The notes beneath the pieces are model-generated. The model saw only the letters and a list, made by a program, of their open reading frames with translations. It did not search any database and had not been told where the DNA came from. Shown one piece after another: positions 1 to 64,000 of a stretch of DNA of 64,000 nucleotides. The stretch spans positions 62,001 to 126,000 of the forward strand of contig NZ_LGIU01000085.1 of assembly GCF_001187915.1 (NCBI RefSeq), given 5' to 3'. Origin of the DNA: Arthrobacter sp. RIT-PI-e (GTDB lineage Bacteria; Actinomycetota; Actinomycetes; Actinomycetales; Micrococcaceae). The translations under genes and the position numbers were made by a program. How positions within the stretch are numbered: the first letter of the stretch is position 1; the number at the start of each line of letters is the position of its first letter.

Positions 1-473
1 TGGCGGCGACCTTCCTCGGTATCTGGCTCCTCGGCAAGGTGGGCCGCAGGCCCATGCTCATGGTGGGCCAGATGGGAACCACGGCGGCGCTCCTCGCGAT
101 CGGGATCGTATCCCTGGTCCTGCCCGAGGGCACCACCCGCGGGTTCGTGATCCTCGCGTTCACGGTGACGTTCCTCGCATTCCAGCAGGGTGCCATCTCC
201 CCGGTGACGTGGCTGATGCTCTCGGAGATCTTCCCCCTGAGGATCCGCGGGCTGGGGATGGGCCTCTCGGTGTTCGTGCTGTGGATGGTGAACTTCATGG
301 TGAGCTTCAGCTTCCCGATCCTCGTGGACGCCATCTCGATCTCGAACACCTTCTTCGTGTTCGTGGTCCTCGGCATCGGCGCGATCCTCTTCGCCTACAG
401 GTTCATCCCCGAGACCCGCGGCAAGAGCCTCGAGGAGCTCGAACAGGAGTTCAAGGGCGAGACCACCGGCTGA
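1..473 (+). CDS. MFS sugar porter, C-terminal part (truncated by window start)
   Basis: The reading frame is open from base 3 and the gene begins before the window. The visible 156 residues are the C-terminal half of a major facilitator sugar porter: the loop motif GRRP, several hydrophobic helices, the segment IFPLRIRGLGMGLS, and the terminal signature PETRGKSLEELE, which is diagnostic of the sugar porter family. It would import a sugar or polyol by proton symport in the cytoplasmic membrane. The substrate cannot be read from this part; the neighbouring decayed GntR regulator and second porter fragment suggest a carbohydrate locus. No frame break is visible in the part present. Confidence 0.9.
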   Translation, partial: AATFLGIWLLGKVGRRPMLMVGQMGTTAALLAIGIVSLVLPEGTTRGFVILAFTVTFLAFQQGAISPVTWLMLSEIFPLRIRGLGMGLSVFVLWMVNFMVSFSFPILVDAISISNTFFVFVVLGIGAILFAYRFIPETRGKSLEELEQEFKGETTG

Positions 474-985
474 CGTCGGAGTGGCAGCGGGCCATGAATC
501 TCCGGTCACCCGGGGAGTGGTGCCCGCCGTCGTCCACGACTGTGCGGCCCATGGTGACGAGCGCGGAACTCCTCGGGACCCCCGGTAGAGCGGACTCGTA
601 CCCGTCGCAGATCCGGGTACCGATGCTGCCGTGCCGGCCGGAGGTTGACCCCGGCAGTGCGGAGGACCTTGTCCGGCTCGTGCCCCCTGAGCATCTTCTC
701 GTCCAGCTCGGCGACGTCGTCGCGTACCCGGTTCTCGATGAGCGCCGGCGGGTTGCCGTCGACCCTGCGCAACCGCACGATGCTGTAGGTGCGCTCGCCG
801 ACGGGCAGTCCGAACCCCCGTGGACCGCCTCGTCGGCGAGGACGTGCGCGAGGGACAGTATTCGTTCTCGATCCGGCGCCCGGTGCGAACCTGCCGGTAT
901 GGATCGCCGCCTCGGTGCCCTGCACCATCTGGTGGTAGAGCGGGACGGTGATGCGGCAGACCTCTTCGGGCACCCCGTGCTGCCG
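454..985 (-). pseudogene. Decayed GntR/UTRA transcriptional regulator
   Basis: No single minus-strand frame carries this gene, but its pieces read in order across frames. At about 930-965 is TVPLYHQMVQGTEAAIHTGRFAPG, the usual N-terminal helix of GntR winged-helix proteins, given here as its key words LYHQ, AAIHTGR and APG. A neighbouring frame then gives ERILSLAHVLADE. Next comes LPVGERTYSIVRLR with ALIENRV and VLRTAGVNLRPARQ, which resembles a UTRA effector domain. A third frame carries TVVDDGGHHSPGDRRFMAR near the end. Most of the DNA-recognition wing is missing, so both an internal deletion and frameshifts are implied. It lies between two sugar porter sequences and may once have regulated them. 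The family call is inferred from motif order, not from an intact protein. Confidence 0.6.
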
Positions 986-1003
986 ATGGTATGAAGTGCT
1001 GAC

Positions 1004-1453
1004 GTGTGGTTCGGGGCATTCACAGCGATCGCAGTGCGCCCAACCACCGGTGACACTCCAGTGGTCCGATCCGTCGTCCAGCAGGCCTCCATGGTGATCT
1101 CGCTCCTGTTCCGCGGAGCGGCACCCGGCACCCTTACCGGTGGAGGGCCCACCAACTGCATCGGTCGTCGCTCCACGGGCCCGATCTGCGCCGTCCTCCT
1201 CCCGATGGCCATCCGCGGTTTCGCCATGGGCCTCGCGGTTTTCTCGCCCTGGACCGTCAAGGCCGCCATGTCCCTCCTGTTCCCGATCCTCAACGACGCC
1301 CTCGGCTCCACGGGGACGTTCGGCCTGTTCGTCGCGGTGAACATCGTGTCCTTCCTGTTCGTCCGCAAGTTCGTGCCGGAGACCAAGGGTCTGTCCCTCG
1401 AGGAGCTCGAGGCCCGGTTCCGCACCGAGGGTGAGGCAGCGCGGGTAGCGTGA
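1004..1453 (+). pseudogene. Remnant of a second MFS sugar porter
   Basis: From about base 1170 this frame matches the C-terminal part of the porter at the window start: PMAIRGFAMGLAVF, then FPILND, and the end signature PETKGLSLEELE. Upstream of that the translation is not porter-like and the first ten transmembrane helices are absent. The open stretch of 149 codons is therefore a truncated remnant. It could be a tandem duplicate of the first porter or an older paralogue that lost its 5' part together with the regulator now decayed at 454-985. A rho-independent terminator still follows the stop codon. Confidence 0.7.
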
Positions 1454-1477
1454 CCCGGAAGGGTCCGAGGCGGTAGA

Positions 1478-1514
1478 AAGAGTGGTCGGCCCTTCTGGGG
1501 GGCCGGCCACTCTT
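1478..1514. terminator. Terminator after the porter remnant
   Basis: AAGAGTGGTCGGCC pairs with GGCCGGCCACTCTT (one T-G wobble) around a short loop, 25 bases after the TGA at 1453. It separates the porter remnant from the GNAT gene. Confidence 0.75.
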
Positions 1515-1586
1515 CCCGTCTCTGCACCTCCGCGCCCATGCACGGGGAGGTGCAGGCCCTGCTTCCGACCCTCGAGGACGTTCCCC

Positions 1587-2045
1587 ATGCACCTGACGCT
1601 CGACCCCGTCCCCTTCTCCGCCCCGGACGCCGAGCTGCTCCGGGACGCGCAGCAGGCCGAGCTGCACGTCCGCTACGGCAGCGGGGACCACGAACCCGGT
1701 GAACCTCCCACCGCGGACAACGTCCCGTTCTTCCTGGTGGCGCGCACATCGGACGGCACCGCCGTCGGTTGCGGGGGGTTGCGTCCCCTGCCCGACGGCG
1801 GCCTCGAGGTGAAGCGGATGTACGTGGTGCCGGAGCTGCGCGGACGCGGGATCGCCACCGCGATCCTCCGGCGCATCGAGCGGGAGGCGCTGGCGTCGGG
1901 GTGCAGCGAACTGCTGCTCGAGACGGGGACCGAGCAGCCGGACGCCATGCGCTTCTACGAACGGGAGGGCTACCACCGCATCCCCGCCTTCGGTGCCTAC
2001 GCGGGCGAGGAGCACTCGGTCTGCTACGCGCGGCGCCTGGACTGA
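1587..2045 (+). CDS. GNAT family N-acetyltransferase
   Basis: A 152-residue cytoplasmic enzyme of the Gcn5-related acetyltransferase fold, which moves the acetyl group of acetyl-CoA to an amine. The acetyl-CoA binding motif A is clear: VKRMYVVPELRGRGIATAIL, with the R/Q-x-x-G-x-G/A loop as RGRGIA. The later motif is MRFYEREGYHRI. The start at 1587 is chosen because GAGGACG lies about ten bases upstream and the family fold begins here; the longer open frame from 1482 runs through the terminator. It stands alone between a terminator and a convergent ROK regulator. The substrate is not predictable. Confidence 0.88.
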   Translation: MHLTLDPVPFSAPDAELLRDAQQAELHVRYGSGDHEPGEPPTADNVPFFLVARTSDGTAVGCGGLRPLPDGGLEVKRMYVVPELRGRGIATAILRRIEREALASGCSELLLETGTEQPDAMRFYEREGYHRIPAFGAYAGEEHSVCYARRLD

Positions 2046-2073
2046 GCGCCGGTGCCCGGTCCCTGCCGACGGG

Positions 2074-3360
2074 TCAGGCGAAGGACACCGAGCGCAGGGT
2101 CCGGGGGGACAGCCGGTCCTGGAGCACCAGGGTGGCGGCGCCGAGCGCCGCGGCGTCGTTGCCGTTGACGGAGAGCCTGACCTCCACCGGGTGGATGGCC
2201 CGCGCCATGGCGCGGCGGGAGAGCGCCTCGGAGATGATCTCCACGTAGAAGCTCCCGCTCGTGGAGAAGGCGCTGCCCGCGAGGACCACGAGCTGCAGGT
2301 CGAGGAGGTTCACCATGGAGATCACCGCGCTCGCCACATACTCGGCGGATTCCCGGACGAGGTGCACGGCGACGGGGTCGCCGGCAGCAGCGGCCACCCC
2401 CACCGCGGCGAAGTCCTCGGAGACCACGCCGGTCAAGGGGATCGTGAGCTCACCACGATCCACCGCCTCGGCTGCGCGGGTCACCACCACCCGGGGGCTC
2501 GCGTAGAGCTCGAGGCAGCCGATGTTGCCGCAGGGGCAGGGCAGCCCCCTGGCATCCACGGTGACGTGGCCGATCTCGCCGACGTTCGAGCTGACACCCT
2601 GGTAGATCGTGCCGTCCATGACGATCCCCGAACCGATGCCCGAGCCCATGTACACCGAGGCGTAGTTCGCGTAGCCCTCGGTGGCCCCGAGCCAGTACTC
2701 GCCGATCGCCGCGGCCGTGGCGTCGTTGTCGAACTCGCAGTGCAGGCCGGTGGTGGAGGCCAGTGCCCGGCGGATCGGGAAGTCGTTCCACGCGGCCAGG
2801 GACGGTGCGTTGCGGACCGTCCCGGTGGTGCGGTCCAGCGGACCCGGGGTGGCGATCCCCATCCCGACGATCCCGGTGCGGTCCACCCCGGACCCCTCGA
2901 TCAGCGCCTCGATGTCGCGCGTCATCCGGCTGACCACGGTGAGCGGTGAGGTGTCCCCGGGGCCGTCGACGCGTCGCCGGGCGACCACGCGCCCGGCCAG
3001 GTCCGCGATGATGTACGTGATGTAGTCCTGTCCCAGGTGTACCCCCACGCCGAGCCTCGCGGCGGGGTTGAGTTCGAGGAACATGCGCGGCTTGCCGCCC
3101 GTGGAGACACCGCGACCCGACTCCACCACGATGTCCTCGGTCAGCAGTGCACGGACGAGCGTCGAGATGGTGGCCTGGGTCAGGCCCGTCCGTTCGGCGA
3201 GCTCCACCCGGCTGATGGGTCCGTTGGAGCGGATCAGGTCGATGACCCTGCCCCTGGAGGATTCCCGGCGACGGATCTTCTCGACGGCGTTCGACGACGC
3301 CGCCACCTTCGCCGGGACGGTGGTCACGGTGCCCGACGGCGGGCTCGACGCCGCGGTCAT
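2074..3360 (-). CDS. ROK family transcriptional regulator
   Basis: A 428-residue regulator of the NagC/Mlc/XylR type. Residues about 35-95 form a winged helix (NGPISRVELAERTGLTQATIS, key words VELAERTG and TQATIS). The rest is a ROK sugar-kinase-like fold with the zinc motif CPCGNIGCLE. Such proteins release DNA on binding a sugar or sugar phosphate. The kinase-type phosphate loop is altered (LGVGVHLGQDY), so catalysis is unlikely. It is divergent from the ABC importer operon starting at 3860, with a promoter-like region between them, so it is the natural candidate regulator of that operon. The inducer, probably a mannoside or mannose derivative, is inferred from context only. Confidence 0.88.
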   Translation of the reverse strand: MTAASSPPSGTVTTVPAKVAASSNAVEKIRRRESSRGRVIDLIRSNGPISRVELAERTGLTQATISTLVRALLTEDIVVESGRGVSTGGKPRMFLELNPAARLGVGVHLGQDYITYIIADLAGRVVARRRVDGPGDTSPLTVVSRMTRDIEALIEGSGVDRTGIVGMGIATPGPLDRTTGTVRNAPSLAAWNDFPIRRALASTTGLHCEFDNDATAAAIGEYWLGATEGYANYASVYMGSGIGSGIVMDGTIYQGVSSNVGEIGHVTVDARGLPCPCGNIGCLELYASPRVVVTRAAEAVDRGELTIPLTGVVSEDFAAVGVAAAAGDPVAVHLVRESAEYVASAVISMVNLLDLQLVVLAGSAFSTSGSFYVEIISEALSRRAMARAIHPVEVRLSVNGNDAAALGAATLVLQDRLSPRTLRSVSFA

Positions 3361-3859
3361 GGCCGGGTCACCGCGCTGACCCGTGTGCTGCCGTGCTCGC
3401 GGACGTCTCCGTGTCCCGGGATCGGAGGATCCCCGCGCCGGCCGCAGCCGGCGACACCGTCACCGGAGGGGGCCACGCATCCCTGCAGTTCCATGTCCAC
3501 TTCTTCCCTCGAGCGACGCCCCCACTGGATCAAACTACGGGCAAGGACGGCCGCAGCGGCAATCGTGAGGTCCGCCTCCCGTCCCATGACGGACCGGACC
3601 GCAGCCCCCGGATGGCAGAGGCGGAGGGCGCGACGACGCCGACCGCGGTGGGGTTCCTTCCCGGACGGCCGGTACGGCTCATCGGCGCACGATGTGGTTC
3701 TCCTTCCCCGGCAGTACGGCCGGGTACCACCATGAGACGTACATCACGAAGTTACTTGACTCAGATAATAAAGTGGCCTAAGAAAGTAGTCAACGATTCG
3801 GCCACGGGTGGCGGAACTGCTCGGCGGCACCGTGGCCGCCCCAGATGAAAGGTACAAAG
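3361..3859. other. Divergent intergenic region between regulator and importer
   Basis: About 500 bases without a convincing gene. The first 350 bases are GC-rich with no conserved reading frame seen. The last 120 bases are much richer in A and T and hold the promoter-like element listed separately. ACTT and AAGT flank the interval 3754-3774 and could be half-sites for the ROK protein, but this is only a suggestion. Confidence 0.5.
3756..3784 (+). promoter_or_regulatory. Likely promoter of the glycoside importer operon
   Basis: TTGACT at 3756-3761, a 17-base spacer, and TAAGAA at 3779-3784. The -35 is near consensus and the -10 weak, as expected for a regulated promoter. It sits in the only AT-rich stretch of the area, about 75 bases before the binding protein start. 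Confidence 0.5.
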
Positions 3860-5560
3860 ATGTCCTCAATGTCCTCTGGCTCGAAGCGACTCGGTCTGGC
3901 AGCCGCAGCAATGCTGAGCATTGCCACCCTCACCCTCACCGGCTGCGCCGGCGGAGGGGGAGCATCCAACGAAGGTGATGGTTCGGAGTCCACGTCCGTG
4001 ACCGTCTTCAACGGCGCCACCGGCACCATCGCGGAGAACTTCAATCCCTTCTCCTCCACCGCGCTCCAGCCCACGCTCGGGGTGATCTTCGAATCGCTGT
4101 TCTGGTACAACGCCGCGTCCGACGAACCACCCACACCCTTGCTCGCCGAATCCTTCGAATGGAACGAGGGCGGCACGGAGCTCACCATCACCACGCGCGA
4201 GGGTGTCCAGTGGTCCGACGGCGAACCCTTCACCGCGAACGACGTCGCCTTCACCTTCAACCTCGTGAACGAGACGCCCGAGCTGAACACCACCGGTCTC
4301 GCGGCGACCGCCGAGGCCACGGACGACACCACCGTGGTGCTGACCTTCGAGGAGAACTCCTTCATGCAGGAGCCGAGCGTGCTCGGTAACCGCGGGATCG
4401 TCCCGGAGCACATCTGGCAGGACGTCGCCGATCCCATCACCGAGATCAACTCCAATCCCGTGGGGACGGGGCCGTTCAAGGTGAGCACCTTCTCCGCCCA
4501 GAGTTACCTGCTCGAGAAGAACGATCTCTACTGGGAGGAGGGTAAGCCCGCCATCGACGAGGTCCGCTACATCTCGCTCGACTCCGCTGACGCGGCAACC
4601 GGTGCACTCCTGGCCGGCGACGTCGACTGGATGAGTTCCTTCCTGCCGGGACTCGAGCAGATCCTTGCCGACAACGAGACCCTCTCCTACGTCAACACCC
4701 CGGCTCTGACGGCGTCGATCTTCACCTGTTCCAACGAGGAACTCGGCTGCGAGGGTCCGCAGACGGACCCGGCCGTACGTCAGGCCATCTACCAGGGCAT
4801 CGATCGGGAGCAGCTCAATGCCCTCGCCGGTGGTGGTTTCGCAGGAACCGCGTCCCCCACCCTGGTGCTGCCGGAGCGCGACTCCGAGTGGATCGTCGAC
4901 CCCGAGAACAGCGAGACGCCGACGAACGCCAATGTGGAGGAGGCCAGCAGGATCCTCGAGGAGGCCGGATGGGTGGAGGGCAGCGACGGCATCCGCGAGA
5001 AGGACGGCGAGCGCCTCTCACTCGGCATCCAGACCGTCACCGGCTACAGCGACTTCATCTCGCTCAATGACGCGATGTCCCAGCAACTGCGCGAGGTGGG
5101 TATCGAGCTCAACCCCACGGCGATCACCTACAACGAGTGGATCAACAACCTGAATATCGGTCAGTTCCAACTGACCCTGGAATCCATCGGACTCCAGCCT
5201 TCGAACAACCCGTACTACTCCTACGAGAAGTGGTACAACTCCGAGAACACCACACCGGTGGGGGAGTCCGCGCTGAACAACAACACGGGTCGATACAGCA
5301 ACCCCGTGGTGGACGAGGCACTGGCGGTGGCTCGGGCCACCAATGACGAGGACGTGCAGAAGGAGCAGTACGGCATCATCCAGGACGAGATCGTCGAGGA
5401 CATGCCGTACATCCCGATCTACATCAACTCACTGTTGACGGAATTCAACACCGCACGAGCCACCGGATGGCCCACCAACGAGGATCCCTACGCTCTCGCG
5501 GCGACCTGGAAGAGCTGGGACAACGGCATCGTATTGAAGAACATCACGCCTGCCGAGTAG
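3860..5560 (+). CDS. ABC transporter substrate-binding lipoprotein, family 5 (Dpp/Opp type)
   Basis: A 566-residue extracytoplasmic binding protein. The N-terminus is a lipoprotein signal: positively charged SKR, a hydrophobic stretch, then lipobox LTGC with the lipidated Cys at residue 29, followed by a Gly/Ser-rich linker. Family 5 features follow: the N-terminal IAENFNPF segment, GVQWSDGEPFTANDVAFT, and VGTGPFKV. The ATG at 3860 has AAAGG seven bases upstream; an in-frame ATG at 3845 overlaps that ribosome site and is less likely. Family 5 proteins bind peptides but also cello- and manno-oligosaccharides. Location in one operon with a beta-mannosidase favours a glycoside ligand here, which is an inference. 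Confidence 0.92.
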   Translation: MSSMSSGSKRLGLAAAAMLSIATLTLTGCAGGGGASNEGDGSESTSVTVFNGATGTIAENFNPFSSTALQPTLGVIFESLFWYNAASDEPPTPLLAESFEWNEGGTELTITTREGVQWSDGEPFTANDVAFTFNLVNETPELNTTGLAATAEATDDTTVVLTFEENSFMQEPSVLGNRGIVPEHIWQDVADPITEINSNPVGTGPFKVSTFSAQSYLLEKNDLYWEEGKPAIDEVRYISLDSADAATGALLAGDVDWMSSFLPGLEQILADNETLSYVNTPALTASIFTCSNEELGCEGPQTDPAVRQAIYQGIDREQLNALAGGGFAGTASPTLVLPERDSEWIVDPENSETPTNANVEEASRILEEAGWVEGSDGIREKDGERLSLGIQTVTGYSDFISLNDAMSQQLREVGIELNPTAITYNEWINNLNIGQFQLTLESIGLQPSNNPYYSYEKWYNSENTTPVGESALNNNTGRYSNPVVDEALAVARATNDEDVQKEQYGIIQDEIVEDMPYIPIYINSLLTEFNTARATGWPTNEDPYALAATWKSWDNGIVLKNITPAE

Positions 5561-5657
5561 CACTCGTCCCCCTCGGGGGTCGGTGGGACGGGAACCTCCG
5601 ACAGGTTGCCGTCCCTCCTGGCCTTTTACCTCGACCAGCCGTGGAAGGTACGGTCCC

Positions 5658-6647
5658 ATGAAATACATCCTCCAGAAGCTAGGCTTCTACCTCGTCGCGT
5701 TCTGGGCCGCGTTGACGGTCAACTTCTTCCTTCCCCGGCTCCTGCCGGGCAATCCGGTAGACATCATGCTCTCTCGGCTGGCGCAACGCGGTCCCGTCTC
5801 GCCCGAAGCCCGCGAGGCCGTGGAACTCATGCTGGGCACCAATACGGATGCGCCCCTGGTGGTGCAGTACTGGCAGTACCTCGGGAAGCTCTTCTCCTTC
5901 GACCTCGGTACCTCGGTGGCCTACTTCCCGGCCTCGGTCACGGACATCATCGGCCAGACCCTTCCCTGGACCATCGGCCTGATCGGGATTGCCACCGTGA
6001 TCTCCTTCGTGATCGGTGTGACCCTCGGGACGCTCGCGGGCTGGAAGCGCGGGTCCTGGCTGGACAACCTCATCCCGGTCACCACCATGCTGCAGTCCGT
6101 CCCCTACTTCTGGCTCGCGCTCATCCTGCTGTTCGTGCTGGGTGGCATGTGGCAGATCTTCCCGATCAACGGCGGGGACAACGTCTACGAGACGAACCCC
6201 GGCTGGGGCTGGGACTTCATCGGCAGCGTCATCTACTACGGGACGCTCCCGGCATTGACCATCGTGATCTCCTCGGTGGGCGGGTGGATGCTCGGCATGC
6301 GCAACATGATGGTGTCCACCCTTTCGGACGACTACATCCTGACTGCTGAGGCCAAGGGCCTGCGGCCCATGCGCATCATGACCACCTACGCGGCGCGGAA
6401 CGCGGTGCTGCCGTCCGTGGCGGGATTCGCCATCTCGCTCGGTTTCGTGGTTGCCGGATCGATCGTCACGGAGGCTGTCTTCTCCTATCCCGGCATCGGA
6501 TCCGCCCTGCTCAATGCGGTGGGTAACAACGACTATTCGCTGATGCAGGGGCTCTTCCTCGTGATCACCCTGTCCGTCCTCGGGGCGAATCTGCTCGTGG
6601 ACCTCCTCTACTCGTTCATCGATCCCCGTACCCGGGCCCGAAGCTAG
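5658..6647 (+). CDS. ABC transporter permease (DppB type)
   Basis: A 329-residue integral membrane protein of the binding-protein-dependent permease family. It has the N-terminal helix typical of DppB proteins (LQKLGFYLVAFWAALTVNFF, key words FYLVAFWAA and FFLPRLLPGNP), about six helices, and the EAA loop near residue 235 (LTAEAKGLRPMRI). It pairs with the next gene to form the channel. ATG 5658 has AAGG upstream; an earlier ATG at 5583 would add 25 non-family residues. It follows the binding protein after about 97 bases. Confidence 0.92.
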   Translation: MKYILQKLGFYLVAFWAALTVNFFLPRLLPGNPVDIMLSRLAQRGPVSPEAREAVELMLGTNTDAPLVVQYWQYLGKLFSFDLGTSVAYFPASVTDIIGQTLPWTIGLIGIATVISFVIGVTLGTLAGWKRGSWLDNLIPVTTMLQSVPYFWLALILLFVLGGMWQIFPINGGDNVYETNPGWGWDFIGSVIYYGTLPALTIVISSVGGWMLGMRNMMVSTLSDDYILTAEAKGLRPMRIMTTYAARNAVLPSVAGFAISLGFVVAGSIVTEAVFSYPGIGSALLNAVGNNDYSLMQGLFLVITLSVLGANLLVDLLYSFIDPRTRARS

Positions 6648-6655
6648 GATCCGCC

Positions 6656-7612
6656 ATGACCGCGACAACCCAGGATCCAGGCGTCGCCGCCGCGAGCGCA
6701 CGATCCTCCCGACCGAAACGCGCTCTGCCACCTCTGACGCCGAAGCTCCTGATCGGCCTCGTCATCGCCGGCAGCATCATCCTCTTCGGGATCCTCGGCC
6801 CTTTTTTCGTAGGCGACCCGCGTGCTGTCAACAACGTAGGACTTGCAGGACCGGCGGAGGGCTATCTCCTCGGCACCACGCAGACCGGACAGGACGTCTT
6901 CGCGCAACTCGCCTATGCGACACGGGGATCTCTGACCGTGGGACTGATCGTCGGTGTGCTCACCCTGTTCCTCTCGGCCTTCTTCGGGATCGTCGGCGCC
7001 TACTTCGGTGGCTGGCTGGACGAGTCGTTCTCCCTGTTCAGCAATGTGATGCTGGTGATCCCGGGACTGCCCCTGGTCATCATCATCTCCAGCTACGTCC
7101 CCGAGAAGAGCCTGCTCCTGGTCGCCGTGGTCCTCAGTATCACGGGATGGGCAGGCTCCGCCCGCGTGCTGCGCGGCTTCACACTCAGTGTGAGGAACCG
7201 GGACTACGTAGCCGCAGCGCGGGTGTCCGGTGAGAGACCGCTGCGGATCCTCGGTGTCGAGATCCTGCCTAACCTGGTTCCCCTGCTCGCCTCCCAAGTG
7301 GTGTTCGCTGTGATCTTCGCCATCCTGGGCGAAGCAGGGCTGTCCTTCCTCGGACTCGGCGCCGCCGATTCGTTCACCTGGGGCACCATGCTCTACTTCG
7401 CGCAGAACGGCCTGGCACTCCGGCTCGGCGCGTGGTGGTGGTTCGTGCCGCCGGGACTACTGATCGCCCTGTTCGGTGCGGCTCTCGCCCTGATCAACTT
7501 CTCGATCGACGAGATCATCAACCCGAGGCTGCGCTCACAGACGCGAGCCTCGCGGAAGACCTGGAAGATCTCCAAGTCCGAGCTGCACGCCGCCAAGGAG
7601 AGTGTCCTGTGA
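6656..7612 (+). CDS. ABC transporter permease (DppC type)
   Basis: A 318-residue membrane protein, second half of the channel. After a cytoplasmic N-terminus of about 30 residues comes the first helix, then LLGTTQTGQDVFAQL, the conserved DppC segment, and the EAA loop YVAAARVSGERPLRIL that contacts the ATPases. It starts eight bases after the preceding permease stop and its stop overlaps the next gene's GTG by four bases, so translation is coupled. Confidence 0.92.
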   Translation: MTATTQDPGVAAASARSSRPKRALPPLTPKLLIGLVIAGSIILFGILGPFFVGDPRAVNNVGLAGPAEGYLLGTTQTGQDVFAQLAYATRGSLTVGLIVGVLTLFLSAFFGIVGAYFGGWLDESFSLFSNVMLVIPGLPLVIIISSYVPEKSLLLVAVVLSITGWAGSARVLRGFTLSVRNRDYVAAARVSGERPLRILGVEILPNLVPLLASQVVFAVIFAILGEAGLSFLGLGAADSFTWGTMLYFAQNGLALRLGAWWWFVPPGLLIALFGAALALINFSIDEIINPRLRSQTRASRKTWKISKSELHAAKESVL

Positions 7613-8571
7613 CCACCAAGAACCAAGGAGCCCATGCGGCGAGCATCACCGATCTCGGTGAGCGGGGCGCCGCGGACCGCAGGGAACGGCGTGAGCTGCG
7701 CGCCGCGCAGAGCCAGGATCATCCCGTCCTCACCATCGACGACTTCAGCGTCGAGTACAAGGGCGATCGCGTGGTGCAGGCGGTGAAGAACGTGACCCTG
7801 ACCCTCGGCCGCGGGGAGATCCTCGGGCTCGCGGGGGAGAGCGGCTGCGGGAAGTCCACCCTCGCATACGGCATCAACCGGCTCCTGAAGCCACCGGCGG
7901 TGATCACCGGCGGCAGCGCGCACTTCCACTCCCGCGAGGGCTACGCCATCGACCTCAGCGAGCTCAGCGGGGAGGAGCTGCGGGCGTTCCGCTGGGACAA
8001 GATCGCCATGGTGTTCCAGGGCGCCATGAACTCGCTGAACCCGGTGATCTCCATCCGGCGGCAGATGGAGGACATCTTCTCCACGCACCGCCCGGACCTC
8101 TCGAAGAAAGAGCGCCGTACCAGGTGCGGGGATCTCCTCGAACGTGTCGGCGTGGATCGTGGACGCCTGAGCTCCTATCCGCACGAACTCTCCGGAGGCA
8201 TGCGTCAGCGGGTCATGATCGCGATGGCCATGGCGCTGGACCCGCAGGTGATGATCATGGACGAACCCACCACTGCGCTCGACGTCGTGGTGCAGCGGGA
8301 GATCCTGCGCGAGATCACCCGCCTGCGGGAGGATCTCGGTTTCGCCGTCATCTTCATCACGCACGATCTCCCGCTGCTGCTCGAGATCAGTGACCGTATC
8401 GCCGTCATGCGCGCCGGGGAGATCGTGGAACTCGGCGATGCCGTCGAGCTCTACACGAACCCCCAGCACGAGTACACCAGGAAGCTCCTCGCCTCCTTCC
8501 CCAGTCTCACCGGGGAGCGCGGGGACTTCATCCGCGGAGGATCCCGGCACCAGGACGGAGGGCAGGCATGA
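7609..8571 (+). CDS. ABC transporter ATPase (DppD type)
   Basis: A 320-residue nucleotide-binding protein. Walker A is GESGCGKST, the signature is LSGGMRQRV, Walker B is VMIMDEPTTALD, and the switch histidine lies in FITHDL. The GTG at 7609 overlaps the previous stop (GTGA), giving MTTKNQG as the N-terminus; a longer open frame upstream lies inside the permease gene. The N-terminal 45 residues are charged and longer than usual for the family. It should pair with the following ATPase. Confidence 0.92.
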   Translation: MTTKNQGAHAASITDLGERGAADRRERRELRAAQSQDHPVLTIDDFSVEYKGDRVVQAVKNVTLTLGRGEILGLAGESGCGKSTLAYGINRLLKPPAVITGGSAHFHSREGYAIDLSELSGEELRAFRWDKIAMVFQGAMNSLNPVISIRRQMEDIFSTHRPDLSKKERRTRCGDLLERVGVDRGRLSSYPHELSGGMRQRVMIAMAMALDPQVMIMDEPTTALDVVVQREILREITRLREDLGFAVIFITHDLPLLLEISDRIAVMRAGEIVELGDAVELYTNPQHEYTRKLLASFPSLTGERGDFIRGGSRHQDGGQA

Positions 8572-9359
8572 GCGCACTGGAGGTCAGGGACCTCGTCAAG
8601 GAGTACACTCTCCGGGACGGACGCCGTTCCACCACCCTGAAGGCGGTGAACGAGGTCAGTTTCTCGATCGACAGCGGCCGGACCGTGGCGCTCGTGGGTC
8701 AGAGCGGCAGCGGCAAGTCCACGCTCGCGAAACTGCTCATGCAGCTGGAACGGCCCACCTCGGGCAGCATCCTGCTCGACGGCAAACCTGTCAGCCGCCG
8801 CGGGGCCGGCCTGCGCCGGTATCGCAGCGACGTGCAGATGGTGTTCCAGGATCCCTTCGCCTCCCTGAACCCGTACCACACCATCGAGCACCACATCGGG
8901 CGCCCGCTGATCCTCCACGGCAAGGCCAAGGGCCGCGACGAGGTGCAGGCCGGCGTCGCGAAGCTGCTCGAACGCGTGCGGCTGGACCCCGACATGGCGC
9001 AGCGCAAGCCGCACGAACTCTCAGGCGGCCAGCGTCAGCGCATCGCGATCGCCCGTGCGCTAGCACCGGAGCCGAAGATCCTCGTCGCCGACGAACCGGT
9101 GTCCATGCTCGACGTCTCCATCCGCCTCGGGGTGCTCAACCTGCTCGCCGACCTGCAGCGCGAGGAGAACCTCGGCGTCTTCTACATCACCCACGACCTC
9201 GCGACGGCGCGCCACTTCTCCGACGACATCCTCGTCATGTTCAAGGGCGAGATCGTGGAGCGCGGCCCGGCCGACGACGTGATCCTCGACCCGCAGCACG
9301 AGTACACCCGGCTCCTCGCCGAAGCCGCCCCGAACCCCGAGAAGCGCCTCAGCGCCTGA
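8568..9359 (+). CDS. ABC transporter ATPase (DppF type)
   Basis: A 263-residue ATPase completing the importer. Walker A GQSGSGKST, signature LSGGQRQRIAIARAL, Walker B ILVADEPVSMLD, switch FYITHDL, and the Dpp/Opp-type C-terminal segment DPQHEYTRLL are all present. It overlaps the previous gene by ATGA. The C-terminal extension is short relative to many DppF proteins, but all catalytic motifs are intact. Confidence 0.92.
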   Translation: MSALEVRDLVKEYTLRDGRRSTTLKAVNEVSFSIDSGRTVALVGQSGSGKSTLAKLLMQLERPTSGSILLDGKPVSRRGAGLRRYRSDVQMVFQDPFASLNPYHTIEHHIGRPLILHGKAKGRDEVQAGVAKLLERVRLDPDMAQRKPHELSGGQRQRIAIARALAPEPKILVADEPVSMLDVSIRLGVLNLLADLQREENLGVFYITHDLATARHFSDDILVMFKGEIVERGPADDVILDPQHEYTRLLAEAAPNPEKRLSA

Positions 9360-9412
9360 CCTCGATCCACCGGCGGCCGTGCAGCCACCGACCCATCACC
9401 ACTGGAGTACCC

Positions 9413-12010
9413 ATGAACACCACGATCACGACCGCCCCACGGACTCTCGACCTCGGGGGTGCCTGGGAGCTCACCTGGGCCGCGGGTCCCGAGGACTCGC
9501 CGGACTACGCCACCTCCGGTACGGCGATCAACGCCACCGTGCCCGGCCAGGTACACACCGACCTGCTGGCCGCCGGACTCCTCGAGGACCCGGACGTGGG
9601 GCTGCGTGAGGCCGATCAGCTGTGGATCGGCCACTCCCGGTGGACCTACGCGCGGCGCTTCGACTGGGACGGCACGGCGGCCGAGCGGACCGAGCTCGTG
9701 GCCGACGGGCTGGACACCTTCGCCACGGTGCGCCTCAACGGCCAGGAGGTCGCGGTCACGGCGGACCAGCACATCGGGTACCGCTGGGACGTGGCACAGA
9801 TGCTCGTCCGCGGCAAGAACCTGCTGGAGATCACCTTCGGCTCCGCCTGGGACGCCGCCCATGAGTGCGAGGCGGAGGTGGGTGCATTGCCGCGGCCCTA
9901 CGACGAGCCGTACCCGTTCGTCCGCAAGAGCGCGTGCAACTTCGGGTGGGACTGGGGCCCGCACTACATCACCGCCGGGATCTGGCAGCCCATCCGGCTG
10001 GAGTCGTGGTCCCGGACGAGGATCGTCTCGGTCCGGCCCGACACCGTCATCGACGGGGACGCCGCACGCGTGTCCGTCGCGGTGGGACTGGAGCACAGCG
10101 GGACGACGTCGGACGCGGACGTCACCGTCACCGCGGTCCTGACCGCGCCCGACGGCAGCGTGGCCGCGCGGTCCAGTGTGCCGGCGGACGCTACCGACGT
10201 CGTCCTCGGTCTCGACGTGGCGGATCCCCTGCTCTGGTGGCCCACCGGCCTCGGGGACCAGCCGCTCTACGCGCTGACCGTGACGGTCGACGGCAGCGGT
10301 GACGTGCTCTCCGAGGAGGAACGACGGATCGGTCTGCGCACCGTCGTGGTCGAGGAGGAGCCCGACGACGCCGGGAGCACCTGGGCGTTCGTGGTGAACG
10401 GGCGCCGGGTGCGGGTTCGCGGCTACAACTGGATCCCCGACGATCCGTTCATCGCCGAGGTGACCGAGGAGCGTCTCGGGCAACGGCTCGACCAGGCCGT
10501 GGACGGCGGAGCCAATCTTCTCCGGGTCTGGGGAGGCGGGTACTTCTCCACCGAGGAGTTCATGGCCGGCTGCGACGAGCGCGGGCTCATGGTGTGGCAC
10601 GACTTCCTGTTCGCCTGCGCCGCCTACGACGAGTCCGAGGCCATGATCGACGCCGTCACCGTCGAGGCCGAGCAGGCCGTGGCCCGCCTGTCCGCGCACC
10701 CGAGTCTGGTGATGTGGTGCGGCGGCAACGAGTGCGTGTGGGGCATGTACGACTGGGGGTGGCCCGAGATCCTCGACGGGCGCCCCTACGGGGCCGCCTT
10801 CTACACCGAGGTGCTCCCGGGGGTCATCGCCCGGCTGGACCCGTCCCGCCCCTACGTCCCGAACAGCCCGTGGTCGGGCTCGCCGGACAAGCACCCGAAC
10901 GATCGGGACACCGGGCCCGTGCACATCTGGGAGGTCTGGAACAACGTCGACTACGTGCACTACCGCGACGTCGACCCGCCCTTCGTCTCCGAGATGGGCT
11001 GGTGCGCACCCCCGGCCTGGTCCACGCTGCGCCGCGTGGTCACCGAGGGGGACCTGGTGCCCGAGAACCCCCAGGTGGCCCACCACATGCGTGCCGGTGA
11101 CGGGATGGAGAAGCTCGCCCGCGGACTGGCACCCTACTTCGGTACCCCTGCGACGGCGGAGGACTGGCACTACCTGACCCAGGTGGTCCAGGCGCGCTCG
11201 CAGGCCGCCGGCGCGGAATGGCTGCGGGCGCGTGAGCGCTGCGCGGGCGTGGTCATCTGGCAGCTCAACGACTGCTGGCCGGTGCTCAGCTGGTCCGCCG
11301 TGGACGGAGACGGCATCGAGAAGCCCGTCTGGTACGCGCTCCGCCGCGCCTTCGCGGACCGGATGCTCACGATCGTGCCCGTGACATCGGGGAGCACGGA
11401 GGATCCCACGGGTCCGGACGGCCTCGAGGTGGTGCTCGTCAACGACGGTCTGTCGGCGTGGACGGCCGACGTCGTGGTGCGCCGCTTCGCACTCGACGGC
11501 ACCGAGGTGGGCCGGGAGACCATCGGCCTCACGGCCGCTCCCGACGGCACGGCGCGCTCCGTGCTCCCCGCCGCCCTCACCGTGGTCGCCACCGACGAAT
11601 TCCTGGTGGCGGACACGGACGGACTCCGCTCGACCTGGTTCTTCGCGCCCGACGCGACTCTCGCGCCGATCGAGCCGCGCTTCTCGGCCCGGGCGGTGGT
11701 GGACGGCGGATCCCTCCGCGTCACCGTCCATGCCGAGACGCTGCTGCGCGATCTCTGCCTCTTCGCGGACCGGCTCGCCGATCCGCTCGGCGTCCCGGCG
11801 ACCCAGCTCGAGGTCGATGACATGATGCTCACCGTCCTGGCCGGCGAGACGGCCACCTTCACTGTCCGCAGGCGCGACGGCGGTACGCTGGCAGCACCGG
11901 CCGATCTCTCGGACGCCGAGCGCTTCCCCGTGCTGCGCTGCGTCGGGGACACGCCGTCGTCGTCCGTCCCGACCGGCGAGGACGAAGCAGGAGGAGGCGC
12001 GGCGCGATGA
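9413..12010 (+). CDS. Beta-mannosidase, glycoside hydrolase family 2
   Basis: An 865-residue cytoplasmic enzyme (no signal peptide) with the GH2 layout: N-terminal jelly-roll sugar-binding domain, immunoglobulin-like domain, TIM barrel, then C-terminal beta domains. The acid/base is Glu440 in WCGGNECVWG and the nucleophile is Glu527 in VSEMGW; WCGGNE is characteristic of mannosidases rather than galactosidases or glucuronidases. It should remove terminal beta-mannose from imported oligosaccharides. ATG 9413 begins the conserved domain (LGGAWELTWA); a long open frame upstream is the shadow of the ATPase gene. It lies 53 bases after the importer and overlaps the kinase by ATGA. Confidence 0.93.
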   Translation: MNTTITTAPRTLDLGGAWELTWAAGPEDSPDYATSGTAINATVPGQVHTDLLAAGLLEDPDVGLREADQLWIGHSRWTYARRFDWDGTAAERTELVADGLDTFATVRLNGQEVAVTADQHIGYRWDVAQMLVRGKNLLEITFGSAWDAAHECEAEVGALPRPYDEPYPFVRKSACNFGWDWGPHYITAGIWQPIRLESWSRTRIVSVRPDTVIDGDAARVSVAVGLEHSGTTSDADVTVTAVLTAPDGSVAARSSVPADATDVVLGLDVADPLLWWPTGLGDQPLYALTVTVDGSGDVLSEEERRIGLRTVVVEEEPDDAGSTWAFVVNGRRVRVRGYNWIPDDPFIAEVTEERLGQRLDQAVDGGANLLRVWGGGYFSTEEFMAGCDERGLMVWHDFLFACAAYDESEAMIDAVTVEAEQAVARLSAHPSLVMWCGGNECVWGMYDWGWPEILDGRPYGAAFYTEVLPGVIARLDPSRPYVPNSPWSGSPDKHPNDRDTGPVHIWEVWNNVDYVHYRDVDPPFVSEMGWCAPPAWSTLRRVVTEGDLVPENPQVAHHMRAGDGMEKLARGLAPYFGTPATAEDWHYLTQVVQARSQAAGAEWLRARERCAGVVIWQLNDCWPVLSWSAVDGDGIEKPVWYALRRAFADRMLTIVPVTSGSTEDPTGPDGLEVVLVNDGLSAWTADVVVRRFALDGTEVGRETIGLTAAPDGTARSVLPAALTVVATDEFLVADTDGLRSTWFFAPDATLAPIEPRFSARAVVDGGSLRVTVHAETLLRDLCLFADRLADPLGVPATQLEVDDMMLTVLAGETATFTVRRRDGGTLAAPADLSDAERFPVLRCVGDTPSSSVPTGEDEAGGGAAR

Positions 12011-12927
12011 TCGCGGGTATCGAGACCGGCGGCACCAAGGTGATCTGCGCGGTCGCCGATCCTGCCGATCCGGGAGTGCTCGCGGACCAGACGCGCATCG
12101 ACACCACCACCCCCGAGCGCACCCTGGCCGCGGTGCGCGACTTCCTCGCACCGTACGCGGTGAAGGGCCGGTTCGACGCCGTCGGCATCGCCTCGTTCGG
12201 GCCGGTGGAGGTGGACGCCGCATCGCCGCGTTTCGGGTGGATCACCTCGACGCCGAAGGCGGGCTGGCAGGACACCGATCTGATCGCGTCCCTCGGGCTG
12301 GCGCCCGGTACACCCGTGCGGCTCGTCTCGGACGTCACCGGCGCGGCACTCGGGGAGCACCGCTTCGGGGCGGGACGGGGGGTCGACGACATCGCCTACG
12401 TGACCGTGGGAACGGGTATCGGCGCGGGGCTCGTGGTGAACGGGGCGCCCTTCTCGCCCCGCAGTCACCCCGAGCTCGGGCACCTCCTGGTGCGCCGCCA
12501 CCCGGACGACCCCTTCCCAGGGGTGTGCCCCTTCCACGGCGACTGCCTCGAGGGGCTCGCCTCCGGGCCGTCCGTCGCAGCGCGCTGGGGCAGGCCCGGC
12601 CCGGAACTCGGGCCGCTGCTCCCGCAGGCCGTCGAGATCTCCTCCTACTACATAGCGCAGCTGCTCGCCACGGTGACGTACGCGACGGGGCCGCAGCGCA
12701 TCGTCGCCGGGGGCGGGGTGCTCAAGACGCCCGGGCTGCTCGAGGCCGTGCGGCGGCAGCTCGCCCTGCTGGTCGGCGGGGCGCTGGCGGACCATCCCCT
12801 GACGGACCCGGGCAGCGGTTACGTGGTGCGCCCGGTGCTGGGTGACGGGTCGGGGGTGCGCGGGGCGCTGTCCCTCGCCGTCGACGCCCTGCAGGTCAGG
12901 GCTCGAACGGCTGCTACCGCGGGCTGA
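12007..12927 (+). CDS. ROK family sugar kinase (fructokinase/mannokinase type)
   Basis: A 306-residue kinase with the ROK phosphate loop IETGGTKV, the DVTGAALGE active-site region, the second phosphate motif VTVGTGIGAGL, and a zinc site of HPELGH with CPFHGDCLEG. The C-FHG-CLEG form is the one seen in bacillary fructokinase-like enzymes such as GmuE of the glucomannan operon, which suggests phosphorylation of mannose or fructose. It shares a four-base overlap with the beta-mannosidase, so hydrolysis and phosphorylation are probably coupled. Sugar specificity is inferred. Confidence 0.88.
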   Translation: MIAGIETGGTKVICAVADPADPGVLADQTRIDTTTPERTLAAVRDFLAPYAVKGRFDAVGIASFGPVEVDAASPRFGWITSTPKAGWQDTDLIASLGLAPGTPVRLVSDVTGAALGEHRFGAGRGVDDIAYVTVGTGIGAGLVVNGAPFSPRSHPELGHLLVRRHPDDPFPGVCPFHGDCLEGLASGPSVAARWGRPGPELGPLLPQAVEISSYYIAQLLATVTYATGPQRIVAGGGVLKTPGLLEAVRRQLALLVGGALADHPLTDPGSGYVVRPVLGDGSGVRGALSLAVDALQVRARTAATAG

Positions 12928-13407
12928 TCAGGCGGCAGGGAGCTCCGAGGTGATGTCCCCGACCACGGCGTGGAAGGAGGCGAGCAGCGGGTCGGCATCG
13001 GTGACGAGCAGATGGTCGGTGGAGCCGGACCCCATCCCGATCCTCCGGCCGGCGATGCGTTCGTCGGCGTAGACCGCGAGGACGCTCGTACTGCCGAGGG
13101 GCGTGATGGTGCCGGGTGCGTACCCCGTGAGCCCGAGCGCGGCCTCGGGTGTGACGAGGGACGCCTTGTTCACCTCGAGCAGCGCCCGCAGCTTGCCCCA
13201 GTCCAGCCGCCGGGTCCCCGGGACCAGCACGAGGACGGCGATCCCGCCGCTGATCTTGACCACCAGGGTCTTGGCGCCGTCCTCGGGGGTGAGGCCGGCG
13301 GAGGCGGCGGCACCCCCGAAGCCCCCGCCGCCCAGGGGGATCAGGCGGACGTCGAGTCCGCGATCCGCGGCGTCGACTTCTGCGGGCGAGGGCGCGGTGG
13401 AGTTCAT
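12928..13407 (-). CDS. YbaK/EbsC family aminoacyl-tRNA deacylase-like protein
   Basis: A 159-residue protein of the YbaK/ProX fold, which hydrolyses mischarged aminoacyl-tRNA (often Cys-tRNA-Pro). Supporting segments are KTLVVKISGGIAVLVLVPG, LEVNKASLVTPEAALGLTGYAPGTITPLG, and a C-terminal SGSTDHLL. The TGYAPGTITPLG segment matches the family's substrate loop (G-x-x-x-G-x-x-x-P-x-G). The start at 13407 has GGGG upstream; 13416 is an alternative nine bases earlier. It is convergent with the sugar kinase, one base apart, and lies beyond the broken LacI gene in the same direction. Confidence 0.85.
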   Translation of the reverse strand: MNSTAPSPAEVDAADRGLDVRLIPLGGGGFGGAAASAGLTPEDGAKTLVVKISGGIAVLVLVPGTRRLDWGKLRALLEVNKASLVTPEAALGLTGYAPGTITPLGSTSVLAVYADERIAGRRIGMGSGSTDHLLVTDADPLLASFHAVVGDITSELPAA

Positions 13408-13472
13408 GTGCCCCATCGTAGGCGCGGGCCCGGCCGGTGGTCGCGGCCGCCCCGGACCGGGCTTCGTCGCGT

Positions 13473-14535
13473 TCACGCCGGACGCGCATCCCCGCTGCTC
13501 CCGGCGGGGCCGCCCAGCGCCCCGCGGGGCTCGCCCGGTCCCCGAGCCCGCCCCCGGGCAACGGGCGGGGCCCGACCCGCCCGGAGGCCAGGACGCACAG
13601 GAGCAGCCCCGCCGCCCCCCCGCCCTGCCAGGAGGGGTTGCGGGAGAGCGCGGGACCGACGGCGCGGCGAGTCGGCAGTGCAGGGAATCGTCCCAGGTGA
13701 CCAGGGCCACGTCCTCGGGGCAGCGCAGACCGAGCTCGCGCGCGGCCAGCAGACCGCCCATCGCCATGAGGTCGTTGCCGAAGACCACGGCGGTGGGCTG
13801 CTCGCCCGCGGACCGGTCGCAGAGCTCCAGCATGGCGCCGCGCCCGGACTCCAGCGCGTAGGTGCCCTCGCGGCGGACGACGTCGATCCCGTGGCCGCCC
13901 GCTGCCTCCCGGACGGCCACGAGCCGCTCCGACTCGTGGAGGAAGGTACCGGGTCCTGAGATGTGGGCGATCGAGCGGTGGCCGTACCCGGCGAGGTGGT
14001 CCACGATCATGCCGGCCTCCAGTGCATGGTCCGTGACGGTACTCGGGAACCCTGCCGTACCGGCCACGCCGGGAGCGCCGTGCAGCACGAAGGGGAGACC
14101 GAGGCGGGTCAGGAGGGCCGGGCGCGGATCGTCCTGCAGGTGGTCGAACACCAGGACGCCGTCCACCTTCCGTTCGCCGGCCCAGCGTTCGTAGATGGCA
14201 CCCTCTTGCCCGGGGTCCGCCCCCACCATCCGCAGCATCAGCGCCATGTCACGCTCGGCGAGCGCCGTCTCGATCCCGGCCAGCAGTCCCATGTGGTACG
14301 GCTCCGTACCCACCAGCAGGGGATCGGCGGAGAGCACCACGCCCACCACCCCGGAGCGGGAACGGGACAGTGCGCGGGCGGAGGAACTGGGGTACCGCTC
14401 GAGCTCCTCCGCGAGATCGAGCACGCGACGGCGCGTCGACTCGCTCACGCCGGGCTGCCCGTTCAGCGCATAGGAGACGGAGGCTTTCGAGATGCCCAGG
14501 CGCTTGGCCAGTCCGGCGATGGTTTCCTTGGCCAC
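13473..14535 (-). pseudogene. LacI family regulator, frameshifted
   Basis: From GTG 14535 the frame gives a normal LacI protein: helix-turn-helix AGLAKRLGISKASVSYALNG, the hinge SSARALSRSRSGVVGVV, and most of the periplasmic-binding-like domain to DDSLHCRLAAPSV. Near 13650 the family sequence leaves this frame. The expected continuation (ALSRNPSWQGG, then LLLCVLASGRVGPRPLPGG) lies in another frame, as if one C were lost. A third frame gives the first plausible stop at 13473. The original frame runs on, unrelated, into the YbaK-like gene. TAGGGT seven bases upstream fits a leaderless start. This is either a pseudogene or a sequencing error in a C/G-rich tract. The likely target is the operator at 14602. 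Confidence 0.75.
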
Positions 14536-14562
14536 GGGATCCACCCTAGCCCCGGGAACCCC

Positions 14563-14592
14563 TTGACCATGCCGGGTCGGGTCGCCTAGGTT
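14563..14592 (+). promoter_or_regulatory. Promoter of the epimerase/oxidoreductase operon
   Basis: TTGACC at 14563-14568 and TAGGTT at 14587-14592 with an 18-base spacer, 57 bases before the GTG of the first gene. The LacI-type operator begins ten bases after the -10, so a bound repressor would block initiation. Confidence 0.55.
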
Positions 14593-14601
14593 CGATCCAG
14601 G

Positions 14602-14617
14602 ACTGAACCGGTTCAGT
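14602..14617. promoter_or_regulatory. LacI-type operator, perfect 16-bp palindrome
   Basis: ACTGAACCGGTTCAGT is a perfect palindrome with the central CG typical of LacI/GalR operators. It lies between the frameshifted LacI gene and the divergent epimerase/oxidoreductase operon, immediately downstream of the predicted promoter of that operon. I did not notice another copy in the window, including in front of the ABC importer. Confidence 0.85.
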
Positions 14618-14648
14618 AAATACCTTTTCTCAGCGAGGAGAATTCTCC

Positions 14649-15383
14649 GTGACCTACTCACTCCAGCTCTACACCCTGCGGACGGCCATCGGGGAGGATC
14701 TGCCGGGCACCATCGGGCGTGTTGCCGAACTCGGGTACACCGCCGTCGAACCCTACGACTTCGTGGCCACCGCCGACGAGCTGGCCGGGGCGCTCGCCGC
14801 CCATGGGCTCACCGCCCCCTCGGGGCACGCGCCCCTCCTCCGCGAGGACCAGGACGCGATCTTCGCGGCGGCCCGCACGCTCGGGATCGGCACCGTGATC
14901 GATCCCCATGTGGAGCGCTCGCACTGGACCTCGGAGGAGGGCATCAGGGCCACGGCGGAGGCGCTCAACGCCGCCGCGAGGAAGGGTGCCGGGTACGGCG
15001 TCCGGGTGGGCTACCACAACCACGAGTTCGAGCTCGAGGAGCGGATCGACGGCGTCTGCGCGCTGGAGGTGCTCGCGAAGCACCTGGACCCCGAGGTGGT
15101 CCTCGAGGTGGACACCTACTGGGCCGCGGTGGGCGGTGAGGACCCGGCGGAGCTGCTGCGCAGACTCGGCGACCGCGTGCACTTCGTGCACATCAAGGAC
15201 GGCCCGCTCACCCGGGAGAACAAGGACCAGGTGGCCGTGGGGTCGGGCAGCATGCAGGTCTGGGACGTGCTGGATGCCGCCCCCGGTCTCGAGGCGGCCG
15301 TCGTGGAACTCGACGACTTCGACGGCGACGTCTTCACCGCCGTCGCCGACAGCCTCTCCTACCTGCAGGCGGGGAAGAAGTGA
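14649..15383 (+). CDS. Sugar phosphate isomerase/epimerase (xylose isomerase-like TIM barrel)
   Basis: A 244-residue protein of the AP endonuclease 2/xylose isomerase-like fold. Visible family features are the N-terminal strand SLQLYTLR, ELGYTAVEPYDF, YHNHEFE with metal-ligand histidine and glutamate, VVLEVDTYW, and VHIKDG. These residues bind a divalent metal that catalyses isomerisation or epimerisation of sugars or keto-inositols. GTG 14649 is preceded by GAGGAG. The stop overlaps the GTG of the next gene by four bases. Together they form a sugar oxidation/epimerisation module under the LacI operator. Confidence 0.88.
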   Translation: MTYSLQLYTLRTAIGEDLPGTIGRVAELGYTAVEPYDFVATADELAGALAAHGLTAPSGHAPLLREDQDAIFAAARTLGIGTVIDPHVERSHWTSEEGIRATAEALNAAARKGAGYGVRVGYHNHEFELEERIDGVCALEVLAKHLDPEVVLEVDTYWAAVGGEDPAELLRRLGDRVHFVHIKDGPLTRENKDQVAVGSGSMQVWDVLDAAPGLEAAVVELDDFDGDVFTAVADSLSYLQAGKK

Positions 15384-16489
15384 GCACCACGGGGCCCGTT
15401 GGCGTCGCCGTGATCGGCGCGGGCGTGATCAGCAAGGAGTACCTCACCAACCTCACGGGCTTCCCCGACGTGCGGGTGCACATCGTGGCGGACCTGGTCC
15501 CCGAGGCGGCGGCGGCGTGTGCCGTGGAGTTCGGGGTGCCCGCCTCGGGCACCGTGGAGGACGCCCTGAACCACCCCGACGTCGAGATCGTGGTGAACCT
15601 GACCATCCCGGCAGCCCATGTGGAGGTGGCCACGGCCGCGGTGCAGGCGGGCAAGCACGTGTGGAGCGAGAAGCCGTTCTCCCTCGACCGCGCGAGCGGA
15701 GCGGGACTGCTGGAGGCGGCGGACGAGGCCGGCGTCCGGCTCGGCTGTGCGCCGGACACCTTCCTCGGCGCCGGGCTGCAGACCGCACTGCGCATGGTGG
15801 CGCGCGGTGACATCGGCGTGCCGCTGACAGCGCTCACCCTGATGCAGTCGCCCGGCCCGGAGTCCTGGCACCCGAACCCGGCGTTCCTGTTCCAGGAGGG
15901 TGCCGGTCCCCTGTTCGACATCGGCCCCTACTACCTCACCACGCTGGTGCAGACCTTCGGTGCCATCACGAAGGTGGCCGGGTTCGGCTCGAGGTCCCGT
16001 GGGAGCCGGACCATCGGCTCCGGCCCGAAGGCCGGTGAGGTGTTCGACGTGACGGTGCCCTCGCACGTCAGTGCCATCGCGCAGTTCGCGGGCGGGGAGT
16101 CCTCGCAGAGCATCTTCAGCTTCGACTCCCCGCTGCAGCGCGCGGGGCTGGTGGAGGTCACCGGTTCCGAGGCCACCCTCGCCTTCCCGGACCCGAACAT
16201 GTTCACGGGTGACCTGCTGCTCACCCGCCGGGGCGCGGACGAGCCCGAGGTGGTGCCGGCGGTGGGGTCGACGGCGACGCGCGGCAGCGGTGTGCTCGAG
16301 ATGGCCCGTGCGCTGCGCGCGGGCAGACCCCACCGGGCCCAGGGCGCCATGGCGTACCACGTGCTGGATGCCATGGTCTCCATCTCGGAGAGCATCGACA
16401 CCGGTGAGTTCGTCGCGCTCTCAAGCACCGCCGAGGCCGCCGAGCCGCTGCCCGAGGACTGGGACCCCTTCGCCCCCACCCTCGCCTGA
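15380..16489 (+). CDS. Gfo/Idh/MocA family oxidoreductase
   Basis: A 369-residue NAD(P)-dependent dehydrogenase. The Rossmann motif GVAVIGAGVIS is at the N-terminus, the conserved EKPFSLD follows near residue 97, and the C-terminal alpha/beta domain includes GPLFDIGPYYLTTLV with the usual catalytic Asp/Tyr region. Members oxidise sugars, inositols or glycosides, sometimes initiating cleavage through 3-keto intermediates. The GTG start overlaps the preceding isomerase stop. The pairing of an isomerase/epimerase with an MocA enzyme is a recurring theme in sugar catabolic operons; the exact substrate is unknown. Confidence 0.9.
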   Translation: MSTTGPVGVAVIGAGVISKEYLTNLTGFPDVRVHIVADLVPEAAAACAVEFGVPASGTVEDALNHPDVEIVVNLTIPAAHVEVATAAVQAGKHVWSEKPFSLDRASGAGLLEAADEAGVRLGCAPDTFLGAGLQTALRMVARGDIGVPLTALTLMQSPGPESWHPNPAFLFQEGAGPLFDIGPYYLTTLVQTFGAITKVAGFGSRSRGSRTIGSGPKAGEVFDVTVPSHVSAIAQFAGGESSQSIFSFDSPLQRAGLVEVTGSEATLAFPDPNMFTGDLLLTRRGADEPEVVPAVGSTATRGSGVLEMARALRAGRPHRAQGAMAYHVLDAMVSISESIDTGEFVALSSTAEAAEPLPEDWDPFAPTLA

Positions 16490-16562
16490 CCCGCCGCACG
16501 CAGGGGTACGGGGACGCAGGGGCAACCGCCGCAGCAGGACGACGACGCGCAGGAGGATCACG

Positions 16563-17528
16563 GTGGACGGTTCCGGCACAGCGGATTCCGGCACGGCACG
16601 GGACCCACGGTGGCGCAGGCTCCTGCCCGGTCAGCGCTCCCGGCTGATGGTGTTCGATCTCGGCACGTGGTCCGCGGAGTGCGTCTTCGAGACCGCGGAC
16701 TTCGTGATCGAGGCGCCGAACTGGACGCCGGACGGCGCGGAGCTCGTGGTCAACTGCGACGGGCTCCTGTACCGCACGGCACCACGGCCCGGGGGCCAAC
16801 CCCAGGTGATCTTCACCGGCTCCGTCACGGATGCGAACAACGACCACGTGATCTCACCGGACGGCCGTTCCCTCTACCTCTCCTCCCAGGACGGCCACCT
16901 GTACCGGGTGCCCCTCACCGGTGGTGACGCCACGCGCATCACCACCGGTGAGGACGGGCTGGAGGCCCGTTACCTCCACGGGATCTCGCCGGACGGCGGC
17001 ACGCTCGTCCACATCGGCGTCCGGGGGGACGCACACGGCAGCACGACGTCGAACATCTTCGCCGTGTCGGTGGAGGGCGGCCGGACGCACCGGCTCACCG
17101 ACTCCCCGCACGCGCACGACGGCGCCGAGTACAGCCCGGACGGCCGGTGGCTGTACTTCAACTCGGAGCGGGGCTCCGGGCGTCCCGGCGATTCCCAGCT
17201 CTTCCGCATGCGCCCCGACGGCACCGGGATGGAGCAGCTGACCGACGACGCGCGCGTCAACTGGTTCCCGCACCTCTCGCCCGACGGCTCCACCCTCGTG
17301 TATCTCAGCTATCCACCGGGCGTGCAGGGGCACCCCGCCGACGAGACGGTGCTGCTGCGCGTCGCCGACGCCACCGCCCGGGGTGCGGTGGACGCCGTCG
17401 AGCTCCTCGGCGGGCAGGGCACGCTCAATGTGAACAGCTGGGCCCCGGACGGCCGCCGGTTCGCCTACGTGGAGTACCCCGTACCCGATCCCGCCGGGGA
17501 CGGGGTCCCGGCGGAGCGCCGGCGGTGA
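16563..17528 (+). CDS. TolB-like PD40 beta-propeller protein
   Basis: A 321-residue protein built from repeated PD40/WD40-like blades, each marked by SPDG or PDG: ISPDGRSLYL, ISPDGGTLVH, YSPDGRWLYF, LSPDGSTLVYLSY, WAPDGRRFAY. No signal peptide is seen, so it is probably cytoplasmic, unlike TolB itself. GTG 16563 has a perfect AGGAGG six bases upstream. Similar soluble propellers occur in polysaccharide and glycoside clusters, sometimes as lyases; no catalytic residues could be assigned. It is third in the operon, after a 73-base gap, and its last 64 bases overlap the convergent PepSY gene. Confidence 0.82.
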   Translation: MDGSGTADSGTARDPRWRRLLPGQRSRLMVFDLGTWSAECVFETADFVIEAPNWTPDGAELVVNCDGLLYRTAPRPGGQPQVIFTGSVTDANNDHVISPDGRSLYLSSQDGHLYRVPLTGGDATRITTGEDGLEARYLHGISPDGGTLVHIGVRGDAHGSTTSNIFAVSVEGGRTHRLTDSPHAHDGAEYSPDGRWLYFNSERGSGRPGDSQLFRMRPDGTGMEQLTDDARVNWFPHLSPDGSTLVYLSYPPGVQGHPADETVLLRVADATARGAVDAVELLGGQGTLNVNSWAPDGRRFAYVEYPVPDPAGDGVPAERRR

Positions 17529-18994
17529 CCCACGAGGGCATCCACCACGAGGAACGCCAGGAGGGTGATACCGAGCAGCGGGGCGAAGACCCCGACGAGC
17601 ACCGCTGCGGCGAGGACTCCCACCACGGCCCAGGCCGGGGCCTTCCGCAGTGCCCCCCGAGCAGGGGCGCGTCCGGCCATGGCCCGCTTCCCCTCGGCGG
17701 AGCGCATGGGCCTACGGCGGAACCACATGGCGTAGCCCCACACGATCATCGCGGCGAGGCCCAGGGCCACCAGGGTCAGCGCGATCTGGTTGACCACCCC
17801 GACCAGCACGCCCATGTGGGCGTCGATACCCCACCGGGCCAGCTTCGCGGCGAAGGGGTAGTCGTCGAAGACCACCTTGTCCATCACGGTGAAGGACCCG
17901 GGCTCCACGGCCACGGCGTCCACCTGGCTGGGCCAGGAGCGGTCGATCTCGGTCACCGTCCACGCCATGCCCTCCATGGCCGGCGGCTTGACCTCGATCA
18001 GTCCGGCGGTGAGATCGGCATCCCGGGCGGCAGCCAGGCTGCGGTCGAACCCGTCGCGCCCGGCGGCACCCGAACCGGCAGGTGCCCCTGCCTCGCCGTG
18101 GCCCGAGTGGTCCTCGGCGGCCTCGGTGCCCCCGGCGAGCGGGGGTCCGTGGTCGACGTGCTCGTCCGTACTGCCGGGTTCCGCGGGGTCGGCGCCGAGA
18201 TCGGTGGTGATGCTGGGTGTGGACCAGCCGATCGCGGCGCGTAGTTCGCTGACGTTGGCGCCCGCGTAGGTGGACCAGGTGAGGCCCGTGGCGGCGAGGA
18301 ACAGGAAGCCCAGGGACAGCCAGATGCCGATCACCGAGTGCAGGGACACGAGCCGCTTGCGACCGGATGCCCTGGTGTCGGGGTAGAGGAGCCCGCGGGC
18401 CTTCCTGGTCCGGCGGATCCGCTGGACCCAGAGCACCACACCGGCGACGGCGACGATCCCCAGCCAGGAGGCCGCCACCTCGCTGTAGAGACGGCCGAAC
18501 TCACCCAGGTGGAGATTGCGGTGCAGGTGGTCGATCCACGTCCGGAACGGCAACGAGCCGCTGGTCCCGTAGGCGGTCAGGTCCCCGGTGACGGCGGCGG
18601 TCGCGGGATCGACGAAGATCGCGCGGGTCTCGGACTCGCCGAGCTCCGGGTCGGCGAACATGACGCGCGTGGTCAGGCCCTCCGGGCCGGGACGTACCGC
18701 CGCCGGCAGGGCCTCCGTGCCGAGGTGGTCCTGTGCGGCCCGGACCTGCTGCTCGAGGGGGACAGCCGCGGCCTGGGTGCCGGTCAGCTCATCGGCGTAG
18801 ATGATCTTCTCCAGCTGCGGTGTCATGGCGTAGAGCGCGCCACTGAGGGCGGCGACCAGGAGGAACGGTCCCACGAAGACCGCTGCGTAGAAGTGGATCC
18901 GCAGGGCCAGGGCGCCGAGCCAGGTGCCTCTGGGAGTGGGCGGAGCGGGCGGGGTGGGCGACGCGGGGTCGCTCCGGAGATGCGTGGAGGTCAT
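17465..18994 (-). CDS. PepSY-associated transmembrane protein
   Basis: A 509-residue membrane protein with the PepSY-TM layout: an N-terminal helix (IHFYAAVFVGPFLLVAALSG, key words HFYAAVFVGP), extracytoplasmic PepSY domains, a central helix pair (SWLGIVAVAGVVLWV and SVIGIWLSLGFLFLAATGL), and two or three C-terminal helices. A His/Asp/Glu-rich loop (HVDHGPP, EDHSGHGEAG) could bind metal. Relatives are linked to iron or copper uptake and to reduction of siderophore iron. The 3' end overlaps the convergent PD40 gene by 64 bases. The next upstream gene on this strand is another membrane protein. Confidence 0.87.
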   Translation of the reverse strand: MTSTHLRSDPASPTPPAPPTPRGTWLGALALRIHFYAAVFVGPFLLVAALSGALYAMTPQLEKIIYADELTGTQAAAVPLEQQVRAAQDHLGTEALPAAVRPGPEGLTTRVMFADPELGESETRAIFVDPATAAVTGDLTAYGTSGSLPFRTWIDHLHRNLHLGEFGRLYSEVAASWLGIVAVAGVVLWVQRIRRTRKARGLLYPDTRASGRKRLVSLHSVIGIWLSLGFLFLAATGLTWSTYAGANVSELRAAIGWSTPSITTDLGADPAEPGSTDEHVDHGPPLAGGTEAAEDHSGHGEAGAPAGSGAAGRDGFDRSLAAARDADLTAGLIEVKPPAMEGMAWTVTEIDRSWPSQVDAVAVEPGSFTVMDKVVFDDYPFAAKLARWGIDAHMGVLVGVVNQIALTLVALGLAAMIVWGYAMWFRRRPMRSAEGKRAMAGRAPARGALRKAPAWAVVGVLAAAVLVGVFAPLLGITLLAFLVVDALVGHRRRSAGTPSPAGSGTGYST

Positions 18995-19272
18995 GTGGTG
19001 TCCTTCTGGGGCGGTCCGCGGGGCAGGAGGGACGCCGCTCGTGCGGTGCGCCGCTCATGTCCGCGGGACGGAGATCGCAGGGGGTGTCGCAGGGAGGTGT
19101 TGCAGGGGGACGGGGCGTCCACCGGCGCTCGGGTGGGGTGTGGGCTCAGGGGAACCGCCCGTACTCACCGTGCGGGGACCCGGCGTCGTATGCGACGGGG
19201 GGTCTCGCGGTCCGGGGATCCGCGGCGTACTGGCCGCTTCGGCGGCAGGAGCGCAGGGTGCGCCACCGCGGA

Positions 19273-19896
19273 TCAGGTGAGGGACGGCTCCCACCGTGGT
19301 GGGCCGCGCAGCTTGAACCTCGTGTCGCGGTGGAGCAGCTCGTAGAGCGCGGGGGAGGGCTCGGCCGAGGGCCGCACGCGGCGCAGGTACACCGGGGGGC
19401 GGTGGGCCACCAGGTGCACGATCACCACCAGTGCCGCGGTGAGGATGCCGAGAAGGCTCCACCACAGGCTCTCGCCGTGCAGGACGAGGAGCACGGTCAG
19501 CAGACCCGCGCAGAGGTGGGACACGGCCATGAGCGCGGTCATGCCGCTCCCGGTCGCGGTCGTCACGGTGGGCAGGAGTGCCCCCGCCACCTCGTGCTGA
19601 TGGGGACCGGCATCGCCGACCGCGGGGAGCGGGGCCGCCGAGAAGACCTCGAACAGTGCGTGGAAGCTCAGCTGGCTCGCCAGGACGCCGAGGACCACCC
19701 GGGGCGTGGTCAGCCGGCGCCCCGCGAGCAGTACGCACACCAGGGCTCCCAGGGCCGTGGACAGGACGACGGCGAGGAGGGGGACCGACCCGCCGGCGAC
19801 GGCGTGGGAGGCGGCGGCGAGGAAGGTGGCGACGGCAGCGCACAGCCAGCCGCGCACGGAGCGGGCGGCCGGCGTCGTCCGATCGTCAGCGGTCAC
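19273..19896 (-). CDS. Hypothetical membrane protein, about six helices
   Basis: A 207-residue protein starting at GTG 19896, chosen because AAGGAGG lies five bases upstream; ATG 19917 would place that site inside the gene. It has about six hydrophobic segments, including AAVATFLAAASHAVAGG, VVLSTALGALVCVLL, and LLGILTAALVVIVHLVAH. A His-containing loop (PHQHEVAG) lies between the third and fourth. I do not recognise the family with certainty. Similar proteins are often seen near copper or PepSY genes in actinobacteria, and this one lies 278 bases upstream of the PepSY gene in the same direction, so a metal-related role is possible. Confidence 0.7.
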   Translation of the reverse strand: MTADDRTTPAARSVRGWLCAAVATFLAAASHAVAGGSVPLLAVVLSTALGALVCVLLAGRRLTTPRVVLGVLASQLSFHALFEVFSAAPLPAVGDAGPHQHEVAGALLPTVTTATGSGMTALMAVSHLCAGLLTVLLVLHGESLWWSLLGILTAALVVIVHLVAHRPPVYLRRVRPSAEPSPALYELLHRDTRFKLRGPPRWEPSLT

Positions 19897-20163
19897 GGGC
19901 CCTCCTTCCGACGTCATCGTAGCCAGCGCCGGACACCGAGGAGGGCCGGGAGGCCGACGGCGCGCCGATGGCGTCGTACGCCGGCGCCTGCAGCGAGCTC
20001 CTCCTGCCCCGTGGCAGGTGATGGGGTGACATGGAGAGCGGGTGCGGGCACCTGATCACGGCGCGAGCCGCCACCGGGAGGCCCCGATGCACTGCTGGCG
20101 TAGGCTGGAGAGCAGCGGACAGCTACGCGCCACTCCTGGCGCCGTCCGCGAGGAGGCGAGACT

Positions 20164-20808
20164 TTGGTTCAGCGCATGGCGGATCCCACCTACCGGACCC
20201 AGCAGTGGGAGCAGCGGTACGATCCGCAGATCGAGGACGTGAACAGGCTCTGCGACACGCTGGCGGAGTCCAGGCCCGGATCGGCGGTGCCCTACATCGA
20301 TCCCGTGCACGACGTCGACGGGTGCAAGATCGTCAGCCTCTTCTCGAACCCCGGGCCGTCCCTGCCGTCGGGGTTCGTCTCCTTCGAGAACGACGATCCG
20401 AGTTCGGTCCGCATGGCCGGCATCTACGAGGCCGTGGGTCTGCGCCCGGACGCCTTCATGCCCTGGAACGCCCACCCGTGGTACTTGCCGGAGGGCAAGG
20501 AGCGGGCACTGACGCTGGACCAGATCTCCGACGGCGTGAAACCGCTCCTCACCTTCCTGCAGCAGGTTCCCCGCGCCTCGGCGCTGATCGCCCACGGAGC
20601 GGACGCCCACAAGTCGGCGCGGCGCCTCATGAAGTTGGAGAACCGTGCCATCGCGAAGCGGGGGTTCAAGATCTACGAGGTCCGCTCACCGGGGGAGCGT
20701 GCGTTCAAGGGCACGCCGGCGAGCCAGGACCAGTGGCTGGAGGAGATCCGCTCGGCCTACACGGATGCGATGGGCAGGGCCGGCATCCGCTCCCGGAAGG
20801 CGAGCTAG
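20164..20808 (+). CDS. Uracil-DNA glycosylase-like protein
   Basis: A 214-residue cytoplasmic protein. The segments IVSLFSNPGPSLPSGFVSFENDD and MPWNAHPWYLP resemble the two active-site regions of uracil-DNA glycosylase superfamily proteins (a GxxPG-like loop and an N-x-x-P motif), and ALIAHGADAHKSA occupies the place of the final motif. The catalytic residues differ from classical Ung, so activity on uracil is not assured. The TTG at 20164 is preceded by AGGAGG at 20151 with seven-base spacing; ATG 20176 is too far from that site. It ends two bases before a very strong hairpin. Confidence 0.72.
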   Translation: MVQRMADPTYRTQQWEQRYDPQIEDVNRLCDTLAESRPGSAVPYIDPVHDVDGCKIVSLFSNPGPSLPSGFVSFENDDPSSVRMAGIYEAVGLRPDAFMPWNAHPWYLPEGKERALTLDQISDGVKPLLTFLQQVPRASALIAHGADAHKSARRLMKLENRAIAKRGFKIYEVRSPGERAFKGTPASQDQWLEEIRSAYTDAMGRAGIRSRKAS

Positions 20809-20810
20809 GC

Positions 20811-20864
20811 CTGACGTGCCAGGGGCTCCTCCGGCTTCCGCCGGAGGAGCCCCTGGCACGTCAG
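20811..20864. terminator. Bidirectional terminator, perfect 25-bp stem
   Basis: Bases 20811-20835 are exactly complementary to 20840-20864 around a TTCC loop. The convergent genes stop at 20808 and 20867, so the hairpin fills the whole intergenic space and can serve both. No strong U-run follows. Confidence 0.85.
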
Positions 20865-20866
20865 GG

Positions 20867-21229
20867 TCAGGCCAGTTCCGTGGCCCTGGAGAGCGGGGTG
20901 GGGGCGGCGACGTCGTCCTCCGCCGCACGGCCCAGCGTCAGGCCGCGGAGCGTGGCGGAGATGTCCTCGAGCGACTGCTGCACCCAGGCGAACGCCTCGT
21001 CGTCCATCGCCTGGTCCTCCGCGTCGGGGGTGCAGGACCTGTATGCGAGGGCCAGCCGGGCCACTGTGCCCTCCAGGTTCTCCAGCAGCTCCTCCGTCTC
21101 GCCGGCCAGGTGATCGGCCATCATCGCGGCACTGGGTGCATCGGCTCCGCCCGGCATCACCAGGAGTCTGGTGCGCGATGGCCCTTGGGTCGCGGTGCTC
21201 GCAGCAGCGGACGGACGCGGTGCACTCAT
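20867..21229 (-). CDS. Hypothetical protein, 120 residues
   Basis: A small soluble protein with no recognised family. The N-terminal 25 residues are low complexity; the rest is acidic and predicted mostly helical (MADHLAGETEELLENLEGTVARLALAYRS, in parts), suggesting a helical bundle. Two inverted repeats lie just upstream between this gene and the aldo/keto reductase. Codon use matches its neighbours, and the gene ends exactly at the strong terminator, supporting it as real. Confidence 0.65.
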   Translation of the reverse strand: MSAPRPSAAASTATQGPSRTRLLVMPGGADAPSAAMMADHLAGETEELLENLEGTVARLALAYRSCTPDAEDQAMDDEAFAWVQQSLEDISATLRGLTLGRAAEDDVAAPTPLSRATELA

Positions 21230-21255
21230 ATGGCTGAGACCTCTTCCAGATCGGG

Positions 21256-21373
21256 ATGGTGCCCGGACACCCCGGGTGCGGGCACCATGGGAACACCCTC
21301 CAGTCTGCCACCGTGGAAGTAGGTTCCCACCGGGCCAAGACGCAGGTTTTCCGCAACTTCGCCGGTGGGAACC
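21256..21373 (-). repeat. Two consecutive inverted repeats
   Basis: GGTTCCCACCGG at 21322-21333 is matched exactly by CCGGTGGGAACC at 21362-21373 (28-base loop). ATGGTGCCCG at 21256-21265 is matched exactly by CGGGCACCAT at 21279-21288 (13-base loop). The first, 43 bases after the aldo/keto reductase stop, could terminate that gene. The second lies in the leader of the small gene at 20867. Confidence 0.5.
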
Positions 21374-21415
21374 GGACCTCGCCCCGTGCCGGGGTGCTCG
21401 TCCCGGGCGGAACCC

Positions 21416-22366
21416 CTATTCGGCCCCGATCCCCTCGGACACGGAGTCGAGGCGGGTGACCTCCTCGCCGGTCAGCTCCAGTGCGACGGCGTCCAGGAGG
21501 GCCGCGAGCTGGTCCGTCGTCCGCGCGCTGGCGATGGGCGCGACGACGGTGGGGCGTCCACGGAGCCAGGCGAGCGCCACCGACGCGGGAGCGACGTCGT
21601 GCGCGGTGGCGATGTCCCGCAGCTCGGCGATGACCGCCAGACCGGCGTCGTTCAGGTAGCCCCCGGCGGCCTGGCCCCGTGCAGCACCTTCCAGGTCCTC
21701 GCGGGTCCGGTACTTCCCGGTGAGGAACCCGCTGGCCAGCGACGAGTACGGGATGACGCCGAGGGAGTGCTTCTCGGCGAGGGGGGCGAGGTCGCGCTCG
21801 AAGTCCGTGCGGTGCACCAGGTTGTAGTGGGGCTGCAGGGCCACCGGTGCGGCGAACCCGTTGGCCTCCACGATGGACATCCACTCCTCGATGCGCTCGG
21901 CGCTGTAGTTGGAGATCCCCACGTAGCGGACCTTCCCTGCCGTCACGAGCGCGTCGAGTGCGCCGAGGCTCTCCTCGAGCGGGGTGTCGGCGTCGTCGAA
22001 GTGGGCGTAGTAGAGGTCGATGGTGTCGGTCTGCAGGCGGGAGAGCGAGGCGTCGGCGGCCGCTGCGATGGTCGACGCCGAGAGTCCCTGGAACTCGGGG
22101 TGCTGGCTCACCTTCGTGGCGATCACCAGGTCCTGCCGGTCGCCGCGTCCGGCGAGCCACCGGCCGAGGATGGTCTCGGACTCGCCCCCGGAGTTCCCCT
22201 CGGCCCATGCCGAGTACACGTCCGCGGTGTCGATGAAGTTGCCCCCGGCCGCGGTGAAGGCGTCGAGGACGCTGCGCGAGGTGTCCTCGTCCGAGGGCCA
22301 GCCGAAGGTGTTGCCGCCCAGGGAGAGGGTGAGGACGTCGAGGTCGGAGGAGCCGATGCGGGTCAT
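21416..22366 (-). CDS. Aldo/keto reductase
   Basis: A 316-residue NADPH-dependent (beta/alpha)8-barrel oxidoreductase. The catalytic tetrad can be read: Asp in FIDTADVYS, Tyr four residues later, Lys in IATKVS and His in YYAHFDD. The cofactor site segment APIASARTTDQL is near the C-terminus. ATG 22366 is preceded by GGAAAGGA; the longer frame from 22414 adds residues foreign to the family. The substrate is unknown. It is apparently monocistronic. Confidence 0.92.
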   Translation of the reverse strand: MTRIGSSDLDVLTLSLGGNTFGWPSDEDTSRSVLDAFTAAGGNFIDTADVYSAWAEGNSGGESETILGRWLAGRGDRQDLVIATKVSQHPEFQGLSASTIAAAADASLSRLQTDTIDLYYAHFDDADTPLEESLGALDALVTAGKVRYVGISNYSAERIEEWMSIVEANGFAAPVALQPHYNLVHRTDFERDLAPLAEKHSLGVIPYSSLASGFLTGKYRTREDLEGAARGQAAGGYLNDAGLAVIAELRDIATAHDVAPASVALAWLRGRPTVVAPIASARTTDQLAALLDAVALELTGEEVTRLDSVSEGIGAE

Positions 22367-22436
22367 GGGATTCCTTTCGGTGCCGTCCGCCGGGGTGCGG
22401 AGCGGGTCATCCACTACAGGGACGGGCCGCCGCGGT

Positions 22437-22682
22437 TCATTCCCCGGGAGGGAGGGGAGCCGGGGGCAGGTCCTCGCGCTTGGTGGTGAGGTAGGTGGAC
22501 CCGTCCGGGTTGCGGACCACGGTCCACTGCTGGAGCTCCTCCTCGCGGCGCCGGTGGGCCTCGTCGTCGCGGTAGAGGATCGGTCCCGCCGTGCTCCCGC
22601 CCTGGGCCGGGCCGAAGAACATGCGCAGTTTCCCCGTGGCGGCCATGAAGCGGGCGGACAGGGGTTGCTTCTTGCGCGTCAC
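22437..22682 (-). CDS. Small hypothetical protein, 81 residues
   Basis: Starts at GTG 22682 with AGGAGG five bases upstream, giving MTRKKQPLSARFMAATG. It is basic at the N-terminus and has a central RDDEAHRRREEELQQW segment and a Pro-rich tail. Actinobacterial genomes often hold short uncharacterised proteins of this kind. No function can be assigned. The longer frame from 22781 would bury the ribosome site. Confidence 0.65.
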   Translation of the reverse strand: MTRKKQPLSARFMAATGKLRMFFGPAQGGSTAGPILYRDDEAHRRREEELQQWTVVRNPDGSTYLTTKREDLPPAPLPPGE

Positions 22683-22901
22683 TGCTGCCTCCTGCGTTCT
22701 CGTGCCGGTGGCCGCAGGTCCCGGGGACCTGCCTCCGTAGCGGCTCCTTGCACCTCCCATCCTATTTGCCCCACCGGTCACCGGCCCCGCGCAGCACCCG
22801 GAAGCGCTGGTCGGGAGGGGGTGCGCACCCGGTGGGCAACCCGTCCGGAGTGTCGGTGGAAGCCGCTACGGTGGAGCGGAAACGCCGATCCGAAAGGTCG
22901 T

Positions 22902-23969
22902 ATGGTCCAGGCCGAGAAGTTGCTCCAGATCAGCCGCATCTACGTGGAACCGGCGGCAGCCGCGCTGCCCCGCGGGCAGGAGATCCTCGCCCGCTGGCCC
23001 GAGGCCGACGTCGTCGAGGTGGCCAGCCACTGGCGCATCCCGGAGCTCAGCGGCGACGAGGCGAACGTCAGCCGGTGGGTGCGGATCAAGACCGAGGCCC
23101 TGGTGGTCGGGGTGAAGAAGTCGCTGACGGCCAAACCGAACGGCAGGTCCGCCGACTTCATCGCCCCCTCCACCGCGAACGGCTGCGCCATGGCGTGCGC
23201 CTACTGCTACGTCCCGCGGCACAAGGGGTACAGCAACCCCATCACCGTGTTCGCGAACATCGACCAGATCAGCGGCTACCTCGAGCGGCACGTGGCCCGG
23301 CAGGGCATGAAGCTGGAGCCGAACCAGTGCGACGACCAGGCGTGGGTGTACGACATCGGGGAGAACAGCGACTGCTCGGTGGACGCCCTGGTCAGCGACA
23401 ACGTGCAGGATCTCGTGGACCTCTTCCGCGAGCTGCCCACCGCGAAGCTGTCCTTCGCCACCAAGTACGTGAACCGCGAGATGCTGGACTGGGACCCCGC
23501 GGGGCGCACACGCCTGCGCTTCTCCCTCATGCCCGAGCGCATCGCCCGGATGGTGGATGTCCGCACCACCCCGGTGGCGGAGCGGATCGCGGCGATGAAC
23601 GAGTTCGTGGAGGCGGGCTACGAGGTGCACGTGAACTTCTCCCCGGTGATCATCACCCCGGGGTGGCTCGAGGACTGGCGCGAGTTGTTCCGCCAGCTCG
23701 ACGCCGTGCTCTCGCCGGCGGCGAAGCGGGACCTGGCGGCGGAGGTCATCTTCCTCACGCACAACCAGCAGCTGCACGAGGTCAACCTGGGCTGGCACCC
23801 GCAGGCCGAGGAGATCCTCTGGCGCCCGGACCTGCAGGAGAACAAGCAGTCGCAGAACGGTTTCACCAACGTGCGGTACATCGCCTACGAGAAGCGCGGG
23901 TACCTCGACGACTTCCTCCGACTCGCCGCCGCGGAACTGCCCTACTGCCGTGTGCGCTACGCGTTCTGA
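22902..23969 (+). CDS. Spore photoproduct lyase-like radical SAM protein
   Basis: A 355-residue enzyme. The radical SAM cluster motif CxxxCxxC is seen as CAMACAYC at about residues 97-104, inside NGCAMACAYCYVPRH. Later segments (DIGENSDCSVDAL, FATKYVN, RLRFSLMPE, VHVNFSPVI) match the spore photoproduct lyase family, which in Bacillus repairs the thymine dimer of spore DNA. The rest of the window suggests a non-sporulating actinobacterium, so the substrate here may be another DNA lesion. ATG 22902 has GAAAGG upstream. The next gene may be translationally coupled. Confidence 0.88.
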   Translation: MVQAEKLLQISRIYVEPAAAALPRGQEILARWPEADVVEVASHWRIPELSGDEANVSRWVRIKTEALVVGVKKSLTAKPNGRSADFIAPSTANGCAMACAYCYVPRHKGYSNPITVFANIDQISGYLERHVARQGMKLEPNQCDDQAWVYDIGENSDCSVDALVSDNVQDLVDLFRELPTAKLSFATKYVNREMLDWDPAGRTRLRFSLMPERIARMVDVRTTPVAERIAAMNEFVEAGYEVHVNFSPVIITPGWLEDWRELFRQLDAVLSPAAKRDLAAEVIFLTHNQQLHEVNLGWHPQAEEILWRPDLQENKQSQNGFTNVRYIAYEKRGYLDDFLRLAAAELPYCRVRYAF

Positions 23970-24003
23970 CCATGGTGCGGCGGAGCCCGGGGCGGGCACT
24001 CCC

Positions 24004-24744
24004 GTGACCGGCAGCCGGCAGGCGGGCCCGGGTGCGTACCTCGCCCCGGAGCTGCCGCTTCCCGTGATCATGGACCAGTTCTGGGCGGACGCCGTGTTCC
24101 TGCACTGGCGGATCGACGCCGGGGTCGCGGCGCGTTTCATGCCACCCGGCGTGGTGCCGGACGTGGTGGACGGCTCCTCGTGGGTGGGGTTGATCGGCTT
24201 CCGGATGGTCGGCGCCGGGCTCGGGCGGGGGCTGCCGGTGCCGTACCTCGGGTCCTTCGCCGAGATCAACGTGCGGCTCTACTCCCGCGGCCCGGACGGC
24301 ACGCGCGGGGTGGTGTTCGTGACCCTCGATGCCTCGCGCCTGGCCGTGGTGCTCGCGGCCCGCACCGCCGGGATCCCCTACGTCTGGTCCAGGTGTTCAC
24401 CCCTCAACCGCGGTGAGGGGGAGGTGGGGTACGACGTCGTGCGCTTCCGGAGGCAGGCCGCCTCGCGTTTCGCGGTGCAGCCGGACCCGACGCGGACGGC
24501 GGAGGACGAGGTGTCCCTGGAACTCACGGCGCGGTTTGGGCTGCACAGCGCCCTCGCGGGCCGCACCCTCTACATCCCCAACACCCACACGCCGTGGCCG
24601 CTGCACCCGGCACGGGTGACCGAGCTCGACGACGGCCTGCTCGCGGCAGCTGGCTTCCCGGTGAGCGGGTCGCCCGACTCCGTGCTGTTCTCGCCCGGGG
24701 TGCAGACGCAGTTCGGGAAGCCGGGCGTGGTCCACACCTCCTGA
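24004..24744 (+). CDS. DUF2071 (YqjF-like) protein
   Basis: A 246-residue protein of the acetoacetate decarboxylase-like DUF2071 family. Typical segments are QFWADAVFLHWRIDAGVAARFMPPG, FAEINVRLYSRGPDG, GVVFVTLDASR, and the late PWPLHPARV. Members are widespread in actinobacteria without an assigned reaction. GTG 24004 is used because the conserved region follows soon after; GTG 23950, overlapping the radical SAM gene, remains possible. Direct juxtaposition suggests co-transcription with the preceding gene. Confidence 0.82.
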   Translation: MTGSRQAGPGAYLAPELPLPVIMDQFWADAVFLHWRIDAGVAARFMPPGVVPDVVDGSSWVGLIGFRMVGAGLGRGLPVPYLGSFAEINVRLYSRGPDGTRGVVFVTLDASRLAVVLAARTAGIPYVWSRCSPLNRGEGEVGYDVVRFRRQAASRFAVQPDPTRTAEDEVSLELTARFGLHSALAGRTLYIPNTHTPWPLHPARVTELDDGLLAAAGFPVSGSPDSVLFSPGVQTQFGKPGVVHTS

Positions 24745-24841
24745 GTGGTGTGCCGATCACTTTCCGCGGATCAGCGGGTGGTGCCCGCGCCGTCGCCCCT
24801 GTGGTGATCCACCCGGACGGGTCCGGGAACGATCGATCGCC

Positions 24842-25849
24842 TCATGTGCCCGAAGGACGAGGTGCGTAGGTGTCGGCGAGCCGGTCCATGAGGGCGTCCA
24901 GGCGGGCGTCCACGGTGCGGCGGGCCGGGTCCGCGTCGTACCAGGCGACGATCTCCCGCGCGCCCTGGCTGAAGAGGGTGGTGGCGGTGAAGCCGGGGAC
25001 GAGGGAACGGATCTTCGAGTTGTCGAAGATCATCGTGTGGGACTTGTCGCCCAGCAGACCCGCGCCCCATTCGGGGTCGGCTGCGGCGATGGCGTCCGAC
25101 GCGACGTGGACCAGCACGGGGTCCGGTACGCCGGCGGCATGCGCGATGTCCGTGTAAATCTGGTTCCACGACGGCGTCTCGTGGCCGGTGATGTGCACGG
25201 CTTCACCGATGGCGTGGGGGTGTCCGAGGAGGCCGATGAATCCTCGGGCGAAGTCGCGGCTGTGGGTGATCGTCCACAGCGACGTCCCGTCCCCGGGCAC
25301 GATGACGGGCCGTCCGGCGCGCATGCGTTCGATGACCGTCCATCCTCCGTCGAACGGGATCAGGGTCTCGTCGTAGGTGTGGGAGGGACGCACGATCGTG
25401 ACGGGGAACCCGTGGTCGCGGTAGGCCTCGGTGAGGAGGTCCTCGCACGCGATCTTGTTGCGCGAGTACTCCCAGAAGGGGTTCTTCAACGGGGTGGATT
25501 CCACGACGGGCAGGTGTGTGGGCGGTGTCTGGTACGCCGAGGCCGAGCTGATGAACACGTACTGCCGGGTGCGCCCGGCGAAGATGTCGATGTCCTGCTG
25601 CACGTGATCGGGCACGAAGTTGACCCAGTTGACCACGCAGTCGAAGTCGTGACCCCGGATGGCATCGAGGACGGACTGCTTGTCGCGGGAATCGGCGGTG
25701 AAGGTGGTGACACCCTCTGGTGCCTGGTGCTTGCTGTTGGTGCCGCGGTTGAGGAGATGGACGTCCATGCCCGCTTCGATCGCCGCTCGGGTGCAGTGGG
25801 CGCTGATGGTCCCGCCGCCGCCGATGAACAGTACCTTCAAGCCCTGCAT
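24842..25849 (-). CDS. NAD-dependent epimerase/dehydratase family protein
   Basis: A 335-residue extended short-chain dehydrogenase. The glycine-rich nucleotide loop is LFIGGGGTISAHCTRAA, the serine of the triad lies in VFISSASAYQ, and the YxxxK motif is YSRNK. The early GGGGxIS form resembles plant chloroplast RNA-binding and bacterial reductase-like members rather than classical sugar epimerases. The substrate is not known. The gene stands alone, convergent with the DUF2071 gene. Confidence 0.87.
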   Translation of the reverse strand: MQGLKVLFIGGGGTISAHCTRAAIEAGMDVHLLNRGTNSKHQAPEGVTTFTADSRDKQSVLDAIRGHDFDCVVNWVNFVPDHVQQDIDIFAGRTRQYVFISSASAYQTPPTHLPVVESTPLKNPFWEYSRNKIACEDLLTEAYRDHGFPVTIVRPSHTYDETLIPFDGGWTVIERMRAGRPVIVPGDGTSLWTITHSRDFARGFIGLLGHPHAIGEAVHITGHETPSWNQIYTDIAHAAGVPDPVLVHVASDAIAAADPEWGAGLLGDKSHTMIFDNSKIRSLVPGFTATTLFSQGAREIVAWYDADPARRTVDARLDALMDRLADTYAPRPSGT

Positions 25850-26039
25850 GGTTGTCTCCTCGTGTCTCGAACGGCCCTGCCCGGGCCGGGTCCGCCAACC
25901 ATACGCCGCTGACGGAGCCCACCCCCGGGTATCCGATGCCCGTGCTCGGCGTCGACGTCTCCTCCGACGTGACCTGCGACCCCGAACTCGACTCTATTCT
26001 GTGTACGTATCTCCGTCACGCCGGTTCCGAAGGACCACC

Positions 26040-26576
26040 ATGATCAGCACCGTCCTCGCCTCGAACCCCGACCTCGTGCGTGTCCTCTTCTGGGTCGCCA
26101 TCGCCGTCGGGTCCGTTCTCGGGTGGATCCTCCACCGGATGAGGGCCCGCAAGGTCCTGACCGCTTTCACGATCATCAGCCTCCTCGGGCCGCTGGTTCT
26201 GACGCTCTCACCCTCGACGGCGCAGCCGGAGTCCTTCTGCTACGTCCAGTTCTCCGTCCCGTTCCAGGGAATCGAGACGCTGGCGAACCTGGCGATGCTG
26301 ATCCCCCTGGCGCTCTTCGCGGCACTGCTCCTCCGGCGGCCCCTGCTCGTGTTCGCTGCGGTCTCGGGGCTGTCCGCGATCATCGAGCTCGTCCAAGCCG
26401 TCGCCCCCGGACTGGGGCGCTCCTGCGACACCGATGACTGGTTCATGAACACCGTGGGGGCGGCCATCGGGGTTCTCGTCGCCGCCGGGATCCTGCTCCT
26501 CGACGAACGGCGCACCGCACCCTCGACCACCGCCCGGGACGGCAACTCCACTGCCGTCCCTCCAGGAAGGTCGTGA
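26040..26576 (+). CDS. VanZ family protein
   Basis: A 178-residue membrane protein with four to five helices and the VanZ signature: SVPFQGIETLANLAMLIPLALFAALL followed by GLSAIIELVQAV and the TDDWFMNTVGAAIGVL segment. VanZ relatives lower teicoplanin binding in enterococci, but most chromosomal copies are of unknown role in envelope biology. ATG 26040 has AAGGA upstream. Base composition from here to about 28.5 kb looks less GC-rich than elsewhere. Confidence 0.85.
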   Translation: MISTVLASNPDLVRVLFWVAIAVGSVLGWILHRMRARKVLTAFTIISLLGPLVLTLSPSTAQPESFCYVQFSVPFQGIETLANLAMLIPLALFAALLLRRPLLVFAAVSGLSAIIELVQAVAPGLGRSCDTDDWFMNTVGAAIGVLVAAGILLLDERRTAPSTTARDGNSTAVPPGRS

Positions 26577-26777
26577 TGCTGCACGACCGGCCCTGCTCGT
26601 GCAGGTGCGGCAGCAAGGGCCGGAACGTCACCGAATCTGTTACGTCGGGTACGCCCTGCGCACAACTGGCGGGGGTCAGAACCTCGGGTTCCCCGGACTT
26701 CAAGCCCTGATCAGGTCAGGTATTCAGGCGGTCCGATCAGTGCGGAAGAACTCCCTCGCAGTCGGTTATGCAGCCGG

Positions 26778-28103
26778 TCAGATGGGGGCTTGCTCGTCGG
26801 TGAGTTGATCGTGCTCGACGTTCGCGGTCCGGAAGTTCGAGAACAGCAGTATCGAGGCCGAGATGACCATGATCCCGGCGGCGGTCCAGAGAGCGATGGA
26901 TGAGCTGGTGATGGTGGCGATGAAGCCCCCGAGGGGTGCGCCGAGGACGATCATTCCCCGGTTCATCGAGCGCCGTGTGGCGCTCATCCTGGCGATGAGC
27001 CTGTCCGGTGTCACTGCCTGCCAGTAGCCCATGTCCAAGGGGCCTTCGACGCCCATCGAGAGCCAGAAGACGAACTGCCCTGTCACGGCGACAGCGAACC
27101 CGGCCCAGAGTGCTGCCGGCCATTCGGTAGGAGAGTCGTAGAGCTGTTCGGTCAGTGGGCCGTGTGTAGCAGCGACCAGGGGGGCGAGGGCGATCAGGGC
27201 CAGTGCTACCGGCTGGATGAGTCGGGCGGCGATCATCGTCCTGCCAGTGCCCCACCGCTCACCCGCACGTATCGAGATGAGTGTGCCGACGACGGAGCCG
27301 ATTCCCGCACCGGTGAGCACCAACCCGAGTCCTACCGCACCGATCCGCAGATCGTTCAGTACCAGGACGGGTAGGACCGCACCCATCATCGCGGAACCGA
27401 TGAACCAGGTGTGGCTGGACCACGCCAGGGGCGCCAGGCGGGGATGCCCGTAGATCCACCGCAGGCCCTCGCCGATCTTCCGGCACACGGTACCCTCGGC
27501 GTGCGAGGGCGGCGTGTCGGTTCCGGCGTGTTTCAGGGACACCAGGACCGCCCCGGAGATGACGTGGGTCACCGCGCCGAGCAGGAGAGCGAAGGGAGCT
27601 GTCACCACGGCGACCACACCGCCGGCGATGGCGCTTCCGGTGGTTTGCGCGACGGTGTCGCTTTGCTGCAACCGTGCGTTCGCCCGCGTGAGCAAAGGCC
27701 TGGGGACCAGTCTGGGGAGGAAGGACTGGTACGCGGCATCACTCATCAATGCCAGCGTCCCGAAGCCGAACATCAGGCCCATGACGGTCGGGACGTTCAG
27801 GACCCCCAGAGCCCCGAGCAGGCACAGCGTCCCCAGGATCAGTCCTCGTCCGAAGTCCCCGGTGATCAGCACCGTGCGCCGTCGGAAACGGTCGACCCAG
27901 ATGCCCGCGAGCAACCCAAAGAGAAGATACGGTGCCCACCGTGCGGCGTTGACCAGACCCTGATCCAGGGCTGTGCCCTCCAGGGACACCAGGACCAGGA
28001 CGGACAGGGCGACCGTCGTGATGTACGTACCGAAATCCGAGACGGTGGACGCGGACCAGAACCGGACGAAAGCAGCGTTGCGACGGAGCCTCATACCTGT
28101 CAT
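26778..28103 (-). CDS. MFS transporter (multidrug/macrolide exporter type)
   Basis: A 441-residue, twelve-helix transporter. The N-terminus (RNAAFVRFWSASTVSDFGTYIT) and the early loop GIWVDRFRRRTVLITGDFGRG match the MFS subfamily of putative macrolide exporters and enterobactin exporters. It would expel a small molecule by proton antiport; the substrate is unknown. The start is uncertain (ATG 28103 or 28094; neither has a strong ribosome site). Its codon use seems less GC-biased than its neighbours, suggesting possible transfer. Confidence 0.85.
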   Translation of the reverse strand: MTGMRLRRNAAFVRFWSASTVSDFGTYITTVALSVLVLVSLEGTALDQGLVNAARWAPYLLFGLLAGIWVDRFRRRTVLITGDFGRGLILGTLCLLGALGVLNVPTVMGLMFGFGTLALMSDAAYQSFLPRLVPRPLLTRANARLQQSDTVAQTTGSAIAGGVVAVVTAPFALLLGAVTHVISGAVLVSLKHAGTDTPPSHAEGTVCRKIGEGLRWIYGHPRLAPLAWSSHTWFIGSAMMGAVLPVLVLNDLRIGAVGLGLVLTGAGIGSVVGTLISIRAGERWGTGRTMIAARLIQPVALALIALAPLVAATHGPLTEQLYDSPTEWPAALWAGFAVAVTGQFVFWLSMGVEGPLDMGYWQAVTPDRLIARMSATRRSMNRGMIVLGAPLGGFIATITSSSIALWTAAGIMVISASILLFSNFRTANVEHDQLTDEQAPI

Positions 28104-28559
28104 GAGAACAATCGGTGGCGTGGACACCCTCGGACCTCGCCCCCCTTCCAACCGCTTACTCGGTCAGTCACGCGGTTCACGGACCTCCGGCCCGCAGTTC
28201 CCACATGGTACCCAGCCGGGCATGAGCAGATACTTGGATACGACTACCCGTACACCGGTCAGCCACGAGAGTTCCGGGGTGTGGCATCGGGGTACACCCA
28301 GTGGGTGGTGTCAGGGTTGATTCATACGCACAGGGTAATTCCTTTGGGCGTGGTTACGTCCCGCTGAGTGGTGAAGTCCTCTCGGCACCATGCGGGTCGG
28401 TGTTCTGATCATGGGGGAGTGAGCTCGGGTGGCAGAACCTTCTCCTCGATCGGCGTGCTGCTGCGCTTGTTAAGAGTAACGAGTTCACCCATGGGCGCGT
28501 CGGGAGGTGGCGGTGGTCTCCGACCTCCCACGCCTCGCATCTCCGAGCCGGCCGAGTCC
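28104..28559. other. Intergenic stretch without a recognised gene
   Basis: About 450 bases upstream of the MFS gene and downstream of the cation efflux gene. I found no frame resembling a known protein, no tRNA and no clear hairpin. It shares the lower GC of the MFS/VanZ segment and may hold the MFS promoter or the remains of a lost gene. Confidence 0.5.
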
Positions 28560-29474
28560 TCAGCAGTGGTCGTGGCGTCCGCCGGCGGGCTCGAGCTGCA
28601 GGGTGGAGTGGCGGATGTCGAAGTGCTCCCCGATGCAGGCGTTCAACTCCGTGAGGATGCGGTGCGCGCTGCCGTCCGCGTACGCGAGCGGGTGGATCTG
28701 CACGTGCGCGGTGAGCACCGGGGATCCGGAGGTGATGGTCCAGGCGTGCAGGTCCTCGACCTCGACCACGCCGTCCACCTCCTCCATGTGCCGGCGGAGC
28801 TCACCGAGATCGGTCTCCGCGGGTGTCGCCTCCAGGAGCACCAGGGCCACGGCTCTGAGCAAACCGTAGGCGCGGGGGAGGATGAGACACCCGATGACGA
28901 TCCCTGCCAGTCCGTCCGCCGCCATGAAGCCGGTGAGCGCGATGACCACGGCGGCGACGATCACCGCGATGGATCCCAGCATGTCGCCGAGCACCTCGAG
29001 GTAGGCACCCCGTACGTTCAGGCTCTCCTTCTGGCCGCCGGACAAGAGGCGCAGGGCGACGACGTTGGCGGCCAGCCCCAGGACCGCCGCCACCAGCATG
29101 ACGGGGGCATCGACGTCGGCCGGGGACATCAGCCGTTTGGTGCCTTCGACGAGCATGAGCACGCCGATGACGGCGACGATCACCCCGTTCACCAGGGCGG
29201 CGAGGACCTCCACGCGTTTCCATCCGAAGGTCCGCCGCTCGGTGGGGGGCCGGGCGGCGAGCCAGGTGGCGAGGATGGCGATTCCCAGACCCACCGAGTC
29301 GCTGAGCATGTGCGCCGCGTCGGCCAGCAGCGCCAGCGATCCCGAGAAGAGGGCGCCGACCACCTCGATCACCATGACGCTGAGGGTGATGACCAGGGCC
29401 GCGACGAGCCGGCCCCGGTGGGCGCCGCCGGCGGTCAACCCGTGGGAGTGACCGCCATGGGAGTGGCCGCTCAC
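28560..29474 (-). CDS. Cation diffusion facilitator (CzcD/ZitB type zinc/cobalt exporter)
   Basis: A 304-residue exporter with a His-rich N-terminus (SGHSHGGHSHG), six helices, and the metal sites HMLSDSVG (with the preceding LLADAAH, giving the H-x-x-x-D pair) and LGDMLGS (D in helix V). The C-terminal cytoplasmic metal-sensing domain runs from about residue 210. It exchanges zinc, cobalt or cadmium for protons. It overlaps the ArsR-type regulator by four bases, so regulator and pump are made together. Confidence 0.93.
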   Translation of the reverse strand: MSGHSHGGHSHGLTAGGAHRGRLVAALVITLSVMVIEVVGALFSGSLALLADAAHMLSDSVGLGIAILATWLAARPPTERRTFGWKRVEVLAALVNGVIVAVIGVLMLVEGTKRLMSPADVDAPVMLVAAVLGLAANVVALRLLSGGQKESLNVRGAYLEVLGDMLGSIAVIVAAVVIALTGFMAADGLAGIVIGCLILPRAYGLLRAVALVLLEATPAETDLGELRRHMEEVDGVVEVEDLHAWTITSGSPVLTAHVQIHPLAYADGSAHRILTELNACIGEHFDIRHSTLQLEPAGGRHDHC

Positions 29475-29914
29475 GACGCGCGCACCGTGGCGGAAGAATC
29501 GGAGGTGCTGCGCGCCGGTCCGGATCCTGCAGGTTCCGCGAGTGTGCCCGGTCCGCGGTCCTGCAGGGGGTGTCCGGCGTGGTGGCCGTGCGGCCCGCCG
29601 TCGTCCTGGGAACCGCCGGCGTCCGGGGTGAGCAACCGCTCCCCGGCGTGCAGCAGATCATCGAGCCCGGGATGGGCCAGCCGGTACAGCGTCGCCCGGC
29701 CGTCGGGGGCCGCCGCGACCAGTCCCGCGCTCCTGAGGACCGCGAGATGGGCTGAGACCGTGGACTGGGCCAGGCCGAGGTGGGTGGACAGTTCCCCCAC
29801 GCGGTGCGGTCCGTCCGCGAGGCAGTGCACCAGGGACAACCGCGCCGGTTCCGCCAGCGCCCTGAAGACCAGGGCGACGTCGTCGTGCTGATGCATGTCG
29901 TAATTGATCGTCAC
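29471..29914 (-). CDS. ArsR/SmtB family metal-responsive repressor
   Basis: A 147-residue winged-helix repressor: FRALAEPARLSLVHCLAD, recognition helix LGLAQSTVSAHLAVLRSAGLV, wing RATLYRL. A His-rich C-terminal tail (GPHGHHAGHP) and the N-terminal HQHDD could bind zinc or cobalt. The GTG at 29914 has no ribosome site, but TAAGAT ends six bases upstream, as for a leaderless transcript. Two operator-like dyads overlap this point, consistent with autorepression relieved by metal. It is first in a two-gene operon with the CDF pump. Confidence 0.9.
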   Translation of the reverse strand: MTINYDMHQHDDVALVFRALAEPARLSLVHCLADGPHRVGELSTHLGLAQSTVSAHLAVLRSAGLVAAAPDGRATLYRLAHPGLDDLLHAGERLLTPDAGGSQDDGGPHGHHAGHPLQDRGPGTLAEPAGSGPARSTSDSSATVRAS

Positions 29915-29941
29915 GCGGCGATCTTATCGTCATTCGGCGAT
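29907..29941 (-). promoter_or_regulatory. Tandem operator dyads at the ArsR start
   Basis: Two 16-bp imperfect palindromes of the form ATCGYCR-NN-TGACGAT lie at 29907-29922 and 29926-29941, 19 bases apart. On the minus strand they read ATCGCCGCGTGACGAT and ATCGCCGAATGACGAT. The -10-like TAAGAT lies between them and the GTG start inside the first. Confidence 0.65.
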
Positions 29942-30159
29942 GAGAGACCAGTCGATGATGGGCCGCTGCGCCGACGGGTCCGGGCCGGGCACCCCGTGAG
30001 TGCCTGCGTGCGGAAACTTCCCGCGTGGTCGGTGCGTTGGCACCTCGAGGGTCCCGTGCCGCCGGGTACTCCTGCCGCCCATGCGGCTGGGACACTGGGA
30101 CGAGAACCGGAACGCCACCGCCGGCTCCAGCGCGAGCCACAGCACGAGGAGACACCACC

Positions 30160-30867
30160 GTGACATCCCCCGCCACCCGGCCGGCCGAGACGACCGAGCG
30201 CAAGGGGCTGAGCCTGCAGAGCCGCGTCACCATCGGCCTGCTCGCCCTGGCCGCGCTCGTGGTGGGGATCGTGATCATCGTCAACGCGCTCGGCTCCTCC
30301 GGGACGGCCGGCGCCGCGGACCAGGACCCCTCCGGGGCGATGATCGTCCGGGACGACAGCCACCGGCTGTCCCAGGCGCCCGAGGAGAAAGCCGTGCTGG
30401 TCGAGTTCCTCGACTTCGAGTGCGAGGCGTGCCTGGCAGCGTACCCCGTGGTCGAGAACCTGGCCGCGGAGTACGGGGAGAACCTGACGGTCGTGGCCCG
30501 GTACTTCCCCTTGCCCGGGCACCCCAATTCCGAGACCTCGGCGCTCGCCGTCGAAGCCGCCGCGCAGCAGGGCCGGTTCGCGGAGATGCACTCGGTGATG
30601 TACCAGAAGCAGACGGAGTGGGGCCACACGAACGAGGACAGGTCGCCGGTGTTCCGCGGGTACGCCGAGGACCTCGGCCTGGACCTGGCGGCCTACGACG
30701 CCGCGATCGCCGACCCGGCCACCCTGGAGCGGGTGAACCTGGACAAGAACGACGCCCTGAACCTGGAGCTGGGCGGCACGCCCACGTTCTTCCTGGACGG
30801 GGAGAGGATCCAGCCGGCCACGCTCGAGGAGTTCCACGACCTCATCGACACCGCGATCGCGGACTGA
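30160..30867 (+). CDS. DsbA-like thiol-disulfide oxidoreductase, membrane-anchored
   Basis: A 235-residue protein with one N-terminal helix (VTIGLLALAALVVGIVIIV) and an external thioredoxin-fold DsbA domain. The active site is CEAC in FLDFECEACLAAYP, and the cis-proline loop is GGTPTFFLDG. It would oxidise cysteines in exported proteins. The GTG at 30160 follows GAGGAGACACC. The next gene, 28 bases on, is a VKOR homologue, the quinone-linked enzyme that re-oxidises DsbA in actinobacteria. Confidence 0.92.
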   Translation: MTSPATRPAETTERKGLSLQSRVTIGLLALAALVVGIVIIVNALGSSGTAGAADQDPSGAMIVRDDSHRLSQAPEEKAVLVEFLDFECEACLAAYPVVENLAAEYGENLTVVARYFPLPGHPNSETSALAVEAAAQQGRFAEMHSVMYQKQTEWGHTNEDRSPVFRGYAEDLGLDLAAYDAAIADPATLERVNLDKNDALNLELGGTPTFFLDGERIQPATLEEFHDLIDTAIAD

Positions 30868-30895
30868 TCGCGCCCGTACGGCGAAGGACACCACC

Positions 30896-31537
30896 ATGGC
30901 ACACACCACGGCCCACGACACCGGCCTCACCCCCGAACCCGGGAACGACGGCGGACCGGTCCCGGCGTTCGCGCGCCGGGTCCCGTTCGGCGTGATGCTC
31001 GTGCTCACGGGGGTCACCGGGTGGGTGGCCGCCGGGACCCTGATCCTCGAGAAGCTCGAGCTGTACCGGGACCCGGACCACATCACCAGCTGCGACATCA
31101 ACCCCTGGGTGTCCTGCGGTCAGGTGATGAAGACCTGGCAGTCCGAGCTCTTCGGGTTCCCCAACCCGTTCCTCGGGCTGGTGGGCTTCACGATCGTCAT
31201 CACCACCGGCATGGCGCTGCTCGCCGGCGCGCGGTTCAGCCGCTGGTACTGGGCCGGGTTGCAGATCGGGGTGACGCTCGGCTCCGTGTTCGCCATCTGG
31301 CTGTGGAGCCAGGCGCTCTTCGAGATCTACATCCTCTGCCTCTACTGCATGGTCGTCTGGGCGGCCATGATCCCGCTCTCCGTCCTGACCACCGCCCGGA
31401 ACCTGGCCCACGGCGTCATCCCCGCACCCGCCGCGTTCACCCGCTGGTTCACGGCCTGGGTGGGGCCGATCATCGCCCTCATCTTCATCGCCGTCGCTGC
31501 CTCGGTGTTCTTCCGCTTCCTCCACGTCTTCGTGTGA
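30896..31537 (+). CDS. Vitamin K epoxide reductase (VKOR) family protein
   Basis: A 213-residue membrane protein with about five helices. The outer cysteine pair is in CDINPWVSCGQVM, and the active CxxC is CLYC in a helix (ILCLYCMVVWAAM). VKOR passes electrons from DsbA-type proteins to membrane quinone and replaces DsbB in actinobacteria. Separate DsbA and VKOR proteins here form a two-gene module. ATG 30896 has AAGGA upstream. Confidence 0.94.
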   Translation: MAHTTAHDTGLTPEPGNDGGPVPAFARRVPFGVMLVLTGVTGWVAAGTLILEKLELYRDPDHITSCDINPWVSCGQVMKTWQSELFGFPNPFLGLVGFTIVITTGMALLAGARFSRWYWAGLQIGVTLGSVFAIWLWSQALFEIYILCLYCMVVWAAMIPLSVLTTARNLAHGVIPAPAAFTRWFTAWVGPIIALIFIAVAASVFFRFLHVFV

Positions 31538-31561
31538 GCTGAGCCAGGGCGCCCCGGGGTA

Positions 31562-32260
31562 TCAGCTCAGGGAGATGCCCGACGGGCGGATGCTGAGGGT
31601 CTCGATCGCGGACTCCCGCGTGGCGTCCACGGCCAGCCGCACGGCCTTGGCCACCTGGTCCGGCTGGATCCAGGCCTCGGGCCGGTACTGCTTGCCCTCG
31701 AAGGCGTGCAGCTCCTCCTGCATGTCCGTGGCCACGCGCCCCGGGTGGATCGAGCAGACCCGGACGCCGTACTGCCGCTCCTCCTCGCGCAGGGCGTCCG
31801 TGAGGGCCCGGAGCGCGAACTTCGTCCCGCTGTACACCGCGGAACCCGCTCCCGAGCTGTAGCCGGAACCGCTGTTGATGGCGATCACCTGACCCCCTGC
31901 CGCGCGCAGTGCCGGCAGGAGCGCCCGGGTCAGGGAGGCGACGGCGAACACGTTGACCTCGAAGCTCTCCCGCCAGGCGTCGTCGGAGAGCTCCGTCACC
32001 GTACCCATCCGGAGGACCCCCGCGGAGTGGACCAGGACGTCGAGGCGCGGGATCCCCGCGACGGCGGCCACCACCTGACCGGCGTCGCGCAGCTCCGCCG
32101 CGAACGGTTCGGCGGAGGGGAACGACGACGAGAGCTCCGCGAGCGCGGTGAGGTCGCGTCCGCCGAGGAGGAGGTGGTGCGTGGCGGCCAGTTCGTCGGC
32201 GATGGCGCGGCCGATGCCGCGGGAGGCGCCGGTGACGAGCGCTACGGGGAGGGAGGACAT
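31562..32260 (-). CDS. Short-chain dehydrogenase/reductase
   Basis: A 232-residue classical SDR. The cofactor loop TGASRGIGRAIA, the NNAG-equivalent HSAGVL, the catalytic Ser in INSGSGYSSG, and YSGTK (Y-x-x-x-K) are all present. Asp substitutes the NADP-selecting arginine region weakly, so cofactor preference is uncertain. The substrate is unknown. It ends 25 bases from the VKOR stop, convergently. Confidence 0.9.
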   Translation of the reverse strand: MSSLPVALVTGASRGIGRAIADELAATHHLLLGGRDLTALAELSSSFPSAEPFAAELRDAGQVVAAVAGIPRLDVLVHSAGVLRMGTVTELSDDAWRESFEVNVFAVASLTRALLPALRAAGGQVIAINSGSGYSSGAGSAVYSGTKFALRALTDALREEERQYGVRVCSIHPGRVATDMQEELHAFEGKQYRPEAWIQPDQVAKAVRLAVDATRESAIETLSIRPSGISLS

Positions 32261-32323
32261 GCCCTCACCCTAGCCGCTGGACTCCCCGCACGGAGGTGCT
32301 GCGACGAGGAGGGCCGGGTGCGG

Positions 32324-32359
32324 GAACGCCCGCACCCCCGAGGCGGGGTGCGGGCGTTC
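32324..32359. terminator. Terminator after the aldo/keto reductase
   Basis: GAACGCCCGCACCCC (32324-32338) pairs exactly with GGGGTGCGGGCGTTC (32345-32359), 16 bases beyond the stop of the minus-strand aldo/keto reductase. Confidence 0.75.
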
Positions 32360-32374
32360 TCCGGCGGGGCAGTG

Positions 32375-33238
32375 TCAGTCCGTGCCGGAGAGGGTGCTGA
32401 TCTCCTCGTCGGAGAGCGTCAGCTCCGAGGCCTTCGCCGAGTCGGTGATGCTCTCGGGCCGTGAGGCGCCGGGGATGGGGATCACGGTGGGTGCGAGGGC
32501 CAGTTCCCAGGCGAGGCAGACCTGCTGCGGGCTCACGCCGTGCTTGTCCGCCACCTCCTTGAACGGGACGAACTGCTCGCCGAGGTCGCTCGCCTTCGCG
32601 ATGCCGCCGAGCGGGCTCCAGGGCAGGAAGGCGATGTCGTTCTCGCCGCAGTAGCGCAGTTCGTCCTCGCTGGACCGGAAGGCCGGGGAGAACTGGTTCT
32701 GCACGGACACCAGCTTGCCGCCGAGGATCTCATTGGCCTGCTTGATCTGCTCCACGGTGGCGTTGGAGATGCCGGCCATGCGGATCACGCCCTCGTCCAG
32801 CAGGTCCTTCAGCGCGCCGATGGACTCCTCGTAGGGGACATCGGGGTCCGGACGGTGGAACTGGTAGAGATCGATGGCGTCGCCGCCGAGCCGTTTCAGG
32901 GAGGCCTTGGCGGCTTCCTTCAGGTAGTCGGGCTGCCCGTTCTTGGTCCACGAGCCGTCGCCGGGGCGCAGGTGACCGCCCTTGGTGGCCACGAGGACGT
33001 GCGAGCTGTCCGAGCCGTAGCTGCCCAGTGCCTTCGCGATGAGGGATTCGTTGTGACCCACCTCGTTCGCGTCGCGGTGGTAGGCGTCGGCGGTGTCGAT
33101 CAGCGTGACGCCGGCATCGAGTGCTGCGTGGATGGTGCGGATGGAGCGGTCCTCGTCGGGGCGCCCCTCGATGGACATGGGCATGCCGCCCAGTCCGAGG
33201 GCGCTGACCGGGGTTCCGCCGAGTGTGCGTTGCTGCAT
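32375..33238 (-). CDS. Aldo/keto reductase
   Basis: A 287-residue reductase distinct from the one at 21.4 kb. Tetrad residues lie in LIDTADAYH, VATKGG and YQFHRPD; the cofactor region is PIPGASRPESI. The early LGLGGMPMS and the H in YQFHRPD place it with actinobacterial oxidoreductases related to pyridoxal or short aldehyde reductases. ATG 33238 follows AAGGAGTACGGCA. It lies 53 bases downstream of an alcohol dehydrogenase gene in the same direction, which may be functionally linked. Confidence 0.9.
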   Translation of the reverse strand: MQQRTLGGTPVSALGLGGMPMSIEGRPDEDRSIRTIHAALDAGVTLIDTADAYHRDANEVGHNESLIAKALGSYGSDSSHVLVATKGGHLRPGDGSWTKNGQPDYLKEAAKASLKRLGGDAIDLYQFHRPDPDVPYEESIGALKDLLDEGVIRMAGISNATVEQIKQANEILGGKLVSVQNQFSPAFRSSEDELRYCGENDIAFLPWSPLGGIAKASDLGEQFVPFKEVADKHGVSPQQVCLAWELALAPTVIPIPGASRPESITDSAKASELTLSDEEISTLSGTD

Positions 33239-33291
33239 TGCCGTACTCCTTAGGGTAGACGTGCTGCCCACATGGTAAGCATGCTTCGCAC

Positions 33292-34443
33292 TTACCCGCG
33301 AGTGTCCTCGTCCCGCTCCAGATCGAAGACGCGCCGCACTATGCTGCCCTCGGCCAGGGCGTCGAGGCTCTCGTTGAGGTCGGCGAGCGGACGGGTGTCC
33401 GTGTGCAGCAGCTCCACCGGGAGGGCGCCGCTCCGCCACAGGTCCAGGTAGGCCGGGATGTCCCTCGCCGGCACGGCGTCGCCCATGTAGGAGCCGAGCA
33501 GGCGCCTGCCCGTCCCGGCGAACTGCAGTGCCTGGGTGGTCAGCTGCTGGTCCGGGTGCGGGAGCCCCACGGACACGAGCGCCCCGCCGCGTGCGAGCAG
33601 GCCGAGCCCGGCCTCCATCACCCGGGCGCTGCCCGCCGCCTCGACCACGACGTCGGCGCCGCCGTCGGTGAGGCGCCCCACCAGCTCCCCGGCGTCGTCG
33701 GGCGCGCCCACCTGCTGTGCACCGCAGCGCAGTGCGAGCTCCTGCTTGGCGGGCAGCGGATCGATCGCGATCACCGTGGATCCGCGGACCTGAGCCGCCG
33801 CCATGACGGACATCAGCCCTACCGCACCCAGGCCGAGGACGACGACGGACTGGTCCTCCTGCAGTGCGCCGGTGCGCAGGACCGCCCCGATGCCGGTGAG
33901 GGCCGCGCACCCGAACATGGCGGCGACGTCGAACGGGACGTCGCGGTCGATCACCACCACCGATTCGCGGGCCACCACGGCGTACTCGGCGAAGGCGGAG
34001 ACGCCGAGGTGGTGGTTGATGCGCTCGCCGTCCGGGCCCCGCAGCAGTGCCGGGCCGTGGAGCAGGTCCCCGCTCCCGTTGGACTCGGCGCCGCGGTAGC
34101 AGAGGGCGGGCCGCCCCGCCGAGCACGCGCGGCACGCGCCGCACGCGGGGACGAACACGAGCACCACGTGGTCGCCGGTCCGGACGTCGTCCACGCCGTC
34201 CCCGACGCCCTCGATCACCCCGGTGGCCTCGTGGCCGAGCACCATCGGCAGCGGGCGGACCCGTGAGCCGTCGATCACGGACAGGTCCGAGTGGCAGAGA
34301 CTCGCCCGCACGATGCGGACCAGCACCTCGCCGGAACGGGGTGCGGGGACGGGAAGCCGTTCCAGCGCCAGCGGACGGCTCCGCCCGTAGGGAGAGCCGG
34401 CATCGGCGGAGCGGAGTACTGCGGCGCGCATCGTCGGGCTCAT
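33292..34443 (-). CDS. Zinc-dependent alcohol dehydrogenase, class III-like
   Basis: A 383-residue medium-chain dehydrogenase. Catalytic zinc ligands are Cys in LCHSDL and His in GHEATG. The structural zinc site is CGACRACSAGRPALC. The NAD loop is VLGLGAVG. Length and the Cys spacing fit the Zn-dependent ADH class that oxidises alcohols or the mycothiol/glutathione adducts of formaldehyde. Gene order (dehydrogenase then reductase) suggests aldehyde detoxification, but that is inference. Confidence 0.9.
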   Translation of the reverse strand: MSPTMRAAVLRSADAGSPYGRSRPLALERLPVPAPRSGEVLVRIVRASLCHSDLSVIDGSRVRPLPMVLGHEATGVIEGVGDGVDDVRTGDHVVLVFVPACGACRACSAGRPALCYRGAESNGSGDLLHGPALLRGPDGERINHHLGVSAFAEYAVVARESVVVIDRDVPFDVAAMFGCAALTGIGAVLRTGALQEDQSVVVLGLGAVGLMSVMAAAQVRGSTVIAIDPLPAKQELALRCGAQQVGAPDDAGELVGRLTDGGADVVVEAAGSARVMEAGLGLLARGGALVSVGLPHPDQQLTTQALQFAGTGRRLLGSYMGDAVPARDIPAYLDLWRSGALPVELLHTDTRPLADLNESLDALAEGSIVRRVFDLERDEDTRG

Positions 34444-34524
34444 GGCATCCTCCGGGGACGGGGTGGTGGCGGAGCCAGTCTAAGCGGGACGGCGGGCGGT
34501 ACGGTCCCGGAGATCAGGTGTGCG

Positions 34525-35034
34525 TCAGTTCAGGTCGCTCGAGATGCGGGCGATGACGCCGCTGTCCATGATCTCGCCGAGCAGTTCCACGGTGGTGCCC
34601 GGCGGGAGGGGGATCCCGGGGCATCCGGGCAGGGGAGTGCCGTCCGGCCCGGAGAGGAAGCGGGACCCGAAGGTGGCGGTGGAGCGCGGTGTCAGCAGCT
34701 CGTCACCGATGGTACGGATCTCGCAGGTGGGGTTCTCCTCGCCGGGGACGTCCTCGCCGGGGAGGTCCCCGGGGTCGAACCCCGACTCCACGGCCCAGGA
34801 GTAGGGGGCGCGGCAGATGTCCAGCTCCTCGGGGGCGCAGACGTCGTCGATGAGCTCGTTGACCGCCTGGGAGACGAGGTCCGCGTCCTGCGGCTCGAGG
34901 CCCAGACCGCAGTAGAGGTAGGCCTTGAACTCGAAGTAGGCGGTGCAGCCACCGGCATTGCAGTAGTGCAGCCACGTCTCGTAGCTCGAAAGGCCTGCGA
35001 ACTCCATCGCCGTCAGCGTGTCCTCGTTCTGCAT
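34525..35034 (-). CDS. Unknown protein with a small domain shared with the GAF protein at 39.2 kb
   Basis: A 169-residue protein starting at ATG 35034 (GAGGAG nine bases upstream). Residues 15-61 carry a pattern: LSxxExWxxYCxxGGxxxxFExxAxL, later DL and AxNxL. The same pattern, without gaps, forms residues 19-65 of the GAF protein beginning at 39180 (18 of 47 identical by eye). The remaining C-terminal half contains three further Cys residues and a Gly/Pro-rich region, with no recognised fold. I know no named family for the domain; a protein-interaction or sensory role is possible. No signal peptide is seen. Confidence 0.7.
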   Translation of the reverse strand: MQNEDTLTAMEFAGLSSYETWLHYCNAGGCTAYFEFKAYLYCGLGLEPQDADLVSQAVNELIDDVCAPEELDICRAPYSWAVESGFDPGDLPGEDVPGEENPTCEIRTIGDELLTPRSTATFGSRFLSGPDGTPLPGCPGIPLPPGTTVELLGEIMDSGVIARISSDLN

Positions 35035-35165
35035 GGTGCTCAACTCCTCGTCGATGGCTCTGCTGAGCCTCTTCGATCCTGCCGCGCGCACTTCAAGCCA
35101 AACGGGTGACTTCACTCAGTTTTGCCGCAAGGAGAGCAGGTGTACGTCAGGACACCGCGGGGAGG

Positions 35166-35480
35166 TCAGTGCGCGAGCTTGAGGCCGATCACGCCGCCCA
35201 CGATCATCAGGAGGCACACGATCTTCAGCAGGGATGCCGGTTCCGTGCCGGTGAGCATGGCGTAGACCACCGTCAACGAGGCTCCGATCCCCACCCACAC
35301 CGCGTAGGCCGTCCCGGTGGGCAGCTCCCGCATGGCGTAGGCGAGACCCACCATGCTGGCCACCACGCTGACGGCGAACACCAGGGTGGGGCCGAGCCGG
35401 CTGAAGCCCTCCGACCTCCCGAGGGCCGTGGCCCACACCGCTTCGAGGACCCCTGAGACGATGAGGACGAGCCAGGCCAT
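35166..35480 (-). CDS. gdx: Guanidinium exporter Gdx (SugE type, small multidrug resistance family)
   Basis: A 104-residue, four-helix SMR protein. The essential membrane glutamate is in SGVLEAVWATAL (Glu13), and the Gdx-specific pattern follows: SEGFSRLGPT, AYAMRELPTGTAYAVWVGIGA, and VGGVIGLKL. Gdx proteins export guanidinium by proton antiport. The assignment is strengthened by a guanidine-III riboswitch just in front, ending 13 bases before the start, with the ribosome site TAGGAG between them. EmrE-type polyspecific exporters lack this control. Confidence 0.93.
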   Translation of the reverse strand: MAWLVLIVSGVLEAVWATALGRSEGFSRLGPTLVFAVSVVASMVGLAYAMRELPTGTAYAVWVGIGASLTVVYAMLTGTEPASLLKIVCLLMIVGGVIGLKLAH

Positions 35481-35493
35481 GTTCTGCTCCTAC

Positions 35494-35535
35494 GGGCCGT
35501 CTTGTCGCTCACCGGGTACGGCACCCCTCGTCCGG
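35494..35535 (-). ncRNA. Guanidine-III riboswitch upstream of gdx
   Basis: On the minus strand this 42-base element contains, in order, CCGGACGAG, GTGCCGTACCCGGT and GACAAGACGGC, the conserved blocks of the guanidine-III (ykkC-III) pseudoknot as known from Thermobifida. CCGG pairs with CCGG of the second block, and GCCGT with ACGGC. The last block lies directly against the ribosome site TAGGAG of gdx, so guanidine binding probably controls translation initiation. Confidence 0.92.
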
Positions 35536-35549
35536 AAGGCGATGCACGC

Positions 35550-35597
35550 CTCTGCCCCCATGGTGTCACGGGACGGGGTGCAGCACCTCTCGTCCGG
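35550..35597 (-). ncRNA. Possible degenerate second guanidine-III aptamer
   Basis: Sixty-two bases upstream of the riboswitch is a second CCGGACGAG followed by GGTGC-TGCACCC, matching the first half of the aptamer. The second half (GTGACACCATGGGGGC) departs from the conserved GACAAGACGGC. It may be a decayed duplicate or chance. It could also form the hairpin GGTGC/GCACC. Confidence 0.4.
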
Positions 35598-35669
35598 CAG
35601 GGCGGTGTGCGCCCTCCGCCTCCTCGGCATGGTGCTCGGAGGTCGGCGGGACGAGGTCCGCCGCTGTGG

Positions 35670-36326
35670 TCAGAAGGGCAGGTTGTCCGCCTCGAGGGGG
35701 TGCACGATCAGCATCCCGGTGATCTTGCCGGTCCCGTTGAACGCCACACGCCCCACCCAATCACCCGCTTCGTGCTCGAGCCGGGTCTGGCCTACCAAGC
35801 CGCCGGAGAGGTACTGATTGATGTGGCGGAGCACCACATTGCGTCCGTCCGCGGTCTGGAGTCGCGTCTCCGAGCATGATTCGAACGCACCGCTGGTGCT
35901 CACGACCTGATCCCACACGGCCATGACCTTCTTCTTCGTCAGGACACGTGAGGTGGAGAAGGTCATCATCGCCTTCACCGCTGCGTAGTCACCGGTGCTG
36001 AGGAGTGCGAAGACCTGTTCGGTGCGTTCCTGGAGATCGATGAGTGGTCGGGTCACGATGTCTGCTCCTGGGTTGTCCGGCGGGGTGGTTCCGAAGCGTT
36101 TGAAGGCGGCCTGTCGGGAGATGCCGTAGACGTCGCCGATGGCCTGCCAGGGAACCCCGTGGGCGCGTGCGACGGCCACGGTCCTGATGAGGTGCCGTTC
36201 CGCGGCATCCTCCAGGCGCCGGGCGAGCCGGACATCCTCGAGGCGGTCTGCGGATCCTGCGGCCGCTTCTGCTTCGCGGATCAGCCCGGTGAGGGCCTCG
36301 AGGGGCTCCTTGCCGGGATCATCCAT
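35670..36326 (-). CDS. DUF3887-like protein with N-terminal helix-turn-helix
   Basis: A 218-residue soluble protein. Residues about 50-80 look like a helix-turn-helix: HGVPWQAIGDVYGISRQAAFKRFG, of the type common in actinobacterial proteins that precede a variable domain. The C-terminal half (VFALLSTGDYAAVKAMM, WDQVVSTSGAFES) matches the DUF3887 fold, which resembles NTF2. It could couple DNA binding to sensing of a small ligand. It lies between the guanidine exporter and an ABC-F gene with all three in the same direction; no shared role is established. Confidence 0.72.
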   Translation of the reverse strand: MDDPGKEPLEALTGLIREAEAAAGSADRLEDVRLARRLEDAAERHLIRTVAVARAHGVPWQAIGDVYGISRQAAFKRFGTTPPDNPGADIVTRPLIDLQERTEQVFALLSTGDYAAVKAMMTFSTSRVLTKKKVMAVWDQVVSTSGAFESCSETRLQTADGRNVVLRHINQYLSGGLVGQTRLEHEAGDWVGRVAFNGTGKITGMLIVHPLEADNLPF

Positions 36327-36393
36327 CTGCCAAGACTAACCTGAGGTGGTGATACGTCAACCCTTGGATGACATCACACATCATGGGACCCGC

Positions 36394-38031
36394 TCAGCCG
36401 ATCCTCACCCGGCCGTCCTCCACCTCCCAGCGCTCGTCCAGGCGCACGTTCTCCAGCAGGCGGCGGTCGTGGGTGACCAGCAGGAGTGCTCCCGTGTAGG
36501 ACTCCAGCGCGTCCTCCAGCTGCTCGATGGCGGGCAGGTCCAGGTGGTTGGTCGGTTCGTCCAGCACGAGGAGGTTCACCCCGCGGGCCTGCAGGAGTGC
36601 CAGCCCGGCGCGGGTCCGCTCGCCGGGGGAGAGGGACCCCACCAGGGAGCGCACCTGATCCGCCTTCAGCCCGAACTTGGCCAGCAGGGTGCGCACCTCC
36701 CCCTGGGACAGCTCCGGCACCAGGGCCTCGACGGCGGCGCCGAGGGGAACGGTGTCCTCGAGCTGGCCGCGGGCCTGGTCGATCTCACCCACCGCCACGC
36801 TCGAACCGAGGGCCGCTCCGCCGTCGTCGGGTGCCTGGTGGCCGAGCAGGAGCCGCAGGAGGGTGGACTTCCCGGCGCCGTTGGGGCCGGTGATCCCGAT
36901 GCGGTCCCCGGCGTTGACCTGCACCGAGACCGGTCCGAGGGTGAAGTCCCCCTGCACGGCGGACGCGTTGTTCAGGGTGGCCACCACCGAGCTGGAGCGC
37001 GGCGCGGACCCAATGGTGAACTGCAGCTGCCACTCCTTGCGGGGTTCCTCCACCTCGTCCAGCCGCGCGATCCGCGATTCCATCTGGCGCACCTTCTGCG
37101 CCTGCTTCTCGGAGGACTCCGCGCTGGCCTTCCGGCGGATCTTGTCGTTGTCCGGGCTCTTGCGCATGGCGTTCCGGACGCCCTGCGAGCTCCATTCGCG
37201 CTGGGTCCTCGCCCGGCCCACGAGATCCTGCTTCTTCTCCGCGTACTCCTCGTAGGCCTCACGGGCGTGCCTCCGGGCGACGGCGCGCTCCTCCAGGAAG
37301 GCGTCGTACCCGCCGTCGTACACGGCCACCCGGTTCTGCGCGAGGTCCAGTTCGACGACGGTGGTGACGCAGCGTGCCAGGAACTCGCGATCGTGGGAGA
37401 CGAGCACCACGCCGCCGCGCAGACCCTGGATGAAGGTCTCCAGGCGTTCCAGCCCGGCGAGGTCGAGATCGTTGGTGGGCTCGTCGAGGAGCACCACGTC
37501 GAACCGGCTCAGCAGCAGGACGGCGAGGGCCACACGCGCCAGCTGCCCGCCGGAGAGGGAGCTCGTGAGGGTCCCCGGATCGATGCCGTAGGCCACGTCG
37601 GCGAGGACGGCGGGGATGCGCTCCTCGATGTCCACGGCACCCGAGGCCATCCAGTGGTCCAGGGCCGCGGCATAGGCGTCGTCGGCGCCCCTGTCCCCGG
37701 ACCCGAGGGACGCCGCGGTGTCCTCCATGGCCTCGGTGGCCGCCGTCGTCCCGGTCCGGCGGCCGAGGTAGCCGGCCACGGTCTCGCCCCCGATCCGCTC
37801 GTGCTCCTGCGGCAGCCAGCCCACGAAGGCCCCCGGTGGCGTGGCGCGCACACTGCCGGCCGGCGGGGTGTCCGGGCCGGCGAGCAGGCGCAGGAGGGTG
37901 GTCTTCCCGGCGCCGTTGGCGCCCACCACTCCCACGACGTCGCCCGGGGCCACCGTGAGGTCCAGTTTCGAGAACAGGGTGCGGTGGGCGTGTCCCCCGG
38001 ACAGGTCCTTCGCCACGAGGGTTGCAGTCAT
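36394..38031 (-). CDS. ABC-F family ATPase
   Basis: A 545-residue cytoplasmic protein with two ABC domains and no membrane segments. Walker A motifs are GANGAGKTT and GPNGAGKST; signatures are LSGGQLARVALA and LSPGERTRAGLA; Walker B motifs end in LLDEPTNDLD and VLDEPTNHLD, and the linker is long and charged. ABC-F proteins act on ribosomes, either as translation factors or as antibiotic-resistance factors. ATG 38031 begins the conserved N-terminus MTATLVAKDLSGGH; the longer frame from 38136 lacks family similarity. The subclass cannot be settled by eye. Confidence 0.9.
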   Translation of the reverse strand: MTATLVAKDLSGGHAHRTLFSKLDLTVAPGDVVGVVGANGAGKTTLLRLLAGPDTPPAGSVRATPPGAFVGWLPQEHERIGGETVAGYLGRRTGTTAATEAMEDTAASLGSGDRGADDAYAAALDHWMASGAVDIEERIPAVLADVAYGIDPGTLTSSLSGGQLARVALAVLLLSRFDVVLLDEPTNDLDLAGLERLETFIQGLRGGVVLVSHDREFLARCVTTVVELDLAQNRVAVYDGGYDAFLEERAVARRHAREAYEEYAEKKQDLVGRARTQREWSSQGVRNAMRKSPDNDKIRRKASAESSEKQAQKVRQMESRIARLDEVEEPRKEWQLQFTIGSAPRSSSVVATLNNASAVQGDFTLGPVSVQVNAGDRIGITGPNGAGKSTLLRLLLGHQAPDDGGAALGSSVAVGEIDQARGQLEDTVPLGAAVEALVPELSQGEVRTLLAKFGLKADQVRSLVGSLSPGERTRAGLALLQARGVNLLVLDEPTNHLDLPAIEQLEDALESYTGALLLVTHDRRLLENVRLDERWEVEDGRVRIG

Positions 38032-38167
38032 GCCCTCAGTGTAGAAGGGGCGCTCCCGCGCGCCATGATGCACCGGGTTCGCGCCCTCTGTGCCGAAGAG
38101 TTCGGCGGGTGCGGGAGCCACCGTATGTCGCATCATGGCCTGCGCGGTCCTCCGGCGGGCAGGACGC

Positions 38168-38929
38168 TCAGGAAGCGGCGGCCGGCGACGAGGGCAGGTG
38201 GAGCCGTGGGAGTTCCTCGAAAGCCGGTTCCGCGAACCAGTAGCCCTGGAACAGTCGGATGCCCTGTCCCGCGAGGAACCGGAACTCCGCCTCGGTCTCG
38301 ATGCCCTCCGCGAGCACCGTGACGCCGAGCTCCCGGGCGATGTGCACGATGCCGGCGATCACGGCCCGGCGGGCGGGGCTGGAGTCCACCCCGCGGATGA
38401 GCTTCATGTCGATCTTGAGCAGATCGGGTTGGAAGTCCACCAGCAGTCCCAGCCCCGCGTGGCCCGCACCGAAGTCGTCCACGGCGGTGGTGAAACCGTG
38501 CTTCCGGTACTCGGTGATGATCCTCTCGAGATGATGGGTGTCCGCGATCTCCTCGTTCTCCGTGAACTCGAACATGATGGACGACGTCGGGAAACTGTGC
38601 CGCGCGGCGGCACGCAGGGTGGCCCGCAGACACGCGGCCGGTTCGTAGACCGCCCCGGGCATGAAATTGATGGAGAGTCTCAGATCCTCACCTGCGGGGA
38701 ACAGCCGCGCCGCCAGTTCGATGGCCTTGACCCGGCAGTCCTGGTCGAAGCGGTACTTCTGCGCCGGTGAGACCTTCGCGAGGACCTCGAAGGCACCCTC
38801 TCCCGACAGCCCTCTGACCAGCGCCTCGTAGCCCCAGACGCGATCCCCGCCGGCGTCGTAGATCGGTTGGAAGGCCATGCTGAAATCGAAGTCGAGTGCC
38901 GACGACGCCGAACATCCGTCACATGTCAT
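38168..38929 (-). CDS. EAL domain cyclic-di-GMP phosphodiesterase
   Basis: A 253-residue stand-alone EAL protein without GGDEF, PAS or membrane part. The key motifs are YEALVRG (the EAL triplet), LSINFMPG, FEFTENEE, VDDFGAGHAGLGLL, LLKIDMKLIRG and LAEGIETEAE. The metal- and substrate-binding Glu, Asn, Asp-Asp and Lys are in place, so it should hydrolyse cyclic-di-GMP. The N-terminus MTCDGC holds a CxxC before the fold. It is divergent from the GAF protein at 39180, suggesting a shared signal pathway. Confidence 0.9.
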   Translation of the reverse strand: MTCDGCSASSALDFDFSMAFQPIYDAGGDRVWGYEALVRGLSGEGAFEVLAKVSPAQKYRFDQDCRVKAIELAARLFPAGEDLRLSINFMPGAVYEPAACLRATLRAAARHSFPTSSIMFEFTENEEIADTHHLERIITEYRKHGFTTAVDDFGAGHAGLGLLVDFQPDLLKIDMKLIRGVDSSPARRAVIAGIVHIARELGVTVLAEGIETEAEFRFLAGQGIRLFQGYWFAEPAFEELPRLHLPSSPAAAS

Positions 38930-39179
38930 GCCGATGTATCCCCTCAGTACGTCCCATCCACGATAGAACACCGAGGTCGAGTATCCCTGCACCGAGGACA
39001 CAGGAGTTCGCTCGAGAACCTCGGCGGGCGGGTGGCGGACCGCGGGAACGGGACCAGTGACGGGTCTGCCACCGTGCGGCTACAGTAAGCGTACTGAGTA
39101 TTCGTGCTGCAGCGGTGCAGCACGAAGGATCGGAACTGCTGGCGGTGGCCGGGACCGTGACACTGTGGAGGCGGAACTC

Positions 39180-39962
39180 GTGGACGGACGCGTGCAGGGC
39201 GGGGTGCTGCGGACAGCGCTGCAGGAGGCATCCCTGAGCCCGGGGGAGTTGTGGATCGAGTACTGCGCGCTCGGCGGCAAGGCGACGCAGTTCGAGCTCG
39301 AGGCGTTCCTCAACGCGGCGATCCTCCTCCCGGCCTTCGAGCGGGACCTGCTCGCCGATGCCTGCAACTCCCTCCTGAAGCAGACGGCGGTGACCACGCG
39401 GATCCCGCAGAGCCGCGAGGACGAGCCCGACGAGACGGGCGAGGACCCGTGGAAGGGATTGGGAGCGGCGGGTGCCTTCCTCCTCGCGCCGGAGCAGATC
39501 GGGATGGAATGGCTCCACGCCCTGGAGCGCACCGGCCTGCTCGGTACCGAGCCGGAGTCCCGGTTCGACCGTTTCACCCGGCAGGCGGTCACGGAATTCG
39601 GGGTCGGCACCGCCTTCGTCATCCTCGTCGGCGACCGGCGCATGTTCCTCAAGTCCGTGATCGGCTCGCTCGAGCAGGACCTACCCCGCAGTATCGCGTT
39701 CTGCACGGCCACCCTCCATGGCGGGGGTCCGCTGGTGGTGCCCGACACCCTGACCGACGAGCGCTTCAGGGACCATCCCCTCGTCGCGGAGGAGCCCCAC
39801 CTCCGCTTCTACGCCGGTCATCCACTCCGCGGGCCCGGCCACTGGGTGGTCGGCATCATCTGCCTGGCGGATCAACGTCCTCGTGCCTTCACCCACGAGG
39901 ACCAGCAGGCGTTCCATCGACTCGCCGTCGATGTCGAAGCCGAACTACCGACCGGTTCCTAG
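39180..39962 (+). CDS. GAF domain protein with a novel N-terminal domain
   Basis: A 260-residue soluble protein. Residues 19-65 carry the pattern shared with the 34.5 kb protein (LSxxExWxxYCxxGGxxxxFExxAxL). After an acidic linker, residues about 115-260 form a GAF domain, shown by SIAFCTATLHGGG, LVVPDTLTDERFRDHPLV, LRFYAGHPLRG, and GIICLADQRPRAF, the standard pattern of GAF sensors. No output domain is fused. GTG 39180 is chosen for GGAGG eight bases upstream; upstream in-frame starts (39165, 39057) are possible. It is divergent from the EAL gene, so it may regulate cyclic-di-GMP breakdown. Confidence 0.82.
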   Translation: MDGRVQGGVLRTALQEASLSPGELWIEYCALGGKATQFELEAFLNAAILLPAFERDLLADACNSLLKQTAVTTRIPQSREDEPDETGEDPWKGLGAAGAFLLAPEQIGMEWLHALERTGLLGTEPESRFDRFTRQAVTEFGVGTAFVILVGDRRMFLKSVIGSLEQDLPRSIAFCTATLHGGGPLVVPDTLTDERFRDHPLVAEEPHLRFYAGHPLRGPGHWVVGIICLADQRPRAFTHEDQQAFHRLAVDVEAELPTGS

Positions 39963-40008
39963 GCCGGCCGCACCACCGGGGAGCGTCGCCGTCCCGGTGA
40001 CCACCCGT

Positions 40009-40230
40009 TCAGTCGACGACGTGCCAGATGCTGAACTCGGTCAGGTCCAGGAGGGCGCGGTGACCGGCGAGGTCGTCGCGGATCCAGAGGATGCCGAGCG
40101 CGGGGACCGTGTCCTCCACCCGCCCGCGGTAGTACACCTGGCCGCGACGTCGGGCCTCCACCACGGTGCCCTCGGTCAGCGCGGCCAGGTCCAGGATGCG
40201 GGTGGTGGCGGGGGTGGCGACGGCGGTCAT
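40009..40230 (-). CDS. Small hypothetical protein, 73 residues
   Basis: A short soluble protein (LTEGTVVEARRRGQVYYRGRVEDTVPALGILWIRDD) with a beta-rich, SH3-like pattern. Codon use matches the genome, and it ends close to the GAF gene, convergently. The ATG at 40230 follows GAGGAGCATCCG. Function unknown. Confidence 0.65.
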   Translation of the reverse strand: MTAVATPATTRILDLAALTEGTVVEARRRGQVYYRGRVEDTVPALGILWIRDDLAGHRALLDLTEFSIWHVVD

Positions 40231-40412
40231 CGGATGCTCCTCGTGGTTCGGGGTCCGCCGGCCAGGGTAGGGCCGGCGACCACTTCATGATTCGGGAGCG
40301 GTGTTGCCGGGATATTTCGGGCACATTATCTTTCCGCACCCCGCGCAGGAGGAGACGTCAGGAGCGCCCGCGGGGTCTGCCCAGCAGCCTGATCGTTGCC
40401 TAAGCTACTCGC

Positions 40413-41732
40413 ATGAGCCACCCCACCGAGCCGGACCGCGCCTATGCCGGGGCCATCGAGGAACGCACGCGAACCCTCGTCGCCGGGGCTGCTCCGGAGG
40501 CCTCACCCTTCGGCGGTGCGCCCTCGGACCTGGCCGACGACGTCGAGCGCGGTGCGGAGGACCTCGGCGACCGCCTCCGGCACGTGGTGCAGCACCTCCA
40601 CGCCCACCCGGAGACGGCGTTCGAGGAGCATCACAGCGCGATGCTCCTGCACCAGGAGCTCGCACGGCACGGGATCGACGCCCGGCTCGGAGTGCACGGC
40701 GTCGAGACCTCCGTGCGGGCGGAGACCGGCGGTGCGGACCGGGGTCCCACCATCGCGATCCTCGCCGAGTACGACGCCCTGCCCGGGATCGGGCACGCCT
40801 GCGGGCACAACGTGATCGCGGCGGCGGGACTGGGGGCGTTCCTCGCGCTGGCCGCCGTCGCGGACCGGCTGCCCGGCCGCGTGGTGCTCCTCGGCACCCC
40901 GGCGGAGGAGGGCCACTCCGGCAAGGAGGTCATGGCGCGCAACGGGGCCTTCGAGGACGTGGATGCCGCGATCATGGTGCACCCCTACGGCTACGACCTC
41001 GCCGACCAGGTGTGGCTGGGCCGACGCCTGCTCACCCTCACCTTCACGGGCGTGGAGGCCCACGCCTCCGCCCAACCGTTCATGGGACGGAACGCGCTCG
41101 ACGCCGTGAGCCTCGCCTACCAGGGCATCGGGCTGCTGCGCCAGCAGCTCCCGCCGTCGGACCGCGTGCACGCGAACATCACGGACGGGGGCCAGAGCCC
41201 CAACATCATCCCCGGCCGGGCCGTGATGAAGCTGTACGCGCGTTCGCGGCAACCGGCCACGCTCAAGGATCTCAGTGCGCGGCTCGAGGACGTGGCCCGC
41301 GGGGCCGCACTCATGACCGGGACAGGTGTGGAGCTGCAGTGGGACGAGTACCCGCCGTCACTGCCCATCCGCACCAACACCGCGCTCACCGGGCGGTGGG
41401 TGGCAGCCCAGCAGCGGCGCGGGAGGTCCCCGTTGCCGCTCGGCGTCGTGTCGGAGACCCTCGCGGCGTCCACCGACTTCGGGAACGTCAGCTACCGCAT
41501 CCCGGGGATCCACCCGCTGATCCGCATCGCCGATCCCGCCACCGCCCTGCACACGCGGGAGTTCGCCGTCGCCGCCGCGAGCGGGGCGGCGGAGTCCGCA
41601 GCGGTGGACGGCGCCGTGGGGCTCGCGCTCACCGCCCTCGACTACCTCCTCGACGCGCCCCTGCGTGAGGCCGTGCACGCCGAGTTCCAGGCCCAGGGCG
41701 GGCCGATCGACGTGCCCTCCTACTTCGCCTGA
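40413..41732 (+). CDS. M20 family metallopeptidase, AbgB/amidohydrolase type
   Basis: A 439-residue cytoplasmic enzyme with the M20 dizinc fold. Metal ligands are evident in HPETAFEE (early), ILAEYDAL, GHACGHN, GTPAEEGHSGK, and a late histidine region VHPYGYDLADQ. The GHACGHN motif and overall length match p-aminobenzoyl-glutamate hydrolase subunits and related amidohydrolases. ATG 40413 lacks a ribosome site, but TAAGCT ends six bases upstream, as in leaderless genes. The next gene is an AbgT-family transporter, so import and hydrolysis of an aroyl-glutamate are likely coupled. Confidence 0.9.
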   Translation: MSHPTEPDRAYAGAIEERTRTLVAGAAPEASPFGGAPSDLADDVERGAEDLGDRLRHVVQHLHAHPETAFEEHHSAMLLHQELARHGIDARLGVHGVETSVRAETGGADRGPTIAILAEYDALPGIGHACGHNVIAAAGLGAFLALAAVADRLPGRVVLLGTPAEEGHSGKEVMARNGAFEDVDAAIMVHPYGYDLADQVWLGRRLLTLTFTGVEAHASAQPFMGRNALDAVSLAYQGIGLLRQQLPPSDRVHANITDGGQSPNIIPGRAVMKLYARSRQPATLKDLSARLEDVARGAALMTGTGVELQWDEYPPSLPIRTNTALTGRWVAAQQRRGRSPLPLGVVSETLAASTDFGNVSYRIPGIHPLIRIADPATALHTREFAVAAASGAAESAAVDGAVGLALTALDYLLDAPLREAVHAEFQAQGGPIDVPSYFA

Positions 41733-41786
41733 CCACTCCGGCCCGGCACCGGTCCGTTCCAGCAGCATCCACTCCGAGGAGAACGC

Positions 41787-43358
41787 ATGGCTCCCACCGC
41801 CGCACGACGCCCGGGTCCGGCCGACCGCTTCCTCACCGGGGTGGAGCGCATCGGCAACAAGCTGCCCGACCCGTTCATGCTCTTCGTCATCCTGTTCGCC
41901 GTCACCGCCGTCGTCACCACCGGCATGGCCCTCGCGGACGTGACCGTGCAGGTCCCGGGAGCCGAGGAGGCCACGGTGATCCGGGGTCTGTTCACGGGGG
42001 AGGGGGTGGCCTGGCTGACGGAGAACATCGGCGCCAACTACCTCGGGTTCCCGCCCCTGGCCACCGTGCTGCCCATCCTCCTCGCAGTGGGGGTCGCCGA
42101 GAAGTCGGGGCTGCTCGGTGCGCTCATCCGCCGCGTCTTCGGGTCCGCGCCCCGCTGGGCCCTGCCCTACGCGGTCGGCTTCGTGGGGGTGGTCGGGTCC
42201 GTCATGTCCGACTCCGCGTTCGTGGTCATCCCGCCGCTCGCCGCACTCGTGTTCAAGGCCGCGGGGCGTCACCCGGTGGCCGGGCTGCTCGGCGGCTTCG
42301 CAGCCGCCGGTGCCGGCTACTCCACGAATCTGCTGGTCACCAGTCTCGACGCCCTGTTCGCCGGGATCACGACGGCGGTCACCGAGAACCTGCCAGACCC
42401 GGGCGCCCCCGTCACCCCGCTCTCCAACTACTACTTCAACATCGCCTCCTCGGTGGTGCTGATCCTCCTCGCCGGATTCATCATCGACAAGGTGCTGGAG
42501 CCGCGCCTGGACCGGCAGGGCGTCCCGGTGGACGAGACCGTCGAGGACGGCGAGCAGGCCCCCGCATCCGTGGTGCGCACTGCCGAGCTCGCACCGGTGG
42601 AGGCCCGCGGCCTGCGCTGGTCCGTGGTGGTGGGCGCCGTCGTCGCGCTCGTGATCCTCGTCGCCGTGATCCTCCCCGACTCGCCCTGGCGCAACGAGAC
42701 CGGTGGATTCCTCCCGCGCTCGCCCCTGCTCAGCTCGATCGTCTTCATCGTGTTCCTGCTCTTCATCGTCCCGGGGCTCGTGTACGGGCGGATCGTCGGC
42801 ACCATCACCACGGGGCGCGACGTCCCGCGGGTCATGGGCGAGGCCATCAAGGACATGGCGGGATTCCTGGTGCTGGCGTTCATCCTCGGGCAGTTCATCG
42901 CCCTGTTCAACTGGTCCGGCATCGGCTCCTGGATCGCCGTCGCGGGTGCCACGGGGCTCGAGGCCATCGGCCTGACCGGGTACCCGGCGATCCTCGCGTT
43001 CATCCTGCTGGCGTCCGTGCTGAACCTGTTCATCGTCTCGGGGTCCTCCATGTGGACGCTCATGGCCGCCGTGTTCGTCCCCCTGTTCGTGCTGCTCGGG
43101 TACGAGCCGGCATTCATCCAGGGCGCGTTCCGCGTAGGGGATTCCGCCACGCAGGTCATCACCCCGCTGAACCCGTACATGATCGTGCTGCTGACCATGC
43201 TGCGGAAGTACGAGCCGGACGCGGGTCTCGGCACGCTGATGGCGCGGATGCTCCCGTTCGTGGTGCCGTTCTGGCTGGCCTGGACGGCGATCCTCTCGGT
43301 CTTCTTCTTCCTCGACCTGCCGATGGGCCCCGGCAACGGGATCTTCCTCGACCGGTAG
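41787..43358 (+). CDS. AbgT family transporter
   Basis: A 523-residue membrane protein with eleven or more helices. The N-terminus RFLTGVERIGNKLPDPFMLFVILF is the AbgT opening, followed by GFPPLATVLPILLAVGVAEKSGL and the re-entrant SGSSMWTLMAAVFVPLF region. In E. coli AbgT imports p-aminobenzoyl-glutamate; relatives (MtrF, YdaH) export sulfonamides. Pairing with an AbgB-like peptidase 54 bases upstream favours uptake. ATG 41787 has GAGGAGA upstream. Confidence 0.93.
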   Translation: MAPTAARRPGPADRFLTGVERIGNKLPDPFMLFVILFAVTAVVTTGMALADVTVQVPGAEEATVIRGLFTGEGVAWLTENIGANYLGFPPLATVLPILLAVGVAEKSGLLGALIRRVFGSAPRWALPYAVGFVGVVGSVMSDSAFVVIPPLAALVFKAAGRHPVAGLLGGFAAAGAGYSTNLLVTSLDALFAGITTAVTENLPDPGAPVTPLSNYYFNIASSVVLILLAGFIIDKVLEPRLDRQGVPVDETVEDGEQAPASVVRTAELAPVEARGLRWSVVVGAVVALVILVAVILPDSPWRNETGGFLPRSPLLSSIVFIVFLLFIVPGLVYGRIVGTITTGRDVPRVMGEAIKDMAGFLVLAFILGQFIALFNWSGIGSWIAVAGATGLEAIGLTGYPAILAFILLASVLNLFIVSGSSMWTLMAAVFVPLFVLLGYEPAFIQGAFRVGDSATQVITPLNPYMIVLLTMLRKYEPDAGLGTLMARMLPFVVPFWLAWTAILSVFFFLDLPMGPGNGIFLDR

Positions 43359-43534
43359 GGCCGTGTCGCGACGTGTCCTGGCCGAGCGTCCGGACCCCGT
43401 ACCGGAGGCGCCGTCGTCAGTCCTTCGCGGCCGCGGCGTCCTCGGCCAGGATCACGCCGTCGTCACTCATGCGGTCGATCCTGTCCGCCGACTCGACGAC
43501 CGGGTAATCGCTCCGATGAGGGTCAGCGGGTGGC

Positions 43535-43777
43535 TCAGGGAACCGGGCGATGACGCGCACCGAGGAGGTATCCGAGCAGCCCCGAGGCCAGGGCAAGGCC
43601 TCCCACGAGCAACAACCACCCCAGCACGCGGGACGGTTCCTCCTCGAAGGCTTCGGTGTAGCGGGCGGGACCGGCCGGCGCAGTGGCGGGCAGCCCGGCC
43701 AGGACGGCGATCAGAAGTCCGACGGCGATGCACGCGGCACCGGTGAACACCACGAGCCGTAGGCGACGGCGGTTCAT
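43535..43777 (-). CDS. Small membrane protein, two helices
   Basis: An 80-residue protein with helices VVFTGAACIAVGLLIAVLAGL and VLGWLLLVGGLALASGLLGYLL, joined by an acidic loop (YTEAFEEEPS). Its ATG at 43777 overlaps by four bases (ATGA) the TGA of the likely true end of the upstream membrane protein, which argues that both belong to one operon. No family was recognised. Confidence 0.65.
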   Translation of the reverse strand: MNRRRLRLVVFTGAACIAVGLLIAVLAGLPATAPAGPARYTEAFEEEPSRVLGWLLLVGGLALASGLLGYLLGARHRPVP

Positions 43778-44441
43778 CGCGGTTCCGTCCCGTGACCCGG
43801 CGCCGGGTCACGGGTCCTGAGCCGGTATCCGGTCCGGCATGACCGGCACCGCCATCGGCCGCGGGTCCGTCCTGCACCCGCGGCCGACCTGCCCGGTGAC
43901 CGAGCGCCGTCGAACTCACCAGCAGCCCGCCCAGCAGGAGGCCGAAGCCGGGTAGCAGCAGCGGTTCGGAAGTCGCGTCGAAGGCGAGTTCCAGGGTGGA
44001 GGAGTACGCGACGCCCACCTCAGGAGGCGTCGGTGGGGTGATCACGCGGGAGGACGCCGGTGAGCCGAGGAGCATCGCCCCGCCTGCCAGTATCGAGAGC
44101 GACGCGCACCCGGCGAGCACCAGGACCGTGATCCGCGCCGTGCGGGAGGAACCGGGAAGAAGTGGCCGGAAGGCGCGGGGGCTCCACCGGTACCCGGCAC
44201 CCCAGCCCAGCACCAGGAGTCCGCCCGCGGCGAGGAAGTACCCGAAGAGCTCTCCCGCACCGGGCTCTCCGTCCCCGAAGGTGAGGGTGGTGGGTCGAAG
44301 GGGCGCGTACGCGAACCAGCCGAAGGTGGACACCCGAGACTGCACGGTACCCACCACCAGTCCAGCACCCACCAGGGCCACGACGAGTCCGCCGGACACC
44401 ACCCACGCGGACACCGGCCGCCTGCTCACACCACGCCGCAT
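43774..44441 (-). CDS. Membrane protein with an apparent frame change
   Basis: From ATG 44441 the protein is clearly membrane-bound: RRPVSAWVVSGGLVVALVGAGLVV, then LFGYFLAAGGLLVLGWGAG, ITVLVLAGCASLSILAGGAML and LLLPGFGLLLGGLLV, about four helices. After about 43910 the same frame becomes low-quality and would run to 43467, over the small gene at 43535. A neighbouring frame with higher GC3 (containing CRSCRTGYRLRTRDPAPG) ends at 43774 in a TGA overlapping that gene's ATG. A one-base indel around 43900 is the simplest explanation. Function unknown. Confidence 0.5.
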
Positions 44442-44604
44442 GATCCCCCTGCTCCTGACACGCTCCCGGGACGGGCGCGCGGCTCCGAGCGTAACCGCCG
44501 AGGTCAGGAGCACCAAGCACCTGGCGGTTCCGTTGCCGGATCGCATCGGGGGCTTCCCCGGAGGCGCTGCGGGGGCCGACGCATCGGGCCTCTAGGGTGG
44601 ATGC

Positions 44605-45294
44605 ATGGGTGAGGGGGAGGCGGTACTCGAGGCGGACGCGCTGCTCGTGGGGTACGCGGGGGCACCGGTGTGCGGGGAGGTCTCCTTCACCGTGGGGTCC
44701 GGCGAGGTCCTCGCGGTGGTGGGCGGCAACGGTGCGGGGAAGTCCACCGTGGTCAAGACCCTGGCCGGCCGGCAGCCCCCGCTGTCGGGAGAGGCACGCG
44801 TCCACGGCCTGCCCGTACTGCCCGACGCCGTCCTGTTCCGGCGCCGGGTGGCCACCGTGTTCGACGAGGACGTCTTCTTCCCCGCACTCACCGTCCGGGA
44901 GCACCTGCTGCTGGTGGCCCGGGGTCACTCGCTCGCATCACCGGAGGAACGCGTCCGCGACGAGATCGGGTTCTTCGGCTTGGCGGACCGGGCGGACGCC
45001 GTCCCGGACGCCCTGTCCTCGGGGCAGCGCCGGCGTCTGCTGCTGGCGGCGGGACTGATCCGTCCGTCGTCGCTCCTGCTCCTCGACGAGCCGGAGCAGC
45101 GCCTCGATCCGGTGATGCGCGATGCCCTGGCGGGACGGATCCGTGGTCACGTGGATGACGGCGGCGCGGTGCTCCTGGTGACGCACGATCCGCGGCTCCT
45201 GGTGCGGACCGCCTCGCGATGCCTGGTGATCGACGAGGTTCCCACCATGGTGAGTCCCGAGCAAGGGGCCGTGATCATCGCGGGGTCATCGTGA
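44605..45294 (+). CDS. ABC transporter ATP-binding protein
   Basis: A 229-residue single ABC domain. Walker A is GGNGAGKST, the signature is LSSGQRRRLLLAAGL, Walker B is LLLLDEPEQRLD, and the switch is LLVTHD. The Q-loop region (VFDEDVFFPALTVREHL) fits exporters. It is followed after 27 bases by a large membrane protein of the DUF6297 type, the usual actinobacterial partner, so together they probably form an exporter of unknown cargo. Confidence 0.9.
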   Translation: MGEGEAVLEADALLVGYAGAPVCGEVSFTVGSGEVLAVVGGNGAGKSTVVKTLAGRQPPLSGEARVHGLPVLPDAVLFRRRVATVFDEDVFFPALTVREHLLLVARGHSLASPEERVRDEIGFFGLADRADAVPDALSSGQRRRLLLAAGLIRPSSLLLLDEPEQRLDPVMRDALAGRIRGHVDDGGAVLLVTHDPRLLVRTASRCLVIDEVPTMVSPEQGAVIIAGSS

Positions 45295-45321
45295 CGCGGT
45301 GCTCGGCGTGACCGGCCCGCT

Positions 45322-46842
45322 GTGGTGCTTCCCGTGACGGGCTCGGCGGCGGACGGGCGTGAGCTCGCGCGGGACCTGGCGAGGTTCACGCGCCGTTCCT
45401 CCCGGCGCCACACCCGCGAGCGGACGTCCGTGGTGGACGTGGTCGTGGACCTGTACTCCACGGTGCTCGCCCTCGCGTGCGTGCTGGCCGTGGTGGTGTC
45501 CTTCGTGCTGGCGCTCCGTGAGGAACTCGTGGCGCGGAGCCTGGCCGAGGGCGGTCTCGTGGACCAGCAGTGGCAGGTCCTGCCCCAGGGGGTGCTGTGG
45601 TCAGGGCTCACGTACCTGGCCCTCGTGGGCGTGCTAATCACGGCCCGCAAGCTCGGGCCGGTGGCGGTCGCGCAGGCGGAAGGCGCCTGGTGGTTGCCGC
45701 TGCCGGTCGATCGCCGGCCCGTGATCCTGCCGGGTTTCCTCCGCCGGGTCGCCACCGTGGGAGTCGGGGCCTCAACACTCCACGTCCCCTTCGGCCTCCT
45801 CACCGCCGGCACACGATCGCTGGGAGCCCAGCTGCTCGCGGCCGCCACCTTCGGTGCAGGTGCCGTGATCGCCGTCGGAGGTGCGGCACTCCTGCAACTG
45901 GGGTACGCCCGTGGTCCGGGGGCGCGCGTCCTGGGCGCGGTGGGCCTCGTACCCCTGGCCCTCCTGCCGTTCCTCGCGCACCCGGTACCCCTGCTGGTCG
46001 CCGTCCTGGGCGCAGGGGCGCTGGTGGTGTACGTGGGCTCCCGGGTGGCCACGATCCCCGGTGCCGAGCTGGTGAGAGGGGGAGCGGTCTCCGGGCGCGT
46101 GGGTGCGTCCCTCTTCTTTCTGGACACGAACGAACTGGCGAGGGCCCTGGCGGCGAGTGCCCGCCCCGCTGCGGCCGGACGGTCGGCCCGCTTCTACGCC
46201 GGGGCGGTCCGCGGACCCTTCACCGCACTGGTGCGTGCGGACGTGGTGGCCTTCCTCCGGGTGCAGCCGAGGCCGATCGGCCCGCTCGCCTGGTTGCTGG
46301 TCTGCATCGCTCCCGTGCTCGTGGAGCCCGCCCTGCCGGTGCTGCTGAACCTCGCGGTGATCGCCGTGGCCGGCTCCGCCACGGCGTCGGGGTTCGGGAC
46401 GGTGGCGCGCAGGACGGCGATCGTCCCGGAACTCGACGCCCTCATCCCGCTCGCCCCGTCGCTCGTACGCTGCAGCAGGGTCCTCGCGCCCGCGCTGGCG
46501 ATGTCCGCCTGGCTGGGCGTGCTGACGGCCGCCCTCGCACTGCTGGGGGCGGCAGGACCGTCATTGATCCTGCTCGGAGCGACGGCGGGCATCGGCACGG
46601 GGGCCGGGGTGGTCCGGGCGGCCTCACGCCCTCCGACGGACTGGACGCGGCCGCTCCTGGACACCCCCTTCGGGCCGGTGCCGAGTGAACAACTGGGCAC
46701 CCTGCTCCGGGGGATCGACATGACGATCCTCGCGCTGGTCCCCCTGCTGATCGCCCTGTACCTCGGGGACGTCACCGGGGTGCTGCTCCTCGCGCAGCTC
46801 GTGGCGAGCGCGATCGTCGTCGTCGTCTGCGCGCAGGACTGA
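45322..46842 (+). CDS. Large membrane protein, DUF6297-type ABC permease
   Basis: A 506-residue protein with about ten hydrophobic helices and no ATP site. The N-terminal basic region (RFTRRSSRRHTRERTS) leads into VVDLYSTVLALACVLAVVVSFVLAL. A QxxWQVLPxG segment, the central PVDRRPVILPGFLR, and paired helices in the second half match actinobacterial DUF6297 proteins encoded beside ABC ATPases. Start is uncertain among GTG 45322, 45325 and 45334. It is followed by a strong hairpin. Confidence 0.78.
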   Translation: MVLPVTGSAADGRELARDLARFTRRSSRRHTRERTSVVDVVVDLYSTVLALACVLAVVVSFVLALREELVARSLAEGGLVDQQWQVLPQGVLWSGLTYLALVGVLITARKLGPVAVAQAEGAWWLPLPVDRRPVILPGFLRRVATVGVGASTLHVPFGLLTAGTRSLGAQLLAAATFGAGAVIAVGGAALLQLGYARGPGARVLGAVGLVPLALLPFLAHPVPLLVAVLGAGALVVYVGSRVATIPGAELVRGGAVSGRVGASLFFLDTNELARALAASARPAAAGRSARFYAGAVRGPFTALVRADVVAFLRVQPRPIGPLAWLLVCIAPVLVEPALPVLLNLAVIAVAGSATASGFGTVARRTAIVPELDALIPLAPSLVRCSRVLAPALAMSAWLGVLTAALALLGAAGPSLILLGATAGIGTGAGVVRAASRPPTDWTRPLLDTPFGPVPSEQLGTLLRGIDMTILALVPLLIALYLGDVTGVLLLAQLVASAIVVVVCAQD

Positions 46843-46886
46843 GGCGCCGCGCTCCGGCATCCGGTGCACGCCGCCCCCGGTCGACT

Positions 46887-46936
46887 CCCCGATCGGCCCG
46901 CACCACGGGGTGCCGCTGGGGGCGGACCGATCGGGG
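46887..46936. terminator. Bidirectional terminator
   Basis: CCCCGATCGG-CCCGC (46887-46901) pairs with GGCGG-ACCGATCGGGG ending at 46936. It lies between the convergent DUF6297-type gene (stop 46842) and the lipoprotein gene (stop 46938). Confidence 0.75.
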
Positions 46937-46937
46937 G

Positions 46938-47516
46938 TCATTCGTTGACGAGCACGGGGACCCCGACGGCGGCCGACACGGCCCGGTCCGCGAACTCCGG
47001 CGGAACCATGATGGCGAACTCCTCCGGTTCGGAAGGTCCACCGTGGGTGTGTCCGGCGTCGGGTTCGTGGTCGAAGCGATCGGCCCCGAGGAGGTTCCCC
47101 TGCTCGTCGTAGAAGCCCGCCAGGACCTGGAGTGCCAGGAGCTCGCTGATGTCGCTGGTGACCACCACCTCGCCGGACACGCCGGTGCCGTCGAAGACCA
47201 GGTCCTCGAGGACGATCCGCTGGTCGAAGGGGCCCTCCGCCTGGACCACCTCCCCCGGTGCGGGGCGGGCGTCCGCGATGCTCTCCAGCTCGGGTTCACC
47301 CTCGGGTGCTTCCAGGTCGGGGAACGCCGTCCGGACCACCGCGGTGGGCTCCGCGGCCGTCTCCTCCGTCGGCTGGGCCGTGGCTGTCGCCTGCGCGACC
47401 CCCTGCGGCTCGGCGTCAGGCGTGGCGGGGGTGCAGCCGGTGAGCAGCAGGCCGAGCGCGAGGCCGGCGAGGACGGCGGGGAGGCGCGGGGACGGGGGCG
47501 GTGGGGTGGTGTTCAT
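46938..47516 (-). CDS. Predicted lipoprotein of unknown function
   Basis: A 192-residue protein. The N-terminus has a Pro-rich lead, a hydrophobic core, and lipobox LTGC (AGLALGLLLTGC), so it should be lipid-anchored outside the membrane. A Thr/Glu/Ala-rich linker follows, then a beta-rich domain (VLEDLVFDGTGVSGEVVVTSDISELLALQVLAGFYDEQGNLLG, in parts). A cluster of His (DAGHTHGG) could bind metal. ATG 47516 follows CAGGAATC. It is downstream of phoA, behind that gene's terminator. Confidence 0.75.
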   Translation of the reverse strand: MNTTPPPPSPRLPAVLAGLALGLLLTGCTPATPDAEPQGVAQATATAQPTEETAAEPTAVVRTAFPDLEAPEGEPELESIADARPAPGEVVQAEGPFDQRIVLEDLVFDGTGVSGEVVVTSDISELLALQVLAGFYDEQGNLLGADRFDHEPDAGHTHGGPSEPEEFAIMVPPEFADRAVSAAVGVPVLVNE

Positions 47517-47535
47517 GATGATTCCTGGTCTGGGC

Positions 47536-47574
47536 CCGAGGGCGGTGACCACCCTCGGTGGTCACCGCCCTCGG
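47536..47574 (-). terminator. Terminator of phoA, 18-bp perfect stem
   Basis: CCGAGGGCGGTGACCACC (47536-47553) pairs exactly with GGTGGTCACCGCCCTCGG (47557-47574) around a CTC loop, 14 bases beyond the phoA stop. Confidence 0.85.
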
Positions 47575-47587
47575 AGGTGGACGTGGG

Positions 47588-49132
47588 TCAGCGGCGAAGA
47601 CGCAGGGCGTCGGTCATGATGCCGAACAGCTCGGTGTTGTCCAGCGTCCTGCTCATCGCACTGCTGCCGGGGCCGTAGGAGTAGATCGGCACATCGGCAC
47701 CCGTGTGGTTGCCGGAGAGGTAGGTCAGCCAGAGGCTCGCCTCCGGTGAGCCGTCCTGGACGTCCGCGGCGTCGTCGGCGGTGCGGAAGGTCGCGGGCGC
47801 GAAGTTGCCCGCGTTGCCCGCGCCTGCACCGTTGACCGGCCCGGTGGAGCGTGCCGGGTCCAGGGTGCTGCGCTGGGTGCGGCTCGGGGCGGAGTTGTTC
47901 GCGGTGTTGCCGCTGTCCACGTTGCTCGGCGGGGTGAGCGCTTCGGCGTTGGTGAACGTGCCCTTCTCGATGATGTTGAAGCCGGCGCACTCGTGGTCGG
48001 CGGTGACGATCACCAGGGTGTTGCGGTCACGCTCGGCGAAGTCCAGGGCGACGGCGACGGCGTCGTCGAAGGCCTTGATCTCCTCGAGGGTCTGGGCTGC
48101 GTCGTTGGCGTGGGAGCGCTTGTCGATCAGCGCGCCCTCGACCTGGAGGAAGAAGCCCTTGCCCGCGCTCTTGGCCTTCTCCTTGCCCTTGAGGTTCTTC
48201 TTGCCGTCCACGAGCACGTCGATGGCCTTGCTGGTCATCTCCGAGAGGGAGGGCTCGGCGGCCTGGACCGCCGTCGGGTTGTCCTGCTTGGTCTTCTCGA
48301 CGGTGAGGTTGCCGGTGTTGAACAGGCCGAACACCTTCGCGCCCGAGGCCGCCTGCAGGTCGTCCCTCGTCGCGGGGACCTTGTCGGTGATGGATCCGAG
48401 CACCGAGTAGCCCTGCGCCTGCAGCGCCTGCTCGTCCGCGGCGTCGAACCGGCCGAGGCCGCCGCCGAAGATCACGTCGGCCGTCCCGTTCCGCGCGATC
48501 TGCTTCGCCACGGGTGTCACCCGGATGTCATCGGTGGCCAGTGCGGCCCCGGAGACCTCGGTGTTCTGGCAGGACGCGGCGGAGTAGACCGGCCCCTGGC
48601 AGCCGCGCGCCAGCACATGGCTCATCTGCCCGGCCGGGGTGGCATCGGTGATCTCGGCGGTGGACACGTTCCCGGTCCGGTACCCGGCCTGCTTGGCCAG
48701 CTCCATGGCCGTGGGAACCACCTGGCCCTTCGCGTCCACGCCCAGGGCCGCGTTGTAGCTCTTCACACCCGAGGACCACGCGGTGGCCGACGACGCCGAG
48801 TCCGTCACGAGGTTCGGCACGAAGTCCGCCTCGCCCGGCTGCCCCGAGTTCTCCTCCACCGCGTACGTCTTCACGTAGCCCTGGGAGGGCAGCGTCTCCA
48901 TGGTCAGCAGGCCGGCGGCGCCCTCGAACCGCTCGCGTCCGGCGGTGACGTGCGTGCGTCCCATGCCGTCGCCGACCAGCAGGATGACGTTCTGGGCACG
49001 GCCCCGGTCCGACTTGTTGACGTCGGCCGGCACGTTCGCCAGCGCGGGGCCGGCCGCACCCCCGGCAGCCATGGTGGCGAGCAGTGCACCAGCAAGTGTC
49101 GCCGAGGCGAGCACCGGAATTTTCCTACGCAT
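47588..49132 (-). CDS. phoA: Alkaline phosphatase PhoA, secreted
   Basis: A 514-residue exported phosphatase. A Sec signal peptide is visible (MRRKIPVLASATLAGALLATM, ending near AGPALA). Metal-site and nucleophile motifs are all present: LVGDGMG, TDSASSATAWSSG with the catalytic Ser of DSA, VEGALIDKRSHAND (E and D ligands), TADHECAG, and HTGADVPIY near the C-terminus. It releases phosphate from external esters. ATG 49132 begins the signal; a PHO-box-like repeat lies 100 bases upstream. Confidence 0.95.
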   Translation of the reverse strand: MRRKIPVLASATLAGALLATMAAGGAAGPALANVPADVNKSDRGRAQNVILLVGDGMGRTHVTAGRERFEGAAGLLTMETLPSQGYVKTYAVEENSGQPGEADFVPNLVTDSASSATAWSSGVKSYNAALGVDAKGQVVPTAMELAKQAGYRTGNVSTAEITDATPAGQMSHVLARGCQGPVYSAASCQNTEVSGAALATDDIRVTPVAKQIARNGTADVIFGGGLGRFDAADEQALQAQGYSVLGSITDKVPATRDDLQAASGAKVFGLFNTGNLTVEKTKQDNPTAVQAAEPSLSEMTSKAIDVLVDGKKNLKGKEKAKSAGKGFFLQVEGALIDKRSHANDAAQTLEEIKAFDDAVAVALDFAERDRNTLVIVTADHECAGFNIIEKGTFTNAEALTPPSNVDSGNTANNSAPSRTQRSTLDPARSTGPVNGAGAGNAGNFAPATFRTADDAADVQDGSPEASLWLTYLSGNHTGADVPIYSYGPGSSAMSRTLDNTELFGIMTDALRLRR

Positions 49133-49229
49133 GTGGTCCTCCGAAGATACGTCCCTGAGTGATGAGCGCCGCCCCCGCGTAGCGCACATCACACGGTAGG
49201 CAGCGGGGGTGCAGTCCGGATGGCGTGGA

Positions 49230-49257
49230 GGATGAGCGGGATGACATTCGGGTGAAC
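49230..49257 (-). promoter_or_regulatory. Candidate PHO box upstream of phoA
   Basis: On the minus strand GTTCACC (49257-49251) is followed by TCATCC at 49244-49239 and again at 49235-49230. These resemble the GTTCACC direct repeats bound by PhoP in actinobacteria. Spacing is not the strict 11 bases, so this is tentative. Confidence 0.4.
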
Positions 49258-49373
49258 ACTCGGTGTCGAGAACTCGAAGGCTCAAGCTTCCCGGCCACCG
49301 TCCGGTGCAGCGGTGCTCGATGACCATGCACCGGCATCGGGGGCGGGCGACCGCCGTCGTCGCTCCGTGGTGC

Positions 49374-49877
49374 TCAGCCGAGCTCGACCTTGAACCCGCG
49401 GTGCGAACCTGCGAAGCCCAGGCGCTCGTAGAAGCGGTGGGCGTCCTTCCGTGCTTCGTGCGAGGTGAGCTGCACCAGGCACGCGCCCACCGCGGGTGCC
49501 GCTTCCGCCGTCACCCAGCGCATCACCGCGGTGCCGATCCCGCCCGACCTGTGCGCGCTGTGGACCCGCACCGCCTCCACGAGCAGCCGGGTGGCACCAC
49601 GGCGCGCCAGGCCCGGGATGCGGGTCAGCTGCAGCATGGCCACCGGGGTGCCGGCGTGGTCGGCCGCCACGAGGAGATCGTCGGACGCGTTCTGCAGCAC
49701 CTCGAGCAGCGCGGGCCGGTACGCCTCGGGAGCATCGGCGTCCTCCCTGCCGGCACCGAAGGGGTCGTCGGCCAGCAGGGAGACGAGCGCCGGAAGGTCG
49801 TCCTCCGTGGCGCGCCGCAGCGTGACGGACCTCTCGGGGGTCCGCAGGGTGGTGGGCAGGTCGAGATCGGTCAGCAT
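49374..49877 (-). CDS. GNAT family N-acetyltransferase
   Basis: A 167-residue enzyme. Motif A is VEAVRVHSAHRSGGIGTAVMRWV, with the acetyl-CoA loop RSGGIG, and the late motif is AHRFYERLGFAGSHRG. ATG 49877 begins MLTDLDLPTTL; the longer frame from 49943 lacks family similarity. It sits between phoA and a divergent ATP-grasp enzyme. Substrate unknown. Confidence 0.9.
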   Translation of the reverse strand: MLTDLDLPTTLRTPERSVTLRRATEDDLPALVSLLADDPFGAGREDADAPEAYRPALLEVLQNASDDLLVAADHAGTPVAMLQLTRIPGLARRGATRLLVEAVRVHSAHRSGGIGTAVMRWVTAEAAPAVGACLVQLTSHEARKDAHRFYERLGFAGSHRGFKVELG

Positions 49878-49985
49878 GGCCCCAGCTTCCCATCCGGTGG
49901 GTGCGGGATGTACCTCGAACCGGAATAGGCGCCCCGGGTGCACCGGTTATACGGACACACCAGTCCCCGACGACAAGGATCCACC

Positions 49986-50933
49986 GTGACCACGGTCTAC
50001 GCCCTACACGAGAACCCGGAGTGGTTCCCGCCCTTCGCCCGCGCCTTCGAGGCCGAGGGGGTCGAGGTGGTCGAATGGCTCCTCACCGACGGCGTGCTGG
50101 ATCTCGATTCCGTGCCTCCCGAGGGCATCTTCTGGTCGCGGATCAGCGCCTCGGCGCACACCCGGGACCACGGACTGTCCAAGGACTACGCACGCTCCGT
50201 GCTCTCCTGGCTGGAGGCGCACGGGCGCCGGACGGTCAACGGGCGCCGCGTCCTGGAGCTGGAGATGAGCAAGGTGGACCAGCTCACCGCGTTGAAGGCG
50301 GCCGGCATCGACATCCCGCGCACGGTGGCCGCGGTGGGACGTGAGCGGATCGTCGAGGCCGCTTCCGGTTTCGCGACGCCGTTCATCGTGAAGCACAACC
50401 AGGGCGGCAAGGGTCTCGGGGTCAGGAAGTTCGAGTCCCACGAGGAGCTCGCCGCCTACGTGGCCTCGTCCGAGTTCGAGGAGCCCGCGGACGGCATCAC
50501 CCTGGTGCAGGAGTTCATCCAGGCCGCCGAACCGTTCATCACCCGCGCGGAGATCGTGGGCGGGAGGTTCGTCTACGCCATCACGGCCGACACCGCGCGC
50601 GGCGGGTTCCAGCTGTGCCCGGCGGACGCGTGCGCGATCGACCCGGAGACCGGCAAGCCGATCATGCCTCCCGGGGCCACGATCGCCCCCGAACCCGATC
50701 AGCAGCTGTTCGCCCTGCGGGAGGGCTTCGACTCGCCCGTCATCGCCCGCTTCGAGGAGTTCGCCCGGCGCAACGACCTGGAGGTGTGCGGGATCGAGTT
50801 CATCGAGACCGCCGACGGCCGTGTGTTGACCTACGACGTCAACACGAACACCAACTACAACGCCGCCGTCGAGGCGGTGGCGCCGAAATCCGCGCCCCGC
50901 GAGCTGGTCCGGTACCTGGCAACCCTCGGGTGA
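49986..50933 (+). CDS. ATP-grasp enzyme (RimK/GshB-like ligase)
   Basis: A 315-residue cytoplasmic ligase. ATP-grasp features: PFIVKHNQGGKGLGVRKFES (the lysine and Gly-rich loop), ITLVQEFIQAAEPFITRAEIVGGRFVYAI, and the metal-binding end GIEFIETADGRVLTYDVNTNTNYN. Such enzymes join a carboxylate to an amine or thiol using ATP, as in RimK, glutathione synthetase or peptide ligases. GTG 49986 follows AAGGATCCACC. It stands alone, divergent from the GNAT gene, and is followed by the three-copy repeat. Confidence 0.85.
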   Translation: MTTVYALHENPEWFPPFARAFEAEGVEVVEWLLTDGVLDLDSVPPEGIFWSRISASAHTRDHGLSKDYARSVLSWLEAHGRRTVNGRRVLELEMSKVDQLTALKAAGIDIPRTVAAVGRERIVEAASGFATPFIVKHNQGGKGLGVRKFESHEELAAYVASSEFEEPADGITLVQEFIQAAEPFITRAEIVGGRFVYAITADTARGGFQLCPADACAIDPETGKPIMPPGATIAPEPDQQLFALREGFDSPVIARFEEFARRNDLEVCGIEFIETADGRVLTYDVNTNTNYNAAVEAVAPKSAPRELVRYLATLG

Positions 50934-50943
50934 GACGGCGACG

Positions 50944-51480
50944 TCGCCCGCCCGGTCCGGTGTCGTTCGGCGTCGCCCGCCGGGTGTACCGAGGGGACAG
51001 TAATGACCGCGGATCGCCCTCACGAGTGGTGATGTGTGCCCTTTCGGCGTGGGGGTGGTGCGGGACGGGACGAGGACGACGACGTCGTCGCCTGCTCGCT
51101 CGCCCGACTACCCGGTCCCGTTCGTCCGATCGCCTACTCGCCCGTCCGGTCCGGCACCGTTCGCCGTCGCGCAGTGCCCGCCGGGAGCGCCAAGGGGACA
51201 GTAATGACGGCGGATCGCCCTCGCGAGTGGTGATGTGTGCCCTCTCGTCGTGTAGGTGGAGCGGGACGGGATGACAGGGACGACGTCGTCGTCTGCCTGC
51301 CTATTCGGTCCCGCTCGCCTACTCGCCCGCCTAGTTTGGTCCCGTTCGCTGTCGCGCAGTGTCGCTGCGTGCGCCGAGGGGACAGTAATAACGGCGGATC
51401 GACCTCACGAGTGGTGATGTGTGCCCTCTCGGCGCGGGAGAGGGGCGCGGGACGACGAGGAACCACCGCCGACGTCGCCT
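50944..51480. repeat. Three tandem copies of a roughly 190-bp unit
   Basis: Each unit has an exactly 59-bp core at 50991-51049, 51192-51250 and 51376-51434. Cores differ from each other at only four or five positions and never in length. The core contains GGGGACAGTAAT, GCGGATCG and GAGTGGTGATGTGTGCCC. Start-to-start distances are 201 and 184. Sequence before each core (GTTCG...GTCGCGCAGTG in copies 2 and 3) is also conserved, and copies 1 and 2 carry GACGACGTCGTC further on. Copy 3 breaks off near 51480. No coding frame is preserved well. Confidence 0.85.
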
Positions 51481-51551
51481 GCCTGCGGTAGCGTGCTGCT
51501 ACCGCGCCGGGACGGACGGCCGGACGCATCGGAACGAGGAGGACGGACGCG

Positions 51552-51974
51552 ATGTCGCGCTTCACGAAGGACGGCAAGGTCAAGCAGGACATCATCCCGA
51601 GTACGCTCCAGCGCTCGGAGGAGAAGGCGCAGGACACGTTCGCGGCCACCCTGGACGCCGCGGAGGAGCAGTACGGCGACGGCGAGCGGGCGCACCGTAC
51701 GGCCTTCGCCTCGCTCAAGCACGGGTTCGAGAAGGTGGGGGACCACTGGGAGGCCAAGGAGGAGAGGGGGCCGTCCGACGACCAGGCGGCACGGAGCGGC
51801 AAGAACACCGGGCCGACGGCGGGCGGTGTGGACGCGAGGGCCTCGAAGCGGCATCTCTACGACCTGGCGAAGAAGCTCGACGTGCCGGGACGTTCGTCCA
51901 TGACGAAGGACGAACTCGTCGACGCACTGCAGAAGGCGAACGACCGGGAGACCCGGAAGGCGCGAGAGGGATGA
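51552..51974 (+). CDS. ChaB-like protein with Rho-N/SAP-type C-terminus
   Basis: A 140-residue hydrophilic protein. The N-terminal 60 residues (IPSTLQRSEEKAQDTFAATLDAAEEQYGDGERAHRTAF, in parts) match the ChaB family, small regulators first linked to calcium/proton antiport. The C-terminal segment RHLYDLAKKLDVPGRSSMTKDELVDALQKAN is a short helical motif typical of Rho N-terminal or SAP nucleic-acid binding domains. ATG 51552 follows GAGGAGGACGGACGCG. It begins about 70 bases after the repeat region, an unusual neighbourhood. Confidence 0.8.
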   Translation: MSRFTKDGKVKQDIIPSTLQRSEEKAQDTFAATLDAAEEQYGDGERAHRTAFASLKHGFEKVGDHWEAKEERGPSDDQAARSGKNTGPTAGGVDARASKRHLYDLAKKLDVPGRSSMTKDELVDALQKANDRETRKAREG

Positions 51975-52013
51975 TGCATTACGCAACAGAAGTATTTTCT
52001 AATTGACGGTTCA

Positions 52014-52032
52014 TTAGGTTAGCCTTACTTCT
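52014..52032 (+). promoter_or_regulatory. DtxR/IdeR iron box
   Basis: TTAGGTTAGCCTTACTTCT matches the consensus TTAGGTTAGCCTAACCTAA at 15 of 19 positions. A possible -35 TTGACG lies just upstream. It is 64 bases before the siderophore-binding protein start and should repress it when iron is sufficient. Confidence 0.85.
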
Positions 52033-52095
52033 ATCCGTCCCGGCCCGTCCGGTCCAGAAGTCCCGGCCCGTCCGGCTCAGAAGTCAAGGACCCCC

Positions 52096-53154
52096 ATGTC
52101 CCCCTCGCGTCTCCGCAGCCTCGCGGCTGTCGCTGCGATCGCAGCACTGTCCCTCTCCGCATGCTCCACCGGCCCCGCCGGTACGAACCCGGCTCCGGTG
52201 GGGGACAGTACCGCATCGGCCGATCCGGATGCGTTCCCGGTGACCATCGAGCACGCCTTCGGTGAGACGACCCTCTCCGAGCGGCCCGAGCGCGTGGCCA
52301 CGGTGTCCTGGTCCAATGCGGACGTGGCCCTGGCCCTCGGGGTGGTGCCCGTGGGCATGCCGATCGACTCCTATGGCGGCAACGAGAACGGGTCCACCCC
52401 CTGGAAGGACACGAAACTCGAGGAGCTCGGGGCGGCGATCGGCTCGGAGGACGCACCGGTGCAGTACTCCGAGGCCGACGGGATCCCCTTCGAGGACATC
52501 GCGGCCACGGATCCGGACGTGATCCTGGCCGCGTACTCCGGGTTGTCGCAGGAGGACTACGACACCCTCAGCCGGATCGCCCCGGTGATCGCCTACCCGG
52601 AGCTGCCCTACGGGACGGCCTGGCAGGACTCCACCCGCATGATCGGTGAGGCGCTCGGACTGTCCGACGACGCCGAGCAGCTGGTGGCGGACACCGAGCA
52701 GGCCGTGACGGACGCCGCCGCGGAGTACCCGCAGCTCGAGGGCACCACCTTCATCTACGGGAACCTCGACCCCGCCGGCGCCCAGGGTGTGAACATCTAC
52801 ACCGCCAACGACAACCGTCCTCGGTTCCTCAGTGAGCTGGGCATGGTGCAGGCGGACGTGGTCACCGAGAACACCGCCGGGTCCGAGGAGTTCTTCATCC
52901 CGTGGTCCGCCGAGCGGGCCGACGAGCTGGACTCGGAGATCTTCGTGACCTGGGTCCCGGACGAGTCCACCAAGGAGGCCATCGCCGAGGACCCCCTGCT
53001 CGGACAGATCCCCGCCGTGCGGAACGGGGCCCTGGTGGCCGACAGCGACAACACGCTGACCCTCTCCATCTCCGCGGCCGACCCGCTGAGCCTGCCCTGG
53101 GCGCTCGACCGGTTCCTGCCGATGCTCGCGGAAGCCGCGGACGCGCCGTCCTGA
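52096..53154 (+). CDS. Iron-siderophore ABC transporter substrate-binding lipoprotein
   Basis: A 352-residue lipoprotein: signal AVAAIAALSLSAC with the lipidated Cys at residue 23. The fold is of the FepB/FhuD periplasmic-binding type, shown by FGETTLSERPERVATVSWSNADVALALG and VIAYPEL, with an ATDPDVILAAYSG segment. It captures ferric siderophore. ATG 52096 follows CAAGGACCCCC. No permease or ATPase lies beside it; the likely partner, a FecCD permease, starts at 63788 under another iron box. Confidence 0.92.
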   Translation: MSPSRLRSLAAVAAIAALSLSACSTGPAGTNPAPVGDSTASADPDAFPVTIEHAFGETTLSERPERVATVSWSNADVALALGVVPVGMPIDSYGGNENGSTPWKDTKLEELGAAIGSEDAPVQYSEADGIPFEDIAATDPDVILAAYSGLSQEDYDTLSRIAPVIAYPELPYGTAWQDSTRMIGEALGLSDDAEQLVADTEQAVTDAAAEYPQLEGTTFIYGNLDPAGAQGVNIYTANDNRPRFLSELGMVQADVVTENTAGSEEFFIPWSAERADELDSEIFVTWVPDESTKEAIAEDPLLGQIPAVRNGALVADSDNTLTLSISAADPLSLPWALDRFLPMLAEAADAPS

Positions 53155-53227
53155 CCCGCGTTGCCTTCGGCGGGTATCTCGGCTGGAATGGAGAGGGACC
53201 GACGCTCGACCGATGAAGGGAACCTCG

Positions 53228-53554
53228 ATGGACCAGGCTGAGATCAAGAAACTCCAGGACGCCACCGCCTGGGACAGCAGGGGCAAGAAGCTGGGCGAGG
53301 TGAACCACGTGCACCTCGAGAACGAGTCCGGTATCCCCGCCTGGATCACCGTGTCCCTGGGGCTCCTGAACACCCGCAGGCACTACATCCCGCTGGCGGA
53401 CTCCCGCTTCGAGGGCGAGGACCTCCACGTGGCCTGGACGAGGGACCAGATCACCGATTCCCCGACCACGATCAGTGACATGGAGCTGACCCCGGCCGAG
53501 GAGTCGGGGTTGATCGACTACTACCGGCTGCGGGGCGACACCACCTCGGTCTGA
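53228..53554 (+). CDS. PRC-barrel domain protein
   Basis: A 108-residue soluble protein with one PRC-barrel: ATAWDSRGKKLGEVNHVHLENESGIPAWITVSLG, then TRRHYIPLADSRFEGEDLHVAWTRDQI. PRC barrels occur in RNA-processing and photosynthetic proteins; single-domain copies are common and uncharacterised in Micrococcaceae. ATG 53228 follows GAAGGG. A terminator follows 17 bases after its stop. Confidence 0.88.
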   Translation: MDQAEIKKLQDATAWDSRGKKLGEVNHVHLENESGIPAWITVSLGLLNTRRHYIPLADSRFEGEDLHVAWTRDQITDSPTTISDMELTPAEESGLIDYYRLRGDTTSV

Positions 53555-53571
53555 GCGGTCCGGCAGACGAA

Positions 53572-53607
53572 GAAGGCCCCCGTCCACGACGCCGGACGGG
53601 GGCCTTC
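53572..53607. terminator. Bidirectional terminator
   Basis: GAAGGCCCCCGTCC (53572-53585) pairs exactly with GGACGGGGGCCTTC (53594-53607). It lies between the convergent PRC-barrel gene and the DUF6480-type gene. Confidence 0.85.
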
Positions 53608-53621
53608 TCATGGGCGAAGGA

Positions 53622-53909
53622 TCAGAACATCTGGAAGATTCCCACGATGTTGCCGATAATGAAGATCAGGACCAGGATCACGATCAGCCCCACCACGCCG
53701 ATGACGAGGGTGGGTACGGCCTTCGAGGGGGCCTTGTCCTCGCTCCGTCCCTGTTGCCATGTGGTACTGGCTTCCGACGGCGGGGTCTCGCCCGGCGGTA
53801 CTCCACCTCCGGGCTCGAGCCCCGTGACGTTGCCGTCCGCCGGATCGGGGTTGGCCGCATTCACCGGGTCGTCCCCTGGGTTGACGTTCTCCGGGGTGCG
53901 TTCACTCAT
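53622..53909 (-). CDS. DUF6480-type small membrane protein
   Basis: A 95-residue protein. The N-terminal half is Pro/Asp-rich with the marker GLEPGGGVPPGETPPSE. A single C-terminal helix follows (AVPTLVIGVVGLIVILVLIFIIGNIVG). This arrangement matches the DUF6480 family, widespread in actinobacteria with unknown function. ATG 53909 has GGAGG five bases upstream. Confidence 0.82.
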   Translation of the reverse strand: MSERTPENVNPGDDPVNAANPDPADGNVTGLEPGGGVPPGETPPSEASTTWQQGRSEDKAPSKAVPTLVIGVVGLIVILVLIFIIGNIVGIFQMF

Positions 53910-54007
53910 GCTGTCCTCCACGTGGTTGGCCGGGTGATTCTCCCGCCAGCCTACCCCGGGAACTCGTCAGCAAGCTTAGTGATCCGTGACGGGTTCCGGT
54001 GTTGCGC

Positions 54008-54379
54008 TCACTGCCCCAGACCTGCAGTGCTTCCACCCGTGGGGTCGAACCGCTGACCAGCCGCACTGTGTGCGTCGTCGCCGTCGGACCCCGGGCCGTC
54101 CGTCTCCGGATCGGCCGCGCCGTCCGGTGCGGTACCCGAGGTCGTAGCGGCTTGCTCCCGGGGCGTCCACGACATCGTGATGTTCACGCCCTCCTCGGTC
54201 TCCTCGACGTAGACGTGGAGATCCTCGCCGATCAACGCCTCGTGGTGGACCGTGTCCCCGGCCTCCCGTGCCATCTCCGTGAGGCGGGTGATCGCCACCG
54301 ACATCGCGCGCCCCCAGTCCTGCGGGTGCTTGCTCGTCGAATCCTCCGTCGCGGTGAACTTCTTGTCGGTCGTCGCCAT
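54008..54379 (-). CDS. Hypothetical protein, 123 residues
   Basis: A soluble protein with a helical N-terminal half (KHPQDWGRAMSVAITRLTEMAREAG), a beta-strand region (ALIGEDLHVYVEETEEGVNITMSWTPRE), and a disordered acidic, Gly/Asp-rich tail. ATG 54379 follows CAGGGATGACG; ATG 54385 is an alternative. I do not recognise a family. Confidence 0.65.
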   Translation of the reverse strand: MATTDKKFTATEDSTSKHPQDWGRAMSVAITRLTEMAREAGDTVHHEALIGEDLHVYVEETEEGVNITMSWTPREQAATTSGTAPDGAADPETDGPGSDGDDAHSAAGQRFDPTGGSTAGLGQ

Positions 54380-54527
54380 CGTCATCCCTGCCGTCGAGAA
54401 AGAGGTAAGTACCCTTGCCATTCGGATGACTGCAACCTTAGCAGTGGGTCACACCGCGGGCCACGTGAGATGCCGGACCGGGGAGTACGGCTCCGATGCG
54501 GTGACACGTGGGTCCGGGTGGATCCGT

Positions 54528-55898
54528 TCAGGTCCGCAGGGCGGCCCTCGCCGCGTGGCCGATCACGGCGCTGTAGGTCGGGTACGCGAACTTGACCCGC
54601 GCCAGGGTGGCCAGGTCCGTCCCGGCTGCCATGGCCGAGGCCACGGCCGTGATCACCTCCACCGCGTTCTCACCCACCGCGTGTGCTCCGAGGATGAGCT
54701 CGCGGTGGCGATCGGTGACCAGTTTGAGGAAGCCCTGCTCGCGGTCGTCGATGATCGGCCGTTCCACCGCCGAGTAGGGCACCATCACGGCATGGCACTC
54801 ACTGTCGCGTTCGCGTGCCTTCGCCTCGGTGAGGCCCACCCCCGAGTAGTCCGGATCAGTGAAGCCGCCCTCCGGCAGCAGGTGGTGAGGCGTGGTGCGG
54901 GTGGCCCCGAGCACGGCGTTCTCCGCTGCGGTCTCGCCCTCGAACACCGCGGCCTGCACCAGCATGCTGGTGCCGTTGGCATCCCCCGCCACGAAGATGT
55001 GCGCCACGTTGGAGCGCAGGTAGTCGTCCACGGGGATGAAGGATCTCGAGGTCCGGACCCCGGCCGCCTCGAGCCCGAGGCCCTCCAGGTTGGCCGGCCA
55101 CCCCGCCGCCATGATCACCGTGTCCACGGAGCGCGAGAAGGCCTCGCCGTCGCCCCGCCACGCGAGCGTGTGACCCCCGCCGTCCTCCCTGATGCTGTCG
55201 ATCCCGCCGATCCCGGTCTCCACCTGCACGCCCTTGCCGCGGAAGCTCGCGGTGACTGCACGGGCCACGTCCTCGTCCTCCGTCATCAGGATCCGCGGGG
55301 CGAGATCGAGCAGGAGGACCTCGGATCCCAGGGCGTCGAAGATGGTGGTCAGCTGTGCGCCCGTGTGCCCGCCGCCGATGATCGCCACCGTGCCCGGGAG
55401 CCGCTCGAGGGACAGGACCTCGTGGGGGAGGACGGCGAGCTCCGCGCCCTCGATGGGGAGCCGGCGACCGCTCCCGCCGATGCACAGGATGATCGACGCC
55501 GCCGTGATCTCGCGACCGTCCACCAGGACGGAGTGCTCACCCGTGAGCTCGGCGTCGCCCTCGATCAGCTCGATGTCGAGGCGGTCCATGGTGGACCCGT
55601 ACTCCTTGGCCGCGAGGACCCTCGCCACGGTGGCACGGACGCGCTGCACCGTCTTGTCCCAGTCCACGGCGGGTTCGGCGACGGCGATCCCGTAGTCGTA
55701 GGCCGTACGGACCTCCCGGAACAGGCGGGCCGTCTTCGCGAGCACGCGGGTGGGCACGCACCCGGAGTTCACGCAGGTACCGCCCAGTGCCGAGCGCTCG
55801 ACGACGGCGGTGCGGGCGCCGAGTTCGGCCGCACGGGTGGCGGCCGCCATCCCGGCGGGTCCACCACCGATCACGAGGACGTCGAACGTATGGTCCAT
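54528..55898 (-). CDS. Pyridine nucleotide-disulfide oxidoreductase (mercuric reductase/lipoamide dehydrogenase-like)
   Basis: A 456-residue FAD protein. The FAD loop is VIGGGPAGMAAA and the redox-active disulfide is GGTCVNSGCVPT (CxxxxC). The NAD loop is VAIIGGGHTGAQ, the second FAD motif HIFVAGDANGTSM, and the C-terminal dimerisation domain begins near ECHAVMVPYS. The His-x-x-x-x-Glu pair of classical enzymes is not clearly present (GHAARAALRT end), so the substrate may differ. ATG 55898 has AAGGAG upstream. It may reduce mycothiol or a metal. Confidence 0.9.
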   Translation of the reverse strand: MDHTFDVLVIGGGPAGMAAATRAAELGARTAVVERSALGGTCVNSGCVPTRVLAKTARLFREVRTAYDYGIAVAEPAVDWDKTVQRVRATVARVLAAKEYGSTMDRLDIELIEGDAELTGEHSVLVDGREITAASIILCIGGSGRRLPIEGAELAVLPHEVLSLERLPGTVAIIGGGHTGAQLTTIFDALGSEVLLLDLAPRILMTEDEDVARAVTASFRGKGVQVETGIGGIDSIREDGGGHTLAWRGDGEAFSRSVDTVIMAAGWPANLEGLGLEAAGVRTSRSFIPVDDYLRSNVAHIFVAGDANGTSMLVQAAVFEGETAAENAVLGATRTTPHHLLPEGGFTDPDYSGVGLTEAKARERDSECHAVMVPYSAVERPIIDDREQGFLKLVTDRHRELILGAHAVGENAVEVITAVASAMAAGTDLATLARVKFAYPTYSAVIGHAARAALRT

Positions 55899-56040
55899 GG
55901 GGCACTCCTTCGATGGCCGGGGGGTGGTCCAATCCTCTCCCGCTCGCCGGGTGCCCACAACGGGTGGTACCGGCCACGACGGCGACTGTGAGTATGCTGC
56001 CGCTGCGCCTAGGATCGGGACTCGGGTTTCTGGAGGGACG

Positions 56041-56793
56041 ATGCACATGACCGGTGGTGCCGTGGAGCAGCCGCGCTACACACTCACGGACGACGGCGCC
56101 TTCCTGCGCCTGAGCTGGGCGGCGGGTGTCACCATGGGTGAGGACGACGTCCGCTCGACGATCGCCGCGGTGACCGCGGCCTCCCCGGGGGGCAGGCGGC
56201 CCCTCCTCGTGAACATCGGTCTGGTGGAGGCCATCACCGCCACGGCCCGCAGCATCCTGATCGAGGACACCTGCTCGTCCCGCACCGCGGTGGTGGGCGT
56301 CGACGAGATGGGGAAGGTGCTGACCGCCTTCAACTACCGTGCGGTGACGCCCAGCAGGTACTTCACCGACGAGGCGACGGCTCTCGAGTGGCTGATGCAG
56401 GCGCCGGACCCGACCGACCAGGACCACGGGACCGCTGCGGCGGACGCCTTCGACGTGTGGCTGGACAACGAGCTCGTGGTGGTGGAGTGGGGTGTCGGTG
56501 CGCAGGTCACCGTCCCGGTCGCCGAGGCGGTGGTACGGGCGGTCGAGGAGCTCAGCGGCGGTACGCGATTCCCCCTGCTGTCACTGAGCAGATCTCCGGT
56601 CCCCTTCACGGAGGATGCCATCGAGATCATCATGAGGTGGCTGGACGTCACGGCGCTCGCGCTCGTGGGCATCGAGGAGGACGGCGCCATCGCGGCCTAC
56701 TACCGGCAGCTCCGGAAGCCCCTGTACGCCGTCGGCTACTTCGGCACCGTGGCCGAGGCCCGGCGATGGCTCGCCCGGGCCTCCCCGGCCTAG
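56041..56793 (+). CDS. Protein with two STAS-like domains
   Basis: A 250-residue soluble protein made of two similar halves. Residues about 14-118 (LTDDGAFLRLSWAAGV, RRPLLVNIGLVEAITATARSILIED, AVVGVDEMGKVL, SRYFTDEATALEWL) recur as residues about 137-246 (LDNELVVVEWGVGAQVTV, RFPLLSLSRSPVPFTEDAIEIIM, ALVGIEEDGAIAAYY, YFGTVAEARRWL). Each looks like the STAS/SpoIIAA fold seen in DUF7793-type proteins. The doubling suggests an internal duplication. ATG 56041 follows GGAGGGACG. Function unknown. Confidence 0.78.
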   Translation: MHMTGGAVEQPRYTLTDDGAFLRLSWAAGVTMGEDDVRSTIAAVTAASPGGRRPLLVNIGLVEAITATARSILIEDTCSSRTAVVGVDEMGKVLTAFNYRAVTPSRYFTDEATALEWLMQAPDPTDQDHGTAAADAFDVWLDNELVVVEWGVGAQVTVPVAEAVVRAVEELSGGTRFPLLSLSRSPVPFTEDAIEIIMRWLDVTALALVGIEEDGAIAAYYRQLRKPLYAVGYFGTVAEARRWLARASPA

Positions 56794-56978
56794 TCCCGCC
56801 GCCATGTGAAGCCACCTCCCGGGCTCCGCGCGTCGTCCCGGGATCCTCCCGCCACCCGGGCCGCCCGTGATGCCCGCCCGTGATGCCCGCCCGTGGTGCA
56901 ACGCACGGTCGCTGCGTGTCCGCCGTGACCACGCGCCCCGGTTCGGAGTCCGACCGGGCACTCTGGGAAGCTGGAGGC

Positions 56979-58037
56979 ATGGAAGCACTGCTCCACACCC
57001 TCCAGCCCCTCGCCGCCGTCCTCGGCGCCGTCCTCGTCGCGCTCGTCCTCGTCTGGTGCGCCCGTCGCCTGGTGCACCGGGTGCTGCGGGCCACGCCGGA
57101 GGTCCAGCTCGTCACCCGCAAGGCCAGTAACCCCGCGCGCCTCGTGCTGGCCGCGCTGGGTGCACGCATAGCCCTGGGCCAGACGGCCGCCGGGGAGCCC
57201 TGGGCGGCCGTGGTGGACTACGCGCTGGTCCTGCTGCTGATCGGTTCGCTCGCCTGGTTCCTCGCCGTGGTGCTCGTCATCGTCGAGACGGTGGTCCTCT
57301 CCCGGTACGCGGCGGTCGCGCGCGACACCCGGCGGCTGAAGCGCCTCGAGACGCAGATCGTCCTGGCCCGGCGTATCGGGGTGGCGCTGGTCATCACCCT
57401 GGCGGTGGCCTCCGTGCTGCTGACCATCGACGAGGTCCGGGCGCTCGGTGCCGGACTCCTCGCCTCCGCCGGTCTCATCTCGATCGTCGCCGGGCTCGCG
57501 GTGCAGAGCTCCCTCAGCAACGTCTTCGCCGGTGTCCAACTGGCCTTCACGGGAGCCATCCGGGTGGACGACGTCGTGGTGGTGGAGGAATCGATGGGGA
57601 CGATCGAGGAGATCACCCTCACCTACGTGGTGGTGCAGGTCTGGGACGAACGCCGTATCATCCTGCCCTCCACCTACTTCACCAGCACGCCCTTCGAGAA
57701 CTGGACCCGCCGCCGGTCCGAGCTCCTCGGGACCGTGGAGCTCGACCTCGACTGGCACGCTCCCGTCGCGGCGCTCAGGGAGCACCTCGACGGGATCCTG
57801 CAGAACTCGCCCCTGTGGGACGGCCGTACCGGGTCCCTCCAGGTGACGGGTGCCGTGGACGGCGTGGTCCGTGTGCGGATCCTCGTCAGCGCCGCCGACA
57901 GTGGTTCCCTCTGGGACCTGCGGTGCCAGATCCGCGAGTCCATGGTCGGCCACCTCCAGGACGCGTACCCGGACGCCCTCCCGCGGCAGCGCTGGGAATC
58001 CGTGTCCTCGCCCCTTCCTCCACCCGCGGAGCGCTGA
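56979..58037 (+). CDS. Mechanosensitive ion channel (MscS family)
   Basis: A 352-residue membrane protein. Four helices lead to the pore region SAGLISIVAGLAVQSSLSNVFAGVQLAF, followed by the beta domain with IRVDDVVVVEESMGTIEEITLTYVVVQVWDERRIILPSTYFTSTPFENWTR (key parts MGTIEEI, RRIILP and PFENW). It should open under membrane tension. ATG 56979 is closely preceded by GGAGG. Confidence 0.92.
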   Translation: MEALLHTLQPLAAVLGAVLVALVLVWCARRLVHRVLRATPEVQLVTRKASNPARLVLAALGARIALGQTAAGEPWAAVVDYALVLLLIGSLAWFLAVVLVIVETVVLSRYAAVARDTRRLKRLETQIVLARRIGVALVITLAVASVLLTIDEVRALGAGLLASAGLISIVAGLAVQSSLSNVFAGVQLAFTGAIRVDDVVVVEESMGTIEEITLTYVVVQVWDERRIILPSTYFTSTPFENWTRRRSELLGTVELDLDWHAPVAALREHLDGILQNSPLWDGRTGSLQVTGAVDGVVRVRILVSAADSGSLWDLRCQIRESMVGHLQDAYPDALPRQRWESVSSPLPPPAER

Positions 58038-58173
58038 CCAGGATGCGCCACGACATCAGGGAGACGCCCACGGATGGTGTTACCCAGTAGGCTGAGGCGC
58101 GGCGGTCTTCTCACCCGCCATGCCGCCGGTTCTGGTCCGACCGGTGTGGACACTCATTCGAACAGGTAGTGGC

Positions 58174-60240
58174 ATGAGCATGGGGATGCAGAGCGTCGCG
58201 GCGAAACTGGCAGGTCTTCCTCCGGCGATCCTCCATGTGGTCTTCGCCCTCGCGCTGATCGTCGCCGGCCTGACAGGTCGCGTCACCAATCTGGAAGCCT
58301 CCGGCCTGGCCCTGGTCTGGCCCGCAGCCGGAGCCAGCTTCCTCTGGGGGCTCTGGGCGCTGCGGACCCGTGGCGATTTCCTCCTGGCGCTCGCCGTCAC
58401 CGTACCGCTCATCACCCTGGTCAACCACCTCACCGGTCTCGATCTGCTGCTCTCGGCCGCCGTCGCCGTCGGGAACACGGTCCAGACCGCCGTGGCCACC
58501 CAGCTGTTCCGGAAGCTCGTACCGGATCTCACCGTGCGGACGGTGGGTGAGTTCTTCCGGCTGGGAGTCACGGCGCTCGTCTCCTGCACCGTCGGCGCGC
58601 TGTTCCTCGTGGCAGGGAGCGCCGTGGACGGCATGGCCGAACCCTTCGCGGTGTTCATCCCCTGGCTCGTGCGCCACTCCGTCTCGCTGACCGCTCTGGG
58701 AGCCCTCGGCATCGTGCTGGTGACATACCTCCGTTCGGCGAGCAGGTACGAGCCGCGAGCCGCACTCACCAGGCCGCAGATCGTCGAATACGCGGCGCTC
58801 GCAGTGACCTCAGCCGTGGTGTACACCGCCACGTTCGGCTCCAGCGTCGCCCTGCCGATCGCCTACACCACCATCCCCGCCCACATGTGGGCGGGACTCC
58901 GGCTGAAATCCGGCTGGGCCATGGTGTACGGGGTGGCCTGCGGGGCGTTCCTCGTCTTCTTCACCCTGCGTGACCTCGGGCCCTTCCAGGACCTGGCGGA
59001 CGACACCGCCGCCTACGTGGCGCAGTCCTTCATGTTCATCGCCTTCTCGCTCTCCGCCGTCCTCGCCCTGAGCATGGACGAGCGACGACGGTTGATCGAC
59101 CGGCTGTCCGCGGCGAACCAGGAGGCCCAGGCCTCCGCCGAGCTCCGCGACCTCGTGATCTCCAAGATGAACGACGGCGTGTTCGTGGCGGGCCCGGACC
59201 AGCGCCTGCTGTTCCAGAACGCGACGAGCGCTCGCTGGCTGGGCCCCGTGGGGGCGCCCGGCACGGGTCTGTTCCAGGGCCTGGAGGTCTCCACGAGTGA
59301 CGGCAGGCCTCTGGAGGACCACGACAACCCGCTCCTCCTGGCGCTCCGGGGTGTGGTGACGGAGCGGATGGACCTGGACGTCGGTGACGGTTCGGGCAGG
59401 CTGCTCCATCTCTCCGTGGATGCCGTCCCGCTGCCCGGAGGCCGGGGTGCGGTCGTGGTGGCCCGCAATGTCACGAACGAGCGGGTGCAGCAGCGGGACC
59501 TCAGCCGGTTCGCCTCCGTGGTGGCCCATGACCTCCTCACGCCCCTCACCGTGTTCGACGGCTGGCTGGAGCTACTGGAGGACCCGGACCTCCCGGTGGC
59601 CGAGCAGCAGGCCAGCATCGAGCGTCTGCAGCAGGCCAGTCGACGCATGCGGGCACAGATCCGCAACCTCCTGGCCTACAGCCTGGCCAAGGAGGAGAAG
59701 GTCATCGCCGCGCGGCTGGACGTCGAGGTGGTGGTGCAGGGCATCATCGATCTGCGGACGGCACTCCCGGGGACGCAGTCGGCTCCCGTCCGCTTCACGG
59801 TGGATGCACCACATCCCGTGTACGCGGACGAACGGCTCTTCCTCCAGCTCATGGAGAACCTCGTGGGCAACGCGATGAAGTACGGGCGCGTTGACGGCAC
59901 GGGGGAGGTGACCGTCACCACGTCGGTGGACGAGGCGAGCGGCAGGACGCTCGTGCACGTGGCGGACAACGGCATCGGCATCCCGGAGGCGGACCTGGAT
60001 CGCGTCTTCGAGGAGTTCCACCGCTCGGAGAACGGGCTGCGGCAGGCCACGGGAACCGGGCTGGGACTCGCCATCTGCCGCCGCATCGCCGAGAGCCACG
60101 GGGGAGCGATCAGCGTGCGGAATCGTGCGACGGGTGGGGCGCAGTTCACCGTGTGCCTCCCGGGGGGGCCGGAGCAGCGGCCCGAGGGCGTACCCCTGGT
60201 GGATGCCCTGCAGCCCACCCTTCCGGCCGCCCGCAGCTGA
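58174..60240 (+). CDS. Membrane histidine kinase with MASE1 and PAS-like domains
   Basis: A 688-residue sensor kinase. About eight N-terminal helices form a MASE1 region (ALALIVAGLTGRVTNLEASGLALVWPAAGASFLWGLWA, in parts), followed by a PAS-like segment near residues 325-430 (VFVAGPDQRLLFQNATSARWLG). The phosphoacceptor H-box is SVVAHDLLTPL, and the ATPase has NLVGNAMKYG, DNGIGI and GTGLGLAIC. No response regulator lies near it, so its partner is elsewhere. ATG 58174 follows AGGTAGTGGC; ATG/GTG at 58120 is possible. Confidence 0.88.
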   Translation: MSMGMQSVAAKLAGLPPAILHVVFALALIVAGLTGRVTNLEASGLALVWPAAGASFLWGLWALRTRGDFLLALAVTVPLITLVNHLTGLDLLLSAAVAVGNTVQTAVATQLFRKLVPDLTVRTVGEFFRLGVTALVSCTVGALFLVAGSAVDGMAEPFAVFIPWLVRHSVSLTALGALGIVLVTYLRSASRYEPRAALTRPQIVEYAALAVTSAVVYTATFGSSVALPIAYTTIPAHMWAGLRLKSGWAMVYGVACGAFLVFFTLRDLGPFQDLADDTAAYVAQSFMFIAFSLSAVLALSMDERRRLIDRLSAANQEAQASAELRDLVISKMNDGVFVAGPDQRLLFQNATSARWLGPVGAPGTGLFQGLEVSTSDGRPLEDHDNPLLLALRGVVTERMDLDVGDGSGRLLHLSVDAVPLPGGRGAVVVARNVTNERVQQRDLSRFASVVAHDLLTPLTVFDGWLELLEDPDLPVAEQQASIERLQQASRRMRAQIRNLLAYSLAKEEKVIAARLDVEVVVQGIIDLRTALPGTQSAPVRFTVDAPHPVYADERLFLQLMENLVGNAMKYGRVDGTGEVTVTTSVDEASGRTLVHVADNGIGIPEADLDRVFEEFHRSENGLRQATGTGLGLAICRRIAESHGGAISVRNRATGGAQFTVCLPGGPEQRPEGVPLVDALQPTLPAARS

Positions 60241-60257
60241 TCAGCCGCGCCCGACCC

Positions 60258-61331
60258 CTACCGCGGGTACAGCTTCGGGGATCCGGACCTGCCCCTGCCG
60301 GACCGCAGTCCGGAGAGGACGGCGGCCATCGCCCCGCGTGAGGAGTGCCGGGCCTCCCAGCCCAGTTCCGTGCGGGCCCTCGTGGTGTCCATGACCGGGC
60401 TCAGGGCGGCCATGTCGATCCACCCCGGGTCCGTGCGCTGGATCCCCAGGCTCCAGCTCACGGCCACGAGTGCCCGGAGGGGCGCGACGGGGATGGTCAG
60501 GACCCGGCGGGCCCCCAGCAGGTCCGCCACCCGGGCCGGAGTGAACTCCGGTTCGGCGGCGATGTTGAAGGCGCCCGAGGCGCGGCGTGCCACCACGCGC
60601 CAGTAGGCATCCGCGACGTCCTCGGCATGCACCGCCTGGAAGATGAAGGCACCGGGGACCGGGAGGAGCGGTAGGGGGACACGGCCCAGGGGGAACTTTG
60701 GCACCAGCGGACCCAGGAAGTAGCGGCCGATCTCGCTGCCGGCCTGCTCCTGGAAGATCAGGCCGGGGCGCAGCCGGGCCACCCGGATCTCGGGGTGTGC
60801 CTGCTCGAAGGTGTCCAGCAGGCGCTCCTGCTCAGCCTTGTGCCGGCTGTAGTGCGAGGACCCGATGCCTCTCGTGGGCCAGCTCTCGTCCTTCCGTACG
60901 TCCTTGTCCGACGGCGAGTAGGCGCCCACGGAGGAGGCGCAGACCACGTGCCCCACGCCTGCTGCGGCGGCGGCGCCGAGCACATTGGCGGTACCGGTGA
61001 CGTTGGTGCGGGGCATCGCGGCCTCGTCGCGGTTCGGCTGGATGGCCCAGGCGAGGTGGATCACGGCGTCCACACCGGTGAGCGTGAGCGTCAATTCTTC
61101 CCGGCCGGCGTCCGTGCCGATGTCGATCCCGTACCACTCGACGCCGTCGTACGGTTCCTTCGAGGTGTCCGGGACGGTGCGGGCGACGCCGGTGATCGAG
61201 ATTCCACCGGTGTCCTCCGCGGTGTCGTACCCTGATCGCTGGATCGCCTCGCGATCACGGGCGGCGCGCCGGAGACGTGCGAGGACTGCGGTGCCGACAT
61301 TTCCGGTGGCTCCGATGACAGCGATTCTCAT
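60258..61331 (-). CDS. NAD-dependent epimerase/dehydratase family protein
   Basis: A 357-residue extended SDR: VIGATGNVGTAVLARL at the N-terminus, VCASSVGAYSPS with the serine, and the proton-relay YSRHK. A later FQAVHAEDVADAYWRVV matches the NAD-epimerase C-terminal domain. No substrate can be named. It ends 17 bases from the histidine kinase stop, convergently. Confidence 0.9.
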   Translation of the reverse strand: MRIAVIGATGNVGTAVLARLRRAARDREAIQRSGYDTAEDTGGISITGVARTVPDTSKEPYDGVEWYGIDIGTDAGREELTLTLTGVDAVIHLAWAIQPNRDEAAMPRTNVTGTANVLGAAAAAGVGHVVCASSVGAYSPSDKDVRKDESWPTRGIGSSHYSRHKAEQERLLDTFEQAHPEIRVARLRPGLIFQEQAGSEIGRYFLGPLVPKFPLGRVPLPLLPVPGAFIFQAVHAEDVADAYWRVVARRASGAFNIAAEPEFTPARVADLLGARRVLTIPVAPLRALVAVSWSLGIQRTDPGWIDMAALSPVMDTTRARTELGWEARHSSRGAMAAVLSGLRSGRGRSGSPKLYPR

Positions 61332-61468
61332 GAGTTCTCCTGAAGGGTGGGTGGCCGCTGTGGCCGGACGACGCTGGACTACTAAGTAACCTTATGGTGC
61401 AGTGGAGCGAGACGACAGAAATATTCAGGACCCGGGGGACCGTCCGGGGGCCGGACCAGGAGACATGC

Positions 61469-62560
61469 ATGAGCAGCACCGACAAGCACAAGAGCAGCCC
61501 GCAGAGCGAGGCGGGCAAGAAGGCGAAGAACGCCCCCGACCCCAACGATCCGCGGAAGCCGGACGGCCCGTCGGAGGTCAGGAAGCCTGCCTGGAAGTAC
61601 GTGTTCAAGCGGACGGTGGCCGAGTTCGGCAAGGACAAGTGCACCGATCTCGCCGCGGGTCTGACGTACTACGCCGTCCTCGCGATCTTCCCGGGCATCC
61701 TGGCCCTGCTCTCGCTCCTCGGACTCTTCGGACAGGCGCAATCCACCACCGATGCGGTGCTGGACATCATCGGCGAATTCGCGCCTCCCGAGGCCATCAG
61801 TACGCTCGAGGGCCCGATCGCGAACCTCGCCGCCAACCAGGCCGCCGGTCTGACGTTCGTGATCGGTCTCGTCGGTGCCATCTGGTCCGCCTCCGGATAC
61901 GTCAACGCGTTCTCCCGCGCCATGAATCGGGTGTACGAGGTGGAGGAGGGGCGCCCCTTCATCAAGCTGCGCCCGCAGATGCTCCTGGTCACCGTCGTGG
62001 TGCTGATCCTCATCGTGATCATGGGTCTCCTGCTGGTGCTCACCGGCCCGGTGGCCCAGGCCGTGGGCGATGCCATCGGCATCGGCTCGACGGCGGTGAT
62101 GATCTGGGACATCGCCAAGTGGCCCGTCATGGTGTTCTTCGCCGTGCTGATGATCGCCACCCTCTACTACGGCACGCCCAACATCCAGCAGCCCAAGTTC
62201 CGCTGGATGAGTCTCGGTGGCTTCATCGCCCTCCTGGTGCTTGCCATCACCACGGCCGGGTTCTCGCTGTACGTCGCGAACTCCGACAGCTACCAGGCCA
62301 CCTACGGCGCCATCGCCGGCGTGGTCATCCTCCTCCTGTGGATCTGGCTGGCCAACCTCTCGTTGCTCTTCGGGGCCGAGTTCGACGCCGAGATGGAGCG
62401 CGGCCGCCAGCTGCAGGGCGGCATCGAGGCTGAGGACACCATCCAGCTGCCTCCCCGCGATACGAAGGCCGCGGAGAAGACGCACGAGAAGCAGCTCGCA
62501 CTCGTCAACGACGGCCGCGAGCTGCGCGAGAAGTACGAGCGGGAGTCGATGAACAGCTGA
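61469..62560 (+). CDS. YihY/BrkB family membrane protein
   Basis: A 363-residue membrane protein with six helices. The N-terminal charged region ends in DLAAGLTYYAVLAIFPGILAL, the family signature (YY-A-x-x-x-x-FP). Later helices include ATLYYGTPNIQQPKFRWMSLGGF and the C-terminal LWIWLANLSLLFGAEFDAEMER (GAEFDAE). Function is debated (once annotated as ribonuclease BN or a complement-resistance factor). ATG 61469 follows CAGGAGACATGC. A terminator lies just after it. Confidence 0.9.
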   Translation: MSSTDKHKSSPQSEAGKKAKNAPDPNDPRKPDGPSEVRKPAWKYVFKRTVAEFGKDKCTDLAAGLTYYAVLAIFPGILALLSLLGLFGQAQSTTDAVLDIIGEFAPPEAISTLEGPIANLAANQAAGLTFVIGLVGAIWSASGYVNAFSRAMNRVYEVEEGRPFIKLRPQMLLVTVVVLILIVIMGLLLVLTGPVAQAVGDAIGIGSTAVMIWDIAKWPVMVFFAVLMIATLYYGTPNIQQPKFRWMSLGGFIALLVLAITTAGFSLYVANSDSYQATYGAIAGVVILLLWIWLANLSLLFGAEFDAEMERGRQLQGGIEAEDTIQLPPRDTKAAEKTHEKQLALVNDGRELREKYERESMNS

Positions 62561-62578
62561 TCCTGCATCTCTCACCAT

Positions 62579-62612
62579 GGAAGGCCCGGACACTCAGGTG
62601 TCCGGGCCTTCC
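62579..62612. terminator. Terminator, 15-bp perfect stem
   Basis: GGAAGGCCCGGACAC (62579-62593) and GTGTCCGGGCCTTCC (62598-62612) pair exactly around TCAG, 18 bases after the YihY-type gene. Confidence 0.88.
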
Positions 62613-62639
62613 GTCGGTCCGCGGTCCTAGACTGGCACC

Positions 62640-63650
62640 ATGTCCGACACACAGCAGTCAGCTGACTCAGCGCACAGCACCAAGGGTTCGTACGTGACCT
62701 CCGGCCAGGAGTTCAACCGCGACAGCCAGTACATCCAGACGCGGATCACGCGCGACGCCGTGGACGGTTTCCCGGTGGAGGCGGGCCGCTACCGGCTCAT
62801 CGCCGCCCGCGCCTGCCCCTGGGCCAACCGCACCATCATCGTGCGGCGCCTCCTCGGGCTCGAGGACGCGATCTCCCTCGGCACCCCCGGCCCCACCCAC
62901 GACAGCCGGTCCTGGACCTTCGACCTGGACCCGGACGGCCGCGACCCGGTGCTCGGGATCGAGCGGCTGCAGGAGGCGTTCTTCAAGCGGGACCCCGACT
63001 ACTCCCGCGGCATCACCGTCCCGGCCGTCGTGGACACCACCACCGGCGCCGTGGTCACCAACGACTTCCCCCGGATCACCCTGGACTTCTCGAGCGAGTG
63101 GAAGGAGTTCCAGCGCGAGGGCGCACCGGAGCTCTACCCGGAAGCGCTCCGTGAGGAGATCGACACCGTGAACAAGCGGGTGTTCACCGAGGTGAACAAC
63201 GGCGTGTACCGCTGCGGGTTCGCCGGGTCGCAGGAGGCGTACGAGGCCGCCTACGACCGCTTGTTCACGGCGCTGGACTGGCTCGAGGACCGCCTGAGCG
63301 CGCAGCGGTTCCTGGTGGGGGACACCATCACCGAGGCCGACGTCCGCCTGTTCACCACGCTGGTGAGGTTCGACGCCGTCTACCACGGGCACTTCAAGTG
63401 CAACCGGAACAAGCTCACGGAGATGCCCGCACTCTGGGGCTACGCACGCGACCTGTTCCAGACACCGGGCTTCGGCGACACGATCGACTTCGAGCAGATC
63501 AAGCAGCACTACTACATCGTGCACGAGGACATCAATCCCACGGGGATCGTCCCCAAGGGCCCCGATCTGTCCGGCTGGACCACCTCCCACGGGCGGGAGT
63601 CCCTCGGCGGGCGGCCTTTCGGGAACGGTACGGCGCCCGCAGCGGTCTGA
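62640..63650 (+). CDS. Glutathione S-transferase family protein, Xi class (glutathionyl/mycothiyl-hydroquinone reductase type)
   Basis: A 336-residue protein. The active-site motif is CPWANR with the catalytic Cys, in LIAARACPWANRTIIVRRLLGLE. Conserved Xi-class segments follow: SRGITVPAVVDT, TLDFSSEWKEF, ELYPEALREEID, NNGVYRCGFAGSQEAYE, FLVGDTITEADVRLFTTLVRFDAVYHGHFKCN. Such proteins reduce glutathionyl-hydroquinones; in actinobacteria mycothiol probably replaces glutathione. ATG 62640 opens the gene. It precedes the iron-regulated permease. Confidence 0.93.
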   Translation: MSDTQQSADSAHSTKGSYVTSGQEFNRDSQYIQTRITRDAVDGFPVEAGRYRLIAARACPWANRTIIVRRLLGLEDAISLGTPGPTHDSRSWTFDLDPDGRDPVLGIERLQEAFFKRDPDYSRGITVPAVVDTTTGAVVTNDFPRITLDFSSEWKEFQREGAPELYPEALREEIDTVNKRVFTEVNNGVYRCGFAGSQEAYEAAYDRLFTALDWLEDRLSAQRFLVGDTITEADVRLFTTLVRFDAVYHGHFKCNRNKLTEMPALWGYARDLFQTPGFGDTIDFEQIKQHYYIVHEDINPTGIVPKGPDLSGWTTSHGRESLGGRPFGNGTAPAAV

Positions 63651-63704
63651 CCGGGTGCTCCGCAGGCCCGGCGACCGCCGTGGCAGCGGGAGTCACCGAG
63701 TGGT

Positions 63705-63732
63705 GATTAGCGAACGAACTCGTTTCCTAATC
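63705..63732. promoter_or_regulatory. Near-perfect inverted repeat upstream of the siderophore permease
   Basis: GATTAGCGAACGA (63705-63717) is mirrored by TCGTTTCCTAATC (63720-63732), with 11 of 13 positions complementary. It lies in an AT-rich stretch nine bases upstream of the iron box and could be a second regulator's operator. Confidence 0.5.
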
Positions 63733-63740
63733 ATCGGAAG

Positions 63741-63759
63741 CCTAGGCTAGCCTTACCTC
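63741..63759 (+). promoter_or_regulatory. DtxR/IdeR iron box
   Basis: CCTAGGCTAGCCTTACCTC matches the consensus TTAGGTTAGCCTAACCTAA, with the core TAGGCTAGCCTTACCT fully readable. It is 29 bases before the permease ATG. Confidence 0.82.
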
Positions 63760-63787
63760 AGACCGATCGTCCGGCTGAGGAGGCACC

Positions 63788-64000
63788 ATGGCAGTCCAGG
63801 CCTCCGCCCTGCATCCGCCGCGCGCCACGGCGATCCCGGTCCGTCCCCGCCGGGTGCGTACCCGCCTGCCGGGGAAGCTCGCCCTCACGGCTCTCGTCCT
63901 GCTCGCCTGCTGCGTGGCGTCGCTCACCATCGGTGCCCGCCCGATCAGCCCCGCCACCATGCTCCAGGCCCTCACGGCCTTCGACCCCTCCGACGGCGAC
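63788..64000 (+). CDS. FecCD family iron-siderophore permease (N-terminal part, cut by window end)
   Basis: The first 71 residues are present. After a basic N-terminus comes helix one (LALTALVLLACCVASLTIGA) and the segment GARPISPATMLQALTAFDPSDGD, the standard start of FecCD permeases (SLxIGAxxIxxxxVxxAL). ATG 63788 follows GAGGAGG. It should move ferric siderophore through the membrane with a partner permease and ATPase outside the window, and may serve the binding protein at 52096. Confidence 0.88.
   Translation, partial: MAVQASALHPPRATAIPVRPRRVRTRLPGKLALTALVLLACCVASLTIGARPISPATMLQALTAFDPSDGD

Follow-up and report, generated by a model that had tools for sequence, protein, structure and literature searches.

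We consider it reasonably probable that the three tandem cores found downstream of an ATP-grasp gene in Arthrobacter sp. RIT-PI-e are degenerate members of a dispersed family of 62-63 bp palindromic intergenic elements, that one copy was tripled at this place, and that the hairpin formed by such elements ends or protects the 3′ ends of transcripts. The window referred to throughout is the whole stretch of DNA analyzed, 64,000 nucleotides of contig NZ_LGIU01000085.1 (positions 62,001 to 126,000, forward strand), and the repeat lies at 50.9-51.5 kb within it.

Anatomy of the tandem repeat

The repeat consists of three units, each comprising a palindromic element and its flanks, set between a RimK-like ATP-grasp gene and a ChaB-domain gene. 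The features are given below with the evidence for each; R2 is a covariance model of the family, described in the next section, and copy 3 is one of its rows.

49986..50933, + strand: RimK-like ATP-grasp gene, 315 aa (PF08443, E 1.5e-6; start from codon-usage gene calling)
50934..51126, + strand: tandem unit 1, element and flanks (unit alignment, repeat families D1 and D2; ends set by hand)
50987..51049, + strand: palindromic element copy 1 (R2 53.9 bits on +, 24.7 on −; E 5.2e-11 with the profile that excludes window and seed copies; Watson-Crick pairing at 14 of 24 mirror positions)
51075..51089, no strand: GACGACGACGTCGTC dyad, end of unit 1 (inverted-repeat listing)
51127..51310, + strand: tandem unit 2 (unit alignment, repeat families)
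51188..51250, + strand: palindromic element copy 2 (R2 45.2 bits on +, 15.9 on −; profile without window and seed copies, E 7.2e-9; 14 of 24 paired)
51279..51293, no strand: GACGACGTCGTCGTC dyad, end of unit 2 (inverted-repeat listing)
51311..51485, + strand: tandem unit 3, reaching the promoter-like box ahead of ChaB (unit alignment, repeat families)
51372..51434, + strand: palindromic element copy 3 (R2 61.4 bits on +, 29.5 on −; profile without copy 3, E 8.5e-11; 16 of 24 paired)
51484..51497, + strand: TGCGGTAGCGTGCT box ahead of ChaB, putative promoter (by-eye comparison)
51552..51974, + strand: ChaB-domain gene with Rho_N domain, 140 aa (PF06150, E 6.7e-16; PF07498, E 3.5e-6)

The 63-bp cores are identical in pairs at 56, 57 and 58 of 63 positions and align without gaps. 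Their last 59 positions give 54, 55 and 54 identities, reproducing the indel-free 59-bp cores with 54-55 identities described in the first-pass annotation, and the GACGACGTCGTC dyads that it placed in copies 1 and 2 are present at 51075-51089 and 51279-51293. Within the 64-kb window, GAGTGGTGATGTGTGCCC occurs exactly at 51024, 51225 and 51409, and a fourth place, 2941, matches with three mismatches; shuffled sequences average 0.06 matches at three mismatches or fewer. The linkers share the looser similarity first attributed to them, and they are more precisely part of the same tandem unit, whose spacing is 201 and 184 bp. Between unit pairs, mismatches number 7, 6 and 5 in the element, which has no gaps, and 24, 33 and 34 outside it, where gap columns number 7, 9 and 4 (Fisher p = 0.065, 0.001 and 0.0003 for core versus flank mismatches). 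The indel-free core is real, and it is conserved significantly above its flanks in two of the three pairs. Selection had been proposed from the strict core length; the length constancy matches that of the family (64 listed copies measure 61-65 bp, found with a model of 63 positions).

A dispersed palindrome family and its hairpin

Searched with its own sequence, the core is confined to its own genome: the 18-mer, with one mismatch allowed, occurred in 1 of 97 genomes, and blastn with the 65-bp core matched 1 of 197 genomes of the bacterial family, in both cases the genome of origin. An exact search of the GTDB collection, which may leave out this genome, matched the 18-mer in one unrelated record, from Flagellimonas, and this match was taken as chance. 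The core had no match in viral contigs (exact 18-mer), plasmids or phages, and a plasmid, phage or viral origin was rejected on these grounds. An intact family member gave only short partial matches to plasmids (E ≥ 0.4) and to phages (E ≥ 6); a 16-base arm matched 11 viral contigs as a raw match count, and the exact consensus palindrome matched 0 viral contigs. Rfam returned nothing above the gathering score in the region, only sub-threshold miRNA models, and a known structured RNA family was rejected for that reason. Elsewhere in the window, at 35491-35555 on the − strand, a Guanidine-III riboswitch scores 66.8 bits (gathering score 36).

Matches obtained by blastn of the region in relatives were mostly low-complexity GACGAC sequence, and among them was the locus of congener G006 that later opened the family. 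There, a diverged tandem pair came to light when fetched loci were scanned with a profile of the three window copies; the two copies of this pair fold with z-scores of −2.6 to −3.8. The five seeds (three from the window, two from G006) align gap-free over 63 columns and share a common hairpin. Of the 38 genus genomes, covariance model R1, built from these five seeds and so including the window copies, matched 25 at E ≤ 1 and 18 at E ≤ 0.01, own genome included. The 43 printed copies, seeds among them, are near-palindromes in which CGYCGAGAGGACAGAAATGACC is followed by a variable middle and then by its own mirror image. In the 29 copies of model R2, 79.0% of pair cells pair, compared with 34-48% when the pairing is slid. 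At E ≤ 0.1, R2 located distinct places numbering at least 14 in the own genome, at least 13 in G006, at least 5 in G020, at least 7 in G003, at least 6 in G022 and at least 1 in G024; these counts are lower bounds, part of the first-look candidates having been scored, and the weakest matches may be chance. At E ≤ 0.01, R2 matched 39 of 245 genomes across the bacterial family, spread over 8 of 32 genera. Both covariance models describe a palindrome, which biases their matches toward that structure. A 26-row profile without the window and G006 seed copies, some of whose rows are other copies of the own genome, recovered only the three window places at E ≤ 1 (5.2e-11, 8.5e-11 and 7.2e-9 on the + strand, weaker on the − strand), and the reversed window gave zero matches.

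A strict pattern for the element ends, which leaves 31-34 inner bases free, matched 10 of 396 genomes across the order, and the reversed-pattern control gave 0 among the matches listed. Two genomes of the related genus g61, G131 and G106, hold 48 or 50 strict-pattern places each; they are far richer hosts than the own genus. Outside these two, 11 strict places were found, and of 10 checked, seven have at least 12 of 14-15 inner pairs and three have 5, 8 and 9. Places outside the bacterial family are in G080 (one), G391 (one) and G471 (two): the G080 and G391 sites are good palindromes between convergent genes, and the two in G471 are poor palindromes (8/15 and 9/14 inner pairs) in a tandem setting, at least 79 bp from a gene end. 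Copy tips are mostly CGYC, GGCC or CATC, and many copies start with CGTC or CGCC. The genes that flank family members are many and unrelated and, judged by eye, have no common theme.

The structure is clearest in the g61 copies, 31 of which (29 distinct) align gap-free at 62 bp. In them, 90.8% of pair cells are standard pairs, versus 32-43% when slid, and 14 of 28 pairs have changed on both sides; 0 of 500 shuffles came up to these values. The outer arms are nearly invariant, and changes in the inner stem are compensated. Positions within the element mostly carry 0.8-2.0 bits of information; this falls to 0.4-0.5 over the ten bases next to it and to 0.1-0.2 farther out. Intact members form a hairpin stem of 24-28 bp, with the tip paired in most copies; read in either direction, the GC-rich inner stem is enclosed by an A-rich 5′ arm and a U/C-rich 3′ arm. 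For five members selected as intact, the folding z-scores are −9 to −13.5, compared with −1.5, +0.7 and −2.1 for the window copies, which keep 14, 14 and 16 of 24 mirror pairs, and −2.1 for a copy in congener G003. The window copies are degraded hairpins. An earlier fold test of these copies alone gave z-scores near 0 on both strands against shuffles, on which a structured RNA judged from them alone was rejected; the hairpin is visible only through the family. A scan for a hairpin followed by T's found none at the window copies and none at two intact members.

These results bear on several suggestions of the first-pass annotation. It had offered a structured RNA, a protein-binding site or a mobile repeat; a dispersed repeat with a hairpin has emerged through the family, although the window copies by themselves fold little better than shuffles. 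It had held that a core occurring only here would be better explained by recent neutral duplication, and the exact and near-exact searches do confine the core sequence to this genome; the palindrome family is not so confined. The homology and covariation searches that it proposed returned the core by blastn in its own genome alone, family copies by covariance model, and compensatory changes in g61, and its expectation for a mobile or regulatory repeat, many copies beside diverse genes, is what the family presents.

The same covariation bears on a coding reading, in which each core would encode MTADRPxEW, a leader peptide of nine codons that overlaps a second start codon (TGATG). In copies 1 and 2 an ATG does stand behind a run of AGGGG (51003 and 51204), but copy 3 has ATA in its place, the other members, judged by eye, do not seem to preserve the frame, and the arms of g61 members covary as hairpins, leaving this reading very improbable.

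Host locus, genomic placement and copying

The ATP-grasp gene, which 33 of the 38 genus genomes carry at E ≤ 1e-20 (own included), ends with a stop codon 53 bp ahead of element 1, and the 618 bp between this stop (50933) and the ChaB start (51552) are mostly filled by the tandem units. Ahead of ChaB, the TGCGGTAGCGTGCT box is the same or similar in G035, G024, G030, G006, G028, G021 and G003 and absent from G026 (by eye); it may have a promoter role. Congener G003 carries a single element in the orthologous gap (E 4.8e-6), 13 bp past the ATP-grasp stop. No element is present in the gap of seven congeners with the two genes adjacent (G035, G024, G026, G030, G006, G028 and G021), where it measures 71-220 bp. 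A local system tied to ATP-grasp and ChaB, as had been suggested for a single conserved locus, was rejected because these seven congeners lack the element; family members, moreover, adjoin many unrelated genes. In further congeners (L100-L108) ATP-grasp and ChaB lie 0.8-4.4 kb apart, making the gap a variable spot; the sequence after ATP-grasp in some of them is presumably AbgT-type transporter-like, as judged by eye.

Since G003 has one copy in the orthologous gap, the three copies here probably arose from one by tandem expansion within this lineage; the single orthologous copy is observed, and the direction of change, from one to three, is our interpretation. Tandem duplication is also found at five other fetched loci (L005, L149, L150, L152 and L157), and at L216 one copy in G028 and two in G006 stand beside the same genes. 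The triplet could instead be a neutral tandem duplication of unimportant intergenic DNA, at a locus where likeness to the family no longer matters. The restriction of the core sequence to this locus, the worn hairpins and the empty gap of the seven congeners would all suit such an origin, but the element is conserved above its flanks among the copies (significantly in two of three pairs), and we regard it as unlikely.

Placement was analyzed for 31 g61 sites, those listed of the 98 strict-pattern places in the two genomes, with one locus (L276) dropped for a gene call missing at the edge. Sixteen sites are convergent, 12 tandem and 3 divergent; the 96 background junctions divide in the same order into 12, 71 and 13, a convergent enrichment (16/31 vs 12/96) with p 2e-5. 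Together with the G080 and G391 sites, 48 distances to a 3′ end were obtained, of which 39 fall at 4-36 bp and 44 at 70 bp or less. In the own genus, 53 sites comprise 25 tandem, 15 convergent, 12 divergent and 1 unassigned; convergent placement, 15/53 against 11/59 window junctions, is not clearly enriched, 31 of 52 sites lie within 60 bp of a 3′ end, and 0 of 53 were counted inside a called gene. In this set, one weak site each was omitted for G003 (7 to 6) and G022 (6 to 5), and the G028 and G033 sets are partial; gene calls came from a home-made codon-usage script, which missed the DUF559-type gene of L154, so that one "divergent" site is really tandem. The elements have in this respect the extragenic position downstream of genes that is typical of REPs.

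This distribution also weighs on the reading of the palindrome as the DNA-binding site of a putative regulator or nucleoid protein. Conserved bases in both outer arms, a near-constant length and the location of some sites in divergent promoter regions would fit it; most sites, however, follow stop codons, the flanking genes share no theme by eye, and the covarying pairs of the inner stem are better suited to a hairpin, and we consider a binding site improbable.

Copies at the same locus in different species of the own genus are up to 97% identical (lowest listed 65%), and copies at different loci within one genome are at most 81% identical. Since same-locus identity reaches this level and different-locus identity does not, the own-genus elements seem to be largely inherited in place; mean identities differ modestly (0.758 vs 0.728, p 0.027), with same-locus groups set by hand. 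In the g61 genome G131, the elements of L266 and L267, which occupy different loci, agree at 62 of 62 positions, and their flanks are unrelated (13 and 16 of 40); such identical copies speak for recent copying or gene conversion.

The family might accordingly consist of small mobile repeats of the MITE or REP kind, non-autonomous, dispersed by some enzyme and with no host function of their own, the triplet being a tandem duplication at the hairpin. The identical G131 pair would be explained in this way, as would the fall in information content at the 62-bp boundary and the tandem duplicates at five other loci. Placement past stop codons is not expected of random insertion, a PF01797 protein is absent from all 38 genus genomes, and the same-locus identity of up to 97% against 81% or less between loci points to inheritance in place, although the means are close and some same-locus pairs stand at 65%. 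We judge a purely mobile repeat a possible but less than likely explanation.

Three specific candidates were rejected. A RAYT-type REP was set aside for the genus upon the search for the Y1/RAYT transposase family PF01797, which was found in 0 of 38 genus genomes and in 5 of 14 control genomes. Pairs of palindromes spaced 1-1.2 kb had the look of transposon (IS) ends, but they bracket ordinary genes. A DNA uptake sequence was rejected on 52 arm matches in seven genomes, 51 of which fall within palindrome places by our reading, with one (G028:C22:381229) unplaced and a control of 0.

Some of the bracketed genes recur. A DUF559-type nuclease-like gene lies between palindromes in seven genus genomes, own included (L150, L152, L153, L154, L157, L158 and L159); it was assigned by PF04480 on the L154 copy and by eye on the others, and in several it stands beside an MFS-like gene. 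An AHSA1/SRPBCC gene (Pfam on the L151 copy) and a small upstream gene lie between two palindromes in several genus genomes (L149, L151, L155 and L156); the small gene is ArsR-like by eye, the L149 copy being without a Pfam match. In G033 (L166), two palindromes 43 bp apart lack this gene pair between them.

Relation to known elements and proposed role

Bidirectional intrinsic terminators are hairpins between convergent genes, with an A-rich 5′ arm, a U/C-rich 3′ arm and a GC-rich inner stem, and the present family shares the hairpin and this composition of arms and stem; its sites are enriched between convergent genes in g61 and not clearly so in the own genus. It differs in the absence of a plain T-run after the stem and, in the manner of a repeat family, in keeping its sequence and length from locus to locus.

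REPs are described as 20-40 bp elements with GTAG or CGTC tags, the GTAG class tied to RAYTs and the CGTC class without a dedicated transposase, both near the 3′ ends of convergent and unidirectional genes (sections consulted of PMC3733652). With REPs and REPINs of the GTAG superfamily associated with RAYTs, the present family has in common dispersed extragenic palindromes and placement near the 3′ ends of convergent and unidirectional genes (PMC3733652, same sections); it differs in its 61-65 bp length, in that GTAG is not among the listed tips, and in that a Y1 transposase was not found in the 38 genus genomes. CGTC REPs, as far as the consulted sections of Di Nocera et al. (2013) describe them, resemble it in having no dedicated transposase known and in convergent and unidirectional placement, and many of the present elements start with CGTC or CGCC; theirs have 8-9 bp stems, 4-5 bp loops and an unpaired CGTC tag, in contrast to stems of 24-28 bp with a tip paired in most copies here. 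That source names five phyla, and its available text does not contain the word Actinobacteria (PMC3733652). Overall, judged from sequence comparison, the family shares placement, dispersal and palindromy with REPs and differs from them in size, tag and RAYT association.

SLS families, the repeated stem-loop sequences of bacterial genomes, are a further parallel, and a terminator role has been suggested for some of them; the survey covers Mycobacterium and Corynebacterium, and nothing of the present family appears in its consulted part (PMC2267715). REP counts are given for an Arthrobacter in an excerpt of PMC12306157, and the present family is not seen in the portion consulted of PMC4681348. 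In the literature searched, nothing was recognized as a description of this palindrome family, from which its absence does not follow.

The family most likely represents a REP-like 3′-end hairpin or a bidirectional terminator, and we infer termination itself from sequence features: the composition of the arms in both directions, together with the position past stop codons, suits a bidirectional terminator or a hairpin that stabilizes 3′ ends. The conserved outer arms exceed the needs of a generic terminator and count against the terminator reading. In the proposed course of events, a single copy past the ATP-grasp stop codon would have become three by tandem duplication in the own lineage; the hairpin, transcribed from either side, would end or protect the 3′ ends of neighboring transcripts, and at the window locus it would separate the ATP-grasp transcript from ChaB. 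Because the window copies are worn, their activity may be weak, partial or lost. A more ambitious and rather doubtful extension would make this a hairpin repeat family of near-constant length with tips CGAGA..RCAGA, serving as a standard bidirectional transcript-end module with a dedicated factor and copied by a non-RAYT enzyme; its reach would be the own bacterial family and perhaps others of the order.

An unexplained local repeat has in this way become a member of a family with a defined anatomy, a distribution and testable predictions. If the proposed role holds, these genomes would contain conserved hairpins at transcript ends that escape a simple T-run scan. The family also raises the question of how palindromes are copied in a host genus in which RAYTs are not detectable.
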